In this document: piece after piece, positions 1-64,000 of the stretch | Layout of the letters: each line of letters opens with the position of its first letter | How positions within the stretch are numbered: the first letter of the stretch is position 1 | Assembly: GCA_021777375.1 (NCBI GenBank) | Contig: JAJYDV010000002.1 | Location: 40,949 to 104,948 of the forward strand | Origin: a bacterium | Lineage (GTDB): Bacteria; Patescibacteriota; Saccharimonadia; Saccharimonadales; UBA4665 | Direction: 5' to 3' | Length of the DNA: 64,000 nucleotides | The notes under the pieces: model-generated | Database searches by the model: none | What the model saw: the letters and a program-made list of their open reading frames with translations, nothing else | Told to the model about the DNA's origin: nothing | Program-made: the position numbers and the translations under genes

Positions 1-2
1 CG

Positions 3-827
3 TTTATTTTCTTGGGGCCTACCGGTGTTGGTAAGACAGAACTTGCCAGAGTATTGGCCAGAGAGTTTTTTGGCAGCGAGAATGCATTAGTTAAGATTGA
101 TATGAGTGAATACGGCGAACACCATAATGTATCTCGATTAGTTGGTGCGCCGGCAGGGTATGTTGGTTACGATGATGGCGGACAGCTTACTGATAAGATC
201 CGTAGGCAGCCATATAGCGTGGTATTGTTTGACGAAATAGAAAAGGCTCATCCGGATGTTTTCCACATGTTATTACAAATTCTTGAGGACGGTATCTTAA
301 CAGATGCCAAGGGTCGCCGAATTGACTTTACGAACACAATCGTAATTATGACCAGTAATATTGGTGCCGAAAAATTGCAAAAGGAAGCTAGCCTTGGTTT
401 TAGAATCGAGCGAGGAGCATCAAACTCACGCTTGCTAAGTTTGCATGCCGAGAATGAAGCGATGGTTTTAGATGAACTAAAACACCTCTTGCGTCCGGAA
501 CTGCTAAATAGAATAGATAAGGTAATTGTCTTTAATGCGTTATCTAAAAAAGATATAAAGCGGATTATCGATTTGCAAATTGAAGAGCTTCGGGTTCGCC
601 TGCGCCGTAAAGGCATCGGCTTAACGCTTACTCCTAAGGCGAAGGATTACCTGCTCGAGCATGGCTATGATTCACGTAATGGCGTCCGTCCCTTAAGACG
701 ACTAATCCAAGACACGATTGAAGATAAGATGGCACTAGAAGTGCTTGACGAACATTACATCAAAGGGAATATCATACAGGTGGCCACCAAGAATGGTGAG
801 CTTGCATACGCCACCCAAAATGAATAG
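3..827 (+). CDS. clpC: ClpC/ClpA-type AAA+ unfoldase, C-terminal half (5' end outside window)
   Basis: The window opens inside this gene. The frame is already open at base 3, so the TTG at 12 in the ORF track is not a real start. The visible part is the second AAA+ module: Walker A GPTGVGKTE, Walker B VVLFDEIEKAHPD, sensor 1 IVIMTSNIGA, and sensor 2 with its Arg finger region in GVRPLRRLIQ. An LGF tripeptide (ASLGFRIERG) lies where the ClpP-docking loop of ClpA/ClpC/ClpX sits. This argues for a protease partner rather than the disaggregase ClpB. It would unfold substrates for ClpP, whose gene is at 15.2 kb. The ClpC versus ClpA choice cannot be settled without the N-terminal half. The stop overlaps the next gene's start. 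Confidence 0.9.
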   Translation, partial: FIFLGPTGVGKTELARVLAREFFGSENALVKIDMSEYGEHHNVSRLVGAPAGYVGYDDGGQLTDKIRRQPYSVVLFDEIEKAHPDVFHMLLQILEDGILTDAKGRRIDFTNTIVIMTSNIGAEKLQKEASLGFRIERGASNSRLLSLHAENEAMVLDELKHLLRPELLNRIDKVIVFNALSKKDIKRIIDLQIEELRVRLRRKGIGLTLTPKAKDYLLEHGYDSRNGVRPLRRLIQDTIEDKMALEVLDEHYIKGNIIQVATKNGELAYATQNE

Positions 828-1848
828 ATCCATACTTGCCTCGTTAAGTAATCCAAAACCTACACGATGTGTAAAAATTAGGCACTTTAGCTTAGGCTTA
901 CTGGCGGTTTTAATTGTCGCTTCGATGTTTTGGATTATCTATAACTTGAATACGATAAGGGATTGGTATCTTCTTGCGACTTACCATCCACCTCAAATTG
1001 TGTCTCAGCTGGCCAGTGTAGATGGGATGACCAACTACGCTAAAGATTTATTTTATCTGAATCGTCCGGCAATTGAAGGCAAAAGTGCTTTTGCGGCTAA
1101 CTGTTCGAACAAAGATAACCAGACTCATGTTATCGGCTGCTATCATGATGGCGACAATGGCATATTTTTGCTTAACGTCACCGATCCGCAATTAAATGGC
1201 ATTATACCCGTTACTGCGGCTTACGAAATGCTTCACGCCGGTTATGCCAGACTTTCAAAGACCGAGCAAACCAGTATTGACAATCAAATGTGGCAGTTTT
1301 ATCAAGGTCACAATTTAGGTACAGAGATAAAGGCTCAGATGGCCTCCTACGCGGTTACTGAGCCGGGTGCTAAATATGACGAGCTATACTCAGTCTTAGG
1401 CACCGAGGTCGCAGCCTTGCCTGCTCAACTAGAAAATCACTACAAACTTTACTTTAAAAATCGCGCCTCAATAGTTAGAACCTACCAAAATTATCAGGCC
1501 GCATTTAATTCTCGAGAAAATAGCATTGCCGCTTATAACAAAGAACTAACAACTCTTTTGTCCCAAATCAATGCAAGTAAAAATCAGCTAACAGTTTTGC
1601 AAAATTCCATTACCCAGCAGCAAAATACTTTAAATCAATATCAAGCCAGTGGTAATTTTAGTGCCTATAACATTAATGTGCCGGGGTATAATGCGCTGAT
1701 TAATCAATATAACGACTTAGTATATGCTACACGATCAGAGGTCAGTCAGTACAACATTATTGTTGGGGAGAGTAACGCCCTGGCTCTTGAAGAAAGGCAA
1801 CTAGTACAGGCAATTAGTTCGACTCCCAGCATTCAATCACCAAAATAA
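820..1848 (+). CDS. Unknown membrane-anchored protein with C-terminal coiled coil
   Basis: I do not recognise this family. The ORF track starts it at 745, but the ATG at 820 is preferred because it overlaps the clpC stop (ATGAATAG) and removes an unlikely N-terminus. The 342-residue product has a short basic start, one membrane helix (about residues 24-42), an extracytoplasmic domain, and a Gln/Asn-rich C-terminal half that looks coiled-coil (about residues 220-335). A YEMLHAGYARL motif near residue 130 resembles the HExxH helix of metallopeptidases, but the first His is Tyr, so activity is doubtful. Translational coupling to clpC suggests co-expression only. Function unknown. Confidence 0.8.
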   Translation: MNRSILASLSNPKPTRCVKIRHFSLGLLAVLIVASMFWIIYNLNTIRDWYLLATYHPPQIVSQLASVDGMTNYAKDLFYLNRPAIEGKSAFAANCSNKDNQTHVIGCYHDGDNGIFLLNVTDPQLNGIIPVTAAYEMLHAGYARLSKTEQTSIDNQMWQFYQGHNLGTEIKAQMASYAVTEPGAKYDELYSVLGTEVAALPAQLENHYKLYFKNRASIVRTYQNYQAAFNSRENSIAAYNKELTTLLSQINASKNQLTVLQNSITQQQNTLNQYQASGNFSAYNINVPGYNALINQYNDLVYATRSEVSQYNIIVGESNALALEERQLVQAISSTPSIQSPK

Positions 1849-1868
1849 GGTAATATAGCTTTACTAAT

Positions 1869-3212
1869 ATGTCTAAGTTAAAGTCAATAAAGCCTAACAA
1901 TTATGTTTGTAATAACTGCGGTTCGACTTTTTCAACGTGGTCTGGACGTTGTGAACGCTGCGGTGAATGGAATACCTTAGAACTTAAAATCAGCAACCCT
2001 ACTACTAGTCAGGGTCGTAGCGGACTAGTCGTTGAGCCAATTAGCCAAAGCGCTACGTTTTCTGAGCGCCGGATAAATAGCGGTATAGCTAGTGTCGATT
2101 CGGTATTTGGCGGTGGACTAGTTGAGGGCAGTGTCAGCCTGTTAAGCGGAGAGCCGGGCATGGGTAAAAGTACCCTCTTATTACAGTTAGCTTCGGCGAT
2201 TGCTAAAAACCAATCAGTTTTGTATGTTAGCGGCGAAGAATCTGTGCACCAATTGGCTGCCAGGGCGAAGCGCTTAGGGGCCGACCAGCATGTTTTTAAT
2301 GTGGCCTCTAATAACTCTACCGAAGAGATTGCTGGAGAAATTTTGAGTGCCAAATATAAACTAGTGATTGTTGATTCCATTCAGACCCTGCGTAGTGAGC
2401 AAATTGGTTCTACCGCAGGTAGCGTCACTCAGGTGACAAGCAGCAGTGCCTTATTAAGTAGTGCCGCTAAGCAAAGTAACACCGCTCTCTTAATTGTTGG
2501 ACACGTTACTAAAGACGGAAATATTGCTGGTCCAAAGCTCCTTGAGCATGCCGTAGATACCGTTCTTAGCCTCGAGGGAGACCCTACGGTAGGTTTAAAG
2601 CTGCTTCGGGTAAGCAAGAACCGCTTCGGATCAACAAACGAAACTGCAATCTTTGAAATGCGCAGCAACGGACTAATCCCAGTGTTAAACCCATCAGCTT
2701 TATTATTAGCCGAACGCCAAATTAGCGACGGGTCAATTGTTCTAGCGGCTATGGAAGGAAGTCGGCCGATTCTTGTTGAAGTTCAGGCTCTGGTAAATAC
2801 GACCAGCTATGGCTATCCAAAGCGTGCCGCGAGTGGGCTAGACCTAGGCCGCTTAAACCTGCTCCTTGCCATGCTGGAGCGGCGCACCAAGCTCAAGCTT
2901 GGGGATAAGGACGTTTATCTAAATATTGTTGGTGGAATTAAGATTACCGAACCAGCTGCTGATTTGGCAGTCGTAATGGCCATTGCATCGGCTGCTAAAG
3001 CTAAGCAATTAAAAGCTAATGCCGTGGTATTTGGTGAAGTCGGGTTGTCTGGAGAGGTACGTCACGTCCCAGGAATGGCCAAACGAATTGCCGAAGCTAA
3101 ACAACTTGGTTTTGATTTTGCAATTGGACCAAAACCGCTTAATGCCAAACCTACACCTTTGCTGCATCCGGTTAGCGATGTGCTAAGCGCCCTTAATACT
3201 TATCTATCTTGA
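1869..3212 (+). CDS. radA: DNA repair protein RadA (Sms)
   Basis: RadA is a RecA-like, DnaB-like helicase that drives branch migration of recombination intermediates. Its 447 residues carry the full layout: an N-terminal zinc finger with four cysteines (CNNC...CERC, residues 14-31), Walker A GEPGMGKST (near 95), the RadA signature KNRFG (near 250), and a C-terminal Lon-protease-like domain lacking the protease dyad. It lies 20 bases after the unknown membrane gene and ends seven bases from the convergent penicillin-binding protein gene. The intact zinc finger matters because many other proteins in this window have lost theirs. Confidence 0.97.
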   Translation: MSKLKSIKPNNYVCNNCGSTFSTWSGRCERCGEWNTLELKISNPTTSQGRSGLVVEPISQSATFSERRINSGIASVDSVFGGGLVEGSVSLLSGEPGMGKSTLLLQLASAIAKNQSVLYVSGEESVHQLAARAKRLGADQHVFNVASNNSTEEIAGEILSAKYKLVIVDSIQTLRSEQIGSTAGSVTQVTSSSALLSSAAKQSNTALLIVGHVTKDGNIAGPKLLEHAVDTVLSLEGDPTVGLKLLRVSKNRFGSTNETAIFEMRSNGLIPVLNPSALLLAERQISDGSIVLAAMEGSRPILVEVQALVNTTSYGYPKRAASGLDLGRLNLLLAMLERRTKLKLGDKDVYLNIVGGIKITEPAADLAVVMAIASAAKAKQLKANAVVFGEVGLSGEVRHVPGMAKRIAEAKQLGFDFAIGPKPLNAKPTPLLHPVSDVLSALNTYLS

Positions 3213-3219
3213 CTAGAAA

Positions 3220-6192
3220 CTAGAGAACGGTTGGCGTAGTAGTGGTAGTGCTTGGGTTTGTCGTTGTACTAGGCGTTGACGTAGTTGTTGGAGCCGTGTA
3301 TTGAGTAGGAAGTTGAATTGATGGTGGCGTGTATTGGTAAAGAACACTATCAGTCACGGTTGCCGAGACAGATACCGATCCGCTAGTTGTTGGCGAATAA
3401 TAGTAAGTCACCGAAGCAGGCGAGCTACTGATAGAAAAGGTCCGCACTACATTGCCGTTAATGCTCAGGGAAATTGTGCCGCCAAAACTACCGCCTCCAA
3501 GAGGATGAGTTCCTTGGGTTGCCGTCAGTACAAATTCACAGCCTTGATTACTATTATCCGTATTACTGCAGACATTGCCGTTTGAACTAGTTATATCGCC
3601 GTTTCCATTAGTTATTGTGATGGAAAGATTGGGAGGCAAATCGCTGCATAAGTGAACATTATCGTAAGTTGTTGGCGTTGTTGCAGCAGTGTTGGATTTG
3701 ATCTGGTTTAAAGGCCAGAATTGATCAACTGAAAAGTTACTGGCATTACCACCGCTATTAAGAGTTTCAAGAGCATCGGATGGGGTACATGAGGTAGCTA
3801 AACCGCCGGAAACTTTATCGATTACCTCGTTTTTAGTATTACCGCCTTTACCGGTATACCAGGATGGGAAAAAGTCGGTACTCGGACCCGGCTCTTCTGA
3901 TCCTAGCCCGACATGAACGGTTTGAACATAATCAGGTAATACTTTAATGTCACTTGGTTGAACCCAGTTAATAGGTTTCTCGTTAAGCATATTAAGCGCA
4001 TCTTGCATCCAATACCTAGTCATTGGTTCAGTTATATATTCCATTTGGCCAGCAGTTAACACTGTATTTACGGTGTGGTATGCAGCCCAGGAAATAACTG
4101 CGTACTGAGTGTTCCAGCCAGCCATTAAACCACTCTGCCCACTATTGGTTGTCCCGGTCTTGACCGCTATATCCCAGCCGTTATAGCGTTGCCATTTGTA
4201 GCCACCAGAAGTCAATGGAGAGCAGGTTGTAGCTGAGCAATAACCAGGTAAGTAGGAAGCTCTAGGATCGCTTAGCATGCTGTCCATGATAAAAGCCGTA
4301 TCGGTCTTCAGAACTTGAACTGGTTTAGGTTGCTTCCATTGGTAAATCGTTTTTCCTGAAGAGTCGGTAACACTCAAAATATAAGTTTGGGGAATTTCTT
4401 GTCCTAGGCGCGCAATCGTGGCAAGTCCATTAACAGTCTGGTCAAGGTGTAAATAACCGTTACCAATGGCTGCTGAACCGTAGCACGGAACCTCTTGCGC
4501 CGGACCGTCGGTAAATGGATTTGTGTTAGAAGCGTAGCAGCGGTAAGCATCAGGGTAGCCCATCATAGCGCTTGCCGTTTTTTGGACATTAGAAATACCA
4601 GCTTCTAGCCCAGCTTTAACAGCTGGGACGTTTCTTGATCCGGCTAATGCATAACGTAAAGTTTCAGCCCCCGGATAGCGGTAGTCGTAGTCCTCCAAAC
4701 AGTTGCCGCCATTGCTGGGTAAATTCTTATTAGTGCAAGGATATCCCGGCAAAGGTTCTTGGACATCATAAAGTACCGATCCGGCACCAACATTGGTGCT
4801 GTCGTTAATGAAAGTCGAGTAAACGTAGGGCTTAATAGTCGAGCCCGGGTTGATGTTAATTGCCGCATAATCTACCTGCCCGTCAATGGGACTATTGAAA
4901 TTTTCGCCACCGACATACGCTACTACCTGGCCCGTTTTAACCTGTTCTGCGACCATTGCTTCTTCATCAGCACCGTTACGCAGGGCATTAGGCGCATTAG
5001 CCGCTACTAAATTATCTGCAAGATTCTGCAGCGGAACACTTAGCGTAGTAATTACTTTCCAACTACCGCTATCGACTAATTTTTGACCATAAGTGTTAAT
5101 TAATTGCTGCTTTGCTGCGAGGTCAAAGTAGGGGTACTTAATATTTGAGTATTCGGATTGAATTGGCTGCACTTCAGCTAGCACGTTAACTCCTTCGGCA
5201 GCTTTAGCTTGAGCCTCGGTTATGTAGTGTTGCTGGGCCATCAATTCCAATACATAATGAGCCCGGGCAGTTAATCCAATGGAGTCAAAATAGTTACCAC
5301 TGACGGCAGAGTTATAAACCGGACTGGAGTAGGGAGAATAAGCAGTTGGTGACTGAGGAATAGACGCTAGCATGGCCGCTTGAGCAAGAGTTAAATTAGC
5401 TGCCGTTGTATGAAAATAGTCTTCTGCAGCCGCCTGTACGCCGTAATCGATGTTTCCATAGGGTGCAATATTAAGGTAGGCATTAAGAATTTGTTGTTTA
5501 GTGTAGTCACGACTGAGCACAACCGATAAACCAATTTCTTCAATTTTTTCTTGGATTGATAAGGGATCTGGCCAGCCCTTATTCATTTTTACTACCTGCT
5601 CAGTTATCGTGGAGGCACCTTGTAGTCCGTGTCCTCCGCTTAAAATGTCATGATAGCCAGAGCGCAGAATCGCCATTAAGTCGAAGCCTCCTTCGGTATA
5701 GAAATGTTTGTCTTCAATAGCTACAGTGGCATCCTTCATATACGGACTGATCTGATTAAAACTGACCGGAATCCGTTTCACGGACTTATAATCTTGCCAG
5801 AGAAGTACAGTGCCGGTCCGGTCGTAGTAACTAATGCTACCGCCTAAATTAGCGCCGTTAATACTATTAAAAGCCAGAATGTCTTTTTTAAAGTAAGCAA
5901 ACATGCCAACCAGTAGCAAAAAACCAATAACGATAAATATGCCAATTATTTTAAGTGACATAATCGCGCCATCACGCGAAAACCAGAATTCAACTAGATG
6001 CTTAGGATGCAATCGAGCAGCTAATCGTTTCCAAGGCTCTTTTGGTAAACTAGCCAGATATTCAGCTTTTTTGGCGGTGCGATTAGCATTACGTTCCTTG
6101 CGGCGGGAAGTAATACTGCGGTTTAGTTGAATAGATGCCGGTTTTCTCCGGGCAGACTTCTTGCGACGTCCACCGGATTTGCTGTTCCCCAC
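3220..6192 (-). CDS. Class A penicillin-binding protein (glycosyltransferase-transpeptidase)
   Basis: This bifunctional peptidoglycan synthase polymerises lipid II and cross-links stem peptides at the outer face of the membrane. The GTG start at 6192 follows an AAAAGGA stretch. The 990-residue product has a very basic cytoplasmic N-terminus, one membrane helix (about 83-105), a GT51 domain (EDKHF and GASTITEQVVK; the usual His after EDxxF is Glu), and a transpeptidase domain with STIK, SRN and KTGT. The last 150 residues are a Ser/Thr-rich extension ending in a Thr/Pro-rich tail, possibly a wall-spanning linker. An extended -10 promoter lies just upstream, back to back with tyrS. Confidence 0.96.
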   Translation of the reverse strand: MGNSKSGGRRKKSARRKPASIQLNRSITSRRKERNANRTAKKAEYLASLPKEPWKRLAARLHPKHLVEFWFSRDGAIMSLKIIGIFIVIGFLLLVGMFAYFKKDILAFNSINGANLGGSISYYDRTGTVLLWQDYKSVKRIPVSFNQISPYMKDATVAIEDKHFYTEGGFDLMAILRSGYHDILSGGHGLQGASTITEQVVKMNKGWPDPLSIQEKIEEIGLSVVLSRDYTKQQILNAYLNIAPYGNIDYGVQAAAEDYFHTTAANLTLAQAAMLASIPQSPTAYSPYSSPVYNSAVSGNYFDSIGLTARAHYVLELMAQQHYITEAQAKAAEGVNVLAEVQPIQSEYSNIKYPYFDLAAKQQLINTYGQKLVDSGSWKVITTLSVPLQNLADNLVAANAPNALRNGADEEAMVAEQVKTGQVVAYVGGENFNSPIDGQVDYAAININPGSTIKPYVYSTFINDSTNVGAGSVLYDVQEPLPGYPCTNKNLPSNGGNCLEDYDYRYPGAETLRYALAGSRNVPAVKAGLEAGISNVQKTASAMMGYPDAYRCYASNTNPFTDGPAQEVPCYGSAAIGNGYLHLDQTVNGLATIARLGQEIPQTYILSVTDSSGKTIYQWKQPKPVQVLKTDTAFIMDSMLSDPRASYLPGYCSATTCSPLTSGGYKWQRYNGWDIAVKTGTTNSGQSGLMAGWNTQYAVISWAAYHTVNTVLTAGQMEYITEPMTRYWMQDALNMLNEKPINWVQPSDIKVLPDYVQTVHVGLGSEEPGPSTDFFPSWYTGKGGNTKNEVIDKVSGGLATSCTPSDALETLNSGGNASNFSVDQFWPLNQIKSNTAATTPTTYDNVHLCSDLPPNLSITITNGNGDITSSNGNVCSNTDNSNQGCEFVLTATQGTHPLGGGSFGGTISLSINGNVVRTFSISSSPASVTYYYSPTTSGSVSVSATVTDSVLYQYTPPSIQLPTQYTAPTTTSTPSTTTNPSTTTTTPTVL

Positions 6193-6240
6193 TATTTTTT
6201 AGTCCTTTTCGCTATCCTGTTCTGAATGATAATAAATTCG

Positions 6241-6250
6241 ATTATAGCAA
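6241..6250 (-). promoter_or_regulatory. Extended -10 promoter for the penicillin-binding protein gene
   Basis: On the minus strand this reads TTGCTATAAT, a consensus extended -10 (TGnTATAAT), about 50 bases before the GTG start. No good -35 is seen, as is common for extended -10 promoters. Predicted transcript start is near 6234, giving a leader of roughly 40 bases. Confidence 0.6.
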
Positions 6251-6290
6251 ATAAAACTGAGACTTTGCCTGGATGAAATCGTTAATTAAG

Positions 6291-6320
6291 TTGTGACAAG
6301 TTATGATAATTGGCTAGAAT
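6291..6320 (+). promoter_or_regulatory. Probable tyrS promoter
   Basis: TTGTGA at 6291 and TAGAAT at 6315 are 18 bases apart and lie about 40 bases before the tyrS ATG. The same TAGAAT -10 recurs before tig, rpsL, fusA and secY. Confidence 0.5.
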
Positions 6321-6361
6321 AGCAAATGAAGTAAAGGAAGCGGATAATTAGGCAATAAATT

Positions 6362-7618
6362 ATGAGTACACTTTCTGAAGAACTGAGTTGGCGCGGATTT
6401 GTCGAGCAGAGTACCTTTTCAGATATCCATGAACTTGATGCTCGCAAATTTCGTTTCTACTGGGGCGTTGATCCAAGTGGCCGTTCGATGACCGTTGGTC
6501 ATCTAGCGATGGCCATGATGATTAAGCATTTTATTAATTACGGACATCAGCCATTTCTTTTAGTTGGCGGGGCGACCGGCATGATTGGTGATCCCGACGG
6601 CAAAAGCGAAGAGCGTAAAATACAATCACTTGATGAAGTGGCAGCCAATAAGCAAGCCCTAGCAAATCAATACCGGCGGCTTTTTTCAGGAAGTGACTTT
6701 GAAATTGTCGATAATTATGATTGGTTTAAAAACTTCCGCTATCTAGACTTTTTACGAGATATCGGTAAAAACGTTCCGCTTAGCCAGATGCTGGGCCGAG
6801 AGTTTATTCAAACCAGGTTAAAGACTGAAAATAGCGGTATTAGCTACGCCGAGTTTAGCTATGTTTTAATTCAAGCGTACGATTTCCTATACTTACACCG
6901 CGAGCATGGAGTCGATCTTCAAGTTAGCGGTTCAGACCAATGGGGAAATTCAATCGCCGGTGTTGATTTAATTCGTCGTTTAACCGGAGATACCACTCAC
7001 GTCTGGACTGGACCGTTAATAGTCAATCCGCAAACCGGTGTTAAATTTGGTAAAAGCGAGGGCGGGGCTATCTGGCTTGATGCTAATTTGACTTCGCCAT
7101 CGGCTTTTTATCAGTTCTGGATAAACACTGATGACGCTGCGGTTGAGCACTACTTAAAAATATTTACAATGCTTTCTCGGTCTGAAATTGAGCAAGTTAT
7201 GGCTCGGCATAGTGTAAACAAAAAACTCCGTTTGGCACAGAAAAAACTGGCGGATGAAGTAACTAATTTGGTGCATGGTGATCTAGCCGCTGGTAGTGCT
7301 AAACGGGTTACCGATTACCTTACGGGCGAGGCCCACGTTTCGTCGGCAAATGACGACGAGCTAGCGCAATTGCGTTTAGAGATTCCCAGTATTCAGATCC
7401 CTGCTACGGGCAGCATAATTAATGCGCTGGTTTCTAGCGGCTTAGCACAATCGAATACCGCGGCACGTCAACTAATCAGAGATAAAGCCGTGTATGTTAA
7501 TGATTTAAGTATTGAGAGAGATAATTTTACAGAACAAGATTTTGTAAACGGTCGTTTATTACTTCGACGCGGTAAGGCTTTTCGAGACTCGGTCCTAGTC
7601 GAGCGCGCTGAGAGCTAG
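6362..7618 (+). CDS. tyrS: Tyrosyl-tRNA synthetase
   Basis: This class I synthetase charges tRNA-Tyr in the cytoplasm; a tRNA-Tyr gene is at 48.4 kb. At 418 residues it is the normal bacterial length. The HIGH-equivalent is in DPSGRSMTVGHLAMA. The KMSKS-equivalent is KFGKSEGG (near residue 237), and the tRNA-binding loop residues GSDQWGN precede it. An S4-like RNA-binding domain forms the C-terminus (from about 340). recG begins 17 bases downstream, so the two are probably co-transcribed. Confidence 0.97.
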   Translation: MSTLSEELSWRGFVEQSTFSDIHELDARKFRFYWGVDPSGRSMTVGHLAMAMMIKHFINYGHQPFLLVGGATGMIGDPDGKSEERKIQSLDEVAANKQALANQYRRLFSGSDFEIVDNYDWFKNFRYLDFLRDIGKNVPLSQMLGREFIQTRLKTENSGISYAEFSYVLIQAYDFLYLHREHGVDLQVSGSDQWGNSIAGVDLIRRLTGDTTHVWTGPLIVNPQTGVKFGKSEGGAIWLDANLTSPSAFYQFWINTDDAAVEHYLKIFTMLSRSEIEQVMARHSVNKKLRLAQKKLADEVTNLVHGDLAAGSAKRVTDYLTGEAHVSSANDDELAQLRLEIPSIQIPATGSIINALVSSGLAQSNTAARQLIRDKAVYVNDLSIERDNFTEQDFVNGRLLLRRGKAFRDSVLVERAES

Positions 7619-7635
7619 CGAAAGCAGGTAATAAT

Positions 7636-9690
7636 GTGAGCCAAAGTACGAAAGTTTTAAGGCTGACTGATCCGGTTTCGGCACTGAAGGGTATTGGCCC
7701 TAAAGTGGCCGAGGCCTTTACTAAAAAAGAAGTAAGTACAATTGAAGATTTACTTTTTTATCTACCGAGAAAATACCAAGACTACAGTCAAATTACTCCC
7801 ATAGCTCATCTTCAGCCGGGTCAGGTAAGTATTAAAGTAACCCTGAGCCAAATAACGGCCCGCCGGGTGCGTCGGAACCTATCAATTACTCAAGCTTTAG
7901 CTAGTGATGAAAGCGGCAGCGTGCGGGTTGTATGGTTTAATCAGCCCTACCGGGCTGCTACTCTTAAAACCGACGTCGAGTACTTTATATCTGGTAACTT
8001 TAAACTGACATCACAACAATTGTCTATAGTTAACCCTTCTTGCGAGATGGCCGGCGATCCTACCTTAAGCAGTGGCCGGATTGTGCCAATCTATAGTGAG
8101 AGTAAAGTGCTAAGTTCCTGGCTAGTGCGCAGGGCGGTAGCACAAGCTTTGCTGCTTATCCATTCCATAAAGGAATATTTGCCGTCTTACCTAGTTAAAA
8201 GCGCAGGTCTAATTAGTATTGCTGATGCATTACAGCAAATTCATTTTCCGGAGTCCAATCAACAATTAGCTAAAGCCCGGCGTCGGTTTCAATTTGATGA
8301 ACTTTTTCCTCAGCTCTTAGCAAATGAACTAACTAGTCAAGAGCGCCGAAAACAAGCGGCGATTGCAGTAGACTTTAAACTAGATTTGGCGAAATCTTTT
8401 GTCGCTAAACTGCCTTTTAAGCTAACTGATGACCAAAGGCGGGTAATCTGGCAAATTTATCAGGATATGGGAAAGCCGCTGCCAATGAACCGACTGGTCG
8501 AGGGAGATGTCGGAAGTGGTAAGACCGTAGTTGCCGTGATGAGTGCCCTAATGGCCATGGCTAAAGGATACAAAGTTGCCTTTATTGCCCCTACTGAACT
8601 GCTGGCTAGACAGCACGTAAGCACTATCTCCGCACTTCTTAAACCATTAGGCCTAGACGATCACCTGGTAGTCTTAACCGGAAGTATGAAAAGCTCATCA
8701 AAGCGGTCGGCCGTTCTTAAAGCCAATAAGGTACCCGGCGCATTTATAGTTGGTACTCACAGCTTGTTTACAAGCCAAATCGATTGGAGTAATCTTGCAC
8801 TTTTAATTATTGACGAACAACATCGTTTCGGCGTTGATCAAAGAATGTCGTTGCAAAAACGAGCCGGACATTTACCACATTTTTTAAGTATTACGGCAAC
8901 CCCAATTCCTCGCTCTCTAGCGTTAACCATCTTTAACGATTTAGATATTTCGCGTCTTAAACAGATGCCCAAGGGTCGGAAACCGATCACATCAAAACTA
9001 ATTGCTCCTTCAGAACAATCCAGACTTTGGAAGAGCCTGGAAGCTGAACTTCAGTCGGGGCGTCAATTATATGTGGTTTGTCCCTATATCCATGCTAGAG
9101 AGCGCCAAAAAAATATTGCTGCAGAAGTTATTTACGACAATTACAAAGCTCATTTTAATACCTACCGTGTGGGTCTCATTCATAGCCAGCTTAGTCAAAA
9201 GGAACAAACCACTGTGATGGATGATTTTATTCATAAGAAAATAGATATTCTAGTTGCTACTACTATTATTGAGGTGGGTGTTGATGTGGCTAATGCTAGT
9301 GTAATGATCATATACGGCCCCGAACGGTTCGGGTTGGCTCAACTACACCAATTGCGAGGTCGTGTTGGTCGAGGGCAGTATCAGAGTTATTGCTACCTAA
9401 TGCTAAGTGATACCCTGTCTCCCCCGGAACGCCTGAGGCGCTTTATTAATGTTGATGACGGTTTTATGTTGAGTGAGCTTGACTTAGCCTTCCGTGGGCC
9501 GGGAGCGATTTATGGTAAACTCCAGCACGGAAGAAAGATTGGAAATATGCTAACTCTAGATGACCACGAACTAATAATGCTTGTGAAATCGGCTGTCGCA
9601 GAATTCATCGCAAAAGGCGAGCCGTTAGCTAAATATTCAGAGTTAGCAGCTGAGGTTGAGTCATCCCAACAATTAACCTACTTAAATTAA
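7636..9690 (+). CDS. recG: ATP-dependent DNA helicase RecG
   Basis: RecG reverses stalled replication forks and branch-migrates Holliday junctions. The GTG at 7636 is the only workable start, since the ATG two bases earlier is followed at once by a stop. The 684-residue protein has the N-terminal wedge/OB domain (about 60-170), superfamily 2 helicase motifs including Walker A GDVGSGKT and DEQHRFG, motif VI GRVGRG, and the C-terminal RecG signature region. Length is typical. It sits between tyrS and rsmD, and the recG-rsmD pairing is common in bacteria. Confidence 0.97.
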   Translation: MSQSTKVLRLTDPVSALKGIGPKVAEAFTKKEVSTIEDLLFYLPRKYQDYSQITPIAHLQPGQVSIKVTLSQITARRVRRNLSITQALASDESGSVRVVWFNQPYRAATLKTDVEYFISGNFKLTSQQLSIVNPSCEMAGDPTLSSGRIVPIYSESKVLSSWLVRRAVAQALLLIHSIKEYLPSYLVKSAGLISIADALQQIHFPESNQQLAKARRRFQFDELFPQLLANELTSQERRKQAAIAVDFKLDLAKSFVAKLPFKLTDDQRRVIWQIYQDMGKPLPMNRLVEGDVGSGKTVVAVMSALMAMAKGYKVAFIAPTELLARQHVSTISALLKPLGLDDHLVVLTGSMKSSSKRSAVLKANKVPGAFIVGTHSLFTSQIDWSNLALLIIDEQHRFGVDQRMSLQKRAGHLPHFLSITATPIPRSLALTIFNDLDISRLKQMPKGRKPITSKLIAPSEQSRLWKSLEAELQSGRQLYVVCPYIHARERQKNIAAEVIYDNYKAHFNTYRVGLIHSQLSQKEQTTVMDDFIHKKIDILVATTIIEVGVDVANASVMIIYGPERFGLAQLHQLRGRVGRGQYQSYCYLMLSDTLSPPERLRRFINVDDGFMLSELDLAFRGPGAIYGKLQHGRKIGNMLTLDDHELIMLVKSAVAEFIAKGEPLAKYSELAAEVESSQQLTYLN

Positions 9691-9708
9691 TTAAGGAGAT
9701 GTTTAAAG

Positions 9709-10242
9709 TTGCGTGTTATTAGCGGTTATCTAGGCGGTAGGGTTTTTGCAGCTCCAGACTCAAGTCGAATCCATCCGATGAGCGAAAAAGTGCGTGGTGC
9801 AATATTTGCTACGCTTGGAGATGTTTCCGGGCTTCGGGTACTGGACTTATATAGCGGCAGCGGTGCGCTTGGCATTGAGGCGGTCAGCAGAGGCGCTTCT
9901 GAGGTTCTATCGATTGAAGTTGACCCTCAAGCCGTACGTTTAATAAATAAAAATCTGATTGATTTAAAAATTAACGACAAGCTTAGGGTAATCAACGTTC
10001 GTTTAGAGCCTTGGTTAAAACAAAAAACAAAACTTTTTGATTTAATTCTCGCTGATCCGCCGTATGATCGGGTTCCAACTGTTCTAACGCTCGAATCAAT
10101 TTCCTTACTGCTAAAACTCGAGGGTTTAATGGTATTATCCTGGCCCGGTAATTATGAACTACCGCAATTTAAAGCAACAAATTTACTTAAAATAAAGAAT
10201 TTTAATGATGCCCAAGTTGGCTTTTACCGGAAACAAAACTAG
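9709..10242 (+). CDS. rsmD: 16S rRNA (guanine966-N2)-methyltransferase RsmD
   Basis: RsmD methylates G966 of 16S rRNA in the 30S head using S-adenosylmethionine. The start is TTG at 9709, supported by AAGGAG eight bases upstream and by the family-typical N-terminus MRVISGYLGGR. The SAM-binding glycine loop is LDLYSGSGALGIEA (near residue 48) and the catalytic motif is ADPPYD (near 116). At 177 residues it is normal. The last 41 bases overlap the 3' end of the convergent membrane-protein gene. Confidence 0.95.
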   Translation: MRVISGYLGGRVFAAPDSSRIHPMSEKVRGAIFATLGDVSGLRVLDLYSGSGALGIEAVSRGASEVLSIEVDPQAVRLINKNLIDLKINDKLRVINVRLEPWLKQKTKLFDLILADPPYDRVPTVLTLESISLLLKLEGLMVLSWPGNYELPQFKATNLLKIKNFNDAQVGFYRKQN

Positions 10243-10975
10243 AATTAACAGAGTGAGATTTATAATAATTGTTAATTTCAAGATAACGAAGAACTGGGAC
10301 AAATAAAACGCTGTAGCTAACTAATGCTGCAGCCACATCGCCTATCAGGCTACTGCCAAAAACTGCACTAGCCAAAAGACTAATGATTAAGACCAAGATG
10401 TAAGTTCCGTAAATAGGGTACATAAATTTAGTACTCTGAGAGGAGGAAAGTTTAAAAAGTTCCCTATAGCTTAGATTGGGGTTTTGCGCAGCATAATAAG
10501 GTAAAAATACATATCTTCTAAATAACAGTATGCCGGGCAGAATAAAGGCGATAAGTCCAAGAACTACAATTAGCATAAACAGTAGTTCACTAAAAAGTAC
10601 TTTCCAAAATATTTTAAATCCCTCCCTATAGCAGATCATTACTTGAGGCAATTGTTTATCTGCAGCATGAATCCGAAAATAAATTGACGGCGCAAAATTA
10701 ATAATACTTAGTGACAGCCAGATAATAATTAATCCTAAACCTATTTCGTTGCGCGTTGTTATGGCTGAAAAATGAATCGAGTGACTTTTAGAACTAATAA
10801 TTACTAAATTACCCAGGTAAAAGCCGCCTAAAATCTTAAACAGTAGCGGAATAAAAAAAAGGAAAGCAATCGGCTCATAATTTTTGATGGCTAATCGGTA
10901 ACTTGGTCCTACCAGCTGCAAGCTTGGAACTGCTTTTACCTGACTTTGAAATATATTTTTATTATGGCTACTCAT
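10202..10975 (-). CDS. Multi-pass membrane protein of unknown function
   Basis: The ORF track begins at a TTG at 10987; the ATG at 10975 (MSSHNKN) is preferred. The 257-residue product has about five to six hydrophobic segments and no catalytic motif I can name. Its pattern of paired helices (for example GLIAFILPGILLFRRYVF) recalls the broad family of integral membrane proteins grouped with YciC or GDPD-associated domains, but this is only resemblance. The 3' end overlaps rsmD by 41 bases in the convergent direction. Function unknown. Confidence 0.75.
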   Translation of the reverse strand: MSSHNKNIFQSQVKAVPSLQLVGPSYRLAIKNYEPIAFLFFIPLLFKILGGFYLGNLVIISSKSHSIHFSAITTRNEIGLGLIIIWLSLSIINFAPSIYFRIHAADKQLPQVMICYREGFKIFWKVLFSELLFMLIVVLGLIAFILPGILLFRRYVFLPYYAAQNPNLSYRELFKLSSSQSTKFMYPIYGTYILVLIISLLASAVFGSSLIGDVAAALVSYSVLFVPVLRYLEINNYYKSHSVNSSFVSGKSQLGHH

Positions 10976-11130
10976 GGCATACCGCAAATATGACAGCTAA
11001 TGACTAATAATGTCAAACTTAATAGAAAACTCACTAACTAACAATCCTTCTGATAAGATACAATAGTTAGAAGATTGCACAGCAGTTTATCGCCCTTCTG
11101 CGAGATTGCAATTTAAACAGTATTTAGTAC

Positions 11131-11214
11131 GCGCGGGTGGCGAAATGGTAGACGCACTAGCCTTAGGAGCTAGCGGGGCAACCCATGGAGGTTCAAATCC
11201 TCTCCCGCGCACCA
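11131..11214 (+). tRNA. tRNA-Leu (anticodon UAG)
   Basis: A class II tRNA with acceptor stem GCGCGGG/CCCGCGC, anticodon loop CTTAGGA (UAG, reading CUA and other CUN codons), a long variable arm, T-loop GTTCAAATC, and an encoded 3' CCA. It lies 21 bases before hisS and is probably co-transcribed with it. Confidence 0.97.
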
Positions 11215-11235
11215 ATATAATTTAACTTATTTTTC

Positions 11236-12540
11236 ATGAAACTTTCGACTTCCCCATATAAAGGTGCACGTGACTTCTACCCAGAAGATCAGGCTTTACG
11301 TGAGTACATGTTTGGGGTCATGAAGCAAACGGTAGAGAAATACGGTTATCAGGAGTATGATGCTCCACTTATTGAGCCGATCGAGTTATACAGGGCTAAA
11401 AGCGGTGAAGAAATAGTATCCGAACAAACCTATACCTTTATTGATCGTGGCGGTCGTGAAGTGGCAATTCGGCCAGAAATGACACCTACCGTTAGTCGAA
11501 TGGTTGCTGCTAGGAGACAGCAGCTAGGTTATCCATTGCGCTGGTTTTCAATTCCTAATCTTTGGCGCTATGAGCGTCCTCAGCGCGGTCGTTTCCGGGA
11601 GCACTGGCAACTAAATGTTGATTTATTTGGGGTTAAATCGATGTCAGCCGAACTAGAGCTAATGATGGTAGCCGGAGACATCTTTAAAGCATTTGGTGCG
11701 GGACCTGAAATGTACTCATTCCGTGTAAATCATCGTAAGCTTCTAGATGAAATATTTTTTAGCGAGCTTAAATTATCTCAAAATCAAGCCGTCAGCATGG
11801 CACATTTAATTGATCGCCGCAATAAAATAGATCATTCACAATTCTTAAAATACGTGGACGAGTTATTAACCGCTTCACAGAAAGAAAATCTTGTCGCCGA
11901 GAAGTTACTTAAGATCTTAGAAACTAAATCTTTAAGTGAATTACCGGCTAGTTTAAGAAGTAATCCGGCTGCCATAGAATTACAAAAACTACTCTCGTCG
12001 TGCTCAAAGTACGGACTGGATAACGTTATTTTTGATATCTCTTTAGTGCGCGGTTTTGATTACTACAGCGGAATAGTATTTGAACTTTTCGATAACGATC
12101 CGGACAACAAACGATCGATGCTTGGTGGCGGGCGCTATGACGGTCTTGTTGGGTTATTTGGAGTAGATCCGTTGCCGACAGTCGGTTTTGGGTTAGGTGA
12201 CGCAACCCTGCTTAACTTCTTGACTTTGCATCATCTATTGCCAATGCTTAAATCCACAGTTGAGTTAATCATTACTCCCCTAAGCGCAGGCGAGGTGCTC
12301 GACGGGGCAACTCTAGCCGCTAACGACTTAAGGAAACTCGGAATTAATGTTGCTGTGGATTATTCCGAACGTAAACTAGCCGATCAGTTTAAGTCGGCGC
12401 AGAAAAAACAAGTCAATTTCGTGCTAATCGTTGGTCCTAAAGAAATAGCAACTCAGAAGTTCACATTAAGAAATCTAGCAGAGTCAAGCGAGACCATACT
12501 TAGCTTAAAGCAAGTGGCCAGCAAATTAGGGACAAAATAA
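11236..12540 (+). CDS. hisS: Histidyl-tRNA synthetase
   Basis: This class II synthetase charges tRNA-His. The 434-residue protein shows motif 2 (RYERPQRGRFREHWQ, near residue 113), the two histidine-binding signatures LVRGFDYYSGIVFE and GGGRYDGL (about 270-310), and a C-terminal anticodon-binding domain (from about 335). The ATG at 11236 gives the family-typical start and lies directly behind tRNA-Leu, so the tRNA probably has to be processed out of a common transcript. No Shine-Dalgarno sequence is seen. Confidence 0.97.
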   Translation: MKLSTSPYKGARDFYPEDQALREYMFGVMKQTVEKYGYQEYDAPLIEPIELYRAKSGEEIVSEQTYTFIDRGGREVAIRPEMTPTVSRMVAARRQQLGYPLRWFSIPNLWRYERPQRGRFREHWQLNVDLFGVKSMSAELELMMVAGDIFKAFGAGPEMYSFRVNHRKLLDEIFFSELKLSQNQAVSMAHLIDRRNKIDHSQFLKYVDELLTASQKENLVAEKLLKILETKSLSELPASLRSNPAAIELQKLLSSCSKYGLDNVIFDISLVRGFDYYSGIVFELFDNDPDNKRSMLGGGRYDGLVGLFGVDPLPTVGFGLGDATLLNFLTLHHLLPMLKSTVELIITPLSAGEVLDGATLAANDLRKLGINVAVDYSERKLADQFKSAQKKQVNFVLIVGPKEIATQKFTLRNLAESSETILSLKQVASKLGTK

Positions 12541-12572
12541 AAGAAGCGCTATTTTCGCCTGCAAGAGTTTAA

Positions 12573-12581
12573 TGGTAGAAT
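12573..12581 (+). promoter_or_regulatory. Extended -10 promoter of tig, leaderless spacing
   Basis: TGGTAGAAT is an extended -10 (TGnTAGAAT) ending eight bases before the tig ATG. A start site at the usual distance would fall on or next to the ATG, implying a leaderless mRNA. No Shine-Dalgarno sequence is present. Confidence 0.6.
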
Positions 12582-12589
12582 AGGCGCTT

Positions 12590-13879
12590 ATGCAATCAAC
12601 TATTGAATATATTGAGCCTACCAAAGTTAAAATTAATATTAGCGTTGATGCAAAAGAATTGCGAAATGCTAAAGAAAAAGCCATAAATAAATTAGCATCA
12701 TCGGTTAGTGTACCCGGATATCGAGCTGGAAAAGCACCCTCATCCGCAATAGAAAAACATCTTGACCCTAATTTGCTTTCGCAGGAATCCTTGGAGCAAG
12801 CTCTTAGCGATAGTTACGCTAAAGCATTAGGAGAATATGAGCTGCGGCCAGTTAGCAATCCGGAAGTTGTGATTAAGTCCTTTGTTCCCTATGAGAGTTT
12901 AAACATTGAAACCACCAGTGAAGTTCTTGGAAAAGTTAAGCTCGGTAAGTTTAGCGGTCTAAAAATTGGAGGCGATAAAAAATTAGCAGCAATTAAGTCT
13001 GAAGATGTTGATAACGTTATTAAGAGTCTACAAAAGCAACTAGCAACTAGAACTTCAGTCAAGCGAGCCGCACAAGAAGGTGATGAAGTAGTAATCGATT
13101 TTGTCGGGAAATATGCCGATAGTAGTGATCTAATTGAAGGGGCTAGTGGTAAGGACTATCCTCTAGAGCTGGGTAGTGCTTCTTTTATACCTGGGTTTGA
13201 AACTAAATTAGTAGGCGTCAAAGCTGGTGAGAAACGGGAAATTGAACTTGTTTTCCCGAAAGACTACCAGGCTTCTTTGTTACGCAATAAAAAAGCTCTT
13301 TTTGAAGTTAATGTCAAAACTGTCAATCAGCTAGCTATCCCTAAGCTAGATGATCAATTTGCGAAACAGGTTGGACAGTTTAATAGCCTAAGCGATTTGA
13401 AAGATGATATCAAACGCGAGCTAATGGCTAATCGAGCTAGCGAACAAGCTAAGCAGTTTCAAAACTTATTGCTTGAGAATATTATTGAAACCTCGAGCGT
13501 TGACTTGCCAAAAGTATTAATTGATGATGAAACGTCAAAATTAGAAAGTGAACTTAGAAATAACTCAGCCTACAGAGGTATGACTTGGAACGAATATTTG
13601 GCTAACGAAGGTCTAACCGAGGAAAATTATAAGAAACAGCTTGAATTGCAAGCTACTAAAAGTGTAAAGGCCGGTTTAGTAATTGGCGAAATTGCCGCCA
13701 ATCTTAGGATTAATGTTCTTCCAGAAGAAGTGGATTCAAGGATTGCTGCCTTAAAGAAGCAATACGCAAGTGATCCTTTAATGCAAAAAGAATTAGACAG
13801 GAAAGAAAATCGTAGCGATCTTCAGAGTAGGATTCTGGTCGAAAAAACTATTCAGCGTTTAGTTGAACTTAATTCTTAA
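12590..13879 (+). CDS. tig: Trigger factor (ribosome-associated chaperone, peptidyl-prolyl isomerase)
   Basis: Trigger factor binds uL23 at the ribosome exit tunnel and shields nascent chains. The 429 residues follow the family plan: an N-terminal ribosome-binding domain (signature GYRAGKAP near residue 45, close to the usual GFRxGKxP), an FKBP-type isomerase domain (about 160-245, with PLELGSASFIPGFE), and a C-terminal chaperone domain rich in charged helices. tig is often followed at once by clpP and clpX. Here three orphan genes intervene and clpX is not in the window. The promoter suggests a leaderless transcript. Confidence 0.95.
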   Translation: MQSTIEYIEPTKVKINISVDAKELRNAKEKAINKLASSVSVPGYRAGKAPSSAIEKHLDPNLLSQESLEQALSDSYAKALGEYELRPVSNPEVVIKSFVPYESLNIETTSEVLGKVKLGKFSGLKIGGDKKLAAIKSEDVDNVIKSLQKQLATRTSVKRAAQEGDEVVIDFVGKYADSSDLIEGASGKDYPLELGSASFIPGFETKLVGVKAGEKREIELVFPKDYQASLLRNKKALFEVNVKTVNQLAIPKLDDQFAKQVGQFNSLSDLKDDIKRELMANRASEQAKQFQNLLLENIIETSSVDLPKVLIDDETSKLESELRNNSAYRGMTWNEYLANEGLTEENYKKQLELQATKSVKAGLVIGEIAANLRINVLPEEVDSRIAALKKQYASDPLMQKELDRKENRSDLQSRILVEKTIQRLVELNS

Positions 13880-13890
13880 TATTTTTAACT

Positions 13891-14130
13891 TTATAGATTG
13901 TGAATTTCTTGGGCTTTTCTGATTGCCTTGAGTCCAGCAGCAACAGCAGCAGCTCCCAGTGCTAGCGCCTCTCCCCCGTCAAATGAAAATAAGTTGCTTT
14001 TAAAATGCTCAAACGAGTTAATAGCGAACAAAACTGACGAACCAAAACATAAGGCTCCAATCTTCTCAAGCAGAGCACTTTCCGGCGAATAGTTTTCGTC
14101 TTGGTGAAAAGATTCGTTAATCATATACAT
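13891..14130 (-). CDS. Small hypothetical protein, possibly membrane-associated
   Basis: A 79-residue ORF convergent with tig, 11 bases after its stop. The N-terminal half is acidic. Two hydrophobic stretches follow: IGALCFGSSVLFAI (about 24-37) and the Ala-rich ALALGAAAVAAGL (about 55-67), the second next to basic residues. It may be a small membrane protein. Two in-frame ATGs (14130 and 14124) could serve. I recognise no family. It could be spurious, but it fills the space between tig and the next orphan and has no competing ORF. Confidence 0.5.
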   Translation of the reverse strand: MYMINESFHQDENYSPESALLEKIGALCFGSSVLFAINSFEHFKSNLFSFDGGEALALGAAAVAAGLKAIRKAQEIHNL

Positions 14131-14268
14131 TAATTAATGTAAATTGTCCGAAAGCTCTAGTTTTCCTCATAAGTCTATTTTCAAACATTCGCGAAGCTTT
14201 AAGTTAAGGAATTATATTATAATTTAAGTAGCATAGAATCAATGGTTTCAGTTTTGAGATAAAAAATT

Positions 14269-14535
14269 TTAGTAACTTTCAATCTGTTGCTCGGCAACCA
14301 ATACTTCCAGACAAATTTGCGCGGCAGCCTTAAAAATCGGATCATCGGATCGGTTAGGGTCGGTCATGTCCATTAGATATGTAGTACTTTGTTCTAGTGG
14401 CAAAACTGTGAGATCTAATACAAGATCCGTTATGCGCTTGGATGTATTGTCGCTAGGGTGTAACGGAATATCTTTATCAATAAATCGTTTTTCAAGTAAT
14501 GAAAGTCGCCATTCACTAAATATCGGCTCACTCAT
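14269..14535 (-). CDS. Small hypothetical protein
   Basis: An 88-residue acidic, probably soluble helical protein of no recognised family. Support for a real gene is the consensus TATAAT ten bases before its ATG on the minus strand, facing away from the promoter of the divergent orphan at 14617. No Shine-Dalgarno sequence is present, so its mRNA would be nearly leaderless. The shared 80-base intergenic region suggests that the two divergent genes may be co-regulated. Function unknown. Confidence 0.6.
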   Translation of the reverse strand: MSEPIFSEWRLSLLEKRFIDKDIPLHPSDNTSKRITDLVLDLTVLPLEQSTTYLMDMTDPNRSDDPIFKAAAQICLEVLVAEQQIESY

Positions 14536-14544
14536 GATTCTAAT

Positions 14545-14550
14545 ATTATA
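14545..14550 (-). promoter_or_regulatory. -10 box (TATAAT) of the small orphan gene
   Basis: On the minus strand TATAAT ends nine bases before the ATG at 14535. The -35 is weak. The spacing implies a transcript with almost no leader. Confidence 0.5.
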
Positions 14551-14580
14551 CCCTGCGCACTATGATAGAGTACGATAAAG

Positions 14581-14609
14581 TTGTCACAATACTAGCAACA
14601 TGTTATAAA
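14581..14609 (+). promoter_or_regulatory. Strong promoter of the 14617 orphan gene, leaderless spacing
   Basis: TTGTCA (14581) and TATAAA (14604) are exactly 17 bases apart, with an extended TGT just before the -10. The -10 ends seven bases before the ATG at 14617, so transcription should begin at or beside the start codon. Confidence 0.7.
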
Positions 14610-14616
14610 TACCAAA

Positions 14617-15147
14617 ATGACTTCATATGAGAATAATTCTGAAAACTTCCCAAGTTATTTACATCTTCCGGAAAGTTTACCGGAAGTTATTCCTCCTAAA
14701 ATCTCACAATATTTAGCTCGTTCTACCGCGCTGTTATATAAATATGGAGCAGCTAAGATTTTAGCTAATGACTACCATAATAAGCAGTATTTAGTTGAAT
14801 CCGATGTAACGGTAGGTTCAGAGTACTATTATGACGAATCATATTTTTTTGAAGCAGATTCATTTCGAGAATTTCATGAATCTAAACTACCTTTAACAGC
14901 CCTGGCGCAACGGCACAAAGAGGATTTGATATTCGGATTAGTTAAAGTCGATGCTTTTGGAGAAATTCTGTGTGGGTATTGTGTCGATATGTTTTGCATT
15001 TACCCAAATTCTAGAAATACAGTAAACGCCTATATCAGCAAAAAACATGGTTTGAGTCAACAAATAATTGATACCACTATTGCGCTGGTTTCTGAGCAAC
15101 TTAAAATTGGCTGGAGCCCAGTTTATGATCTTAAAGAAAGCCTCTAG
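14617..15147 (+). CDS. Hypothetical protein, family not recognised
   Basis: A 176-residue soluble protein without signal peptide or membrane helix. It is rich in Tyr, Glu and Asp (for example GSEYYYDESYFFEADSF, about residues 70-86), with two Cys close together in ILCGYCVDMFC (about 119-129). No catalytic motif can be named. It has one of the best promoters in the window, so it is likely expressed. The stop lies 15 bases before the CIRCE element of clpP. Function unknown; the three orphans here may be lineage-specific. Confidence 0.75.
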   Translation: MTSYENNSENFPSYLHLPESLPEVIPPKISQYLARSTALLYKYGAAKILANDYHNKQYLVESDVTVGSEYYYDESYFFEADSFREFHESKLPLTALAQRHKEDLIFGLVKVDAFGEILCGYCVDMFCIYPNSRNTVNAYISKKHGLSQQIIDTTIALVSEQLKIGWSPVYDLKESL

Positions 15148-15162
15148 GGAGTAAGATTTTAA

Positions 15163-15189
15163 CTAGCACTCTTGACTATTGAGTGCTAA
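15163..15189 (+). promoter_or_regulatory. CIRCE element (HrcA operator) upstream of clpP
   Basis: CTAGCACTC, nine bases, then GAGTGCTAA. This matches the CIRCE consensus TTAGCACTC-N9-GAGTGCTAA at 17 of 18 arm positions with exact spacing. HrcA repression is relieved by heat or misfolded protein that titrates GroEL. No hrcA gene is in the window. Confidence 0.92.
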
Positions 15190-15200
15190 TTTTTTAAACT
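15172..15200 (+). promoter_or_regulatory. clpP promoter embedded in CIRCE
   Basis: TTGACT (15172) sits in the CIRCE spacer and TAAACT (15195) follows after 17 bases, ten bases before the clpP ATG. HrcA bound at CIRCE would block the -35. The predicted leader is only about four bases and has no Shine-Dalgarno sequence. Confidence 0.7.
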
Positions 15201-15210
15201 AATCAGAAGT

Positions 15211-15831
15211 ATGAAATTAAGAATAGATGACATCAATTCGCAGATTTTGGTCCCTACAGTTATCGAGCAAGAGGGTCGTTATGAGCGGGCGTATGATATC
15301 TATTCGCGCTTGCTTAAAGAGCGCATTATTTTTTTAGGCAGTGACATTAATGAAACCAGCGCCAATATTGTCGTTGCCCAAATGCTATTTCTCCAAGCCA
15401 ATGATCCCAAGAAAGATATTTTCTTATATATTAACAGTCCGGGAGGCTCGGCATATGATGCGCTGGCAATTTATGACACTATGCAATATGTCAGTAACGA
15501 CATTCAAACTGTCGGTATTGGTGTGCAAGCATCGGCTGCGGCCTTTATTCTAAGTAGCGGCACTAAGGGCAAACGTTCGCTTCTACCAAACTCAACAGTC
15601 ATGATCCATCAGCCATCAAGTGGCACACAGGGCAAGATAACTGATCAGGAGATTAGTTTACGCGAGGGTCTGAGACTTAAAAAAGTCTTAGAAGAGATTA
15701 TGGCAAAAAATACAGGTCAAACTTTGGCTAAAATTCATACTGACATGGAGCGAGATAAGTGGCTTTCCGCAGAAGAGGCCAAAAAGTATGGTTTAGTCGA
15801 TATGGTGTTTAAACCCGCGAAACGCGCATAA
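15211..15831 (+). CDS. clpP: ATP-dependent Clp protease proteolytic subunit ClpP
   Basis: ClpP forms the tetradecameric serine-protease chamber that degrades proteins fed in by ClpC or ClpX. At 206 residues it is normal. The nucleophile Ser lies in GVQASAAAF (near residue 110), the catalytic His in [11 protein letters not shown] (near 135), and the Asp in the DMERDKW region (near 184). The oxyanion loop is PGGS. It stands alone behind a CIRCE operator and promoter, so it is probably a heat-shock gene under HrcA. The partner clpC ends at base 827. clpX is not nearby. Confidence 0.97.
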
Positions 15832-16047
15832 TTAATCATTGTTTTATGATCAACTATTGACATGCATGCTATGTATCTGTCAAACTATAGTATAAGAAGT
15901 AGTGTAGGCTGGGGATTTTGTTTGCTAAAACAGTATCAAGATCAGGATGCTTAGGTACCTTCGCTCAAAATTAAATCAACAAAATATTATTAATCGCAAA
16001 CTAAACTAACCAATGCTTATAAATTAAGCGAAGGGAGATATTTACGA
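15832..16047 (+). promoter_or_regulatory. rpoB leader with a long inverted repeat covering the ribosome-binding site
   Basis: This 216-base gap carries no gene. CCTTCGCT (15958-15965) is perfectly complementary to AGCGAAGG (16027-16034), and the right arm overlaps the AAGGGAG Shine-Dalgarno sequence of rpoB. TTGACA at 15857 and TATAGT at 15886 are present but 23 bases apart, too far for a normal promoter, so the start site is unresolved. The pairing could control RNA polymerase synthesis at translation. Confidence 0.45.
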
Positions 16048-19000
16048 GTGGCGCACACTACTAAGCCTAAAGGAAAATCTGACTTCAAACAAAAACGAAT
16101 CTATTTTACTAAACAAGATCATGCTCTTGAACTACCAAACTTAGTTGACCACCAAAATAAGTCCTTCGAATGGTTTGTTAGTGAAGGCTTGGGTGAATTG
16201 TTGTCCGAGATTAGCCCAATTGACGATTACACCGGAGCCAAGTTATCTCTATCTTTTAAAGATTATCATTTTGAAAAACCAAAATTAACAGAGCAAGAGG
16301 CTAGGGAAAACAATGTTAGCTTTGAGGCTCCTTTGAAGGCTAGCGTTGTTTTAACTAATAAAGTAACTGGCGAAATCAAAGATCAAGAAATTTATCTTGG
16401 TGATTATCCTTGGATGACCAGTCGAGGCACCTTTGTTATTAACGGCGCCGAACGAGTTGTTGTTAGTCAGCTCATTCGATCCGCTGGCGTATTCTTTACT
16501 CGTGAACAACATGGCACATCCTACTTATATGGCGCCAAAGTAATTCCAGGTCGAGGCGCATGGCTGGAATTTGAAACGGCCGCAAATAACACGATTTATG
16601 TCAAAATTGACCGCAAACGAAAGATTGCAGTATCTACCCTGTTCAGAGCTCTAGGTATGAGTGAAACTGCGATGCGTGAAGTTTTTGCTCACGTCGATAC
16701 CGGAAGGCAGAATTATCTAGACGCTACTTTAGAAAAGGATCCTAGCCGGGGGCAGAATGATGCGCTAATTGAGGTCTACCGTCGATTGCGACCCGGTGAT
16801 TTGGCTACCGTAGATAATGCCAAGAGTTTGATCGAAAACATGTTCTATAATTTTAAACGTTTTGATTTCTCTCGGGTCGGTCGGTACAAAATTAACAAAC
16901 GTTTAAATTTGGACGTTCCGAATACTACCGAAAATCGTATTTTACGCTTAGATGATCTTGTGGCCATTGTGGCGGAAATAATTCGTCTTAATAATACTCA
17001 GGAACCGTCTGATGATATCGACAGTCTAGCTAACCGACGGGTTAAATTGGTCGGTGAGTTAGTACAGCGCCAGTTTAGAATTGGTTTGCTGAGAATGGAA
17101 CGCAACACCAAAGACCGCATGAGTATGAGCGATATTGAGACTGTTCAGCCGGCCCAGCTAATTAACGCTCGTCCTGTGGTTGCGGCAGTTCGTGAATTCT
17201 TTGCTTCGAGCCAGCTTAGTCAGTTTATGGACCAGATTAACCCGCTAAGCGAGCTTGCTCACAAGCGACGTTTAAGTTCGATGGGTCCGGGTGGACTAAG
17301 TCGTGAACGTGCCGGGTTTGAAGTCCGTGACGCGCACTCTACTCATTATGGAAGAATTTGTGCGGTTGAAACACCGGAAGGCGCGAATATTGGCCTAGTA
17401 CTTAACCTGGCAAATTATGCTCGGGTAAATGAGTATGGTTTTATCGAAACTTCCTACCGAAAGGTAATTAATGCCGTAACTGCGAAAGAGTGTGTCGGAC
17501 AAATCGCCGCAACAGACTATTTAAATGAGCGCGGTACGATCATTGTTAAAGAGGGCAAAATGCTCACTAAAGCCGATGCCGAAAAAATGGCTTTAGTCAA
17601 GAAACAAATAACTTGGCCAGTGAAAGCCAGAGTTACCGATGAAGTGGTATATCTGGATGCTGCCGAAGAAGAATCTGCCATTATTGCCGGAGGCGGTAAT
17701 GAAATTGATGATAACGGCTACTTTATTGAAGAACGAGTCAGTGCTCGAAATCGCCTAAATCCCGGCGAGGTGGACGCAAATGAAGTTAATTATATGGATG
17801 CTGCACGTAATCAGATTATCGGTAGTAGTGCCGGACTAATTCCGTTTATTGAGAAAAACTATGTTTACCGTTCATTAATGGGTAGTAACCAGCAACGACA
17901 GGCAGTTCCATTAATTCAGCCCGCAGCTCCGATAGTAGGTACTGGTCTTGAGCGTGTGGCAGCTCTTAATACCGGGCAAGTTTTGCTGGCTGAAGCTGAC
18001 GGTGAAGTTATTAAGGCTAGCGCCGACCAGATAATCGTTAAATATTCCGATAACCGGAATGTTAGTTATGAACCGCAACATTTTGTTCGTAGTAACGAGG
18101 GCACCTCGATTAATCAAAAAGTTGTGGTTAGCAGCGGACAGAAAGTTAAATCTGGCGAAGTACTTGCCGAAGGCATGTCAATTTCCGGAGGTGAACTGGC
18201 TCTTGGAAAAGATCTGCTGGTCGCTTTCATGCCCTGGTCCGGATATAACTTTGAAGACGCCATAATTATTTCGCGTAAGCTAGTTGAAGATGACACGCTG
18301 ACGTCGATTCATATCGTGGATTTCATGATCGAAGTGCGTGAGACAAAGCTGGGCCCAGAAATTGTAACCCGTGACATTCCAAACGTCTCCGAAGAATCTT
18401 TGCGTCATCTAGACGAGGATGGTATTGTCCGAATTGGCGCCGAAGTGCATCCCGGAGATATTCTAGTTGGCAAAATTACTCCGAAAGGAGAGCAGGAACT
18501 AAGTTCAGAAGAGCGATTATTGCGTGCTATTTTCGGCGAAAAAGCCAAGGAAGTGCGCGATACTTCGCAGCGTATGAGTAATGGTAAGCACGGCAAGGTT
18601 GTCGGCGTAAAGGTCTTCTCGCGCGAGAACGGTCATGAGCTAAAAGCTGGAGTTATAATGCAAATCCAGGTATTTGTGGCACAGATGCGCAAAATATCCG
18701 TCGGTGACAAATTAGGTGGCCGTCACGGAAACAAGGGTGTAATTGCCCGAATTCTACCGGTTGAAGACATGCCGTTTATGGAAGACGGTACTCCGATTGA
18801 TATCATTCTTAACCCGCTTGGCGTACCTTCAAGAATGAACATTGGACAGCTTTTTGAAACACACCTGGGACTTGCTGCCAGAATGCTTGGCTTTTATGTA
18901 GCAAGCCCATCATTTAATGGTGTGCCTGAGGAAAAAATTCGTGAGCTGCTATCTGAAGCGGGAGTGCCCGCCGACGGCAAACAGCAGCTTTTTGATGGGC

Positions 19001-19611
19001 GTACTGGAGAGGCCTTTAAGGAACGAACTTCAGTTGGCAGTATGTACATTATTAAGTTGAACCACATGGTCGCTGATAAGATTCATGCCCGCTCTACTGG
19101 GCCGTACACGATGGTTACACAACAGCCATTGGGAGGAAAAGCTCAAAATGGTGGACAGCGCTTTGGTGAAATGGAAGTCTGGGCACTAGAAGCTTTTGGG
19201 GCAGCTACAACCCTCCAAGAAATGTTAACCATTAAGTCGGATGATGTTTATGGCAGAAGCAAGGCTTACGAGTCAATAATAAAGGGAACCGAAATTGTCG
19301 GGCCTAAAGTTCCTGAAAGCTTTAATGTGTTGGTTAAGGAACTGCAAGGCCTGGGTCTTAAAGTTGACTTAATTAAGGAAAGCGCAATTGTGGACGCGGA
19401 AGCTGTGCTAGCAACTAACGTTCATAACGAAGCAGTGAGCCAAAGTGCCATCGATATTCCCGAATCGGAAATTACCGATATTGATGTAACCGAAGAAACT
19501 ATAGGTGACGATTTCAGCATAGAGGAAGAATTAGTTACCAATGAAGATATTACGATAGCTAACAATGCGGCAGCTCAGAAAAATGCCGAAGACGAGAAGG
19601 AGGCAGAATAA
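16048..19611 (+). CDS. rpoB: DNA-directed RNA polymerase subunit beta
   Basis: RpoB is the second largest subunit of RNA polymerase and forms one side of the active-site cleft. The GTG start is backed by AAGGGAG ten bases upstream. At 1187 residues it is short next to E. coli and lacks large lineage inserts. Conserved blocks include GPGGLSRERAGFEVRD (rifampicin and fork region), VETPEGANIGL, the NFEDAIIIS block, GDKLGGRHGNKGV, and the C-terminal GGKAQNGGQRFGEMEVWALEA. In the rifampicin pocket the positions matching E. coli N518, L533 and I572 are Ile, Met and Val, while D516, H526, R529 and S531 are kept. The C-terminal tail is acidic. rpoC begins one base after the stop. Confidence 0.98.
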   Translation: MAHTTKPKGKSDFKQKRIYFTKQDHALELPNLVDHQNKSFEWFVSEGLGELLSEISPIDDYTGAKLSLSFKDYHFEKPKLTEQEARENNVSFEAPLKASVVLTNKVTGEIKDQEIYLGDYPWMTSRGTFVINGAERVVVSQLIRSAGVFFTREQHGTSYLYGAKVIPGRGAWLEFETAANNTIYVKIDRKRKIAVSTLFRALGMSETAMREVFAHVDTGRQNYLDATLEKDPSRGQNDALIEVYRRLRPGDLATVDNAKSLIENMFYNFKRFDFSRVGRYKINKRLNLDVPNTTENRILRLDDLVAIVAEIIRLNNTQEPSDDIDSLANRRVKLVGELVQRQFRIGLLRMERNTKDRMSMSDIETVQPAQLINARPVVAAVREFFASSQLSQFMDQINPLSELAHKRRLSSMGPGGLSRERAGFEVRDAHSTHYGRICAVETPEGANIGLVLNLANYARVNEYGFIETSYRKVINAVTAKECVGQIAATDYLNERGTIIVKEGKMLTKADAEKMALVKKQITWPVKARVTDEVVYLDAAEEESAIIAGGGNEIDDNGYFIEERVSARNRLNPGEVDANEVNYMDAARNQIIGSSAGLIPFIEKNYVYRSLMGSNQQRQAVPLIQPAAPIVGTGLERVAALNTGQVLLAEADGEVIKASADQIIVKYSDNRNVSYEPQHFVRSNEGTSINQKVVVSSGQKVKSGEVLAEGMSISGGELALGKDLLVAFMPWSGYNFEDAIIISRKLVEDDTLTSIHIVDFMIEVRETKLGPEIVTRDIPNVSEESLRHLDEDGIVRIGAEVHPGDILVGKITPKGEQELSSEERLLRAIFGEKAKEVRDTSQRMSNGKHGKVVGVKVFSRENGHELKAGVIMQIQVFVAQMRKISVGDKLGGRHGNKGVIARILPVEDMPFMEDGTPIDIILNPLGVPSRMNIGQLFETHLGLAARMLGFYVASPSFNGVPEEKIRELLSEAGVPADGKQQLFDGRTGEAFKERTSVGSMYIIKLNHMVADKIHARSTGPYTMVTQQPLGGKAQNGGQRFGEMEVWALEAFGAATTLQEMLTIKSDDVYGRSKAYESIIKGTEIVGPKVPESFNVLVKELQGLGLKVDLIKESAIVDAEAVLATNVHNEAVSQSAIDIPESEITDIDVTEETIGDDFSIEEELVTNEDITIANNAAAQKNAEDEKEAE

Positions 19612-19612
19612 C

Positions 19613-22600
19613 ATGGCAACACGTAATACTTACGGTACGGACATTGCCGATTTCGATGCAGTAAGACTGGCGATCGCCAGCCCAGCAGATATTCTCGAGT
19701 GGAGTTATGGCGAAGTTACTAAACCCGAAACCATAAATTATCGGACCCAAAAGCCGGAGCGTGACGGGCTGTTTTGTGAACGAATTTTTGGGCCAGTCAA
19801 AGATATTAACCCGCATGACGCAAAGTACAAAGGCGTTCGTAGTAGAGAAGCGGCTGTCGATAAGAATGGAGACCTAGTAACTAAGAGCATTGTTCGTCGT
19901 GAACGTATGGGGCACATTAATTTGGCGGTTCCAGTTGCTCATATTTGGTTTTTGCGTGGAACTCCCAGTGCTATGGGCCTACTCTTGGGCATGACCGTAA
20001 AAAACCTTGAACGTGTTGCTTATTTTGCCAGCTTTATCATTATTTCGGTAGATAGCGACAAGCGTGATCAGCTGCTAGCTGACAAAGAAGCTGAATTTAA
20101 TGCTGCAAAAGAGGCTATTAAGCTACGGTTTGAAAAAGAGGCAACTGAGGACAATGCCAACGTCAGAGCTCTTGCAGAGATGCAAACCAAGGAGATTGAG
20201 GAGCTAAGTAAAGATTTCGAGAATTACCGCGAACAGTTGGGTGCTTTAGTCAAGCAAAACTTGATTAGTGAAACCGATTACCGGGTTCTGCCTGACGAAC
20301 TACGGGCAATCGTAAAAGTCGGCATGGGCGGTGCAGCATTGAAAGAATTATTAGACGAGATTGATCTTACTACGTTAATAAATGATTTAAATGCTGAAGT
20401 CGAAGAAGCCAAAGGTCAGCGTCGTAAGCGTTTAATGAAACGTTTAAGATTAATTGAGAGTATTGAACGGGCCGGTATACATCCCGGAAGTATGTGTCTA
20501 TCGATTCTTCCGGTTATTCCTCCCGATCTTCGTCCAATGGTTCAGCTTACCGGTGGACGTTTTGCCACCTCTGATTTAAATGATCTATATAGGCGGGTTA
20601 TCAATCGTAATAATCGCCTTAAGAAGCTTATTGATTTAAACGCTCCGGAAGTAATAAGACGTAACGAGCAACGAATGCTCCAAGAAGCAATTGACGCCTT
20701 AATTGACAACTCAGCTGCTAGAGGTGGCCGTGCTGTAGCGGCTACGGGACAGCGACGTCGATTGAAGTCACTGAGCGATATGCTTAAGGGAAAACAAGGT
20801 CGTTTTCGCCAGAATCTTCTTGGTAAGCGTGTTGACTACTCCGGCCGATCGGTAATTGTCTCCGGTCCTGAGCTTAAGATTCATCAGTGTGGTTTACCAA
20901 AAATGATGGCTCTGGAGTTATTTAAGCCCTTTGTTATTGGTGAGTTAATCAATAACGAGCATGCTCATAACATTCGAAGCGCTACACGTTTAATTGAGTT
21001 GGGCGAGACAGTGGTTTGGGATGCCTTAGATGAAGTTATTAATGGTAAGTATGTACTACTTAACCGCGCACCAAGTCTACATCGTTTAAGTATCCAAGCT
21101 TTTCAACCGGTACTAATCGAAGGACGGGCAATCCAACTTCATCCCTTAGTTTGCCGTGGGTTTAACGCCGACTTTGATGGAGACCAGATGGCGGTTCACC
21201 TTCCTTTGAGCGATGACGCGCAAGAAGAAGCCAGGACGATTATGGCGGCCAACCGAAACTTACTAAAACCAGCCGATGGATCACCAATTTTACACATCGA
21301 ACAAGATATAGTTTTAGGTTGCTACTACCTGACCTACGCCCGCCCGGGCCTTAACGAAAATGTTCACATTTTAAGTAGTATTAACGAGTTAATTTTGTCT
21401 TTGGATAGCGGCCAACTTAGTCTTCAATCTCCAGTAACTTTGCCGTTTCGGGGAGTAATACGAACCACTACCGCAGGCCGGATTTTATTTAACGAGACAT
21501 TCCCAGAGGATTTTCCATTTCACGATGAACCAATGACCAAAAAACGTTTACAAAGCGTGATGGCTGAGGTTTATGCCCGCTATGGTCAGGAGCGTACGGC
21601 AGAGATTGCCGATGATCTAAAAGATTTGGGCTTCACTTACGCTACGATTTCCGGACTTAGTATGGGAATGAGTGATTTTGAACGAATCAAGGGTATGGAT
21701 GAACTAATTAATGTTGGCGATGAGCGATCAGCAGCTATTTCCGCTCAATATGAGCAAGGTTTTATAACTGAGTCGGAACGCGTTCGCCTTGTCGTAGATA
21801 ACTGGACAAAAATTGAAAACCAAGTTCAAGATTTACTAGCCGAGCAGACTGTAAATCGCGACTCTTCAATGGCCATTGCAATTACTTCGGGCGCAAGAGG
21901 AAATATTTCTCAGATGAAAATGACTGTCGGTATGGTAGGCGTGCTACAAGACGCTGCCGGTCGTACCATTGAGCTGCCGATTAAGTCCAGCTACATTAGC
22001 GGTCTTGACCCGCTAGAGTATTTCACTGGCACACGAGGCACTCGTAAGGCGTTAATAGATATCGCCTTAAAAACTGCCGACGCTGGCTACTTAACCCGTC
22101 GCTTAGTTGACGTTTCTCAGGACGTGTTTACGATTAATGACGACTTAGCCGATCCCGGATTCTCAATGCTTCGTGAAGATGCCGCTGCTATTGGTACAAG
22201 TTACGCTTCGCGTTTGACAGGTCGCTATGCTGCCGAAAACATTGCTAAGTATGTTAAGCTCGGTGAACTCATTACCCCGGAAATAGCCCAAGCAATTGAA
22301 ACAGACACTAAGCTTGACGGTGTAAAAATAATGAGTGCATTGTCATGCATGAACGTTCGCGGGGTGCCAAGCCGAAGCTATGGCGTTGATCCGGCAACCG
22401 GTAAGTTAGTCAGTTCTCACCATCCGATTGGTGTAATTGCTGCTCAGAGTATTGGTGAGCCTGGCACGCAACTAAGCTTAGACTCGAAGCACCGTTCCGG
22501 TGCTCTAGTAGCCGATGATGCTGCCCAGGGTCTTAGCCGTATTGAGGAGTTATTTGAATGTCGAACTCCTAAAGGTGTTGCCTATTTGTCAGATATTAGC

Positions 22601-23440
22601 GGTACTGTTAACGCTTGGGAAGAAGGCGATCATTACGTGGTTCAAATTACGGCTCACGGTAAGAAGAATCTTAGCTTTGAGCTAGGTGAGCGAAAATCAA
22701 AGTTGGCTAGTGGCACTGATGTGCAAGTTGGTGACGTGATTGCTTCCAACGAAGACGGAAGCGAGCCGTTAATTGCCCCGATGGCTGGCCGCCTCAGTAT
22801 TAGTGATACTACCTTGCAAATTACACCGACAAAGCAAAGTGTATTGCGCTATGAGATACCAGGTATAAAGCAGTTGCTTGTTGCAGATGGTGATAAGGTT
22901 GTCGCCGGACAAAGATTGACCAACGGTTCAATAAATCTTCATGATTTAATGCGTTTACAAGGGGTAGAATCAACACAACGCTACATCATGAACGAGATTT
23001 TAAAAATTTTTGTCAGCCAGGGCCAAAATATTGCCGATAAGCACCTGGAAATTATTGTTCGCCAGATGTTTAGCCGGGTTCAAATCGAAGATAGCGGCGA
23101 TAGCGAATTTGTCACCGGTGATATAGTTTCTAAACTGGCAGTTGGTGACGTTAACGAAAAGTTGGTAGCCGAAGGAAAGCAGCCAGCTCGCTATGTCCAA
23201 CTTTTGCTAGGCATTACAAAAGCCTCGCTTTCAACCGACTCCTTCCTTTCGGCAGCTTCTTTCCAGGACACTACTCGAGTATTGATTGCAGCTGCTGCAT
23301 CAGGAAAGGTCGACCGCTTGTTTGGTTTAAAGGAGAATGTCATTTTAGGTCGTAAAATTCCAGTAGGTACTGGATATGTCGCTGAGGACGAAGACTTGAG
23401 CAAAGGTAGTGAAATCGAGCAGGATTCGTTCGTCAGTTGA
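19613..23440 (+). CDS. rpoC: DNA-directed RNA polymerase subunit beta', divergent zinc sites and trigger loop
   Basis: RpoC is the largest subunit and carries the catalytic Mg site NADFDGDQM. The true start is ATG 19613 (MATRNTYGTD), not 19565, because AAGGAGG precedes it. The product has 1275 residues. The lid/rudder region KQGRFRQNLLGKRVDYSGRS is normal. Three features are not. First, residues 64-90 replace the four-cysteine zinc domain with a sequence lacking Cys. Second, the other zinc site keeps only Cys912. Third, the trigger-loop helix reads TQLSLDSKHRSG (952-963) instead of TQLTMRTFHxGG, keeping Gln953 and the catalytic His960. The bridge helix has Arg808 where His is usual. The ORF is intact, so this is divergence and not decay. 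Confidence 0.97.
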   Translation: MATRNTYGTDIADFDAVRLAIASPADILEWSYGEVTKPETINYRTQKPERDGLFCERIFGPVKDINPHDAKYKGVRSREAAVDKNGDLVTKSIVRRERMGHINLAVPVAHIWFLRGTPSAMGLLLGMTVKNLERVAYFASFIIISVDSDKRDQLLADKEAEFNAAKEAIKLRFEKEATEDNANVRALAEMQTKEIEELSKDFENYREQLGALVKQNLISETDYRVLPDELRAIVKVGMGGAALKELLDEIDLTTLINDLNAEVEEAKGQRRKRLMKRLRLIESIERAGIHPGSMCLSILPVIPPDLRPMVQLTGGRFATSDLNDLYRRVINRNNRLKKLIDLNAPEVIRRNEQRMLQEAIDALIDNSAARGGRAVAATGQRRRLKSLSDMLKGKQGRFRQNLLGKRVDYSGRSVIVSGPELKIHQCGLPKMMALELFKPFVIGELINNEHAHNIRSATRLIELGETVVWDALDEVINGKYVLLNRAPSLHRLSIQAFQPVLIEGRAIQLHPLVCRGFNADFDGDQMAVHLPLSDDAQEEARTIMAANRNLLKPADGSPILHIEQDIVLGCYYLTYARPGLNENVHILSSINELILSLDSGQLSLQSPVTLPFRGVIRTTTAGRILFNETFPEDFPFHDEPMTKKRLQSVMAEVYARYGQERTAEIADDLKDLGFTYATISGLSMGMSDFERIKGMDELINVGDERSAAISAQYEQGFITESERVRLVVDNWTKIENQVQDLLAEQTVNRDSSMAIAITSGARGNISQMKMTVGMVGVLQDAAGRTIELPIKSSYISGLDPLEYFTGTRGTRKALIDIALKTADAGYLTRRLVDVSQDVFTINDDLADPGFSMLREDAAAIGTSYASRLTGRYAAENIAKYVKLGELITPEIAQAIETDTKLDGVKIMSALSCMNVRGVPSRSYGVDPATGKLVSSHHPIGVIAAQSIGEPGTQLSLDSKHRSGALVADDAAQGLSRIEELFECRTPKGVAYLSDISGTVNAWEEGDHYVVQITAHGKKNLSFELGERKSKLASGTDVQVGDVIASNEDGSEPLIAPMAGRLSISDTTLQITPTKQSVLRYEIPGIKQLLVADGDKVVAGQRLTNGSINLHDLMRLQGVESTQRYIMNEILKIFVSQGQNIADKHLEIIVRQMFSRVQIEDSGDSEFVTGDIVSKLAVGDVNEKLVAEGKQPARYVQLLLGITKASLSTDSFLSAASFQDTTRVLIAAAASGKVDRLFGLKENVILGRKIPVGTGYVAEDEDLSKGSEIEQDSFVS

Positions 23441-23466
23441 TTTTAGTACGTCTTATCTGATAGAAT
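23437..23466 (+). promoter_or_regulatory. Promoter of the str operon (rpsL)
   Basis: TTGATT (23437, overlapping the rpoC stop) and TAGAAT (23461) are 18 bases apart, with TGA forming an extended -10. A leader of about 150 bases follows. It contains a TTATAGC/GCTATAA inverted repeat that could be structured. Confidence 0.65.
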
Positions 23467-23620
23467 GCGGATAAACGAAATTAAGTAATTTAAAGAGAAG
23501 GATAGTTTTAAGGATAGAACTGAGGCGTGAATACTGCAGTTATAGCGAGCTTCACTAAGTAGTTATCGCGGTCACTGCCGAAGGGTCATTAACAGCTATA
23601 AGCTTAAAGCAAATACAATA

Positions 23621-24028
23621 ATGCCAACCATCAACCAACTAGTTAGAAAGCCGCGCAGCAAAGTCACGACTAAGAGTAAGTCGCCGGCAATGCAGCGTGT
23701 TGTAAACAACCTTAAAACTACCGGCTATGAAAAGCCGGCGCCATTTAAGCGGGGTGTTTGTATTAAGGTCACCACTAAGACTCCAAAGAAGCCAAACTCG
23801 GCCTTACGTAAGGTTGCCCGTGTCAGATTGACCAACGGATATGAAGTTTGGGCATATATTGGCGGTGAAGGACATAACCTTCAAGAACACGCCGTAGTTT
23901 TAGTACGAGGCGGACGGGTAAAAGATTTACCTGGCGTACGTTACCATATCGTTCGCGGATCTCTCGACCTTCAGGGTGTAAGTGATCGTAAGCAAGGCCG
24001 CAGCAAATACGGAGCTAAGAAAGCTTAA
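23621..24028 (+). CDS. rpsL: 30S ribosomal protein uS12
   Basis: uS12 lines the decoding centre and helps control accuracy. The 135-residue protein has the conserved loops [18 protein letters not shown] (with the Lys equivalent to E. coli K42) and [17 protein letters not shown] (K87 and D88). These give a streptomycin-sensitive-type sequence at the classical positions. It opens the str operon behind its own promoter and a long leader. No clear Shine-Dalgarno sequence precedes the ATG. Confidence 0.98.
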
Positions 24029-24047
24029 GGCTTTTGTAGTAATTTCT

Positions 24048-24527
24048 ATGCCACGCAAAAAAACCAAAGCATTTACAAGAGATATCCAACCCGACCGGCT
24101 GTATAACAGTGTTTTAGTGCAGCGCTTAATTAACAGGGTGATGCGCAACGGAAAAAAACAACTGGCCGAGCGCTTGGTATATACGGCTATGCAATCGGCT
24201 GCTACTAAACTTAAAGTAGCTAATCCATTAGACGTTTTTGAACAAGCCTACAAGAATATTCAGCCACTAACTGAAACTCGTTCACGCCGGGTTGGCGGAG
24301 CGAACTACCAAATTCCTTTCGAAGTCAAAGGTCAACGTCAAACGCACCTAACCATTATGTGGTTAGTAGCTGCGGCTCGTGCCCGTAAAGGAATGAGTAT
24401 GGCTGATCGTTTGGCTGCGGAATTTGTAGATGCCTATAACGGTACAGGGGCGGCAGTTAAGAAGCGTGAAGATACTCATCGCATGGCAGAAGCTAACCGG
24501 GCTTTCGCTCACTTTGCACGAACCTAG
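24048..24527 (+). CDS. rpsG: 30S ribosomal protein uS7
   Basis: uS7 nucleates assembly of the 30S head and contacts E-site tRNA. The ORF track begins at 23982 inside rpsL; the true start is ATG 24048 (MPRKKTKAF), giving 159 residues. The region [11 protein letters not shown] matches the family signature GGAxYQVPxEV. It lies 19 bases after rpsL and 50 bases before fusA, the classical order. A TAGAAT box before fusA may add a second promoter. Confidence 0.97.
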
Positions 24528-24577
24528 AAAACATTAAGACATTAATTTAATAATAGAATGACTTTTTAGGAATCACG

Positions 24578-26662
24578 ATGGCTAACTCTACCTATCCAAT
24601 AGATAAACTGCGTAATATCGGCATTATTGCTCATATTGACGCAGGCAAAACAACCACTACGGAAGGTATACTTTACCGTACTGGGCTTAAGCATAAGATT
24701 GGTGCCGTGCATGAAGGTGAAACTACTACTGACTGGATGGCTCAGGAGCGAGAGCGTGGGATTACTATTGTTTCTGCCGCAGTTACCTGCTATTGGAAAG
24801 AGCACCAGATTAACATAATTGACACGCCAGGGCACATTGATTTTACAGTCGAAGTTGAGCGAAGTTTACGTGTTCTAGATGGCGCGGTAGTTGTCTTTGA
24901 CGGTAAAATGGGAGTCGAAAGCCAGAGTGAAACCGTTTGGCGGCAGGCCGACAAGTACAATGTTCCCCGTATCTGTTTTATTAACAAGATTAATCAGACT
25001 GGCGGTGATTACTATAAATCTCTCGAGTCAATTCATGCACGATTAAGTAAACAGGCCTTTCCAATTCATTTGCCCATGGGCTTTGAACAAGCCGTTAATG
25101 GCGTGATTGACTTAATAAGCATGAAGGCTTACAGCTACAAGGATTTTACCGATCACGAATTAGTTGAAGGTGAAATACCAGCCGATCTAGTTGACGAAGC
25201 TAAACGTTATCGCTCATTGCTAATTGAAAACGCTGTAGCTGAATATGAGCCTATGCTTGAGAAATATCTAGAGGTAGGCGAAGAAGGAATGAGTGAAGCA
25301 GACATTCGCCAGGCGGTTAGGGTTGCTACTTTATCTGGTAAATTCTACCCTGTGACAGGCGGTGACGGCAGGGGCGTAATCGTTGAAAAGTTGCTTGATC
25401 TGGTTACCGATTTATTACCTAGCCCTAATGACCGTGGCGTAACTTGGGGGAAGCATCCAAAGACTGGCGATGAAATTGAAAGAAAGCCCGAAACTGCTGA
25501 ACCGTTTTGCGCACTGGCGTTTAAAATTGCAACTGACCCATTTGTAGGAAAATTAGCTTACTTTAGAGTTTATTCAGGGAAAATTGTTGCCGGTAGTTAT
25601 ATTTTAAATAGTTCAACTAATGAAAAAGAACGGGTTGGGCGAATTGTTCGTATGCAAGCCGATAAGCGAGAAGATCTGGCCGAAGTCAAGGCTGGAGATA
25701 TCGCCGCGATTGTTGGATTGAAGGGAACTACTACGGGTAACACCTTGTGCGACGTAAGTTATCCAATTATTCTTGAGAGCATTACCTTCCCAGAACCTCC
25801 GGTGTCAATTGCTATTGAACCGAAGACTAAAGCCGACCAGGAAAAAATGAGTTTAGCATTGCAGCGTTTAGCTGAGGAAGATCCGACTTTCCGGATTCGG
25901 GTAGATGATGAAACTGGCCAAACAATTATCTCTGGGATGGGTGAACTGCACCTAGACATTATTGTTGATCGAATGAAACGAGAATTCGGCGTAGAAGCCA
26001 ATGTTGGTCAGCCTCAGGTTGCTTATCGTGAGACGATTCGGAAAAGCGACGTCGAAGTTCAGGGCAAGTATATTCGTCAAACCGGCGGTCGAGGTCAATA
26101 CGGCGATGTATGGCTAAGATTGTCACCAAATGAGGCCGGCTCAGGATTTGAGTTCATTAACTCAATTCGCGGCGGAACAGTCCCTAGCGAGTATATCCCG
26201 GCGGTACGCAAGGGGGTTGAAGAAGCATTGTCTAACGGTGTTATTGCCGGCTATCCAGTGGTAGATATTAAGGCGGAACTTTACGACGGCAGTTATCACG
26301 ATGTTGACTCGTCAGAAATGGCTTTCTCGATTGCCGGTTCAATGGCTCTTCAAGAAGGCGTTAAACGCGCTAATCCGGTACTTCTTGAGCCTATTATGAA
26401 GTTGGTGGTCGTATGTCCGGAAAGTTTCATGGGCGATGTTATCGGAGATTTAAACTCCAAGCGCGGACGCATTGAAAGCATGGAAGATCTAGCTAATGGT
26501 GTCAAAGAGATCACCGCCTTTGTGCCCCTAGCTGAGCTATTTGGCTACACTACTAATTTGCGTTCTATGACACAGGGACGAGCTAGTTCAACGATGGAAC
26601 TGGACCGTTATATGGACGTGCCGTCAAATGTTACTGAAAGCATTATTGCTAAAAAGCGCTAG
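24578..26662 (+). CDS. fusA: Elongation factor G with altered guanine-recognition motifs
   Basis: EF-G catalyses translocation and, with RRF, ribosome recycling. The 694-residue protein is full length in all five domains. G1 ([12 protein letters not shown]), G2 (RERGITI) and G3 (DTPGH) are normal. G4 reads INKIN (residues 135-139) instead of NKxD, so the Asp that recognises the guanine ring is Asn139. The G5 segment, normally around CGSAFKNKG, reads TGGDGRG. Domain II ([20 protein letters not shown]), the domain III block [19 protein letters not shown] and domain [12 protein letters not shown] are typical. It occupies the canonical str-operon site and appears intact and functional. Confidence 0.97.
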
Positions 26663-26711
26663 ACTGTGCTCCCTAAATCACTAAAAGCGTAAAAATTAAA
26701 AAGTTTACCTC

Positions 26712-26740
26712 TTTACAAAGGTGTAGGTTATCTCTATACT
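26712..26740 (+). promoter_or_regulatory. Strong promoter of tuf
   Basis: TTTACA (26712) and TATACT (26735) are separated by exactly 17 bases. A leader of about 130 bases follows, ending in AAGGAGAAG before the tuf ATG. This gives EF-Tu expression independent of fusA, as expected for the most abundant protein. Confidence 0.75.
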
Positions 26741-26877
26741 AGCGATGGTAAAAAGCGTGGGTCTGTTAATGGTATTTCTGTTAACTAACGCTTATATATA
26801 ATTATCTAGTAAGCGATGGCGAGCCAAGCCAGAAAAGCTCGTCTTGACGCATACAATAGCAAGGAGAAGTTAAGAAT

Positions 26878-28059
26878 ATGGCTACATTTGATCGCACCAA
26901 ACCACATGTGAACGTTGGCACTATGGGTCACGTTGATCACGGCAAAACAACGCTTACGGCAGCGATTACTGCTGTTTTAGCAAAGCGTTTACCGAGTAAT
27001 ATTAACAAACCAGTACCTTACGACCAGATTGATAAAGCTCCTGAAGAACGTGCTCGTGGTATTACGATAGCAACCTCGCACCAAGAGTACGAAAGTGAAA
27101 AGCGTCACTATGCTCACGTCGACATGCCCGGTCACGCTGACTACGTCAAGAATATGATTACTGGTGCTGCGCAAATAGACGGGGCAATTCTTGTTGTTAG
27201 CGCCGCTGACGGCCCAATGCCTCAGACTCGTGAACACGTGCTATTGGCTCGCCAGGTCGGCGTTCCAAGTATTCTTGTCTACATGAACAAGATGGACTTA
27301 GCTGACGCGGAACTGGTTGACCTGGTTGAAGAAGAAATCCGTGACTTGCTAGCTAAGTATGATTTTGACCGTGACTGCCCAATTATTCGTGGCTCTGCTA
27401 CAAAAGCTCTCGAAGGCGACAAGGATAGCGAAGACTCGATCATGGCTCTAGTAAAGGCTATGGATGACTATATTCCCGAACCAGTACGTAGTCTCGATAA
27501 GCCATTTTTGATGCCAATCGAGGATGTCTTCTCTATTAAGGGACGTGGAACTGTTGCAACCGGAAGGATTGAAGCCGGTGTCGTAAAGATGAATGATGAA
27601 GTAGAGATTGTCGGTATTCGCCCCACCACTAAGTCTGTAGTTACGGGTATTGAAGCCTTTAAGAAACAACTTGACGAAGGACGAGCCGGAGACAACGCCG
27701 GTATCTTACTGCGAGGCATTGAGCGTGACGACATTGAGCGCGGTCAAGTATTAGCTAAGCCCGGAACAATTACTCCGCATACTGAATTTGAAAGTGAAGT
27801 CTACATACTCACTAAGGAAGAAGGCGGTCGTCACACTCCATTCTTTAAGGGATACAAACCGCAGTTTTACTTTAGGACTACCGATGTTACAGGTGAAGTT
27901 GAACTTCCGGCTGACAAAGAAATGGTTATGCCTGGCGACACAGTTACTTTTAACGTTAAACTATTGGCACCGATTGCTATGGACCAAGGACTTCGTTTTG
28001 CGATTCGAGAAGGTGGTAGAACAGTAGGTGCTGGTGTAGTCACTAAAGTTGTTAAATAA
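26878..28059 (+). CDS. tuf: Elongation factor Tu
   Basis: EF-Tu delivers aminoacyl-tRNA to the ribosomal A site. The 393 residues show normal G1 (GHVDHGKTT), G2 (RGITI), G4 (NKMD) and G5 (GSATKAL) motifs, in clear contrast to the EF-G of the same operon. The G3 box reads DMPGHADY: the position of E. coli Cys81 is Met, which removes the thiol targeted by N-ethylmaleimide there. A strong promoter and an AAGGAG ribosome-binding site precede it. rpsJ follows after 18 bases. Confidence 0.98.
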
Positions 28060-28077
28060 GAGATTTTTAAAATTTTT

Positions 28078-28404
28078 ATGGCTGAAGTTAAAACCGAAAC
28101 CAAACAACGCATCAGGATTCGCTTAAAAGCGTATGATCACAAAGTTATTGATCAAGCGGCTAAGCAGATTATCGATACTGCCTTAAGAACCGGCGCTAGT
28201 TTGGCTGGACCAATACCTCTACCGACTAGGAAATCTACTTTTACAGTCATAAAAAGCCCTCATGTTTACAAGAAGAGTCGAGAACAGTTTGAGATGCGGG
28301 TGCACAAGCGTCTAATCGATGTTTTTGAGCCTACCGCCAAGACTATTGATAGTCTAATGAACCTATCTCTACCGGCTGGTTGCGACGTTGAAATTAAAAT
28401 GTGA
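28078..28404 (+). CDS. rpsJ: 30S ribosomal protein uS10
   Basis: uS10 is a 30S head protein and the NusE transcription antitermination factor. The 108-residue product contains the signature [15 protein letters not shown] and the conserved C-terminal [11 protein letters not shown]. It follows tuf closely and must be read from the tuf transcript. Unusually it is separated from rplC by 220 bases with a new promoter, so it behaves as the last gene of the str unit and not the first of the S10 unit. Confidence 0.97.
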
Positions 28405-28426
28405 TTGCCGTATTATTTTCAACGCA

Positions 28427-28455
28427 TTGACTGTTTAAAGTTTAATTGTTAATCT
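28427..28455 (+). promoter_or_regulatory. Promoter of the S10-spc operon (upstream of rplC)
   Basis: TTGACT (28427) and TAATCT (28450) are 17 bases apart with an extended TGT before the -10. The predicted leader is about 160 bases. Confidence 0.65.
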
Positions 28456-28607
28456 ATTACGGTATCTTTTGCAATCTAACTTTTTAAGTGCATTAAAGTA
28501 ATGAGCATTTGATTGCTGATCTGCTTTAAAGAACCAATAAGGTCATAGTGCATTTTTGTACCTAGGTTAAAAGTAAAAGAATTACTAAAAATAAGTTTTA
28601 ATAAGGG

Positions 28608-28622
28608 GCTTTTGCAAAAAGC
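28608..28622 (+). other. Hairpin between ribosome-binding site and rplC start
   Basis: GCTTTT-GCA-AAAAGC is a perfect six-pair hairpin lying between AAGGGG and the rplC ATG. Folding would bring the otherwise distant Shine-Dalgarno sequence (about 16 bases) near the start codon, so it may tune initiation. Confidence 0.4.
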
Positions 28623-28624
28623 TA

Positions 28625-29242
28625 ATGAAAGCATTAATTACATATAAGTTAGGCATGACTTCGCTAATTGGTGAAGATGGTAATGTGACGCCGGTCACCT
28701 TGCTGGATGCTGCTTCAAATGTCGTAGTTGGCAAGCGAACCGTAGAAAAAGACGGTTACAGCGCTCTTATTTTAGGCGCCGGAAATAGTAAAAAGATATC
28801 CAAGCCAGTGGCTGGCATACTAAAAGCCTCTCAAGCCGGTTCATCGTTAATTAGAGAAATTCGTCTAGAGGCTTCTGAGATAAACGAACTAAACGTTGGC
28901 GACAAAGTAAACGCTGACGTTTTTAGTGTCGGAGACACAGTTGCGGTTAGCGGTACCAGTAAAGGGAAAGGCTGGGCGGGGACGATAAAGCGTCACGGCT
29001 TTCACCGTGGACGTAAAACCCATGGCGGTCGCAGCTATCGCCGCGTCGGATCGATTGGCTCAATGTATCCACAGCACATTCTGAAGGGTAAGAAGATGTC
29101 CGGAAGACTAGGGCATGAAAGAGTTACTACCCGTGGCCTTAAAGTTGCTTACGTAGATAGTGTTAATAATGCCATTGGGGTAATTGGAGCAGTGCCCGGA
29201 CCACGAAAAGGTGTCGTTTTACTAAGAGGGGATCTTAAATAA
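28625..29242 (+). CDS. rplC: 50S ribosomal protein uL3
   Basis: uL3 is an early assembly protein whose loop approaches the peptidyl-transferase centre. The 205-residue product has the family blocks SKGKGWAGTIKRHGFHRG and KGKKMSGRLGHERVTTRGL. The loop reads GSIGSMYPQH where E. coli has the methylated Gln150 region, so that modification is not expected. It is the first gene of a new transcription unit behind a 220-base leader with a promoter and hairpin. Its stop shares one base with the rplD start. Confidence 0.97.
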   Translation: MKALITYKLGMTSLIGEDGNVTPVTLLDAASNVVVGKRTVEKDGYSALILGAGNSKKISKPVAGILKASQAGSSLIREIRLEASEINELNVGDKVNADVFSVGDTVAVSGTSKGKGWAGTIKRHGFHRGRKTHGGRSYRRVGSIGSMYPQHILKGKKMSGRLGHERVTTRGLKVAYVDSVNNAIGVIGAVPGPRKGVVLLRGDLK

Positions 29243-29922
29243 TGTCGACCCTAACTTATTCTAAAAGCGGTGCCAAGGCTTCTACTCAAGTAAAGCTTAA
29301 TCCTTCATTGTTTGGCGTCAAGGATATTAATACTCGCTTGCTGGCTCAAGTTTACGTTGCTTATCTAGCCAATGGACGAACTAATTTAGCTAAGACTAAA
29401 ACGCGCGGATTAATTAGTGGCGGTGGACGTAAACCGCATCCGCAAAAGGGTACCGGACGCGCCCGCAGTGGTTCATCCCGTAATCCTCTGTGGCGTGGCG
29501 GTGGTACGGTCTTTGGCCCGACTGGACTAGAGAATTATTCGCATAAGACTAATGTTAAATCTAAACGAGTGGCAGTTATTCATGCTCTGAGTGCATTAAA
29601 TGCTCGTAATGGCAACACTATAAAAATCATTGAAGAGCTAAGCATCAAGACTTCGAAAACTAAAGAGCTTAAGTCTTTGCTAACTAAACTTGATGCTATG
29701 GACGGCTACACTTTAATTGTTTGCGACAATTTAAGCGATAACTTAAAACTTGCTAGCCGTAATTTGAGTAATGTCAATGTTTGTGCTGCGACGTATTTAA
29801 ATGTCGCAAAGTTGCTCGATTCTGATACTCTAGTGATCACCAAGTCAGCTTTACAGAAAATAACCTTCTGGTTAATGCCTAAGTCTGCTAAAGAACCGCT
29901 GAAAGCTGAGGCTATATCATGA
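29242..29922 (+). CDS. rplD: 50S ribosomal protein uL4
   Basis: uL4 binds 23S rRNA domain I and its loop narrows the exit tunnel. The 226-residue protein keeps the tunnel-loop signature PQKGTGRARSGSSRNPLWRG. The start overlaps the rplC stop (TAATG) and the end overlaps rplW by four bases (ATGA), so translation is coupled. In E. coli uL4 represses its own operon through a leader. A leader exists here before rplC, but no matching structure was established. Confidence 0.97.
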   Translation: MSTLTYSKSGAKASTQVKLNPSLFGVKDINTRLLAQVYVAYLANGRTNLAKTKTRGLISGGGRKPHPQKGTGRARSGSSRNPLWRGGGTVFGPTGLENYSHKTNVKSKRVAVIHALSALNARNGNTIKIIEELSIKTSKTKELKSLLTKLDAMDGYTLIVCDNLSDNLKLASRNLSNVNVCAATYLNVAKLLDSDTLVITKSALQKITFWLMPKSAKEPLKAEAIS

Positions 29923-30341
29923 ATACTCAATTACGTAGCCCTAAAAGTTTAAGTGTCTTACCTCGCCTGAGCGAGAAGGGCTATAACCTGAGCCACGATC
30001 ACGTTTATGTCGTAGATATCGAACCAACTCTTAACAAGAACGGTGTAAAGCTGGCTATTGAAAGCCAGTTTAATGTTAAAGTAGCCAAGATTAACATCCT
30101 TAATTCTAAAGGCAAAGCCAAGCGGACAATATCCAACCAAGGGCGGAAGGTAGCTTACGGCCGCGATGCTGACGTCAAAAAAGCCTACGTGACCTTAGTG
30201 GAAGGTAATAGTTTGCCTTTCTTTGAGGCCATTGAAGAAGAAGAGAAGAAAGCCGAAGAAGTTCAAGCCAAGGTTGCTAAAGAGATTGAAAAGCAGGATA
30301 AACCAAAGCGTCGTACGCGCAAGAAAGAGGATGAGGATTAA
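29919..30341 (+). CDS. rplW: 50S ribosomal protein uL23 with charged C-terminal tail
   Basis: uL23 sits at the tunnel exit and docks trigger factor and SRP. The first 100 residues are the normal fold (SEKGYNLSHDHVYVVDI, KAKRTISNQGRKVAYGRD). About 40 further residues form a highly charged tail of Glu/Lys ending KRRTRKKEDED, absent from typical uL23 proteins of about 100 residues. The tail would project near the exit site where trigger factor binds. The start overlaps the rplD stop. Confidence 0.95.
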   Translation: MNTQLRSPKSLSVLPRLSEKGYNLSHDHVYVVDIEPTLNKNGVKLAIESQFNVKVAKINILNSKGKAKRTISNQGRKVAYGRDADVKKAYVTLVEGNSLPFFEAIEEEEKKAEEVQAKVAKEIEKQDKPKRRTRKKEDED

Positions 30342-30346
30342 GTATT

Positions 30347-31183
30347 ATGCCAATTACTGCTTATAAACCCACTTCTAGCGCTCGACGCGGAATGACTAGC
30401 GAAGACACTTCAGAACTAACGACCCCTAATCCAAAGCACTCGCTAACCAAATCATATAAGAAAAGTCATGGACGCAATAACCAAGGCCGGATAACTACCA
30501 GACATAAGGGTGGCGCAAACCGCCGAAAGTACCGGGCCATTAGTTTTTCTCTACCTCAAAATTACCACGGGACTATTGAGCATATTGAATATGATCCGAA
30601 TCGCACCAGTCATATTGCCCGACTTAAGGATAATTCCGGCCGATACAGATATATTTTAGCTACGCAAGGCATGAGCATTGGTCAAACAATTAATTGCGGC
30701 GACGAAGTGGCAATAGAAAACGGCAATCGTTTAACATTGCGTCAAATTCCGGTTGGTAGTGTAATTCATGCCATTGAACTTAAGCCGGGTAAGGGTGCTC
30801 AGCTAGTTAGAAGTGCTGGTGCTGCTGCCCAACTAATTGCTCGTGATGAACATTCAGCTCAAGTACGTCTTCCAAGCGGTGAGGTACGTATTTTTAGTGT
30901 TGAATGTAGCGCCAGTCTGGGCGTAATTGGTAATGAACAGCATCAGAATGTTTCAATCGGCAAAGCCGGACGTAATCGTCACAAGGGAATTCGTCCAACA
31001 GTCAGGGGAGTCGTAATGAATGCTGTCGATCACCCGCACGGTGGCGGAGACGGAGGCAGACACCGGATGGCTAAAGCTCCACGGACTCCGTGGGGTCAAA
31101 AGACGCTGGGTCTTAAAACGCGGCGCAATAAATCTACTAATAAGTATATTGTTCGCAGTAGACATGCGAGTAGAAGGAGTTAA
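30347..31183 (+). CDS. rplB: 50S ribosomal protein uL2
   Basis: uL2 is essential for subunit association and peptidyl-transferase assembly. The 278-residue product has the RNA-binding block [15 protein letters not shown], the [13 protein letters not shown] segment, and the key HPHGGGDGG loop with the conserved His equivalent to E. coli H229. The Glu usually following that GGG is Asp. It lies five bases after rplW and five before rpsS. Confidence 0.97.
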
Positions 31184-31188
31184 TAGAT

Positions 31189-31485
31189 ATGAGCCGATCA
31201 CTTAAAAAAGGTCCTTTCATTGATTTTAAGCTAGCACGGAAACTGGGCCGTTTAGCTCCTGAAGACCGAACGATTATTAAAACATGGGCCCGATCTAGCA
31301 CAGTTGCCCCGGAATTTGTTGGGCGGACAATTGCCGTTCATAACGGTAAAGTTCATGTGCCAGTATTTGTTACTGAGAATATGGTAGGCCACAAACTGGG
31401 CGAATTTGCACCAACACGTAAGTTTCGGGTTCATGGCGGTAAGCTAGCTAAAGCCGAATCAAATTCGTCAGGAAATAAGGGGTAA
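31189..31485 (+). CDS. rpsS: 30S ribosomal protein uS19
   Basis: uS19 is a head protein that with uS13 contacts the large subunit. The 98-residue product begins [12 protein letters not shown], which is nearly invariant in bacteria, and contains the conserved [26 protein letters not shown] lies just upstream of the ATG within the rplB end. Length and position in the S10 operon are standard. Confidence 0.97.
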
Positions 31486-31490
31486 GAAAA

Positions 31491-31901
31491 ATGCCTGTAC
31501 TAGCAGTAGCTAAGGGTGTGAACCAAAGTCCGCGAAAAGTTGCGGTGGTTGCGGCATTGGTTCGCGGACGCAGTGTGAGTGAGGCTCTAACAATTTTAGA
31601 GCATACCCCGAGACGAAGTTCTCTTGCGGTGATTAAAGTTATTAAAAGTGCTCAGGCCAACGCTGACTATAATCACGGATATAAGCCGAATACCTTGAGA
31701 ATTAGCGAAATTAGTGTATCTCCTGGTCCACGATTGAAGCGATTTCGTCCAGTTGCTCGCGGTGCAGCACATCCTTTTCAAAAACGCACTTCTCACATTC
31801 GGGTGGTCGTTGATGGAGAATTGCGTAAATCGAAGACCGATAAGCCTGCTAGTAAACAGACCGAAACGTCTAAAACTGTAAATAAAGTAGCGGAGAAATA
31901 A
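31491..31901 (+). CDS. rplV: 50S ribosomal protein uL22
   Basis: uL22 spans the 50S and its beta-hairpin lines the exit tunnel at the macrolide constriction. The 136-residue protein has the core SPRKVAVVAALVRGRSVSEA and the hairpin region PRLKRFRPVARGAAHPFQKR. The last 25 residues form a Lys/Thr-rich tail beyond the usual end. It ends two bases before rpsC. Confidence 0.96.
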   Translation: MPVLAVAKGVNQSPRKVAVVAALVRGRSVSEALTILEHTPRRSSLAVIKVIKSAQANADYNHGYKPNTLRISEISVSPGPRLKRFRPVARGAAHPFQKRTSHIRVVVDGELRKSKTDKPASKQTETSKTVNKVAEK

Positions 31902-31903
31902 CT

Positions 31904-32533
31904 ATGGGCCAAAAAGTTAATCCAATTAGCATGCGCCTTCAACTCAATAAGGAATGGAGTAGTAGATGGTTTGCCGATAAGCGCTCATATGCCAGTTTTC
32001 TTAGTGACGACCTACGGGTTCGACGTTTAATTCAGGATAAGTTGGGCAGCCGGGCATCAATTAACCGAGTAGAAATTAGCCGTACCCCAAACTTGGTGTC
32101 CGTTACAGTCTACACTGCCAAGGCTGGGGTTGTAATTGGCCGCGGTGGCGCTGGGGCACAAGATCTTAAGGATGAAATAGAGAAAATCTATCGTACGCCA
32201 ATCCGCGTCAATATTGAGGAGGTTAAGAAGCCGGACTTATATGCCAAACTAGTCGCTGAAAACATCGCTCATCAATTAGAACGGCGTATGAGCTTTAGGC
32301 GGGCAATAAAGAGTACGGCGGCAGCAACAATGCGTGCCGGAGCTAAAGGAATTCGAATCGAAGTTAGCGGTCGTTTAAACGGTTCGGAGATGAGCCGTCG
32401 CGAAAAAGAAGTTGCCGGGTCCGTTCCATTACATACTTTAAGGGCGGACATCGATTACGCTTACTCTCCGGCGTTTACTAAAGCTGGCATTATTGGTGTA
32501 AAAGTATGGATTTATAAGGGAGAGGTGCTCTAA
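31904..32533 (+). CDS. rpsC: 30S ribosomal protein uS3
   Basis: uS3 lines the mRNA entry channel. The 209-residue product starts [12 protein letters not shown], close to the family standard, and has the KH-domain loop [12 protein letters not shown] (near residue 80) and the C-terminal block [28 protein letters not shown]. It ends one base before rplP, implying coupled translation. Confidence 0.97.
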
Positions 32534-32534
32534 A

Positions 32535-32948
32535 ATGTTAATACCGGCACGAAGTAAATACCGCAAAGTCCGAAAGGGACGTATTCGTGGCGTTGCAACT
32601 TCTGGCAATTACATTGCATACGGCGATTACGGTTTGCAGGCTCAAGGAAACGAGCGCATTAATTCAAGACAGATCGAGGCAGCCAGACAGGCGATGACAA
32701 GGTATATTAAGCGCGGCGGAAAAATTTGGATTCGTATCTTTCCCCATACTCCTGTTACAAGAAAGCCTCAAGATGTGAAAATGGGTAGCGGTAAAGGCAG
32801 CCCGGAATATTTTGTAGCCAAAGTCAGACCGGGAACGATTTTGTTTGAGATGCAAGGAGTTAGCGAGGTAGAAGCTCGTGAAGCCATGCGATTAGCAGCC
32901 AATAAACTCCCGGTCAAAACTCGCTTTTTGATTCGAGAGGAGTCCTAG
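32535..32948 (+). CDS. rplP: 50S ribosomal protein uL16
   Basis: uL16 organises the A-site finger and tRNA accommodation. The 137-residue protein shows [19 protein letters not shown] and the loop [15 protein letters not shown]. The residue before that loop, which in E. coli is Arg81 hydroxylated by YcfD, is Lys, so that modification is not expected. Its order between rpsC and rpmC is standard. Confidence 0.97.
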
Positions 32949-32962
32949 GAAGGTTTATTAGT

Positions 32963-33163
32963 ATGAAGATTGCAGATATCCGTAAATTAACCACCGCCGA
33001 GCTGACTAAACAGAGCAGCTCTCTTAGGGACGAAATCGTAGAGCTAAAGCGCATGAAAAGCATGGGTGAGATTACAAATGTGCGCCAGGTAAAGAACAAG
33101 CGTAAAGACCTTGCAAGGATGCTTAGTGTACTTAGTGAACAATTGCTAAAGGAGAAGATCTAA
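32963..33163 (+). CDS. rpmC: 50S ribosomal protein uL29
   Basis: uL29 lies beside uL23 at the exit tunnel. The 66-residue product is two helices with the conserved MKIADIRKLT start and the signature QVKNKRKDLARML. AGGAAGG lies upstream of the ATG. The stop shares a base with the rpsQ start (TAATG). Confidence 0.95.
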   Translation: MKIADIRKLTTAELTKQSSSLRDEIVELKRMKSMGEITNVRQVKNKRKDLARMLSVLSEQLLKEKI

Positions 33164-33537
33164 TGTCGAAAACTTTAAACGGTGTGGTAAGTGCGCTATC
33201 CGGAAATAAGACTATAGCCGTTAAAGTCGAACGTCGAAAAACCCACCCCACTCTACATAAACAGTTCTTAGACACTACTAAGTTTATGGTGCATGACGAA
33301 GCTAGTGAAGCTCAAGTTGGAGATAAGGTGACAATTGTTGAGTGTCGACCGCTGAGCGCTACCAAGCATTTTCAATTAGAGCGGATTTTAGTGCGTGCCA
33401 AACTAAAAGAAGAGGCTCTTGCAGTTTTAAAGGCTGACAACCAAGTTGTAGAGTCTAGCATAGCCGAAGTTCCGGTCAAGCCGAGCGTGACAAGAAAAAT
33501 GTCGGCAGTTACTAAAAAGAAGAGCGTAAAATCATGA
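33163..33537 (+). CDS. rpsQ: 30S ribosomal protein uS17 with C-terminal extension
   Basis: uS17 is an early 16S rRNA-binding protein. Residues 1-85 are the standard OB-fold ([25 protein letters not shown], then [25 protein letters not shown]). About 40 more residues follow, rich in Val, Lys and Ser, which typical bacterial uS17 (about 85 residues) lacks. The end overlaps rplN by four bases. The tail appears to be a real in-frame extension. Confidence 0.95.
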
Positions 33538-33902
33538 TTCAGCAAGAAACCAGATTAAACGTTGCCGACAACAGCGGAGCACGCGAAATTCTTTGCATTC
33601 GAGTGCTAGGCGGTAGCCGTCGTCGCTACGCGAGGGTCGGCGATATTATAGTTGCTAGCGTCAAAGAAGCTAACCCGAATGGTACAGTCAAAAAGAAGAG
33701 CGTCGTTAAAGCGGTTGTGGTGCGTACGACTGATCAAATACGCCGTGCGGACGGCTCGACAATAAAATTTGATGATAACTCAGCTGTTATCATTGCTGAC
33801 GACAAAACACCGCGCGGGACTCGTATTTTTGGCCCAGTACCGCGAGAATTACGCGAAAAAGGTTATGCCCGTATTATTAGTCTTGCGCCGGAGGTACTTT
33901 AA
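33534..33902 (+). CDS. rplN: 50S ribosomal protein uL14
   Basis: uL14 forms an intersubunit bridge and is the docking site of the silencing factor RsfS. The 122-residue sequence begins [19 protein letters not shown], near-invariant in bacteria, and contains [25 protein letters not shown] in slightly varied form. Start and stop are coupled to rpsQ and rplX. Confidence 0.98.
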
Positions 33903-34232
33903 ATGAGTGATCATCGATATAAGATTAGACTAAAAAAAGGCGATCAGGTAGTTGTGAGAAGTGGTAAGTACAAGGGCAAAACAGGAAAAATTACGGCTAC
34001 ACACCCATCTTTGAACGCCGTTACCGTCGACGGAATTAATGTCGTTAAACATCACGTAAAACCTAATAAGGAGTACCCGCAAGGCGGCATTATTGATGAA
34101 ACTAAGCCTATTAACGTTAGTAAGCTTGGTATCTATGAACCGACTCTTAAAAAGGCTAGTCGTATTAAATATGTGCTTAATGAGGACGGTAAGACCCGCG
34201 TATTTAGTGCTAGCAATAAGGAGATTAAGTAA
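33903..34232 (+). CDS. rplX: 50S ribosomal protein uL24
   Basis: uL24 initiates 50S assembly. The 109-residue product has the N-terminal KOW motif KKGDQVVVRSGKYKGKTGKI and the conserved loop VDGINVVKHHVKP with PQGGIIDETKPI. It starts directly after the rplN stop and its own stop shares a base with the rplE start. Confidence 0.97.
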   Translation: MSDHRYKIRLKKGDQVVVRSGKYKGKTGKITATHPSLNAVTVDGINVVKHHVKPNKEYPQGGIIDETKPINVSKLGIYEPTLKKASRIKYVLNEDGKTRVFSASNKEIK

Positions 34233-34816
34233 TGGCTTCTTCTAAAGAGACGGTTAATAAAGGTTATCAACCCCGTTTACTGCAGCTTTATAATACACGC
34301 ATCGAAGCCGAGCTTATGAAGGAGCTTAAGCTTAATAATATAAATCAGGTTCCAAAGCTTGAAAAGATTGTAATAAATAGCGGAGTCGGTAAGGCCAAAG
34401 ACGACAAAAAACTTATGGACACCATGGTTAATACCTTGCGCAAAATTTCTGGGCAACAACCGGTGCAGACGGTTGCTAAAAAATCAATTGCCACATTCAA
34501 GGTTCGTGAGGGAGATAAAGTTGGACTTAAAGTAACCTTGCGTGGTGCTAGGATGTATGAATTCATGGACCGTTTAATTAATATTGTCTTACCTCGTCTG
34601 CGTGACTTCCATGGTGTAAGCGAGAGCGCCTTTGACAAACAAGGTAATTATGCGCTAGGATTAACAGACCAATCGGTTTTTCCGGAACTGAGTTTTGAAG
34701 AAACTTCTCAAGCGCACGGAATACAAGTGATATTTGTTATTAAAAACGAGCAGCCAGCTCATGCCCGAGCCTTGCTTGCTAAGATGGGTGTACCATTTAC
34801 AAAGGAAAGTAAATAA
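34232..34816 (+). CDS. rplE: 50S ribosomal protein uL5
   Basis: uL5 binds 5S rRNA and contacts the P-site tRNA elbow. The 194-residue protein shows [14 protein letters not shown], the loop [21 protein letters not shown], and the C-terminal block [15 protein letters not shown]. It is slightly longer at the N-terminus than E. coli uL5. It precedes rpsN by four bases. Confidence 0.97.
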
Positions 34817-34820
34817 TAAT

Positions 34821-35090
34821 ATGGCCAAGACATCAATAGTAGTTAGGGACGCAAAACGCCAAGCGATGATTCGTCGCTACGCAGCTAAGCGTGCCGAGTT
34901 GAAAGAGCTCGGTGATTGGGAAGGTTTAGCTAAATTGCCACGCAATAGCTCTCCCACGCGCTGGAAAAATCGCTGCTCGGAAACTCATCGTCCTAGAGGG
35001 TATATGAGACAATTTGGTCTTAGTCGTATTAGCTTCCGAGAACATGCCAGTCGTGGTGAGATTCCAGGCGTAACTAAGTCGAGCTGGTAA
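34821..35090 (+). CDS. rpsN: 30S ribosomal protein uS14, zinc-free type
   Basis: The ORF track extends this to 34734 inside rplE; the correct start is ATG 34821 ([14 protein letters not shown]), giving 89 residues. The signature is [20 protein letters not shown]. Only one Cys is present and the CxxC-x12-CxxC zinc ribbon of the short form is absent, so this is the C-minus form. It is about a dozen residues shorter than the E. coli C-minus protein. uS14 sits in the 30S head. The sequence fits the zinc-free trend of this genome. Confidence 0.96.
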
Positions 35091-35101
35091 GGGAAAAAGC
35101 A

Positions 35102-35503
35102 ATGAGCAAAGTATCCACTGATCCAATTTCCGACATGCTGGCCCGTATTCGTAATGCGAATGCTGTTAACAAGAACCAAATCGTTTTACCTCACTCCGGC
35201 ATTAAAGAATCAGTTGCTAGGGTTTTAGCTAAATCAAATTTTATTATTTCGGTGGCTGTTGAAGGCAAGAATCAAGACAAGCGATTGGTTTTAACTTTAT
35301 CTTCTAGTGATAGTAGTTCAAAAATTACATCGATTAAGAGACTAAGTAAACCGGGTCGTCGCATTTATGCCGGATCGAAGGACATCCCATGGGTGAAACA
35401 AGGCCGAGGGATAGTTATTATTTCAACCGCAAATGGCATCTTGAGTGGAGACGAAGCGAAACGATTAAATCTCGGTGGCGAACTTATTTGTGAGGTTTAT
35501 TAG
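35102..35503 (+). CDS. rpsH: 30S ribosomal protein uS8
   Basis: uS8 binds helix 21 of 16S rRNA and, in E. coli, represses the spc operon. The 133-residue product has the N-terminal [18 protein letters not shown] and the C-terminal signature [19 protein letters not shown], ending [17 protein letters not shown] lies upstream of the ATG. It is followed by rplF after two bases. Confidence 0.97.
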
Positions 35504-35505
35504 CT

Positions 35506-36051
35506 ATGAGTCGTATTGGCCGGCAACCAGTAATAATTCCGTCAGACGTTAGTGTAAATATTAACCAGGGAGTTGTGAGTGTTAGTGGTAGCAAGGGCAA
35601 TTTAGTGCAACCATTGCTTGAAGGATTGTCAGTTACTGTTGATGGCGCGCAAGTTTTAGTAAATACGCTAAGCGAGAATTCCATGTCTAAGGCAAACCAC
35701 GGGCTAATGCGCTCGCTTATTAATAACATGGTAATCGGTGTCAGTCAGGGATTTAGTAAAAAACTTGAGATTAATGGGGTTGGTTACCGCGCTATTATGC
35801 AAGGCTCTAAGGGTATTAAGTTTTCGCTAGGTTATTCTCACGACATCTCTTTTTCCTTACCTGAAGGCGTAAATGCTATGATTGATCAGAATGTCATAAC
35901 TGTTACCGGTGCGGACAAGCAACAGGTTGGTCAGGTGGCCAGCGAAATTAGAGAGTTGCGTAAACCTGAACCCTATAAGGGGAAGGGTATTATGTATGAG
36001 GGTGAGCACATAATCAGGAAAAGCGGCAAAAGCGGCAAGGAGAGCAAGTAG
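35506..36051 (+). CDS. rplF: 50S ribosomal protein uL6
   Basis: uL6 lies near the sarcin-ricin loop and factor-binding site. The 181-residue protein begins MSRIGRQPVIIPSDV and carries the signature RKPEPYKGKGIMYEGE. Both duplicated domains are present. The C-terminus is rich in Lys, Ser and Gly. Coupled closely with rpsH and rplR. Confidence 0.97.
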   Translation: MSRIGRQPVIIPSDVSVNINQGVVSVSGSKGNLVQPLLEGLSVTVDGAQVLVNTLSENSMSKANHGLMRSLINNMVIGVSQGFSKKLEINGVGYRAIMQGSKGIKFSLGYSHDISFSLPEGVNAMIDQNVITVTGADKQQVGQVASEIRELRKPEPYKGKGIMYEGEHIIRKSGKSGKESK

Positions 36052-36058
36052 ATTTTTT

Positions 36059-36412
36059 ATGAATCGTTTAAGTCAGAAAATGAATTCAATGCAAATGCGT
36101 AAGAATCGTGTACGGGCTGTAATTAGCGGGACTAGCGAGAGGCCCCGATTAAGTGTACATATCTCAATCAACCACGTTAGCGCTCAGCTGATTAATGATT
36201 CAACATCCTCGACCTTAATTTACGTCACATCAGTTGGCCGAAAAATTAATGGCACTATGACCGAGAAAGCCGCAGCAATTGGTAGCGAGCTGGCCAAAAA
36301 AGCTAAAACCGCTGGAATTAATAAGGTAGTTTTCGATCGTGGAAGCAAACTCTACCACGGTCGAATAAAGGCTCTAGCTGATGCTGCAAGAGCCGGTGGA
36401 CTGGAATTTTAA
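36059..36412 (+). CDS. rplR: 50S ribosomal protein uL18
   Basis: uL18 brings 5S rRNA to the central protuberance. The 117-residue product contains the conserved [18 protein letters not shown] segment and the C-terminal [26 protein letters not shown]-type ending (here AARAGGLEF). Its stop overlaps the rpsE start region, with the rpsE ATG beginning at the next base. Confidence 0.96.
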   Translation: [117 protein letters not shown]

Positions 36413-37030
36413 ATGAATAGTAATAATTCTAATAAATCAGTTAGTAAGACAGGGAGTGAGCCATTTAAGGCTAATCGAGGTGGAATGCCTCTTGGTACTT
36501 CTAGGCGCGGTCAAACTGAAACTGACGATGATAAGCGTTTTGATGAACAAATGCTTCATATTGACCGAGTGGCACGGGTAGTTAAAGGCGGCCGTCGTTT
36601 CCGTTTTCGTGCGCTTGTAGTAGTCGGAGACCACAAAGCACAGGTTGGAATCGGTATTGCAAAAGGCGCAGATGTTACCTCAGCGGTTACTAAAGCCAAC
36701 GAGGTGGCTAAGAAAAACATGATTAAAGTTCCTTTGTACCGAGACACCATCCCTCATGACGTTGAAGCCAAGGTTGGAGGATCGAAGATTCTTCTAAAGC
36801 CAGCAAGCTCCGGTACTGGATTAATAGCCGGTGGTGTTGTACGAACCATTCTAGAAGTGGCTGGAGTTGGCAACGTTTTAAGCAAGTCGCTCGGTTCATC
36901 AAATAAAGCTAACACGGCTTATGCTACGATGGCGGCACTCAAACAACTAAAGACGGCTAGCGAATGGACCACCCGAATTACTAATACTTCTTCTGTAAAT
37001 CACAGGCTTCCTAAAAAGGTAACTCAATAA
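36413..37030 (+). CDS. rpsE: 30S ribosomal protein uS5 with N-terminal extension
   Basis: uS5 borders the mRNA entrance and affects decoding fidelity. The core starts near residue 44 (HIDRVARVVKGGRRFRFRALVVVGD). About 40 Asn/Ser/Arg-rich residues precede it, longer than usual. The signature VGIGIAKGADVTSAVTKA and the LKPASSGTGLIAGGVVR loop are normal. In most bacteria rpmD (uL30) follows; here rplO comes 16 bases later, so uL30 is absent from the operon. Confidence 0.97.
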   Translation: MNSNNSNKSVSKTGSEPFKANRGGMPLGTSRRGQTETDDDKRFDEQMLHIDRVARVVKGGRRFRFRALVVVGDHKAQVGIGIAKGADVTSAVTKANEVAKKNMIKVPLYRDTIPHDVEAKVGGSKILLKPASSGTGLIAGGVVRTILEVAGVGNVLSKSLGSSNKANTAYATMAALKQLKTASEWTTRITNTSSVNHRLPKKVTQ

Positions 37031-37046
37031 ATTTTAATAATCTACT

Positions 37047-37529
37047 ATGAAGTATCACGAACTTTCCATTAATAAACACCGGCAGGCTAAGCGAGTTGGA
37101 CGCGGTATTGCAGGCGGGCAAGGTAAAACTGCAGGTCGTGGAACTAAAGGTCAGAAAGCCCGTACTGGCTGGTCGTTACGACCTGGTTTTGCTGGAGGTC
37201 AAAATCCTCTTATGCAGCAACTTCCTAAACTACCCGGTTTTAGATCGATCCACGCAAAAACTACTAATATCTTTACCGAGCAGCTAGAAGTACTTAAAGA
37301 TTCAATAATTACAGCCGAAACTTTGGCTAAGGCTGGAATCATAAATCATCCGTATCAGAATATTAAATTACTTAAAAGAGGTGAAATTAAGCGTAGTCTG
37401 AATGTTAGTTTACCGGCTGCCTCCAGATCGGCGATTGAAGCTATTGAAAACGCTGGCGGAACCTTTAAAAGAATCGATCGTCTTCCAAGACCAAATACGA
37501 AAAATATAGATACCCAATCTAGTAAATAA
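37047..37529 (+). CDS. rplO: 50S ribosomal protein uL15
   Basis: uL15 is a late assembly protein spanning the 50S core. The 160-residue product shows the glycine-rich N-terminus KRVGRGIAGGQGKTAGRGTKGQKART and FAGGQNPLMQQLPKLPGF. It directly follows rpsE because rpmD is missing. A 165-base gap with a promoter separates it from secY. Confidence 0.96.
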   Translation: MKYHELSINKHRQAKRVGRGIAGGQGKTAGRGTKGQKARTGWSLRPGFAGGQNPLMQQLPKLPGFRSIHAKTTNIFTEQLEVLKDSIITAETLAKAGIINHPYQNIKLLKRGEIKRSLNVSLPAASRSAIEAIENAGGTFKRIDRLPRPNTKNIDTQSSK

Positions 37530-37606
37530 TTGCCAGTAACTATTTATTGGTCCGGGAAAGATTATCTTATGTTGGCGAAAAGAATCGGGCATGGCATACT
37601 ACAAGA

Positions 37607-37615
37607 TGATAGAAT
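37607..37615 (+). promoter_or_regulatory. Extended -10 promoter before secY
   Basis: TGATAGAAT is an extended -10 identical in form to those of rpsL and tig, about 80 bases before the secY ATG. The -35 is weak. GGGAG at 37636 is too far from the ATG to act as its Shine-Dalgarno sequence. Confidence 0.5.
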
Positions 37616-37694
37616 TAAAAATGAAACTTTAAAGAGGGAGAAGATCTAACCTTCTATTAGTAAATTTCGCTTGGTTAGAAATAGTAAAAGTAGC

Positions 37695-39191
37695 ATGAAC
37701 TGGAAAATAATTTGGCAGTCACTAAAACAAAGGGATATGCAAAAGCGTCTCTTAGCGCTGCTTGGAATTATTATTGTATTTCGGATAATGATCAACATAC
37801 CAGTTCCCCTAGGTAGTGCCAAGGATTTACATCAGATTATATCCAACCTTTTTAGCTCAAAATCGGCACCTCAATTTTTAAGCTTTTTAAACGTTCTATC
37901 GGGTGGGGCGCTTGCTAACTTCTCGATTATGTTGGCCGGTTTAGGCCCGTACATTAACGCCTCGATTATTATGCAGTTACTGACCAAGGCTATCCCTCAA
38001 TTAGAGGCTCTACACGATGAAGGCGAGTTTGGACAGAAGAAGATTAACCAATATACCCGTGTCTTAACCTTTCCGCTAGCTATTATTCAGTCCATAGGTT
38101 CGATTTTCTTGATTCGCCAAGCCGCTCAAAGTCTTGGCGGAACTAACATCACCGCTCATGCCTCAATTATGCAGTGGGTGATTATGGTAGCCGCCTTAAC
38201 CGGAGCCTCAATGTTGCTTATGTGGCTCGGAGAATTAATTACCGAACAAGGTATTGGTAACGGAATATCTTTAATTATTACGGTTGGAATTGTTAGCCGT
38301 TTACCATCGAACATCTATGACATCGTACATGCCCAATTGAAATCGACCGATCGCTGGAAACTATTAGGTCATACCTGGCCAATGGACAAAAGAGCATCAT
38401 TTTATTTAATCGGCATAATATTATCGATCATTATCTTGACATGGATTGTCGTGAAGCTTAACGAGGCTGCGAGAAACCTGACAATAAATTATGCTAAACG
38501 GGTACAAGGTAACCGAGCCTACGGTGGAGTTACCACAACTTTACCGGTTAAATTAATTACCGCCGGGGTTATTCCAATTATTTTTGCCGTTGCATTTTTA
38601 AGTGTGCCCGGGTTTGCGGGACAGCTCATGAGTGCTGCGCATAGCCCAACAATCTCCCACATTGGTAGTAACTTAGTCGCTTGGTTCCAAACACCATCTG
38701 CCGCTACGTTTGCTACCGAGCACTGGAAAGCCTATATTTATCCAGTCACTTACTTTTTGTTAGTCTTTGTTTTTACCTTCTTTTACACTTCGATTACTTT
38801 TAACTCTAAAGAAATTGCTGAGAATCTTCAAAAACAGGGCGGGTTTTTAGAGGGTGTAAGAAGCGGAAAACAAACTGAAAAATATTTGTCGAAGATAGTT
38901 AACCGCTTAACGCTTTTTGGAGCAGCAAGTTTAGGCATTTTAGCTTTACTGCCGATTATTGCCCAGATATTTATCAACCAAAACATAACAATTGGCGGAA
39001 CATCGATCTTGATTTTGGTTTCTGTTGCCTTGCAAACACTTAGGGCTATTGAATCAAGGGCTTTAATGGTCACTTATGACCAGTATAGTCAACCTGATTT
39101 CTTCTATGAGCCTGAAGTTGCCGTTGAAGCGGCGGCCGGTGCTCAAAGACTTAAAATCGCTGATCGTTTCCGCTCTCGTAAACTTAAATAA
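37695..39191 (+). CDS. secY: Protein translocase subunit SecY
   Basis: SecY is the channel of the Sec translocon; its partner secE is at 59.6 kb. The ORF track starts at a TTG (37671); the ATG at 37695 gives the usual N-terminus (MNWKIIWQSLKQRDMQKRLL). The 498-residue protein has ten membrane segments, with the plug-helix region after IPVPLG and the signature GSMLLMWLGELITEQGIGNGIS-like block. The cytoplasmic loops carry conserved Arg residues (KRVQGNRAYGG). The C-terminus is longer and more charged than in E. coli. adk and map, which often follow, are absent. Confidence 0.97.
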   Translation: MNWKIIWQSLKQRDMQKRLLALLGIIIVFRIMINIPVPLGSAKDLHQIISNLFSSKSAPQFLSFLNVLSGGALANFSIMLAGLGPYINASIIMQLLTKAIPQLEALHDEGEFGQKKINQYTRVLTFPLAIIQSIGSIFLIRQAAQSLGGTNITAHASIMQWVIMVAALTGASMLLMWLGELITEQGIGNGISLIITVGIVSRLPSNIYDIVHAQLKSTDRWKLLGHTWPMDKRASFYLIGIILSIIILTWIVVKLNEAARNLTINYAKRVQGNRAYGGVTTTLPVKLITAGVIPIIFAVAFLSVPGFAGQLMSAAHSPTISHIGSNLVAWFQTPSAATFATEHWKAYIYPVTYFLLVFVFTFFYTSITFNSKEIAENLQKQGGFLEGVRSGKQTEKYLSKIVNRLTLFGAASLGILALLPIIAQIFINQNITIGGTSILILVSVALQTLRAIESRALMVTYDQYSQPDFFYEPEVAVEAAAGAQRLKIADRFRSRKLK

Positions 39192-39254
39192 CCAGCTATT
39201 TTCGATATAGGTATTTTAAAACCGCCTAGTGTGCTATGCTGGTTTTAAGGATAA

Positions 39255-39281
39255 ACGGCAGTATTGGCTGAACCGTCTTTT
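39255..39281 (+). terminator. Possible intrinsic terminator after secY
   Basis: ACGG-CAG-loop-CTG-AA-CCGT followed by CTTTT. The stem has a two-base bulge and a short T tract, so it is only moderately convincing. It lies between secY and the infA promoter, where a transcription unit boundary is expected. Confidence 0.4.
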
Positions 39282-39302
39282 GCATAAGTTTGATAAAAAC
39301 TC

Positions 39303-39332
39303 TTTACATTAGTAATATGTTTTTGATATAAT
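39303..39332 (+). promoter_or_regulatory. Promoter of infA and the alpha operon
   Basis: TTTACA (39303) and consensus TATAAT (39327) are 18 bases apart. Predicted transcript start is about 12 bases before the infA ATG. Confidence 0.72.
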
Positions 39333-39350
39333 CACAGATTAGTTATAGGT

Positions 39351-39572
39351 ATGGCTGCCAATAAAGAAGTTATCGAGCTTAGCGGTACTATCGTTGAGAC
39401 TCTGCCCGGTACCCAGTTTCGGGTTGAACTCGAGAACGGCCATCAAATTATAGCTCACGTCGCCGGTAAAATGAGAAAACATTTTATTCGTATCGTACCA
39501 GGCGACAGCGTTACGGTTGAGTTGACCCCTTATGATCTTACTAAGGGCAGAATCACCTATCGCATGTCATAA
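39351..39572 (+). CDS. infA: Translation initiation factor IF-1
   Basis: IF-1 occupies the 30S A site during initiation. The 73-residue OB-fold protein has the family motif [23 protein letters not shown] and ends [15 protein letters not shown]. It heads its own transcription unit behind a good promoter with a very short leader (about 12 bases). It is followed by rpmJ, rpsM, rpsK, rpsD, rpoA and rplQ. Confidence 0.98.
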
Positions 39573-39622
39573 ATCTTAATTTTTTAAGGCAGTGTGTCAA
39601 ATTCAAGGAGGAATTGATCCGC

Positions 39623-39739
39623 ATGAAAGTGCGTGCCAGCGTCAAAAAGATAAGCCCAGATGATCTAGTCGTCCGTCGCAAAGGACGTGTCTATATCATT
39701 AACAAGCGTAAACCCAAGCATAAACAAAGGCAGGGCTAG
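39623..39739 (+). CDS. rpmJ: 50S ribosomal protein bL36, zinc-free type (missed by ORF track)
   Basis: This 38-codon gene is below the ORF-track cutoff. It begins [10 protein letters not shown] and ends KPKHKQRQG, both diagnostic of bL36, and has AAGGAGG before the ATG. The zinc ligands at positions 11, 14 and 27 are Ser, Asp and Asn; only His33 remains. It is therefore a C-minus bL36, like the zinc-sparing paralogues other bacteria keep for zinc starvation. Its position between infA and rpsM is canonical, so it is the only copy expected at this locus. Confidence 0.95.
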
Positions 39740-39744
39740 TTAAT

Positions 39745-40131
39745 ATGGCGCGAATTTCTGGTGTTACTTTACCAAGCGAAAAGCAAATTTGGGTGTCTTT
39801 AACGTATATTTACGGCATTGGTTCTAAAACCAGCCAGGATATTCTTACTAAGGCTAAAGTTGATCCGAGCCTACGAACTAAGAATCTTAATGACGAAGAA
39901 ATTTCCCGAATATCTGAAGTAATTGCTAACAATTATTCTGTAGAAGGTGATCTCCAACGTATAGTTAGTGGTAATATTAAGCGCTTGAAGGACATTAAGA
40001 GCTATCGGGGTATTCGTCACAGTGCAAATTTACCTACTCGCGGACAACGTACCCGAACTAATGCTCGAACACGCAGAGGTAGAAAGGTTACCGTTGCCGG
40101 TACCGCTAAGAAAGTAGCGGCCAAGACATAG
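39745..40131 (+). CDS. rpsM: 30S ribosomal protein uS13
   Basis: uS13 is a head protein forming bridges to uL5. The 128-residue product starts MARISGVTLPSEKQIWVSLTYIYGIG and has the signature YRGIRHSANLPTRGQRTRTNARTRRG, which binds P-site tRNA and 16S rRNA. It begins five bases after rpmJ. Confidence 0.97.
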   Translation: MARISGVTLPSEKQIWVSLTYIYGIGSKTSQDILTKAKVDPSLRTKNLNDEEISRISEVIANNYSVEGDLQRIVSGNIKRLKDIKSYRGIRHSANLPTRGQRTRTNARTRRGRKVTVAGTAKKVAAKT

Positions 40132-40157
40132 TTTCTAAGGAACTACGAAATATTATT

Positions 40158-40613
40158 ATGACTGATTTAAATCAAGAAACTTATGACACTGAACTGGCAG
40201 TCAACGAGCCAGAAGTTCAGGTAGAAATTACTAATACGCCTAAAAAGCGTAAATCTAAGCGTAGCGTTTCGGCAGGTCAAGCTCATATTAAGGCAACCTT
40301 CAATAACACGATTATTAGTCTTACAGATAGTACGGGGGCGGTAATTAGTACCTCTAGTGCCGGTTCATGTGGCTTTAGAGGCTCTAAAAAAGGCACAGCC
40401 TATGCTGCTCAGGTAGCAACCGAGCGGGCCGCAATGGCAGCTAAACAACAATACGGTTTGACTAAAGTTGACGTTTACGTTAAAGGTATTGGATTAGGAA
40501 GAGACGCGGCAATTCGTACTCTCGGGCAGCAAGATATTTATGTCGAAACAATTTCTGATGTAACTGGTGTTCCACATGGTGGCGTAAGGCCTAAGAAGGC
40601 TAGGAGAGTGTAG
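40158..40613 (+). CDS. rpsK: 30S ribosomal protein uS11 lacking the isoaspartate-forming Asn
   Basis: uS11 lies on the 30S platform near the Shine-Dalgarno helix. The core (from about residue 38) is normal, including GFRGSKKGTAYAAQ and GLGRDAAIRTL. An acidic then basic N-terminal extension of about 25 residues precedes it, making 151 residues. The C-terminal signature, normally PHNGCRPPKKRRV, reads PHGGVRPKKARRV. The Asn at E. coli position 119, which converts to isoaspartate in ribosomes, is Gly141 here. Confidence 0.96.
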   Translation: MTDLNQETYDTELAVNEPEVQVEITNTPKKRKSKRSVSAGQAHIKATFNNTIISLTDSTGAVISTSSAGSCGFRGSKKGTAYAAQVATERAAMAAKQQYGLTKVDVYVKGIGLGRDAAIRTLGQQDIYVETISDVTGVPHGGVRPKKARRV

Positions 40614-40623
40614 TAAATAGACC

Positions 40624-41241
40624 ATGGCAAGAGATCTTCAATCAATCGTAAAGATGAGTCGACGCGAAGGCTATGCTTTGCATCCTAAGGCTCACAAAGC
40701 TTTAGTTAAGCGGCCTTCACCTCCGGGGCAACAGGCAGCTAACGCTCGCCCATCTAAGCCCAGTCAATATGCCCAGCAGTTGCGCGAAAAACAGAAAGTT
40801 AAGCGTTTATACGGTCTTTTAGAGCGGCAATTTGCTAAATTAATGCGGGAAGCCAGTCGCCGCAAAGGGCAGACCGGTGAGATTCTACTTCAAATGCTAG
40901 AGCTTAGAGCCGACAACACAGTTTATCGTGCCGGTTTCGCTCCATCAAGACGTGCTGCCAGGCAACTAGTCAGCCATGGACATTTTCTACTTAACGGCAA
41001 TCGATTCGATATACCATCTATCCAGATGAAGTTTGGCGATGTTTTACAATTTCGTCCGCACAGCTTAAATAGCGACTACTTTAAACATTTAGACGAAGTT
41101 AGTGCTGCACCGAATACTTATCCTGAATGGATAAATGTTAATCGAAAGAAAGGTCAGGTGAGCATAGTTTCACTACCTACCCGTGATGACGCTGAACTAG
41201 ATATTAATGAGCAGTTAATAGTTGAGTACTATTCACGCTAA
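40624..41241 (+). CDS. rpsD: 30S ribosomal protein uS4, zinc-free type
   Basis: uS4 nucleates 30S body assembly and contributes to mRNA unwinding. The 205-residue protein has the S4 RNA-binding domain (about 95-160, RRAARQLVSHGHFLLNG) and the C-terminal IVEYYSR. The N-terminal 45 residues contain no cysteine, so the zinc knuckle of the C-plus form is absent. In E. coli uS4 represses the alpha operon; whether that holds here is unknown. It lies 18 bases before rpoA. Confidence 0.97.
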   Translation: MARDLQSIVKMSRREGYALHPKAHKALVKRPSPPGQQAANARPSKPSQYAQQLREKQKVKRLYGLLERQFAKLMREASRRKGQTGEILLQMLELRADNTVYRAGFAPSRRAARQLVSHGHFLLNGNRFDIPSIQMKFGDVLQFRPHSLNSDYFKHLDEVSAAPNTYPEWINVNRKKGQVSIVSLPTRDDAELDINEQLIVEYYSR

Positions 41242-41259
41242 AGGAGGAAGAAAGCAAGA

Positions 41260-42213
41260 ATGTCAAATCTTATTCATACACCAGGAGTAGTTAAAGTAGA
41301 CGAGCACAATCCATTTTCGTCAACATTTACTATAGAACCGCTGCACAGTGGTTACGGAATGACTTTAGGCAATTCCTTAAGACGAGTCTTACTGTCCAGC
41401 ATTTCCGGAGCTGTAATTACAAGCTTTAAAATTGATGGCATTTCGCACGAATTTACGACTGTCAAAGGTGTCAAAGAAGACGTCGTCGATATTATGATGA
41501 ATCTTAAAAATATACGTTTTCGAGTATATGGTGAAGAACTACAAAATCTGCGTTTGGTAAAGCAGGGTAAAGGTCCAGTTACCGCGAAAGACATTAGCCT
41601 TAATGCTGATGTAGAAGTTGTTAATCCGGATCAATTAATTGCCACAATCGATGATGAGAAAGGTAAGTTAGTAATTGATATGGTCGTCGAAATCGGCCGC
41701 GGATACCGCACCATTGAAGAAGGTACCGCCAAAAAAGGCAGTGATATGATTGCCTTAGACGCGGTCTTTACTCCTGTCTTGCGTGTTCGCTACAAAGTGG
41801 AAAACACCCGTGTTGGCCAAATTACTGATTTAGACAAATTAATTCTTACGGTAGATACCGACGGATCAATATCTCCATCTGATGCTTTTGAAGAGGCTGC
41901 CGCTATTTTAGTGAGTCAATATACGGCATTGGCTGGCAAAACTAGAATTGCCGCATCTCCTAGTTTAGTGCAGCCAGCAGATGAAGAGTTATTAAATGAA
42001 GATGATATGATTGGCGAGGAAGTAACGGCTTTGAATACTTCAATAGAAGACCTTAATCTATCAGCACGAACCACCAATGCCTTAATTAACAACGACATTC
42101 ACACCATCAAGGATTTGTTTAGTCTTAACGATGCGGAGCTTAAGGATTTGAAGGGCTTCGGAAGTAAAGCACTTGATGAAGTTAAAGATAAAATGGCGGA
42201 GTTAGAACTTTAA
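41260..42213 (+). CDS. rpoA: DNA-directed RNA polymerase subunit alpha
   Basis: The alpha dimer assembles RNA polymerase, and its C-terminal domain contacts UP elements and activators. The 317-residue product has the N-terminal assembly domain (FTIEPLHSGYGMTLGNSLRRVLLSS) and a complete C-terminal helix-hairpin-helix domain (IEDLNLSARTTNALINN, ending LDEVKDKMAELEL). AAAGGAGGAAG is a strong ribosome-binding site. Length and layout are standard, in contrast to the divergent beta'. Confidence 0.98.
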   Translation: MSNLIHTPGVVKVDEHNPFSSTFTIEPLHSGYGMTLGNSLRRVLLSSISGAVITSFKIDGISHEFTTVKGVKEDVVDIMMNLKNIRFRVYGEELQNLRLVKQGKGPVTAKDISLNADVEVVNPDQLIATIDDEKGKLVIDMVVEIGRGYRTIEEGTAKKGSDMIALDAVFTPVLRVRYKVENTRVGQITDLDKLILTVDTDGSISPSDAFEEAAAILVSQYTALAGKTRIAASPSLVQPADEELLNEDDMIGEEVTALNTSIEDLNLSARTTNALINNDIHTIKDLFSLNDAELKDLKGFGSKALDEVKDKMAELEL

Positions 42214-42216
42214 TTT

Positions 42217-42642
42217 ATGCACCGACACGGATATAAAGGCAGAAAACTGCATCGCGAGACTGATCAACGCTTAGCTCTTATCAAGGGTTTAGCAGAAGCT
42301 ATAGTAATTAACGGACAAATAACTACAACACACGCCAAGGCAAAGGAAGTGTTGCCGTACCTCGAAAAATTGATTACCAAGGCAAAGGCTGGGGGTCTTC
42401 ATAATCGTCGACAAGTTATTTCTGGGTTGCAGACAATTCAGGCCGCTAACAAATTGTTTGATGAGCTTGCGCCCCTACTAAATACACGCAATAGCGGCTA
42501 CTTGAGCATCAAAAAATCAGCTATGCGCAAGGGAGATAACAGTCAAATGGCAATAATTCAGTTTGTTGACGATCTAAAAGCAAATGACAAGGTGCCGGTT
42601 ACCGAAACTAATGAAACAATAAAAGCAGAGGTCAAGGCATGA
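42217..42642 (+). CDS. rplQ: 50S ribosomal protein bL17
   Basis: bL17 lies near the exit tunnel. The 141-residue protein starts MHRHGYKGRKLHRETDQRLALIKGL with the conserved KLHR region, and has ITTTHAKAKEVLPYLEKLITKAK. A short acidic C-terminal tail is present. It is three bases after rpoA and its end overlaps rplM by four bases, so the rplM-rpsI pair is fused onto the alpha operon. Confidence 0.97.
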   Translation: MHRHGYKGRKLHRETDQRLALIKGLAEAIVINGQITTTHAKAKEVLPYLEKLITKAKAGGLHNRRQVISGLQTIQAANKLFDELAPLLNTRNSGYLSIKKSAMRKGDNSQMAIIQFVDDLKANDKVPVTETNETIKAEVKA

Positions 42643-43094
42643 ACAAAACTTACTCAATTAAACCCTCAGATATTACCCGAACCTGGTATATAATTGATGC
42701 CGATTCAGAATTGACGCTAGGAAGAATTGCAGCAGAAGCTGCGAAATTATTGCTAGGTAAAGGTAAGGCGCAGTATAGCTCGCATATTGACTGCGGTGAT
42801 TACGTGATTATCACTAATGCGTCTAAGCTTAAAGTTACCGGTAAAAAACTTGACCATAAAAGCTATTACCGACACAGTGGACATCCTGGCGGCTTAACTA
42901 GCCGGACTTTACGTGAACAAATGGATCGCGATCCGTCTAGAGTGATCGAACTAGCTGTTAAGGGCATGTTGCCAGCGAATAAACTGCTTACAGACCGACT
43001 AAAAAGACTTAAGGTATATATAGATAATGAGCATCCTCATGCCCCACAGTCACCAGTTATGCTTAATTTAGTGAAAGGTAAGCAGGATAAGTAA
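42639..43094 (+). CDS. rplM: 50S ribosomal protein uL13
   Basis: uL13 is an early 50S assembly protein. The 151-residue product contains WYIIDADSELTLGRIAAEAAKLLLGK and the signature VKGMLPANKLLTDRLKRLKVY. It overlaps the rplQ stop and is followed after two bases by rpsI, the usual partner. Confidence 0.97.
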   Translation: MNKTYSIKPSDITRTWYIIDADSELTLGRIAAEAAKLLLGKGKAQYSSHIDCGDYVIITNASKLKVTGKKLDHKSYYRHSGHPGGLTSRTLREQMDRDPSRVIELAVKGMLPANKLLTDRLKRLKVYIDNEHPHAPQSPVMLNLVKGKQDK

Positions 43095-43096
43095 TT

Positions 43097-43513
43097 ATGT
43101 CTAACTCAGCTTCAGCTAAATCAGGATACTACAACTACTCGCTTGGAAGACGAAAAAGTGCCACTGCTAGAGTACGCTTAGTTAAAGGAAATGGTGAGAT
43201 TACAGTTAACGGCAAGCCTGCTAGCGAGTACTTCGGCAACAGCAAGTATTTATTAAGCAAACTTAATGATCCTTTTATAGCTATAGATACTATAGGCAAA
43301 CATAATGTTTCAGTTAAGGTCAAGGGTGGCGGGCATGACGGACAAATTGAAGCAATTCGTTTAGGTATTGCTAGGGCCCTAGTACAACAAAACGAGGAGT
43401 TAAAAGCTACTCTAAAGCGTGCCGATCTATTGGGTCGTGATTCAAGAGAGAAAGAACGCAAGAAGTTTGGGCTCAAGGGTGCTCGTAAGCAACGTCAGTT
43501 TACCAAGCGTTAG
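43097..43513 (+). CDS. rpsI: 30S ribosomal protein uS9
   Basis: uS9 places its C-terminal arginine next to P-site tRNA. The 138-residue protein shows YSLGRRKSATARVRLVKGNGEITVNG, the GGGHDGQIEAIRLGIARAL block, and the C-terminus GARKQRQFTKR, whose last Arg is the tRNA contact. It closes the long ribosomal run that began with rpsL. Confidence 0.97.
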   Translation: MSNSASAKSGYYNYSLGRRKSATARVRLVKGNGEITVNGKPASEYFGNSKYLLSKLNDPFIAIDTIGKHNVSVKVKGGGHDGQIEAIRLGIARALVQQNEELKATLKRADLLGRDSREKERKKFGLKGARKQRQFTKR

Positions 43514-43526
43514 TCTTGATTTTTGC

Positions 43527-43556
43527 TGCACATCTTCATAAAATCTCGCGTATACT
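43527..43556 (+). promoter_or_regulatory. Probable trpS promoter
   Basis: TGCACA (43527) and TATACT (43551) are 18 bases apart. The same TGCACA/TATACT pair occurs before the TPR gene at 46.4 kb. Confidence 0.5.
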
Positions 43557-43610
43557 AAATCTAGAATAAAAGTATATCTTGTATTAAGGTAGGGATATAA
43601 AGAAAACCGT

Positions 43611-44639
43611 ATGGCAAAAGAGGTAATTCTTACTGGTGTTCGTTCTAACGCCGAGTTAACACTTGGAAACCTTTTAGGAGCCATACTACCTCTAGTTCGT
43701 CTTCAGCAGCAGTATAGTGGCGAATACCAGATTAATGCCTTCATGCCTGATTTGCACAGCATTACTACGCCGACTAATTACGAGCAGCTTTTTTATCGTA
43801 CAATCGATACTTTAAGATTTTTTGAAGCAGCCGGTTTAAAATTAGACGACCCCAATACGCTAATATACCGTCAAAGTTATATTCCCGCCCATAGTGAGCT
43901 TACTTGGATCCTAGACAGTTTTATTTATTACGGCGAATTATCGCGAATGACTCAGTTTAAAGAAAAAAGCCAAGGTCAAAAAAGTGTAAGCGCTAGCCTG
44001 TTTAATTATCCGGCATTAATGGCGGCCGATATATTACTTTATGATGCATCATATGTTCCGGTCGGAGAAGATCAACGACAACATTTGGAGTTGACTAGAG
44101 AAGTTGCGATGAGAATGAATAGCCGGTTTGGTAATTTATTTGTGATACCCAAAGCTTGGGATGAACAGGTTAAATTTAATAAAACTGGAGTTCGCATTCG
44201 AAGTCTCAAGAATCCTCAGTTTAAAATGAGCAAAAGCATTTCAGATCCTAGCGGTACCATCTTGCTTTTAGATAATCCTAAAGAAGCCAGCAATAAGATC
44301 CTGGCAGCAACTACTGATTCGTTAGGAAATGTAAACTATGATTTTAAAAATCAGCCAGGCATAAGTAATTTATTACAAATTATTGCGACGATTAAGAATC
44401 AGCCAATAGAAGAAATTGCTCAATATTGGAAGGGTGAGACAAGTTACTCTAAATTAAAACAAGCCGCTGCCGAGTTAGTAGAATCGGTGCTAGTTGAGAT
44501 ACAGACAAATCTTAAGTTATTTAGTCGAGATGAAGCCATCTCAGTTTTAGCAAAGCATGAATTCAAAGTACGGGATATAGCAAACATGAAACTGGCTAGC
44601 GTGCAATCTAGTGTAGGACTGCGTTTAAAAAATAGTTGA
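43611..44639 (+). CDS. trpS: Tryptophanyl-tRNA synthetase
   Basis: This class I synthetase charges tRNA-Trp, whose gene is at 55.2 kb. The 342-residue product has the HIGH-equivalent in ELTLGNLLGAI, the Trp-pocket segment YPALMAADILLYDASYVPVGEDQRQH, and the KMSKS motif intact in FKMSKSISDPSG. Length is typical of bacterial TrpRS. It heads a coupled unit trpS-rluD-holB, the trpS stop overlapping the rluD start (TGATG). Confidence 0.97.
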   Translation: MAKEVILTGVRSNAELTLGNLLGAILPLVRLQQQYSGEYQINAFMPDLHSITTPTNYEQLFYRTIDTLRFFEAAGLKLDDPNTLIYRQSYIPAHSELTWILDSFIYYGELSRMTQFKEKSQGQKSVSASLFNYPALMAADILLYDASYVPVGEDQRQHLELTREVAMRMNSRFGNLFVIPKAWDEQVKFNKTGVRIRSLKNPQFKMSKSISDPSGTILLLDNPKEASNKILAATTDSLGNVNYDFKNQPGISNLLQIIATIKNQPIEEIAQYWKGETSYSKLKQAAAELVESVLVEIQTNLKLFSRDEAISVLAKHEFKVRDIANMKLASVQSSVGLRLKNS

Positions 44640-45538
44640 TGGTCCAAAATCTAAAATATATAGAAGCTCATTCTCAACGTTTGGATGTTTATTTGAGGAA
44701 CCAGTTTCCTCAAATCAGTCGTAATCAGGTTTCTAAAGTAATCAACTCTGGATTAGTCTTAGTTAATGGTATCTTAGCTAAACCGTCGACAAAGCTTAGA
44801 GCTAACGACCGAATAAGTTTTGTTAAAGAACAATTTAACCCGCCAACAATCGAAAAACTAGACCTAGATATTATTTATGAGGATGACTTTTGTTTAGTAA
44901 TTAATAAACCTAGCGGAATAATTACGCACGCCAAGGGCTTGTTAAGTTCCGAAGGCAGCGTTGCTAGTTTTGCGAAAAGTCATTTAGACCCCGATATTGA
45001 CTTTAGTAATTCCAATAATCGAGCCGGCATCGTTCACCGTTTAGACCGTGGCACTTCAGGAGTCATTATCGTAGCTAAAACTTCGGATGCGCAAAAGTAT
45101 TTAAGTCGTCAATTCGCTACCCGAAAGATTAGAAAAACTTACCTCGCACTCGTAAAAGGAAAAGTTAGTAAACCAGAAGCTCAAATTAACATGCCGATTG
45201 AGCGCAATCCTAAACAACCGTCAACATTTAGGCCTGGTCCAAATGGCCGAGAGGCGTTATCTAGGTATTTAGTAATCGCTTCCAATGATCAGTATAGTCT
45301 ACTTAAGGTGACCCCGATAACCGGCCGTACACATCAAATTCGAGTGCATTTAAAGGCTATTAACCATCCAATAGTAGGAGATACTGTATATGGCGGAGAG
45401 CCTGCGGAAAGGCTCATGCTGCACGCAGCGTCGATTGAGGTAAATTTACCTAATTTATATCCAACAACCTTTAGTGCACCGCTACCTAAAATATTTTTAA
45501 AATATATTAGGGTAAATAAAAAGCAATTAAACTTATGA
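44639..45538 (+). CDS. rluD: RluD-family 23S rRNA pseudouridine synthase
   Basis: Enzymes of this family isomerise uridines to pseudouridine in 23S rRNA helices. The start is ATG 44639, overlapping the trpS stop (the ORF track uses a TTG three bases earlier). The 299 residues comprise an N-terminal S4 domain (RLDVYLRNQFPQISRNQVSKVI) and the catalytic domain with the Asp in HRLDRGTSGVIIVAKT, followed by GRTHQIRVHL. RluD, RluC and RluA subgroups are hard to separate by eye; the S4 domain favours RluD or RluC. Confidence 0.93.
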   Translation: MVQNLKYIEAHSQRLDVYLRNQFPQISRNQVSKVINSGLVLVNGILAKPSTKLRANDRISFVKEQFNPPTIEKLDLDIIYEDDFCLVINKPSGIITHAKGLLSSEGSVASFAKSHLDPDIDFSNSNNRAGIVHRLDRGTSGVIIVAKTSDAQKYLSRQFATRKIRKTYLALVKGKVSKPEAQINMPIERNPKQPSTFRPGPNGREALSRYLVIASNDQYSLLKVTPITGRTHQIRVHLKAINHPIVGDTVYGGEPAERLMLHAASIEVNLPNLYPTTFSAPLPKIFLKYIRVNKKQLNL

Positions 45539-46413
45539 GTAGCCAATTAGACCTTTTACTTAATTCATATACCTTAAGACAGCTTCAGGAATATATAAAA
45601 TATCCGAGCTCGGGTTTGTTAATTACAGGACCGACGGGAAGTGGCAAGACAAGTCTGCTTAAATGGTTAGCAGCCACGTTATTAGGTGTTGAGACAGGCC
45701 GTATCGATGCTCACCCGTATGTTTATAAACTACCGCCGGACACTAAAACTGGAAAAATATCTATTGACTCGGTTCGACTAATTGATTCATTTCTTGGGAA
45801 AGCAGTGCCAATAACTACAAAACATCCTATTTCAAGGATAATAATTATTGACGATGCGGAGGATTTAGGCCTTGATGCACAAAATGCTTTACTTAAAAAT
45901 TTAGAAGAACCTCCTCTTGATAGCGTTTTCTTAATTAGTTGCGCAAAACCTAGTATGCTTCTTGAAACTGTCAAATCACGATTGCCGACAATAAACCTAG
46001 CAAGTGTCAGCAAAAAAACTTTGTTAGATCGCCTATTGGCTATTGGTTTAGACAATTTAACCGCAACACAAGTTATTGCTCTAAGTGGAGGTATTCCTGG
46101 ACTCGCTATTGCGCTAGCTAAAAATCAGACCGATCATTCACTACTAGCTGCGGCTGATATGGCAAAGAAAATGTTAATTTCAAAACAAGATCAAAAGTTA
46201 AAACTTATTAGTATTCTTGTTAAAGACCCTAAACTGTCTAATGATGTAATTTCAATTTTGCAGCAAATGGCTAGAATTAGCCTAGAGACGTCTCAAGGAG
46301 AACAAACTAAGCGTTGGCAAAACGTGCTTATTTACTCTTATCAAGCCGAAACTAATCTTGAAACTAACTCTAATTTAAGATTAACCTTATCGCAACTGGT
46401 GCTGCACATTTAA
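45535..46413 (+). CDS. holB: DNA polymerase III clamp-loader delta' subunit, zinc module missing
   Basis: delta' is a rigid part of the AAA+ clamp loader that opens the beta clamp. The 292-residue product has Walker A TGPTGSGKTS, a Walker B-like IIIIDDAEDLGLDAQNALLKNLEEPP (LEEPP is characteristic), and the helical collar region. Typical delta' and gamma/tau proteins carry a four-ligand zinc module between Walker A and Walker B. Here the interval VETGRIDAHPYVYK has no Cys, so it has been lost. The start overlaps the rluD stop (ATGA). It could also be described as a DnaX-like AAA+, but the length fits delta'. Confidence 0.85.
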   Translation: MSSQLDLLLNSYTLRQLQEYIKYPSSGLLITGPTGSGKTSLLKWLAATLLGVETGRIDAHPYVYKLPPDTKTGKISIDSVRLIDSFLGKAVPITTKHPISRIIIIDDAEDLGLDAQNALLKNLEEPPLDSVFLISCAKPSMLLETVKSRLPTINLASVSKKTLLDRLLAIGLDNLTATQVIALSGGIPGLAIALAKNQTDHSLLAAADMAKKMLISKQDQKLKLISILVKDPKLSNDVISILQQMARISLETSQGEQTKRWQNVLIYSYQAETNLETNSNLRLTLSQLVLHI

Positions 46414-46431
46414 TCTTATCGGGTATATACT
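46403..46431 (+). promoter_or_regulatory. Probable promoter of the TPR gene
   Basis: TGCACA (46403) and TATACT (46426) are 17 bases apart; the -35 lies inside the end of holB. The -10 ends 13 bases before the ATG, so the leader would be only about six bases. Confidence 0.55.
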
Positions 46432-46444
46432 GTAAAGACCACAT

Positions 46445-47101
46445 ATGTACGAACTTTTTATTATCGTAGCATTCGCGGCCTTTGCTTTCTACAACTTAAG
46501 CATTCATGATGATGAATTTGTCAATACTTCACGAAAGATTGGCGAGCGGGTAGGCAAGTTATGGGATATTGCTCACCACAGCATGAAAGAGAACCGGATG
46601 TTGCGGGCCGAAAAGGCTCTGATAACGATTTTAAAGATTGATGAGCGTAATGCGGCCGCTTATAACCGTCTGGGTATACTTTATGCTAAGCAGAAAGAAT
46701 TCCGCGATGCAATTGATTGTTTTGAAATAGCTAGTAGCCTTGAAGCAACACCGTCTTCGTTACATAACTTAGGCTTGATTTATTACGAAACTGAAAATTA
46801 CGATAAGGCAGCTATTGCCTTTGAGCAAGCAATTAAACTTGAAGACTCTCTAGCTACAAGACATGTTGCCTACGCGAAAGTTCAAGAAAAACTTGGTAAT
46901 TACAAGTTAATGATCCAGGAGCTGGAATTAGCAGCTACGCTTGAACCAAATAAAGAAATATATGAACTACTGAAGCGGGCTTATGACCAACAAGGAATGG
47001 TTGAAGAATCAGATAAAGTAGTAGCCAAGCTAAACAAGATGACTAGGCAGCCAAAAAGCGCTAAACGTCTTCTTAGGCCAGCTCGTAGGTTAGTTATTTA
47101 A
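46445..47101 (+). CDS. Membrane-anchored tetratricopeptide-repeat protein
   Basis: A 218-residue protein with an N-terminal hydrophobic stretch (LFIIVAFAAFAFYNL, about 3-17) that could anchor it to the membrane, then three to four tetratricopeptide repeats (about 50-190; for example AAAYNRLGILYAKQKEFRDAI and SSLHNLGLIYYETENYDKAA). A basic C-terminus follows. TPR proteins are scaffolds for protein-protein contacts, and the partner cannot be deduced. It has its own near-leaderless promoter. Confidence 0.85.
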   Translation: MYELFIIVAFAAFAFYNLSIHDDEFVNTSRKIGERVGKLWDIAHHSMKENRMLRAEKALITILKIDERNAAAYNRLGILYAKQKEFRDAIDCFEIASSLEATPSSLHNLGLIYYETENYDKAAIAFEQAIKLEDSLATRHVAYAKVQEKLGNYKLMIQELELAATLEPNKEIYELLKRAYDQQGMVEESDKVVAKLNKMTRQPKSAKRLLRPARRLVI

Positions 47102-47104
47102 AAT

Positions 47105-47488
47105 TTAAGCAAAAATCTCGTCGTTAAATAGGGTTTTATTAATAAGATAACAAGCTGCAGCTTGGGCTCTTTGGGTATTTTCTGAAAGTCTTTCACCATC
47201 TGGTTTATCGGCTCTAGAAAATATTACGTATAATAAGTCTTTAATTTCTGGCAGTCGTAAACTTAAGCGAGCTGCAATATCTTCCTCGCTTTTAGCAAAA
47301 ATATAGTATTGAGGTATACCGCTGGAATCACCGTTATTAGCGAGAGTTTGACTACCGTCGTCAAACTTAACAATTACGTCTCCAGATTGATTTAAAAGAT
47401 CGAAGTCAACTTCTAATTCTCCGGTTTCAGAAAATCGCTCATGATTAGGATCAATAATAACTGAAAGTACCTCACCGTTATACGCCAT
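47105..47488 (-). CDS. Hypothetical acidic protein
   Basis: A 127-residue soluble acidic protein of no recognised family. It begins MAYNGEVLSVIIDPNHERF, is predicted mixed alpha/beta, and has no signal peptide, membrane helix or catalytic motif I can name. The C-terminal third (GERLSENTQRAQAAACYLIN) looks helical. It ends three bases from the convergent TPR gene. Its neighbour on the same strand (47568-48299) is also unknown and could share a transcript. Confidence 0.65.
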   Translation of the reverse strand: MAYNGEVLSVIIDPNHERFSETGELEVDFDLLNQSGDVIVKFDDGSQTLANNGDSSGIPQYYIFAKSEEDIAARLSLRLPEIKDLLYVIFSRADKPDGERLSENTQRAQAAACYLINKTLFNDEIFA

Positions 47489-47567
47489 TGTATGATCTAA
47501 AGCCTTTCACTTGAGTTACTATCTATTGTTTTATAATTTGTAATTTAAGCACTGGGAGTTATATAAA

Positions 47568-48299
47568 TCAACTGTTGGCTGACTGATCTTGGGAATATTT
47601 TTCTAATCCGTTTATCGCATAAATCATATTCTGCTGATATAAATTAGGTTGGCCAGGGTAAAAAGGTAATTGCAAATTAGGGTGTACCGGAGCCAGAGAG
47701 GGTGACTTTTTTACCTGTATATGCTCAATGTCCGGATATAATAGGTAGCTAACAGCTAGATCGTATTTCACCAATTTTGAATGCGGAAAATTTAAGTCGA
47801 CCCGAACTTGACGCTTTTCTGGTTCAAGCTCAAAGCGGTCGTTAACTACTATAAGAGTACCATCGAGATAACTATCGATTACCCGGACCGGCAATGTGTC
47901 GTAATTATCCCTACCGGCGACGCTTAATTGCCCTTCAAGCACTCTCTGATGTAAAAGATAACCAGTATTAGAAATATTGGGCTTCAAACTCACTGGAGGT
48001 ACTTCCTTATCCATTGTCCTGGACAATATCAGATCTGCAATCTTTTTTCCTACTGAACGCTTACGCCAATTTTCTCTTTGCCTGAGGTTAATGTCCACTG
48101 ATTTTTTAATGGCCCTCATATACTCTAGAAAGGTCGCAACTTTAGCAGGCCCGCTTAAATAGTCAATTAAATCGATAGCATCAAATTCACTATCTATCTC
48201 CCGATAGTCGGTCCTAAATCTTTCAAATAACGCATCTGCTGCTCGGTAAACAGATTCCCGAGTATTGTTAACGCGCATAATTGGAGTTATGCGTCCCAT
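47568..48299 (-). CDS. Hypothetical protein
   Basis: A 243-residue soluble protein of no recognised family. The N-terminal third is helical and charged (REIDSEFDAIDLIDYL). The middle carries a predicted beta-rich segment (about 130-190). The C-terminus is Pro/Gln-rich (PVHPNLQLPFYPGQPNLYQQN). A minus-strand TATTAT ends eight bases before the ATG, so the mRNA may be leaderless. Position between a TPR gene and a tRNA cluster gives no functional hint. Confidence 0.7.
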   Translation of the reverse strand: MGRITPIMRVNNTRESVYRAADALFERFRTDYREIDSEFDAIDLIDYLSGPAKVATFLEYMRAIKKSVDINLRQRENWRKRSVGKKIADLILSRTMDKEVPPVSLKPNISNTGYLLHQRVLEGQLSVAGRDNYDTLPVRVIDSYLDGTLIVVNDRFELEPEKRQVRVDLNFPHSKLVKYDLAVSYLLYPDIEHIQVKKSPSLAPVHPNLQLPFYPGQPNLYQQNMIYAINGLEKYSQDQSANS

Positions 48300-48377
48300 G
48301 TTTACCTATAATAAAACTTTATTAGAAGCTCGTATACATTAGAATAAAGGTTTCCAAGCACTTATAGTTATCAGTCT

Positions 48378-48462
48378 TGGTGCAGGGAGAGGGATTCGAA
48401 CCCCCGAAGGCTGAGCCAGATGATTTACAGTCACCCGTGTTTGACCGCTTCACTATCCCTGC
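48378..48462 (-). tRNA. tRNA-Tyr (anticodon GUA)
   Basis: On the minus strand: acceptor GCAGGGA/TCCCTGC, anticodon loop CTGTAAA (GUA), long class II variable arm, T-loop GGTTCGAATCC, encoded CCA. Bacterial tRNA-Tyr is class II, as here. Confidence 0.96.
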
Positions 48463-48469
48463 ATCTTAC

Positions 48470-48545
48470 TGGAGCCACGGTCGGGATTTGAACCCGAGAC
48501 CTCATTCTTACCATGAATGCGCTCTACCGGCTGAGCTACCGCGGC
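48470..48545 (-). tRNA. tRNA-Thr (anticodon GGU)
   Basis: On the minus strand: acceptor GCCGCGG/CCGTGGC with one G-U pair, anticodon loop ATGGTAA (GGU), T-loop GGTTCAAATCC, encoded CCA. It is in tandem with tRNA-Tyr. Confidence 0.95.
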
Positions 48546-48607
48546 ATAATTGTCCGCTTAAATATAGCAAATTATATCTGTTTTTGCTACATTTAAGTAT
48601 GTGACTG

Positions 48608-48683
48608 GCCGCCTTAGCTCAGTTGGCAGAGCGTCAGTTTTGTAAACTGAATGTCGTCGGTTCGAATCCGACAGGCGGCTCCA
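48608..48683 (+). tRNA. tRNA-Thr (anticodon UGU)
   Basis: Acceptor GCCGCCT/AGGCGGC, anticodon loop TTTGTAA (UGU), T-loop GGTTCGAATCC, encoded CCA. It is divergent from the tRNA-Thr (GGU) gene; together they cover Thr codons ending in C/U and A. It probably shares a transcript with rpmG. Confidence 0.97.
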
Positions 48684-48720
48684 TTTACTTATAAGAATTA
48701 ATCTGTTAGGATATTAACTT

Positions 48721-48921
48721 ATGGCAAAAAAAGGCGAGAAACGTAAAATAATCGGTATGGTCAGCGAGGAAAGCGGGGAGCGTATTTATTATACTACCAA
48801 AAATACACTTAATACCCCAGACAAACTCAAGCTTCGTAAATATAGCCCTAAGCTAAGACGGCACGTTGAATTTATCGAAACTAAGAAAAGCTTGGGCCGC
48901 AACGAAGCCCCAAAACGCTAA
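48721..48921 (+). CDS. rpmG: 50S ribosomal protein bL33, zinc-free type
   Basis: bL33 contacts the E-site tRNA end. The 66-residue product matches bL33 through [47 protein letters not shown] and the ending EAPKR. All four positions of the C-plus zinc ribbon lack Cys, as in the E. coli type. It lies 37 bases after tRNA-Thr, a common tRNA-rpmG arrangement. The stop overlaps the convergent GH15 gene by four bases. Confidence 0.9.
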
Positions 48922-50858
48922 TTAGATATCTCATAAAAGTCTAAAAGAGTATTTAGTACTTCGGCGTGACTCCAGACTAATGGTGCTACACCAAGCGGAG
49001 AACCATTGTCTGGATCAAATTGCTCAGAAAGTATTCCGCTAGGTAACTGACGGTCCAAAGCCCACTTAATCAGTTTTGACGCTGATTCTTTATCATTTGT
49101 TGCAATAAAATATTGTGCTAGCCACAAAGTGCATACCACCCACGGATTGCCTAAATACTGATTCTTTTTAAGAAAGTAGTTATCATGTTCGTAACGAACC
49201 ACGCCCCCAATAGGCACAATGTTAGTAATTTTAGATTTAACTTGGTCGGCTGTTTTTACAATTCGTTTATCGTCCAAGGGCAGTCCGCTATACATAAATG
49301 GCCCGTAAAGTGACGAGATGTCTATAACATCATCAAACATAGTATTAGAATCTTTGCTGTATAAAAATCCTCTTCTAAAATAACCGTCACGATGAGTGAG
49401 CTTATCAAGGTTAGAACGAATACTATTAGCTATTCTTTGCCAAAGTTTTGCATCTTCGCTGTGATCAGTTAAACTAGCCAATTTTGTGGCGGCGTCTAAA
49501 CCGGCAATTACAGTCGAGGTTGTATAGGTAGTTGTCATAAAGCGCTCTTCCCATAAGTCGTAACTGGCATGAGGTAGGCCGGTTGCTGGATCAATGTAGT
49601 GAGCAATAAAGTGTGCTGCAGGAGAAATAAACTTGTCATATATGTCATGAATAAATAACTGGTCGTGACTATATTTATAAAATTGGTTTAACATAAATAA
49701 AACTGCAGCAGTCTCGTCTTCCTGTATGGCAAGTTCTTTAGAACGGTTGTGAACCAAAGGATGCCAAGTACTTCCAATAGCCCGATCCGGCTGGTATTTA
49801 TGCATCATATAGCCCTCAGGATGCATTGTATCTTTGGCGAAGTTAAAAAAGTTTTTAGCTTCATCAAATAAACCAAGACGGATCAGCGGCCATAACGCAT
49901 AGGCAGCATCGCGAGGCCAGCAGTAGCAGTAATAATCACGGCCGAAATTAAAAATTGATGAATCGCCGCTAGCTAATATCGAACCACGAGCGTCACAGTG
50001 CGCTTTAATAACTAATAAGCCCTTGCACATCGCACTAAGGTGTATTGGAGAGACGTTATTTTTGATTTGCTCCAGAGCTGGTGTGATCCATTCGTGCCAA
50101 TAGATACGAACGGATTGCTCACGTTCCGAAATGTCATAATACTTTAAATGAGTATGGATTAATTGTGCGTCGTATTGGCTTTCGGAGGCCACAACCCAGT
50201 AATCCACCTCATAACTAGATCCCGGCGCTAGCTTTCTTGAAAACCTAATGACACTGTCTACGCCACCGTGTTCGACTAAGTTACCAGACAATTCACCGTC
50301 TTCAGCATCTTTAAACGTCCCCTCTTTACCCTCAATTGAGAAATTTCCAACTGCAAACTGATCATAATCGCCACCATCAACAAACTTACCGGCTACTAGA
50401 AGACTACAACGTCCCTTGTAATCGAGTATATAATGATCGTCCGGAACATATAGCGCCGTGTCAGCACGACCGTTTCTGGAAATTTCAAAGACCTGGTGCA
50501 TAAATAAACGTATTTCACGCTCTTTATCCGACTCATTTATAACTTTAATTCTTCTAACCAGGGCATTGTATTGTCGGTCTACGAAATCTTCAAAATTTAA
50601 TCGGATACCAAGTCGCGTATTGTGCATAGTAATATGACTAATGAGTGCGGTCTCCTCAAAATCTAAGTGAATTTCCCAAGTCCCATCGTCTACCCAAGAA
50701 AATTGACCGTTAACCCAAACTCCAACCTTATGAGGAACGCTACGTGCATTATTTAAATTATCTAAACCAACATAAGGATAGTAAAAATCATGAACAAGTC
50801 CATTACTATCTAGACCGACAAATAACTGTCCGTTACTTAAAACAACCGGCCTAGCCAT
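48918..50858 (-). CDS. GH15 family glucoamylase-like glycoside hydrolase
   Basis: GH15 enzymes release glucose from alpha-glucan ends or split trehalose. The 646 residues comprise an N-terminal beta-sandwich domain (about 1-270; [17 protein letters not shown]) and an (alpha/alpha)6 barrel. The substrate-site block is [16 protein letters not shown], the catalytic acid region is [10 protein letters not shown], and the base region is [25 protein letters not shown]. No signal peptide, so it is cytoplasmic. It is third in a GT4-GH57-GH15 operon, 22 bases after GH57, which implies turnover of an internal storage glucan. Glucodextranase or trehalase activity is possible. Confidence 0.9.
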
Positions 50859-50880
50859 TTTCCACCCCGTTGATTTAAAC

Positions 50881-52086
50881 TCAAATTATTACGCCCCTAT
50901 CTAGCAGCCTGGACTTTAAATCATGAAAGGCATTCATAAAATTAATATAAGCCTCATAAGGAGATTGGTAAGGACTGAAGTATGCGTGGATATCGCCGTC
51001 ATTAAACCACTTAATGCACATATAATAGAAGTGGTCAGAGGTCTGTAGTTTACGCCAGTCGCTAATAATCGACCAGTCATTTAATTCTAGCATCGGACCC
51101 TCTAAGGAATATAGCGCAGCGATAGCCTGTTGCTGCATAGCATTACCAAGCCAAGCACTTAAATCGCGCTCCGTGTCAGCCCAGGTAATGGTATATGGAG
51201 TATCTATTTCACCAACTGCATCAATGCTCTCGGCCGCTTCACTAACTGTCATAAAACCATGGTTCGGATCGTCTAACCAATAACCAGGAAAATGATCAAG
51301 AAAGTCAAAAATTCCGGATTCTTGCCATTGATGCTCACCAAAGGTTTCATAATCCATAAATAAATTAAATATTTGAGCGTCTTGATCTTCGCTGAGCCAG
51401 CGTACGAACTTATCCGCAGTCAACGGCCATTCACTCCAATTACGATCGCCAAAGCGAAAGGCAATATCGTCACTTAAACGGTAATTTTTAAGAAGTAACT
51501 TAATATTAGGTGCACCAACTGGTCGATAAATATAATTTGGACTGCGCCAGCCGAGCATCTGATGCCATCCTTCGGCTAATATGCCCCTATAGCCGGCGTC
51601 TTGAGCCCATGCCGCAAGTTCATTGTTATAGGCAAGTTCAGTGTTTCTAAAAACTCTTGGCTCTTGGTTAAAGATTCGCTTGATGATGTCTCTGTGCATT
51701 GATACTTGAGTTTCAAACTCGCTTCTTGAATAGAAAAAGGCAAGTGAGTGGTGATAAGTCTCCGCTACCAACTCAACACGTCCGGTCGCTACCAGTTCTT
51801 GAAAGGAGTACAAAACATCTGGGGCCCACGCTTCAAGTTGCTCTAAAATGATTCCTGACATTGATAAACTGACTTTAAATTCAGGGTACTTTTTTAATAA
51901 CTGAAGAAGCCGTGCATTAGTTGGCAAATAACTTTTCTCAGCAACTTTTAACAAAACTTTTTTGTTATTTTCTCGGCTGTCCCATGGAGCATCGAAATAA
52001 TCATGATTAACACCGCTATCAAAAATAGTGTAGTGACGAAGTCTATAAGGCTGATGAACGTGCATATAGAGTGATATCGATTTCAT
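50881..52086 (-). CDS. GH57 family alpha-glucan-acting enzyme
   Basis: GH57 contains retaining alpha-amylases, 4-alpha-glucanotransferases and branching enzymes. The 401-residue product starts MKSISLYMHVHQPYRLR (motif HxHQP), has EAYHHS, the nucleophile Glu region RNTELAYNNELA, and the acid/base Asp region FMDYETFGEHQ. It is shorter than typical GH57 branching enzymes and lacks their C-terminal helical domain, so an amylase-type activity is favoured. Its ATG is one base from the stop of the upstream GT4 gene, so translation is coupled. Cytoplasmic. Confidence 0.9.
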   Translation of the reverse strand: MKSISLYMHVHQPYRLRHYTIFDSGVNHDYFDAPWDSRENNKKVLLKVAEKSYLPTNARLLQLLKKYPEFKVSLSMSGIILEQLEAWAPDVLYSFQELVATGRVELVAETYHHSLAFFYSRSEFETQVSMHRDIIKRIFNQEPRVFRNTELAYNNELAAWAQDAGYRGILAEGWHQMLGWRSPNYIYRPVGAPNIKLLLKNYRLSDDIAFRFGDRNWSEWPLTADKFVRWLSEDQDAQIFNLFMDYETFGEHQWQESGIFDFLDHFPGYWLDDPNHGFMTVSEAAESIDAVGEIDTPYTITWADTERDLSAWLGNAMQQQAIAALYSLEGPMLELNDWSIISDWRKLQTSDHFYYMCIKWFNDGDIHAYFSPYQSPYEAYINFMNAFHDLKSRLLDRGVII

Positions 52087-52087
52087 T

Positions 52088-53296
52088 TTATGACCCAGCC
52101 TTTTGCATATGTTTTTCGTATAGACGCTTCACTTCTCCAGCAGGTTTTTCCCAACTCAGAGACATTAATTCATTCTCGATAGCTAAGCTAAGTGTGTCAC
52201 GCAAAACATCACTCCGAAGAACACCTACGATTTTATTGGCCATTTCATTAACGTCCCAGAAATCAACAACCAAGCAATTAGATAAAACCTCACTGACCCC
52301 AGATTGCTTAGAAACTAAAGATGGTACTCCGTAAAATCCAGCCTCTAATGGTGTTAGCCCGAACGGTTCGGATACTGAAGGCATTACAAATAAATCTGCA
52401 ATAGAAAATGAATCGCGCCAAGATTTGCCACGTTGAAACCCCGCAAACACAACATTAGCGCCAATCCCAAGTTCAGCTGCCAAAGCAATCAGTTCATTTA
52501 ATTGATCGCCCGAACCAACCAATAAAAAGACTGTTTTAGGCAATTTCTGGCACACTATCTGTGCAGCGTGAATTAGATTTGTCAATCCCTTTTGAATTGT
52601 GATACGCCCAACATTTGAGACTATCTTATAACCATTTTGTTTTAGCTGCATTAAATAACGGTAGGCGTTATCATCGCTTGCCGGCTCTAAAGACTTTCTA
52701 TCGATACTGTTATAAATTACTTCTATCTTATCCGCCGGGATTCCATACTCCTTAACAATTTTCTGCTTGGTCAAATCGCTGACTGCAATAATGCTATCAG
52801 CCGCTAACATGGCGTTTTCTTCAATTTCACGAACTAATGGATTACCTCTGTTACCTCCAGCACGATCTGATTCAATCGAGTGAACGTGAAGAATTATTGG
52901 TATTTTACGATCCAAAGCTCTTACTTTAAGAGCCGCCCGGAAGGTCAGCCAATCATGAGCATGCACAACATCGAAACTTAGGTCATTGATCATGTCACCA
53001 ACAGCCTGTTCATAATATGCTGCCTGTTCATAAAGATTATGCCATTCGTTGTGACCATCCTTATAAATGTAGCGATAGCTGTCATAAGCATTACCTGCTT
53101 TAATAATTTCAAGGACACCATCAGTGCGTGCAGCCGTTACTTTCATAAAATTAATATTATGTTCTGCTTCATAGGGAAGAATAAACTCAAGGTCAACATC
53201 ATTTTTCGACAACTCTTCACAGAGCTGATAACAGGCAACCCCCAAACCACCGCTATTATGTGGCGGCAATTCCCAACCAAGCATTAGCACTTTCAT
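52088..53296 (-). CDS. Glycogen synthase-like glycosyltransferase (GT4/GT5 type)
   Basis: This GT-B fold glucosyltransferase probably elongates an alpha-glucan. The 402-residue product begins MKVLMLGWELPPHNSGGLGVAC, with the glycogen-synthase-like GGLG loop, and contains VVHAHDWLTFRAAL and the EX7E motif SEPFGLTPLEAG (near residue 315), which binds the nucleotide-sugar ribose. It is the first gene of the alpha-glucan operon behind a minus-strand promoter. The donor (ADP- or UDP-glucose) cannot be told, and no glucose-1-phosphate nucleotidyltransferase is in the window. Confidence 0.88.
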   Translation of the reverse strand: MKVLMLGWELPPHNSGGLGVACYQLCEELSKNDVDLEFILPYEAEHNINFMKVTAARTDGVLEIIKAGNAYDSYRYIYKDGHNEWHNLYEQAAYYEQAVGDMINDLSFDVVHAHDWLTFRAALKVRALDRKIPIILHVHSIESDRAGGNRGNPLVREIEENAMLAADSIIAVSDLTKQKIVKEYGIPADKIEVIYNSIDRKSLEPASDDNAYRYLMQLKQNGYKIVSNVGRITIQKGLTNLIHAAQIVCQKLPKTVFLLVGSGDQLNELIALAAELGIGANVVFAGFQRGKSWRDSFSIADLFVMPSVSEPFGLTPLEAGFYGVPSLVSKQSGVSEVLSNCLVVDFWDVNEMANKIVGVLRSDVLRDTLSLAIENELMSLSWEKPAGEVKRLYEKHMQKAGS

Positions 53297-53332
53297 CTAT
53301 TATTTTTTCGTTTTTTCGTAATCCTCCAACTA

Positions 53333-53361
53333 ATTATATTAAACCAACTACATAAGCACAA
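53333..53361 (-). promoter_or_regulatory. Promoter of the alpha-glucan operon
   Basis: Minus strand: TTGTGC and consensus TATAAT separated by 17 bases, about 40 bases before the GT4 ATG. The region also serves the divergent GH63-like gene. Confidence 0.6.
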
Positions 53362-53460
53362 CCTTTATAATCTGTTTTTTATACACAACCTTGGTTTTGT
53401 CATCGATAATAACAATTCCCTAAGCAAACTTTCGCCTTTGCATGTAAACTATAGGCAATA

Positions 53461-54825
53461 ATGCAAAATCCAAAAAAAGGACAATTAGCCTCTTTGGTTA
53501 AGCTAATTGATGCGGCCAAAAAAGTTCTAAACGAGAATAGTATTGACGATTTAATTATTCCGGCTAGGGGACTGTATCCACACCGTGTATTATGGGACAG
53601 CTGTTTTGCTGCAATCGGCGTCAGTAACTACGACCTAGGAAAAGCCCGGCTTCAAATTGACTCATATCTTGAAGCTCAGTGGTCAAATGGCATGATACCG
53701 CATATTATTTTTAATTCCAGGCCAGAATACTGGTGGGATCGGCATATTTGGCGGAGTAAGATATCTTCATTATCTAAACGCTCTATCGCAACCAGCGGGA
53801 TAACACAACCGCCAATGTTCGCTGAAGCCGTAATGCAAATCGGCAGCCGAATGCAAACCGATGAACGCGATCAATGGTTTAACCAGATATTGGATAAGCT
53901 AGTTGCTTACCATCAATGGCTGTACCGGGAACGAAATCCCAAGGGAACCGGTCTAATTACTTTAATTCACCCCTGGGAAACAGGTTTAGATAACACGCCG
54001 CCCTGGCTTGTCTCCCTAAAACACCATCACGCGCCATGGTGGATTAATATGCTTACCTGGCTACAAATAGATAAACTGGCTGATCACTTTAGATTTGACG
54101 CAAAATATGTTGACCCGAGTGAACGCAGTACTACCTACGAAGCCTTGAGACTTTACGATGCACTCCGACAAATACGGAGAAAAAAATACGCCCTCTCGAA
54201 AATATTGAATAATTCGACCTTTGCCATAGAAGATATTGCCTTTAACTCGATTTTCATACGTGCTAATACACTTCTTAAAAAGATTGCTTTATCAATACAC
54301 CGTAATTTGCCTGAAGATCTTTTAAAGAATATGTCAGCCAGTGAAGCAAATTTTCAACAACTTTGGGTGAAAGAGGATAGAACATTTTATTCTCGCAATC
54401 AAAAATATGGACACCATCTAAAAGAAGATTCGATTGGCTCACTGCTCCCTTTATATTCAGGGGTTATTAGCGAAACGCAAGCCAAGTTACTTTACCAGAA
54501 AATAGTTAGCAAGAAAGATTTTAATACAAGATTTCCGCTACCTAGTGTACCAATTTCTTCGCCTTGGTTTAAACCAAGGCGCTATTGGCAAGGCCCAAGT
54601 TGGGTAAATATTAACTGGTTAATAATAGACGGTTTAAAACGCTACGGTTTTACGGAGAAAGCGATTGAGTTAACTAAGAAGAGTATTTTGATGGTTGAAA
54701 ACAAGGGGTTCTATGAGTACTTTAACCCACTAGACGGTACGCCCGCCGGAGTTAATGACTTTTCTTGGACCGCGGCTTTAATTGTTGATCTTGTTAACCA
54801 GCTACTTCCAGAGCTAAACGCCTAG
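53461..54825 (+). CDS. GH63/MGH1-like glycoside hydrolase
   Basis: The 454-residue protein has an (alpha/alpha)6-barrel pattern like GH63 glucosidases and mannosylglycerate hydrolases: LYPHRVLWDSCFAAIG (about 37-52), EAQWSNGMIPHI, NPKGTGLITLIHPWETGLDN, and a C-terminal RRYWQGPSWVNINWL. The Asp in WDS and the Glu in HPWETG are the likely active-site acids. No signal peptide. It is divergent from the alpha-glucan operon across a shared intergenic region, suggesting linked regulation. The substrate could be an alpha-linked disaccharide or compatible solute such as glucosyl- or mannosylglycerate, by inference only. Confidence 0.83.
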   Translation: MQNPKKGQLASLVKLIDAAKKVLNENSIDDLIIPARGLYPHRVLWDSCFAAIGVSNYDLGKARLQIDSYLEAQWSNGMIPHIIFNSRPEYWWDRHIWRSKISSLSKRSIATSGITQPPMFAEAVMQIGSRMQTDERDQWFNQILDKLVAYHQWLYRERNPKGTGLITLIHPWETGLDNTPPWLVSLKHHHAPWWINMLTWLQIDKLADHFRFDAKYVDPSERSTTYEALRLYDALRQIRRKKYALSKILNNSTFAIEDIAFNSIFIRANTLLKKIALSIHRNLPEDLLKNMSASEANFQQLWVKEDRTFYSRNQKYGHHLKEDSIGSLLPLYSGVISETQAKLLYQKIVSKKDFNTRFPLPSVPISSPWFKPRRYWQGPSWVNINWLIIDGLKRYGFTEKAIELTKKSILMVENKGFYEYFNPLDGTPAGVNDFSWTAALIVDLVNQLLPELNA

Positions 54826-55170
54826 CCGTTACAACAAAAATAATTAAATTTAGAGCTAGATTGCGCATCATTGCTTTCTAGTAAAATTAAATTATTATCG
54901 CCGGTTGAGCTGCACGACACACTCCGTTATTAGGAGAATTATTTTGCTTGTTAGTATCTTAAACATGACATAATTCTCGACAGCAACTTCTATAAATTAC
55001 AAATTAATCTAAATATTCAAACGTAAAATGATGTTTATTTTATTTTTCAATTTAACATCTAACATACATCTACAATTTTAAAAATTAAAAATATTTATCT
55101 ATGTAAAACGCAAAAAACACTACAAACAATGACTAGAAAATCAAATTAACGACACTTTTAAATTAAAAAT
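54826..55170 (+). other. AT-rich intergenic gap with no identified gene
   Basis: No convincing ORF, tRNA or known RNA was found in these 345 bases. The first part holds a CTCCGTTATTAGGAG dyad (54931-54945). The right half (about 55000-55170) is very A/T-rich, more so than other gaps in the window. It could hold an unrecognised small RNA or gene remnant. Confidence 0.5.
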
Positions 55171-55244
55171 TGGCAGGGGTGGTCGGACTCGAACCGACAG
55201 CACAGCTTTTGGAGAGCTGCCGCTTACCATTAACGTACACCCCT
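55171..55244 (-). tRNA. tRNA-Trp (anticodon CCA)
   Basis: Minus strand: acceptor AGGGGTG/CACCCCT, anticodon loop CTCCAAA (CCA), T-loop GGTTCGAGTCC, discriminator G (normal for Trp), and an encoded 3' CCA. Confidence 0.96.
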
Positions 55245-55341
55245 CTGTCAACTCGAATTAATACTATAAATTAAGATTAGTAATAAGTTAAATATAAATG
55301 CCACTTTATCTGTGCTAATGCTTTTAATAATATCCTAAATC

Positions 55342-55350
55342 TGGTATATC
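55342..55350 (+). promoter_or_regulatory. Extended -10 promoter of the P-loop kinase gene
   Basis: TGGTATATC (TGn plus TATATC) ends nine bases before the ATG at 55360. Leaderless spacing, no Shine-Dalgarno sequence. Confidence 0.5.
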
Positions 55351-55359
55351 TAAACAGTA

Positions 55360-56028
55360 ATGAGTAAGATAGTTCCGGCACGGCCACTTTTAATAATGCT
55401 CTATGGTTATCCTGGAGCAGGAAAAAGTTATGTTGCCAGGCAGTTAGCTAATAGTTTATCGGCAGCACACGTTCAAGGTGAGAGAATCAGGCATGATCTT
55501 TTTTCTGCACCAAGTTATGACCGTAGTGAGAATGAAGCCGTAATGAATCTTATGAATTATTTGACCCAGGAATTTCTCGGCGCAGGTATGAGCGTAATTT
55601 TCGATACTAATGTATTAAGAGCAGCTCAAAGATTAGCCCTGCGAAATTTAGCAAAAAAGTATAAGAGCCAGCCATTGCTAGTCTGGCTGCAAATTGACCC
55701 AGATTCAGCATACTTAAGAACCCAACGTCGAGATCGACGCAAATCCGATGATCGGTACTCCGATCCCGTAGATCGCAAGACATTTGAAGCAATAATGAGC
55801 AATATGCAGAACCCGACAAATGCCGAGGATTACGTGGTAGTTAGCGGTAAACATGTCTTCAACACACAGTTATCGGCTATCCTAAAAAAACTAAACGATA
55901 TGAATATGCTGCAACATATAGACGACTTAAGCAGCGGGTTAGCCAAACCGGGCTTAGTTAATTTAATACCTAATCCCAATTCGGGTAGAGTAGACCTAAA
56001 GCGGCGACAAAATATTGTAATCCGCTAA
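55360..56028 (+). CDS. P-loop NTP-dependent kinase (AAA_33/Zeta-like)
   Basis: The 222-residue protein has a Walker A motif YGYPGAGKSY (near residue 17), an Asp after a hydrophobic strand (SVIFDTN, near 85), and an Arg-rich lid (RTQRRDRRKSDDRYSD, about 125-140). This is the layout of polynucleotide, nucleoside and Zeta-type kinases that phosphorylate a small molecule or nucleic-acid end. No toxin-antitoxin partner is adjacent, so a Zeta toxin is unlikely. The last 35 residues are Asn/Pro-rich. The substrate is unknown. Confidence 0.8.
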   Translation: MSKIVPARPLLIMLYGYPGAGKSYVARQLANSLSAAHVQGERIRHDLFSAPSYDRSENEAVMNLMNYLTQEFLGAGMSVIFDTNVLRAAQRLALRNLAKKYKSQPLLVWLQIDPDSAYLRTQRRDRRKSDDRYSDPVDRKTFEAIMSNMQNPTNAEDYVVVSGKHVFNTQLSAILKKLNDMNMLQHIDDLSSGLAKPGLVNLIPNPNSGRVDLKRRQNIVIR

Positions 56029-56076
56029 AAGATCATTTTTTACCTAATTATTGATTGTGTGATAGTTTAATAAAAG

Positions 56077-56787
56077 ATGTCCGCAAAAATATTTGAAATT
56101 GAGTCTATTGGAAAGGTTAGTGTTTCTAAAAGACGTTCAAGCCGACAAATAACCCTAAGTCTTTCTCCTCAAGGCAAAGTAAGAGTTTCGATTCCTTTAT
56201 GGGCTCCTTATCAATCTGGGGTAAACTTTGCTAAGTCTAAAGCAGCTTGGATTATGAGTAAGCAACCTGCCGAGAGTTATTTTTTTCAAAATCAAAAGTT
56301 AATCAGTGGTCATGAAATTACTTTTACTGAATCAGTAGCATCATTAAAACCAATACATAAAATCTATAGTGATAAGATCGTGATCACTTTTCCCGCAACA
56401 TTAAGTATCGATAGTTCCTTGGTACAGCAAAGCGCCCAGAAAGCGGCAATCAAGGTTTTACGCAAGCATGCAGAAGCTATTTTACAGCCTCGAGTCGAAT
56501 TACTATCAAAGCAACATAATCTTCCATTTCAAGAGCTTAAGATTAAACAACTAAGCCGGCGCTGGGGAAGCTGCGATAAAAATAAGGTAATAGTTTTAAA
56601 CTTATATTTAGCTCAACTACCTAGCGAACTTGTCGACTATGTGATTTGCCATGAACTAACGCACACCAAGCAACTTAATCACGGACCACAGTTTTGGGCT
56701 GTACTCAATCAGATTTCACCGAATGCGCAATACCTAAGACGAAAAATAAAACAATATGATCCAAAAATTTTAATGGCTGAGGGGTAG
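56077..56787 (+). CDS. YgjP/SprT-like zinc metallopeptidase (M48-related, DUF45)
   Basis: The 236-residue protein belongs to the YgjP-like (DUF45) metallopeptidases. The zinc motif is CHELTHTKQLNHGPQFW (HExxH plus a downstream His), preceded by the family block RRWGSCDKNKVIVLNLYLAQLP. No signal peptide or membrane helix, so cytoplasmic. The substrate is not known for most of the family. The catalytic zinc ligands are intact, so this organism still uses zinc where it is catalytic. Independent gene, 49 bases after the kinase. Confidence 0.9.
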   Translation: MSAKIFEIESIGKVSVSKRRSSRQITLSLSPQGKVRVSIPLWAPYQSGVNFAKSKAAWIMSKQPAESYFFQNQKLISGHEITFTESVASLKPIHKIYSDKIVITFPATLSIDSSLVQQSAQKAAIKVLRKHAEAILQPRVELLSKQHNLPFQELKIKQLSRRWGSCDKNKVIVLNLYLAQLPSELVDYVICHELTHTKQLNHGPQFWAVLNQISPNAQYLRRKIKQYDPKILMAEG

Positions 56788-56837
56788 TTAAATGCTAATT
56801 ACTTCGCTACAATAACAACTTAAGGTTAAGCATTTTT

Positions 56838-57977
56838 ATGAACGTCCAAAAACTTATTCCAACTCCAAAGAATAAAAATATCGAATCTATTGCCTATAAC
56901 CGATTGACTAGCCTGGTTAACAGTATGGCGGACGGAGTAATTGCTGTTGATAAAAATATTAAGATAGTTCTTTTTAACGGGGCTGCCTTAAATATTCTAG
57001 ATCGTAACAATCTTAAAAATGGTGACAGCCTAAAAGACGTACTAAAACCGGTTGATCAAAACTATCATACCGTTGACATTGTTAAATTGGTACATAATGC
57101 CACCGCACCAACTTCTAGCAGAGATTTACGCTTGTCCTATGCTGACGGCAGTGTATCGGATTTGTATCTAAGTATCGCACCCGTGCATTTGGGCTATAAC
57201 GATGCCGGCAAAGATACCGGTGGCTATGTCTTACTCTTACGCGACATTACGGCAGAGAAATCACTTGAGGAAGAACGCGATGAGTTTATTAGTGTGGTTT
57301 CGCACGAATTACGAACACCAATCACTATTGCCGAAGGAAACATATCAAATGCACAGTTAATTTTTGATAAAAGCGGCGATATGGAAAAAATTAAATCATC
57401 CCTTAAAGCTGCCCATGAGCAAGTATTATTTTTAGCATCGATGATTAACGACCTGGCTACCTTAAGCCGCGCCGAACGGGGTAAATTAACTGTTGAGATT
57501 GAGCCGATCAACGTGCACGACCTAGTGTTAGAGTTAGCTACCAATTATCAACCCGAGGCTAGTGATCATGGGCTACAAATTAAAACTGAGCTTGATCCGA
57601 ATCTTCAAATATTGAACTCTTCAAAACTATACATACGCGAAATATTGCAAAACCTAATTACGAATGCTATTAAATACACACCTAAAGGGCAGGTTACTAT
57701 TAGCGCCTCCCAAAAACATATGAACGTCGAGATTAGCGTAAACGATACCGGCATTGGCATCACTAAATCTGATCAAGAACGTATTTTTGATAAATTCTTC
57801 CGTTCTGACGATGTCCGAGCTCGTGCTATCAATGGTACCGGTTTAGGGCTTTATGTAACGATGAAGCTAGCAAAACTAATCGGTGCCGAAATTAGCTTTA
57901 AAAGTGAGCTTAATAAGGGATCAACATTTAATGTTCTATTCCCGAATATGACCCAAATTGAATCTTTTAACCAATAG
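56838..57977 (+). CDS. Soluble PAS-domain sensor histidine kinase, no adjacent regulator
   Basis: The 379-residue protein has a PAS domain (about 20-135; MADGVIAVDKNIKIVLFNGAA), a HisKA dimerisation domain with the phospho-acceptor His in VVSHELRTPITIAEGN (near 157), and a HATPase_c domain with N box NLITNAIKY, G1 DTGIGI and G2 GTGLGLYV. There is no membrane helix, so it senses a cytoplasmic signal. No response-regulator gene is next to it; the neighbours are a metallopeptidase and a convergent glycosyltransferase overlapping by 11 bases. A TACAAT box lies 25 bases upstream. Confidence 0.95.
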   Translation: MNVQKLIPTPKNKNIESIAYNRLTSLVNSMADGVIAVDKNIKIVLFNGAALNILDRNNLKNGDSLKDVLKPVDQNYHTVDIVKLVHNATAPTSSRDLRLSYADGSVSDLYLSIAPVHLGYNDAGKDTGGYVLLLRDITAEKSLEEERDEFISVVSHELRTPITIAEGNISNAQLIFDKSGDMEKIKSSLKAAHEQVLFLASMINDLATLSRAERGKLTVEIEPINVHDLVLELATNYQPEASDHGLQIKTELDPNLQILNSSKLYIREILQNLITNAIKYTPKGQVTISASQKHMNVEISVNDTGIGITKSDQERIFDKFFRSDDVRARAINGTGLGLYVTMKLAKLIGAEISFKSELNKGSTFNVLFPNMTQIESFNQ

Positions 57978-59475
57978 TCCGAATATCATGATGCATTACT
58001 GAAGGGGCAATACTGCGTTCTTTCCATAGCACAACCCCAAACTCATAGCGCCACATCGAAAAATTCATTAGATAAATGTCTAGTGCCAAATATAATGGCC
58101 ATAGAAAGAATCCAGAAAAAATAGTCTTTTGGTAGGTAAGACTCAAAAGCATGCTAAAGGCAACACCAATAAAAATATAGGCTATTAAACTTATCATAAG
58201 CACTGGCAAGTTAAAACTTGTAATAGCTAAAACCAAAAGAGCTAACGACGCTATGCCACCCAGTAGCTCCACGAGTGTCGCAAACATTACGGATTCAACT
58301 TGACGATGCAGCTGAGGATAACGTAAGCGCACTGAGGTTTCGAATTGTTCGCTATTAGGTTTTTGACTGAGTATGCCGGCATAACGGAAAAAACTATAAC
58401 CGTCAGCTTTTAAAGCCTGTTTAGCAAAATAACTTTCAGGCGATATTCTCCTCCTGACAGCCTTAAAACCGCCATTATTATTAAGAAACTCACGTCTAGC
58501 CAGCCAGCAAGTAGGCAGCACGGGTGGACGACGTAAACTACGACGCGGGATTCCGATTTCCCATGCATACCTTAATGGTTGAAAAAAACGCTGCCTAAAA
58601 GACACCGGAAGTTCATTATTCGGCATAACTGAAAGCATCTGCTTATCGCGGCTAACCAAAGACGAAACTAAAAAACGTAAAGAGTCTTCACTAAGTCGGA
58701 CGTCCGCGCCACAAAACAAAATTAGTTCTCCATTGGCAGCCTCAAGCAACTGTTGGTAGGCCCAATTTTTAGCAAGCCATTGATCACTAAACTCTTTTCC
58801 TGGAATAAACTCCACTCCATCATGGGCAAATGAACGAATAATTTGTGGCGTTTTACGATCTGTTGAACTATCGTCTAAAACAAAAACTTCTAATTTCGGA
58901 TAATCGTTTTTTAATATCGAAGCTAAGCAATTTAGCAGTGACTCAGACTCGTTTCGAGCTGGAATTGCCACAGAAAGAGTTGGGAGTTCATTACTGGCAA
59001 TGAATTTACTACTGCTACTAACTCTTTTGGTAATATTCCTACTTCGCCAAATAGAAAGAAATAAACTAAATCCAAAGAAGTCGCACAAAACTCCAAGAAC
59101 CAGTTCAATATTTAGCTTTAAATCAGAATAATAAAAAAACAAACTTATTAAAGCAATTCCTAACTGAAAAGCCCATAATCTAAAACCACTGCGTTGAGTA
59201 ATTAAGCGCAAGTGCTTTAAATTAATATGACTCTTGTTAAAACGGTACAAATTAAAAAGCTGATAGATTGCAATAATTAACAACAAAATGCTAAAAAATT
59301 GGAGATTAGTAGGACTTACAATAACTAAAGATATGCTAAAAATAACAATACCAAAGCTTAAAATTACACTTAATGGCTTTCGTTTGAACAATGCAATATT
59401 ATAACTAATAAGGGGCACAAATAACCCTAGCAATAAGAGGGCAGAAGCCGCTAATAACATCTTAAGGCCAATCAA
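57967..59475 (-). CDS. Membrane-bound GT2 family glycosyltransferase
   Basis: The 502-residue protein has N-terminal membrane segments (about 5-130), a GT2 catalytic domain, and a C-terminal membrane block (about 400-475). The catalytic domain opens with SVAIPARNESESLLNCL and has the DDS nucleotide-sugar motif (VFVLDDSSTD) and a DxD-like GADVRLSED. This layout resembles glycosyltransferases acting on lipid acceptors, such as carotenoid or glycolipid enzymes. The acceptor is unknown; cell-envelope glycolipid synthesis is a reasonable inference. It ends inside the 3' end of the histidine kinase gene and is divergent from secE. Confidence 0.87.
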   Translation of the reverse strand: MIGLKMLLAASALLLLGLFVPLISYNIALFKRKPLSVILSFGIVIFSISLVIVSPTNLQFFSILLLIIAIYQLFNLYRFNKSHINLKHLRLITQRSGFRLWAFQLGIALISLFFYYSDLKLNIELVLGVLCDFFGFSLFLSIWRSRNITKRVSSSSKFIASNELPTLSVAIPARNESESLLNCLASILKNDYPKLEVFVLDDSSTDRKTPQIIRSFAHDGVEFIPGKEFSDQWLAKNWAYQQLLEAANGELILFCGADVRLSEDSLRFLVSSLVSRDKQMLSVMPNNELPVSFRQRFFQPLRYAWEIGIPRRSLRRPPVLPTCWLARREFLNNNGGFKAVRRRISPESYFAKQALKADGYSFFRYAGILSQKPNSEQFETSVRLRYPQLHRQVESVMFATLVELLGGIASLALLVLAITSFNLPVLMISLIAYIFIGVAFSMLLSLTYQKTIFSGFFLWPLYLALDIYLMNFSMWRYEFGVVLWKERSIAPSVMHHDIRTIG

Positions 59476-59562
59476 TATTCCGTGTTAAGTATAGCTTAAG
59501 CATTACCTAATAAAGAGTATATGCTAGATCTGTACCCAAACCAACCCTATTGCTCCACCTAG

Positions 59563-59568
59563 TATAAT
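59563..59568 (+). promoter_or_regulatory. -10 box before secE
   Basis: Consensus TATAAT about 70 bases before the secE ATG. The -35 region is poor. Transcription from here would run directly through the hairpin at 59592. Confidence 0.5.
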
Positions 59569-59591
59569 AGTGCTAAACTTGACTCTAAAGG

Positions 59592-59620
59592 CCTACAATT
59601 AAAGTAATTGTAGGTTTTTT
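59592..59620 (+). terminator. Perfect terminator-like hairpin upstream of secE (possible attenuator)
   Basis: CCTACAATTA-AAG-TAATTGTAGG is a ten-pair perfect stem with a three-base loop, followed directly by six T. It points along the + strand, lies after the secE -10 box, and ends 17 bases before the preferred ATG. There is no upstream + gene for it to terminate. It could attenuate the secE-nusG-rplK-rplA operon or end a short RNA. Confidence 0.75.
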
Positions 59621-59637
59621 AGATGGAGCAAAAAAAT

Positions 59638-60030
59638 ATGTCCGATGGACCTAAACGTAAATTACGACCTGCGCAAACCCTAAGAGAAAAGTCTGAATCT
59701 GCTAATTTAGTTAAGCCGAAGAAGAAGTCACGACTTAGCAAATTAACAAAAACGGTTAAAAAGCCGTTTCAGAAACTAATAAATTATATAGGTCAATATA
59801 AAACCTTCCGTGCAATTGCGGTAAGCCTGCGCTTTATCGGACGAATTTTCGTTCCAAACTATATTCGCAATAGCTGGAAAGAGATTAAGTTGGTTACATG
59901 GCCATCTAGAAAAGAAACCTACAGACTAACTGTTGCGGTAATTGGTTTTGCGATAATTATTGGCGCGGTAGTAGCTTCTTTAGACTACGGTTTAAGTCGG
60001 CTATTCAAAATTATTATATTAGGTCACTAG
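59638..60030 (+). CDS. secE: Protein translocase subunit SecE
   Basis: SecE clamps SecY in the membrane. The ORF track starts at ATG 59623, but GGAG at 59625 stands nine bases before ATG 59638, so the second start is preferred (130 residues). The C-terminal half has the amphipathic helix and signature NSWKEIKLVTWPSRKETYR, followed by one membrane helix (about 103-122). The N-terminal 60 residues are a basic Lys-rich extension beyond the minimal single-helix SecE. It heads the operon with nusG, rplK and rplA. Its promoter is followed by a terminator-like hairpin. Confidence 0.93.
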   Translation: MSDGPKRKLRPAQTLREKSESANLVKPKKKSRLSKLTKTVKKPFQKLINYIGQYKTFRAIAVSLRFIGRIFVPNYIRNSWKEIKLVTWPSRKETYRLTVAVIGFAIIIGAVVASLDYGLSRLFKIIILGH

Positions 60031-60068
60031 AACAAGTGCGTTTTGATTATTAAGGAGAAGGATAACAA

Positions 60069-60626
60069 ATGGCTACATTAACTACCAACAAGAGATACGA
60101 CACCAGCAAACGCTGGTACGCTATTCATACCTATAGCGGCTACGAGGAAAAAGTTGCAGAAAGTATTCGCCAGCGTGCCGAAAGTCTCGATATGGGCGAT
60201 AAGATATTTGAAGTCTTAGTGCCCAAAGAGAAAATGATTGAGATTAAAAACGGTAAACGTCGGGTGGTTGAGAAGCGAATTTTTCAAGGTTATGTGCTTG
60301 TGCAGATGAAGCTGAGCGAGGATGCTTGGTACATTGTTCGAAATACACCTAGCGTAACCGGCTTCGTAGGCAGTGGCACCGACCCAACACCCATTGAGCA
60401 GGATGAGATTGAAAAGATCCAAAAACGAATGGGCTTAGATCAACCTAAACACAAGATTGACTACAACCTTGGCGACGTAGTAAATATTATTGACGGTCCG
60501 TTTAAAGGTTTTGACGGTGCTATTAACGAAATAGACGAGCAAAAGGGCAAACTTAAGGTATTAGTAAACATGTTTGGCCGTGAAACTCCAGTTGAGCTAG
60601 ACAGCCTACAAGTTAAACGCTTATAA
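60069..60626 (+). CDS. nusG: Transcription termination/antitermination protein NusG
   Basis: NusG binds the beta' clamp helices and couples polymerase to Rho, NusE (uS10) or the ribosome. The 185-residue product has the NGN domain (RWYAIHTYSGYEEKVAESI, RIFQGYVLVQM) and a C-terminal KOW domain (YNLGDVVNIIDGPFKGFDGAI). AAGGAGAAGG is a strong ribosome-binding site. Position after secE is canonical. Length and motifs are ordinary despite the divergent beta' subunit. Confidence 0.98.
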   Translation: MATLTTNKRYDTSKRWYAIHTYSGYEEKVAESIRQRAESLDMGDKIFEVLVPKEKMIEIKNGKRRVVEKRIFQGYVLVQMKLSEDAWYIVRNTPSVTGFVGSGTDPTPIEQDEIEKIQKRMGLDQPKHKIDYNLGDVVNIIDGPFKGFDGAINEIDEQKGKLKVLVNMFGRETPVELDSLQVKRL

Positions 60627-60695
60627 AGTGTTGTCAAACAACTCTTAAGTTGATAAAATAGCAATCTGTTACGTGCTCAAAATTAAGGAGAAACT

Positions 60696-61127
60696 ATGGC
60701 TAGCAAAGCCATTAAGGCAAATCTGAAACTAAAAATCCGTGCTGGTCAGGCAAATCCTGCACCACCAGTAGGAAGTACACTTGGGCAATATGGTGTCAAC
60801 ATGATGGATTTTATTAATCCGTTTAATGAACAAACCAAGGATTTAATGGGTGCTGAGCTGACAGTGCACATCGTTATTTATGATGACCGGTCTCTAACAT
60901 TTAGATATGTCAGCACCCCTACAGACGACCGTATTCGCGCTGCTCTGAAGATTGACAAAGGATCGGGCCGGCCTAACAGTGAAAAGATATCCAAAAAACT
61001 CAGTCAAGCCGATTTAGAGACTATTGCCGAGAATAAAGCTAAGGATATGAATACCGATAACTTAGAGGCTGTAAAAAAGATGGTAGCCGGAACTGCTCGT
61101 AGCATGGGCGTTGAAGTAGAACAATAA
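60696..61127 (+). CDS. rplK: 50S ribosomal protein uL11
   Basis: uL11 forms the GTPase-associated stalk base where EF-G acts. The 143-residue protein has the N-terminal block IRAGQANPAPPVGSTLGQYGVN and the rRNA-binding GSGRPNSEKI region. E. coli Pro22 and Pro23 are kept but Pro26 is Ser; that helix contacts thiopeptide antibiotics and factors. AAGGAG precedes the ATG. rplA follows after 80 bases. Confidence 0.97.
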   Translation: MASKAIKANLKLKIRAGQANPAPPVGSTLGQYGVNMMDFINPFNEQTKDLMGAELTVHIVIYDDRSLTFRYVSTPTDDRIRAALKIDKGSGRPNSEKISKKLSQADLETIAENKAKDMNTDNLEAVKKMVAGTARSMGVEVEQ

Positions 61128-61207
61128 ACAGTAACGACTAAGTAAACTATTAACCAGTGGGAGGCAATAATAAAGCCGTATGCACCACGAAAGGACAACA
61201 ATTAATT

Positions 61208-62116
61208 ATGCCAAGTAAAAAAATACCAGAAGCCACCCCTGTTCAAGAAATTGATCCGGAATCGAAGGATATTAAACCAACGAAAGCCAGTACCGCAAAA
61301 TCAGGTAAACGCAGCCTCAAGGCAATTACTGAAGCTGAAGAAAAACTAGCCAAAGAGAAGCGAAAACTTAATTCCAAAGAAACTACGGAAGCCAAGAAAG
61401 ACCATCCCCAGACAGCACACCACGTGGTTAGCCGTCTAGAGAAAAGAGCAAAAGCTTATAAAAAAGTCTACGCTTTAATCGACTCGACACAAAAATACTC
61501 TTTGAAAGAGGCAGTAGAACTAATCGGAAAAACCAATCCAGTAAAATTTGATGCGACAGTTGAGTTGCATATGAAACTTAACGTAGACCCAAGGCAAGCC
61601 GAAGAAAACATTCGTGATACCGTACTGTTGCCCTCTGGAAGCGGACGCAGTCTAAGAGTAGCAGTTTTTGTGGGCGCCGACGATACCGAAACAGCTAAGG
61701 AGTCCGGAGCCGATTTAATCGGAGAGGCTAATGTCATATCGGAGCTTAATGCTGGAAGTTTTAGTTTCGACGTTTTAATCTCAACTCCAGCTCAGATGGC
61801 AAAATTGGGAAAATATGCGCGCGTGCTTGGACCGAGAGGACTAATGCCAAATCCCAAAAGTGGTACGGTAACAAACGACATAGCACGGGCAATAAAGGAA
61901 GCTAAGTCTGGTAAAGTCGAGTACCGCGTAGATAGTGGCAGCAACCTACACATTCCAATCGGAAAGGTAAGTTTTAAGCCAAGTGCGCTTTTAGACAACT
62001 TAAATGCCGTTATTGCTAGCGTCCAGTCTAACAAACCGGCCAGTGTTAAGGGTGCATATATTTTAAGTATGCATTTGTCTACATCAATGGGGCCATCCAT
62101 TAAATTAGCGCTTTAA
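61208..62116 (+). CDS. rplA: 50S ribosomal protein uL1 with long N-terminal extension
   Basis: uL1 forms the mobile L1 stalk that handles E-site tRNA. The ORF track uses a GTG at 61157; the ATG at 61208 (MPSKKIPEA) is preferred, giving 302 residues. The conserved protein begins only near residue 80 (KRAKAYKKVYALID) and continues with LHMKLNVDPRQAEENIRDTV, LGPRGLMPNPKSGTV and GKVEYRVD. About 75 Lys/Glu/Thr-rich residues precede it, absent from usual uL1 (about 230 residues). rplJ and rplL do not follow. The stop overlaps that of the convergent MprF-like gene by 12 bases. Confidence 0.95.
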   Translation: MPSKKIPEATPVQEIDPESKDIKPTKASTAKSGKRSLKAITEAEEKLAKEKRKLNSKETTEAKKDHPQTAHHVVSRLEKRAKAYKKVYALIDSTQKYSLKEAVELIGKTNPVKFDATVELHMKLNVDPRQAEENIRDTVLLPSGSGRSLRVAVFVGADDTETAKESGADLIGEANVISELNAGSFSFDVLISTPAQMAKLGKYARVLGPRGLMPNPKSGTVTNDIARAIKEAKSGKVEYRVDSGSNLHIPIGKVSFKPSALLDNLNAVIASVQSNKPASVKGAYILSMHLSTSMGPSIKLAL

Positions 62117-63808
62117 GCGCACTGTCTTAGGCAAGCGCATCGCCAATAGAAGAGCATTCAGCATTTTAGTAAATCCGCGTATACCCCCGCGATAGCCAAG
62201 GAATCTATCTTCCCATTGCGGTTCATACTTTGATTTAAATCGATGCAGCCCACTAAACGAATATATCCGGTCGCCGTTAGTATATGCGAAGCGCAAAACA
62301 CTAGATACCAGATTTTCTTCAGATTGAGTAAGATCTAGGCCGACTAGTGGCGCTAAGCCTAAACTCAGGCTCGTCTGACCATTCGTTCTTAACTGGAAAA
62401 GCAAGCTATATAGCAAGAAATCATTACAGTTTGGTGGAGCTGAAGCAGAGGCCCGAAGCATGTCATAGGTAACTTCTGTTTTATTAAAGCTACTAGAAGG
62501 TACTATATTTAAAAATGCCTGAATCGTTTTGGCGGCATCGCGAATCACTGCTATGCTACACTGCTGGACATATTCCTCATTAAAGTAACCCATTACAAAA
62601 CCACGTTCCGTTCGCCCAGGCTTACTAAGCCAATCATCAGAGATTTTTTTAAGTCTATCAATAACTGCATCATGATGTGGAGGAATTAACAATTCAAAAG
62701 TAAAATTTTCCTTTTCAAAACGGTTTTTAATATTCCGAAAGTATTTATTCGCGGCCGTGACCTCGCAAAAATGAATAACATCAATGTACGCTTCCTGGCC
62801 GATAAGTTGTAGTTGGAAACCGGCTGAATCATAAATTGAGCGATATTTAGCGTTAACGTGCACAAGTGCCGGTTGCCAATCATTAGCCCAGCATAGTTCT
62901 GAAAATTCCTTGAGCAAAGATTTAAACGATTTTTCTCTTCCAACCGGATCAGCTAAGATTAACGCTACGCCACGCTTAGCGTAATAAGCTAATGCTGCAT
63001 TACCAGCCTGGTTAAAGAAATAGTGTTTGTCGTGTGGCCAAAGTTTAAAGAAATCTTCACTAGGTGCACCATACTCATCCATTATGCTCTTAATTTTTTT
63101 ACGCTGTTCGCTCTGATCAATTAAACGTGCCCGAACCGGCTGCACGAGTGAAATAACTAAATATGCAATCGATGCGGTGCTCACGAAGGATAGCGAGTCC
63201 ATGAATAATTTAGCGCGTTTAGAATATGGATGGAGCGGGTGATTGGTAGTTAAATCAAATTGATCGATAGTATGATGGATTGCACTGGAGAAGCTTATTT
63301 CAACATGAAAATCCGTTTCATCCATGAACATAAATCCACTAATACCATAGCCAAGGGTTATAACTAGAACGGATAATGCAAGGATCAGTGAACCGCGAAA
63401 AGCTCGAATATCGCTTTTAACTTTAAAATCATCTCGAGTAATTAATAGGGCAATTAGAATTATGCCGGGCAAAAAGATGTAGCGAAACAAAATGATAACC
63501 GAAGCACGACCAGCATGCAAATGATCGATTAATTCATTAGTACCTTCTCCCAGCATAAAAGTAAAAGCTGCAGCCGCTAGAACCAAAGCCGTACGTTTCC
63601 TTCTGAAGAGTAAGATACTTAGATATACAAAGCCAAGACCGAGAAGAAGATGCACATCAATCGTAAAGCTATTTAGCAACTTTAGGCGGTGTGCCATAAA
63701 TTGATCAAACAAGGTACTAAAAATAATAAACAAGCCATATATGCCAACAATCAGAGTGACAAGCAGCACGACAATATTAGTACTGGAAGTTTGTTTAGAA
63801 TATTTCAT
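62105..63808 (-). CDS. MprF-like membrane protein with DUF2156 aminoacyltransferase domain
   Basis: The 567-residue product has about six membrane segments (1-230) followed by a cytoplasmic DUF2156/GNAT-like domain. This is the layout of phosphatidylglycerol lysyl- or alanyltransferases, which move an amino acid from aminoacyl-tRNA to a membrane lipid. Recognisable blocks are HYFFNQAGNAALAYYAKRGVALILADPVG and the NAKYRSIYDSAGFQLQLIGQEAYID strand-helix unit. The number of membrane helices is lower than in full MprF flippases, so it may be the synthase only. Lipid aminoacylation reduces negative surface charge. The amino acid is unknown. Confidence 0.85.
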   Translation of the reverse strand: MKYSKQTSSTNIVVLLVTLIVGIYGLFIIFSTLFDQFMAHRLKLLNSFTIDVHLLLGLGFVYLSILLFRRKRTALVLAAAAFTFMLGEGTNELIDHLHAGRASVIILFRYIFLPGIILIALLITRDDFKVKSDIRAFRGSLILALSVLVITLGYGISGFMFMDETDFHVEISFSSAIHHTIDQFDLTTNHPLHPYSKRAKLFMDSLSFVSTASIAYLVISLVQPVRARLIDQSEQRKKIKSIMDEYGAPSEDFFKLWPHDKHYFFNQAGNAALAYYAKRGVALILADPVGREKSFKSLLKEFSELCWANDWQPALVHVNAKYRSIYDSAGFQLQLIGQEAYIDVIHFCEVTAANKYFRNIKNRFEKENFTFELLIPPHHDAVIDRLKKISDDWLSKPGRTERGFVMGYFNEEYVQQCSIAVIRDAAKTIQAFLNIVPSSSFNKTEVTYDMLRASASAPPNCNDFLLYSLLFQLRTNGQTSLSLGLAPLVGLDLTQSEENLVSSVLRFAYTNGDRIYSFSGLHRFKSKYEPQWEDRFLGYRGGIRGFTKMLNALLLAMRLPKTVRLKR

Positions 63809-63899
63809 TGTCTATTAGCAAGTAATATTGTACTGGATTTTTATAGTCCATAGAACAGTAAATAGAACAGTATTTTATCCACCCACCATACATCTTGCA

Positions 63900-63931
63900 C
63901 ACTTTCACTAAACTAGAAAGGAGTGAAAGTG
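63900..63931 (+). repeat. Perfect 10-bp inverted repeat enclosing a ribosome-binding site
   Basis: CACTTTCACT (63900-63909) and AGTGAAAGTG (63922-63931) are exact complements around a 12-base loop ending AGAAAGG. The right arm completes an AAAGGAG Shine-Dalgarno sequence, so folding would hide it. It may instead be a protein-binding operator. Upstream, ATAGAACAGTA occurs twice in tandem (63850-63860 and 63862-63872). Confidence 0.6.
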
Positions 63932-64000
63932 AGATATAGAAAGATGACAGAGAGACAACTTCTAGTCTATGGGGCTAGGATTAGATTAGGGTGGTTTAGA
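63929..64000 (+). CDS. Start of an unidentified gene, cut by window end
   Basis: An open frame runs to the window edge. It may start at GTG 63929 (AAAGGAG five bases upstream) or at the in-frame ATG 63944. The visible residues (MTERQLLVYGARIRLGWFR from the ATG) match no family I know. It lies directly behind the inverted repeat and divergent from the MprF-like gene. With so little sequence, its coding status is tentative. Confidence 0.35.
   Translation, partial: MRYRKMTERQLLVYGARIRLGWFR

Follow-up and report, generated by a model that had tools for sequence, protein, structure and literature searches.

The elongation factor G (EF-G) encoded in the window, by which we mean the whole analysed stretch of 64,000 nucleotides, is its cell's ordinary EF-G, predicted to act as the translocase that drives the ribosome along mRNA, with a base pocket that has been coordinately rebuilt. 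We hypothesize, at a probability of roughly 0.6, that the guanine-reading aspartate has been relocated from the G4 motif to the former serine of G5, and that GTP is probably kept.

The gene (fusA, 24578-26662, forward strand, as are all features below) encodes 694 amino acids and was identified from its open reading frame and translation, TIGR00484 and the EFG_IV domain. TIGR00484 matches residues 5-693 with 1011.5 bits (cut-off 659.4), a full-length, five-domain match. The G1/P-loop region (residues 17-28, 24626-24661) is canonical, G2 (RGITI) and G3 (DTPGH) are intact in the alignment, and domains II-V are ordinary. An AlphaFold2 model built from a 50-sequence alignment has a pLDDT of 84.7 overall, with about 92 in the block of G4 and 87 in that of G5; its closest solved folds are canonical EF-Gs, e.g. 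3zzu_A (TM 0.88/0.94). In the window's genome (723,950 bases, 97.9% complete) EFG_IV is found in this one protein only, and the domain is single-copy in the variant-class genomes examined. A preliminary description of the window had named this the only EF-G in the str operon, with G1-G3 and domains II-V normal; the former now extends to the genome, where a second canonical EF-G is ruled out, and the latter is borne out by the intact motifs and by a TIGR00484 score far above the cut-off. A pseudogene was rejected.

Canonical bacterial EF-G (TIGR00484; Thermus thermophilus 1dar, Staphylococcus aureus 3zzu) shares the architecture, G1-G3, domains II-V and the position in the str operon with the variant, and canonical CPR EF-Gs are 57-62% identical to it. 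The differences lie in the G4 exchange of Asp for Asn, the G5 exchange of Ser for Asp, a loop one residue shorter, a fixed Arg and the covarying surroundings of the pocket. Where translocases of this family read NKxD at G4 and GSA[LF]xNxG at G5, the window protein reads NKIN and GGDG-RG. The altered G4 segment NKINQTGGD (residues 136-144, 24983-25009), seen in alignments and in a pattern scan of the phylum, has Asn139 (codon AAT, 24992-24994) where NKxD has its guanine-reading Asp. The altered G5 loop VTGGDGRG (residues 259-266, 25352-25375), which in alignments lacks one residue of its canonical counterpart, carries Asp263 (codon GAC, 25364-25366) at the canonical Ser position and Arg265 (codon AGG, 25370-25372). 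Both are invariant in the variant class; canonical EF-Gs have S/T/A and K/R/Q/A, respectively. Behind Asp263, which replaces the canonical Ser, Gly usually stands for Ala, the Leu that comes next is missing, and Arg265 is fixed. The model places a strand at 257-262, a loop at 263-268 and a helix at 269-279, and since the strand stops right before Asp263, this residue occupies the place of the canonical Ser. The G4 Asn and Lys that frame the base (N136, K137) are retained. G5 is not lost; another loop, GD-x-R, strongly conserved and shorter by one residue, has taken its place.

These readings agree with the preliminary description as to NKIN, the AAT codon and VTGGDGRG. Its conclusion that both guanine-recognition loops are lost holds for the G4 Asp and was overstated otherwise, given the retained N136 and K137 and the new Asp of G5. 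A sequencing error at 24992 is ruled out, as the same motif occurs in relatives and throughout the phylum scan described below. A nearby Asp probably does replace the motif, from the G5 loop. The Asp of TGGD downstream of G4 was rejected for this role, because most canonical EF-Gs have an Asp there too.

The exact NKINQxGGD codon pattern was found in 98 of 380 genomes drawn evenly across the phylum, including 37 of 37 from the window's class; the reversed control pattern gave no hit in the listed genomes. NKINQ together with GGDGR is present in every Saccharibacteria EF-G fetched (relatives and 80 loci from a species-level genome collection), down to about 66% identity. Other families have NK[IL]NL with GGD[GSTNA]R, so that the variant class is larger than the scan count. 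The alignment of CPR EF-Gs at G4 and G5 that had been proposed with the preliminary description thus finds the variant in all sampled Saccharibacteria and beyond. Many ultra-small CPR bacteria, every Saccharibacterium checked included, have the variant as their sole EF-G. NKxD is present in each non-CPR EF-G of the set, from Pseudomonadota, Bacillota, Campylobacterota and other groups. Two 'Nomurabacteria' EF-Gs (L037, L068) are of the Saccharibacteria NKIN type at 73-74% identity, and one 'Nitrospirae' EF-G (L055) groups with Peregrinibacteria; all three probably come from mislabelled bins. No published description of the variant was found in the literature searched, which covers few subscription journals.

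The two loops change together. Among about 195 distinct EF-Gs in which both loops are readable, G5 is G-Asp-x-Arg with one residue deleted in 107 of 107 with Asn at G4, and G[STA][AS]xxN in 88 of 88 with NKxD; the sequences are related, so that a Fisher value on these counts is no true probability. All of 50 diverse variant EF-Gs share N136, K137, N139, G262, D263 and R265. These six invariant residues indicate, at the level of sequence, that the pocket is under strong constraint and is not drifting. The columns that best separate the classes are 139, 140, 263, 266, 268 and 261, followed by 192, 171, 173, 111, 34, 110, 264 and 270. All strong ones lie in the G domain: in G4 and G5, at residues 30/34, at 110/111 (Lys110-Met111 in the loop after G3, 24905-24910) and in part of the G' subdomain (residues 164-195, 25067-25162; covarying positions 171, 173, 190, 192 and 195). 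The first column beyond the G domain is residue 648, and it is weak (0.39). Residues 164-195 of G' co-vary with the base pocket, although in known EF-Gs this subdomain is turned towards the L7/L12 stalk.

In canonical EF-G the G4 Asp holds N1-H and N2-H of guanine, and in GTPases the G5 Ser braces this Asp. Since Asp263 sits where that Ser would be, we read the change as an exchange, from Asp...Ser to Asn...Asp. In the variant, with the pair exchanged to Asn139 at G4 and Asp263 at the G5 Ser position, Asp263 would accept the N1/N2 hydrogens of guanine, oriented by Asn139 and Arg265. GTP would still be read specifically, but from the side of G5, and translocation would otherwise follow its normal cycle. 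We infer both that Asp263 touches the base and that this base is guanine. That the base is still read is suggested by the invariance of the pocket residues, whereas drift would leave variable ones. Relocation is favoured because, in guanine-binding proteins that lack NKxD, N1/N2 are often contacted by a different Asp or Glu: in 298 guanine complexes, a D/E outside the NKxD motif takes these hydrogens in 20.5% (PMC11594714). By analogy with other proteins, two points count against relocation. D-to-N in G4 alone shifts other GTPases to XTP, and Era and SpoIVA favour ATP once the G4 Asp is gone and G5 has gained an acid (both PMC7952092), though there the acid lies two residues further on, in the column of the invariant Arg.

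The latter point leads to the main rival, which we regard as unlikely: the pocket may have switched or widened to ATP, with Asn139 donating to adenine N1 and Asp263 accepting from N6, so that translocation would be driven by ATP or by either purine. SpoIVA, a TRAFAC ATPase derived from Era, has likewise lost the G4 Asp and gained an acid in G5, and both SpoIVA and engineered Era with these changes prefer ATP over GTP (PMC7952092). SpoIVA is another protein with another function, however, and it has also lost the G4 Lys and shows a drifting, poorly constrained G4 position, whereas here the Lys is kept (K137 is invariant) and the Asn is invariant too; its acid lies at Ser+2, a column in which the variant EF-G has an invariant Arg. 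YchF/OLA1, also a ribosome-linked P-loop protein with an altered G4, reads ATP with NxxE (PMC8779481), but has Glu and not Asn in G4 and is no translocase. A 2025 survey reported that CPR bacteria encode fewer GTPases and suggested a lower dependence on GTP (PMC12641178), which may speak for ATP and yet is compatible with either reading. EF-Tu retains its GTP motifs, which argues against ATP. Similarly doubtful is the broader proposal that a patchy large part of the CPR, all sampled Saccharibacteria included, translocates on ATP or on both purines, its re-specified G domain having spread as a module.

The remaining explanations appear less probable still. The package may tune the exchange rate, the contacts of G' with L7/L12 or regulation such as alarmone sensitivity, with base choice secondary; the co-variation of G' positions 164-195 with the pocket fits this improbable reading, while the base-reading columns separate the classes most strongly and RelA/SpoT shows no evident association with the variant. 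A move of specificity to another oxopurine is very improbable: XTP and ITP are scarce in cells, and an invariant Asp and Arg in G5 would not be explained by a lone D-to-N change. The precedent for it is that this change turns Ras-type GTPases to xanthine (PMC7952092); the engineered EF-Tu D138N, Ras D119N and FtsY carry the identical G4 substitution, but these single mutants were made in the laboratory and lack the paired change in G5. Decay of base selection through relaxed constraint or genome reduction, without functional meaning, is largely refuted. CPR genomes are indeed reduced; against decay stand the perfect co-variation of the loops, the invariance of the residues, the presence of the variant in all Saccharibacteria sampled and the NKxD kept by canonical CPR EF-Gs in equally small genomes. 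The preliminary description had left the choice between rebuilt base selection and relaxed stringency: rebuilding is strongly supported by the clade-wide, exceptionless swap and the invariant N139, D263 and R265, and these speak against relaxation. EF-G II (EF-G-2) paralogues likewise form a divergent EF-G lineage, but they keep NKxD and gSAx and relax G2 (PMC3150367); the window EF-G does the reverse and is the sole EF-G. An EF-G II paralogue was ruled out on its single copy, intact RGITI and lost NKxD.

Other GTPases of the cell are normal. EF-Tu (tuf, 26878-28059), an internal control next to fusA, has NKMD, as the preliminary description had said, and also GSATKA. Across variant genomes EF-Tu keeps NKxD and GSA, from which we take it that these cells still use GTP. 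LepA (NKID), IF2 (TKID) and Der (NKID) of the window's genome, together with EF-Tu, rule out a cell-wide loss of guanine motifs; its YchF has the usual NxxE. RelA/SpoT is found in both EF-G classes without evident association with the variant, and a link to (p)ppGpp was dropped on this ground. Guanylate kinase is patchy in both classes and does not track the variant. The genome of the window has a Pfam guanylate kinase match, and such a match is absent from 35 of 52 CPR genomes, the majority with a completeness of 90% or more. Obg (G000:C10:32201-33490, L306) has NKVE in G4, a conservative D/E change in a second ribosome-linked GTPase; NKxE is frequent in Obg of the window's genus (relatives L307-L334), and some other relatives in the family or order have NKID.

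Guanine recognition is commonly identified by NKxD as its fingerprint, and EF-G is among the most conserved proteins of life. Here, a natural and fixed alternative occurs in the sole EF-G of many bacteria, showing that a core translation factor can have its guanine lock re-cut as a package. Either cells with the variant have a new way of reading guanine, or they may power the ribosome with a different nucleotide. The variant EF-G is thus a natural experiment on the evolution of base specificity, and it makes testable whether any cell drives translocation with a nucleotide other than GTP. For oral and environmental Saccharibacteria it also provides a lineage marker as well as a distinct pocket, and it calls for caution with annotation rules based on NKxD.

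The history of the variant was followed in trees from quick searches, in which deep branches have weak support and the trees of short domains disagree among themselves. On the RNA-polymerase tree the variant is patchy, with 9 state changes by parsimony, at least 6 of which are forced on well-supported branches; on EF-G trees the number is 4 to 11, varying with the rows and columns used. A quick tree of the whole protein minus the pocket columns rejected a single vertical origin (p-AU 0.013). For the G domain minus the pocket columns, a single clade of all variant EF-Gs is not rejected (p-AU 0.21), but the polymerase tree strongly is; domains II-III (p 0.03), IV-V (p 0.0007) and II-V (p about 0.0003) reject such a clade. 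As a lead, this suggests transfer between CPR lineages of the G domain, or of whole genes with later recombination, or else constraints that extend past the removed columns. The data suggest, and do not prove, that the pocket package moved as a module. The rpoC matches of some CPR genomes (G063, G147, G087, G053) cross in-frame stop codons, possibly representing alignment ends or split genes.
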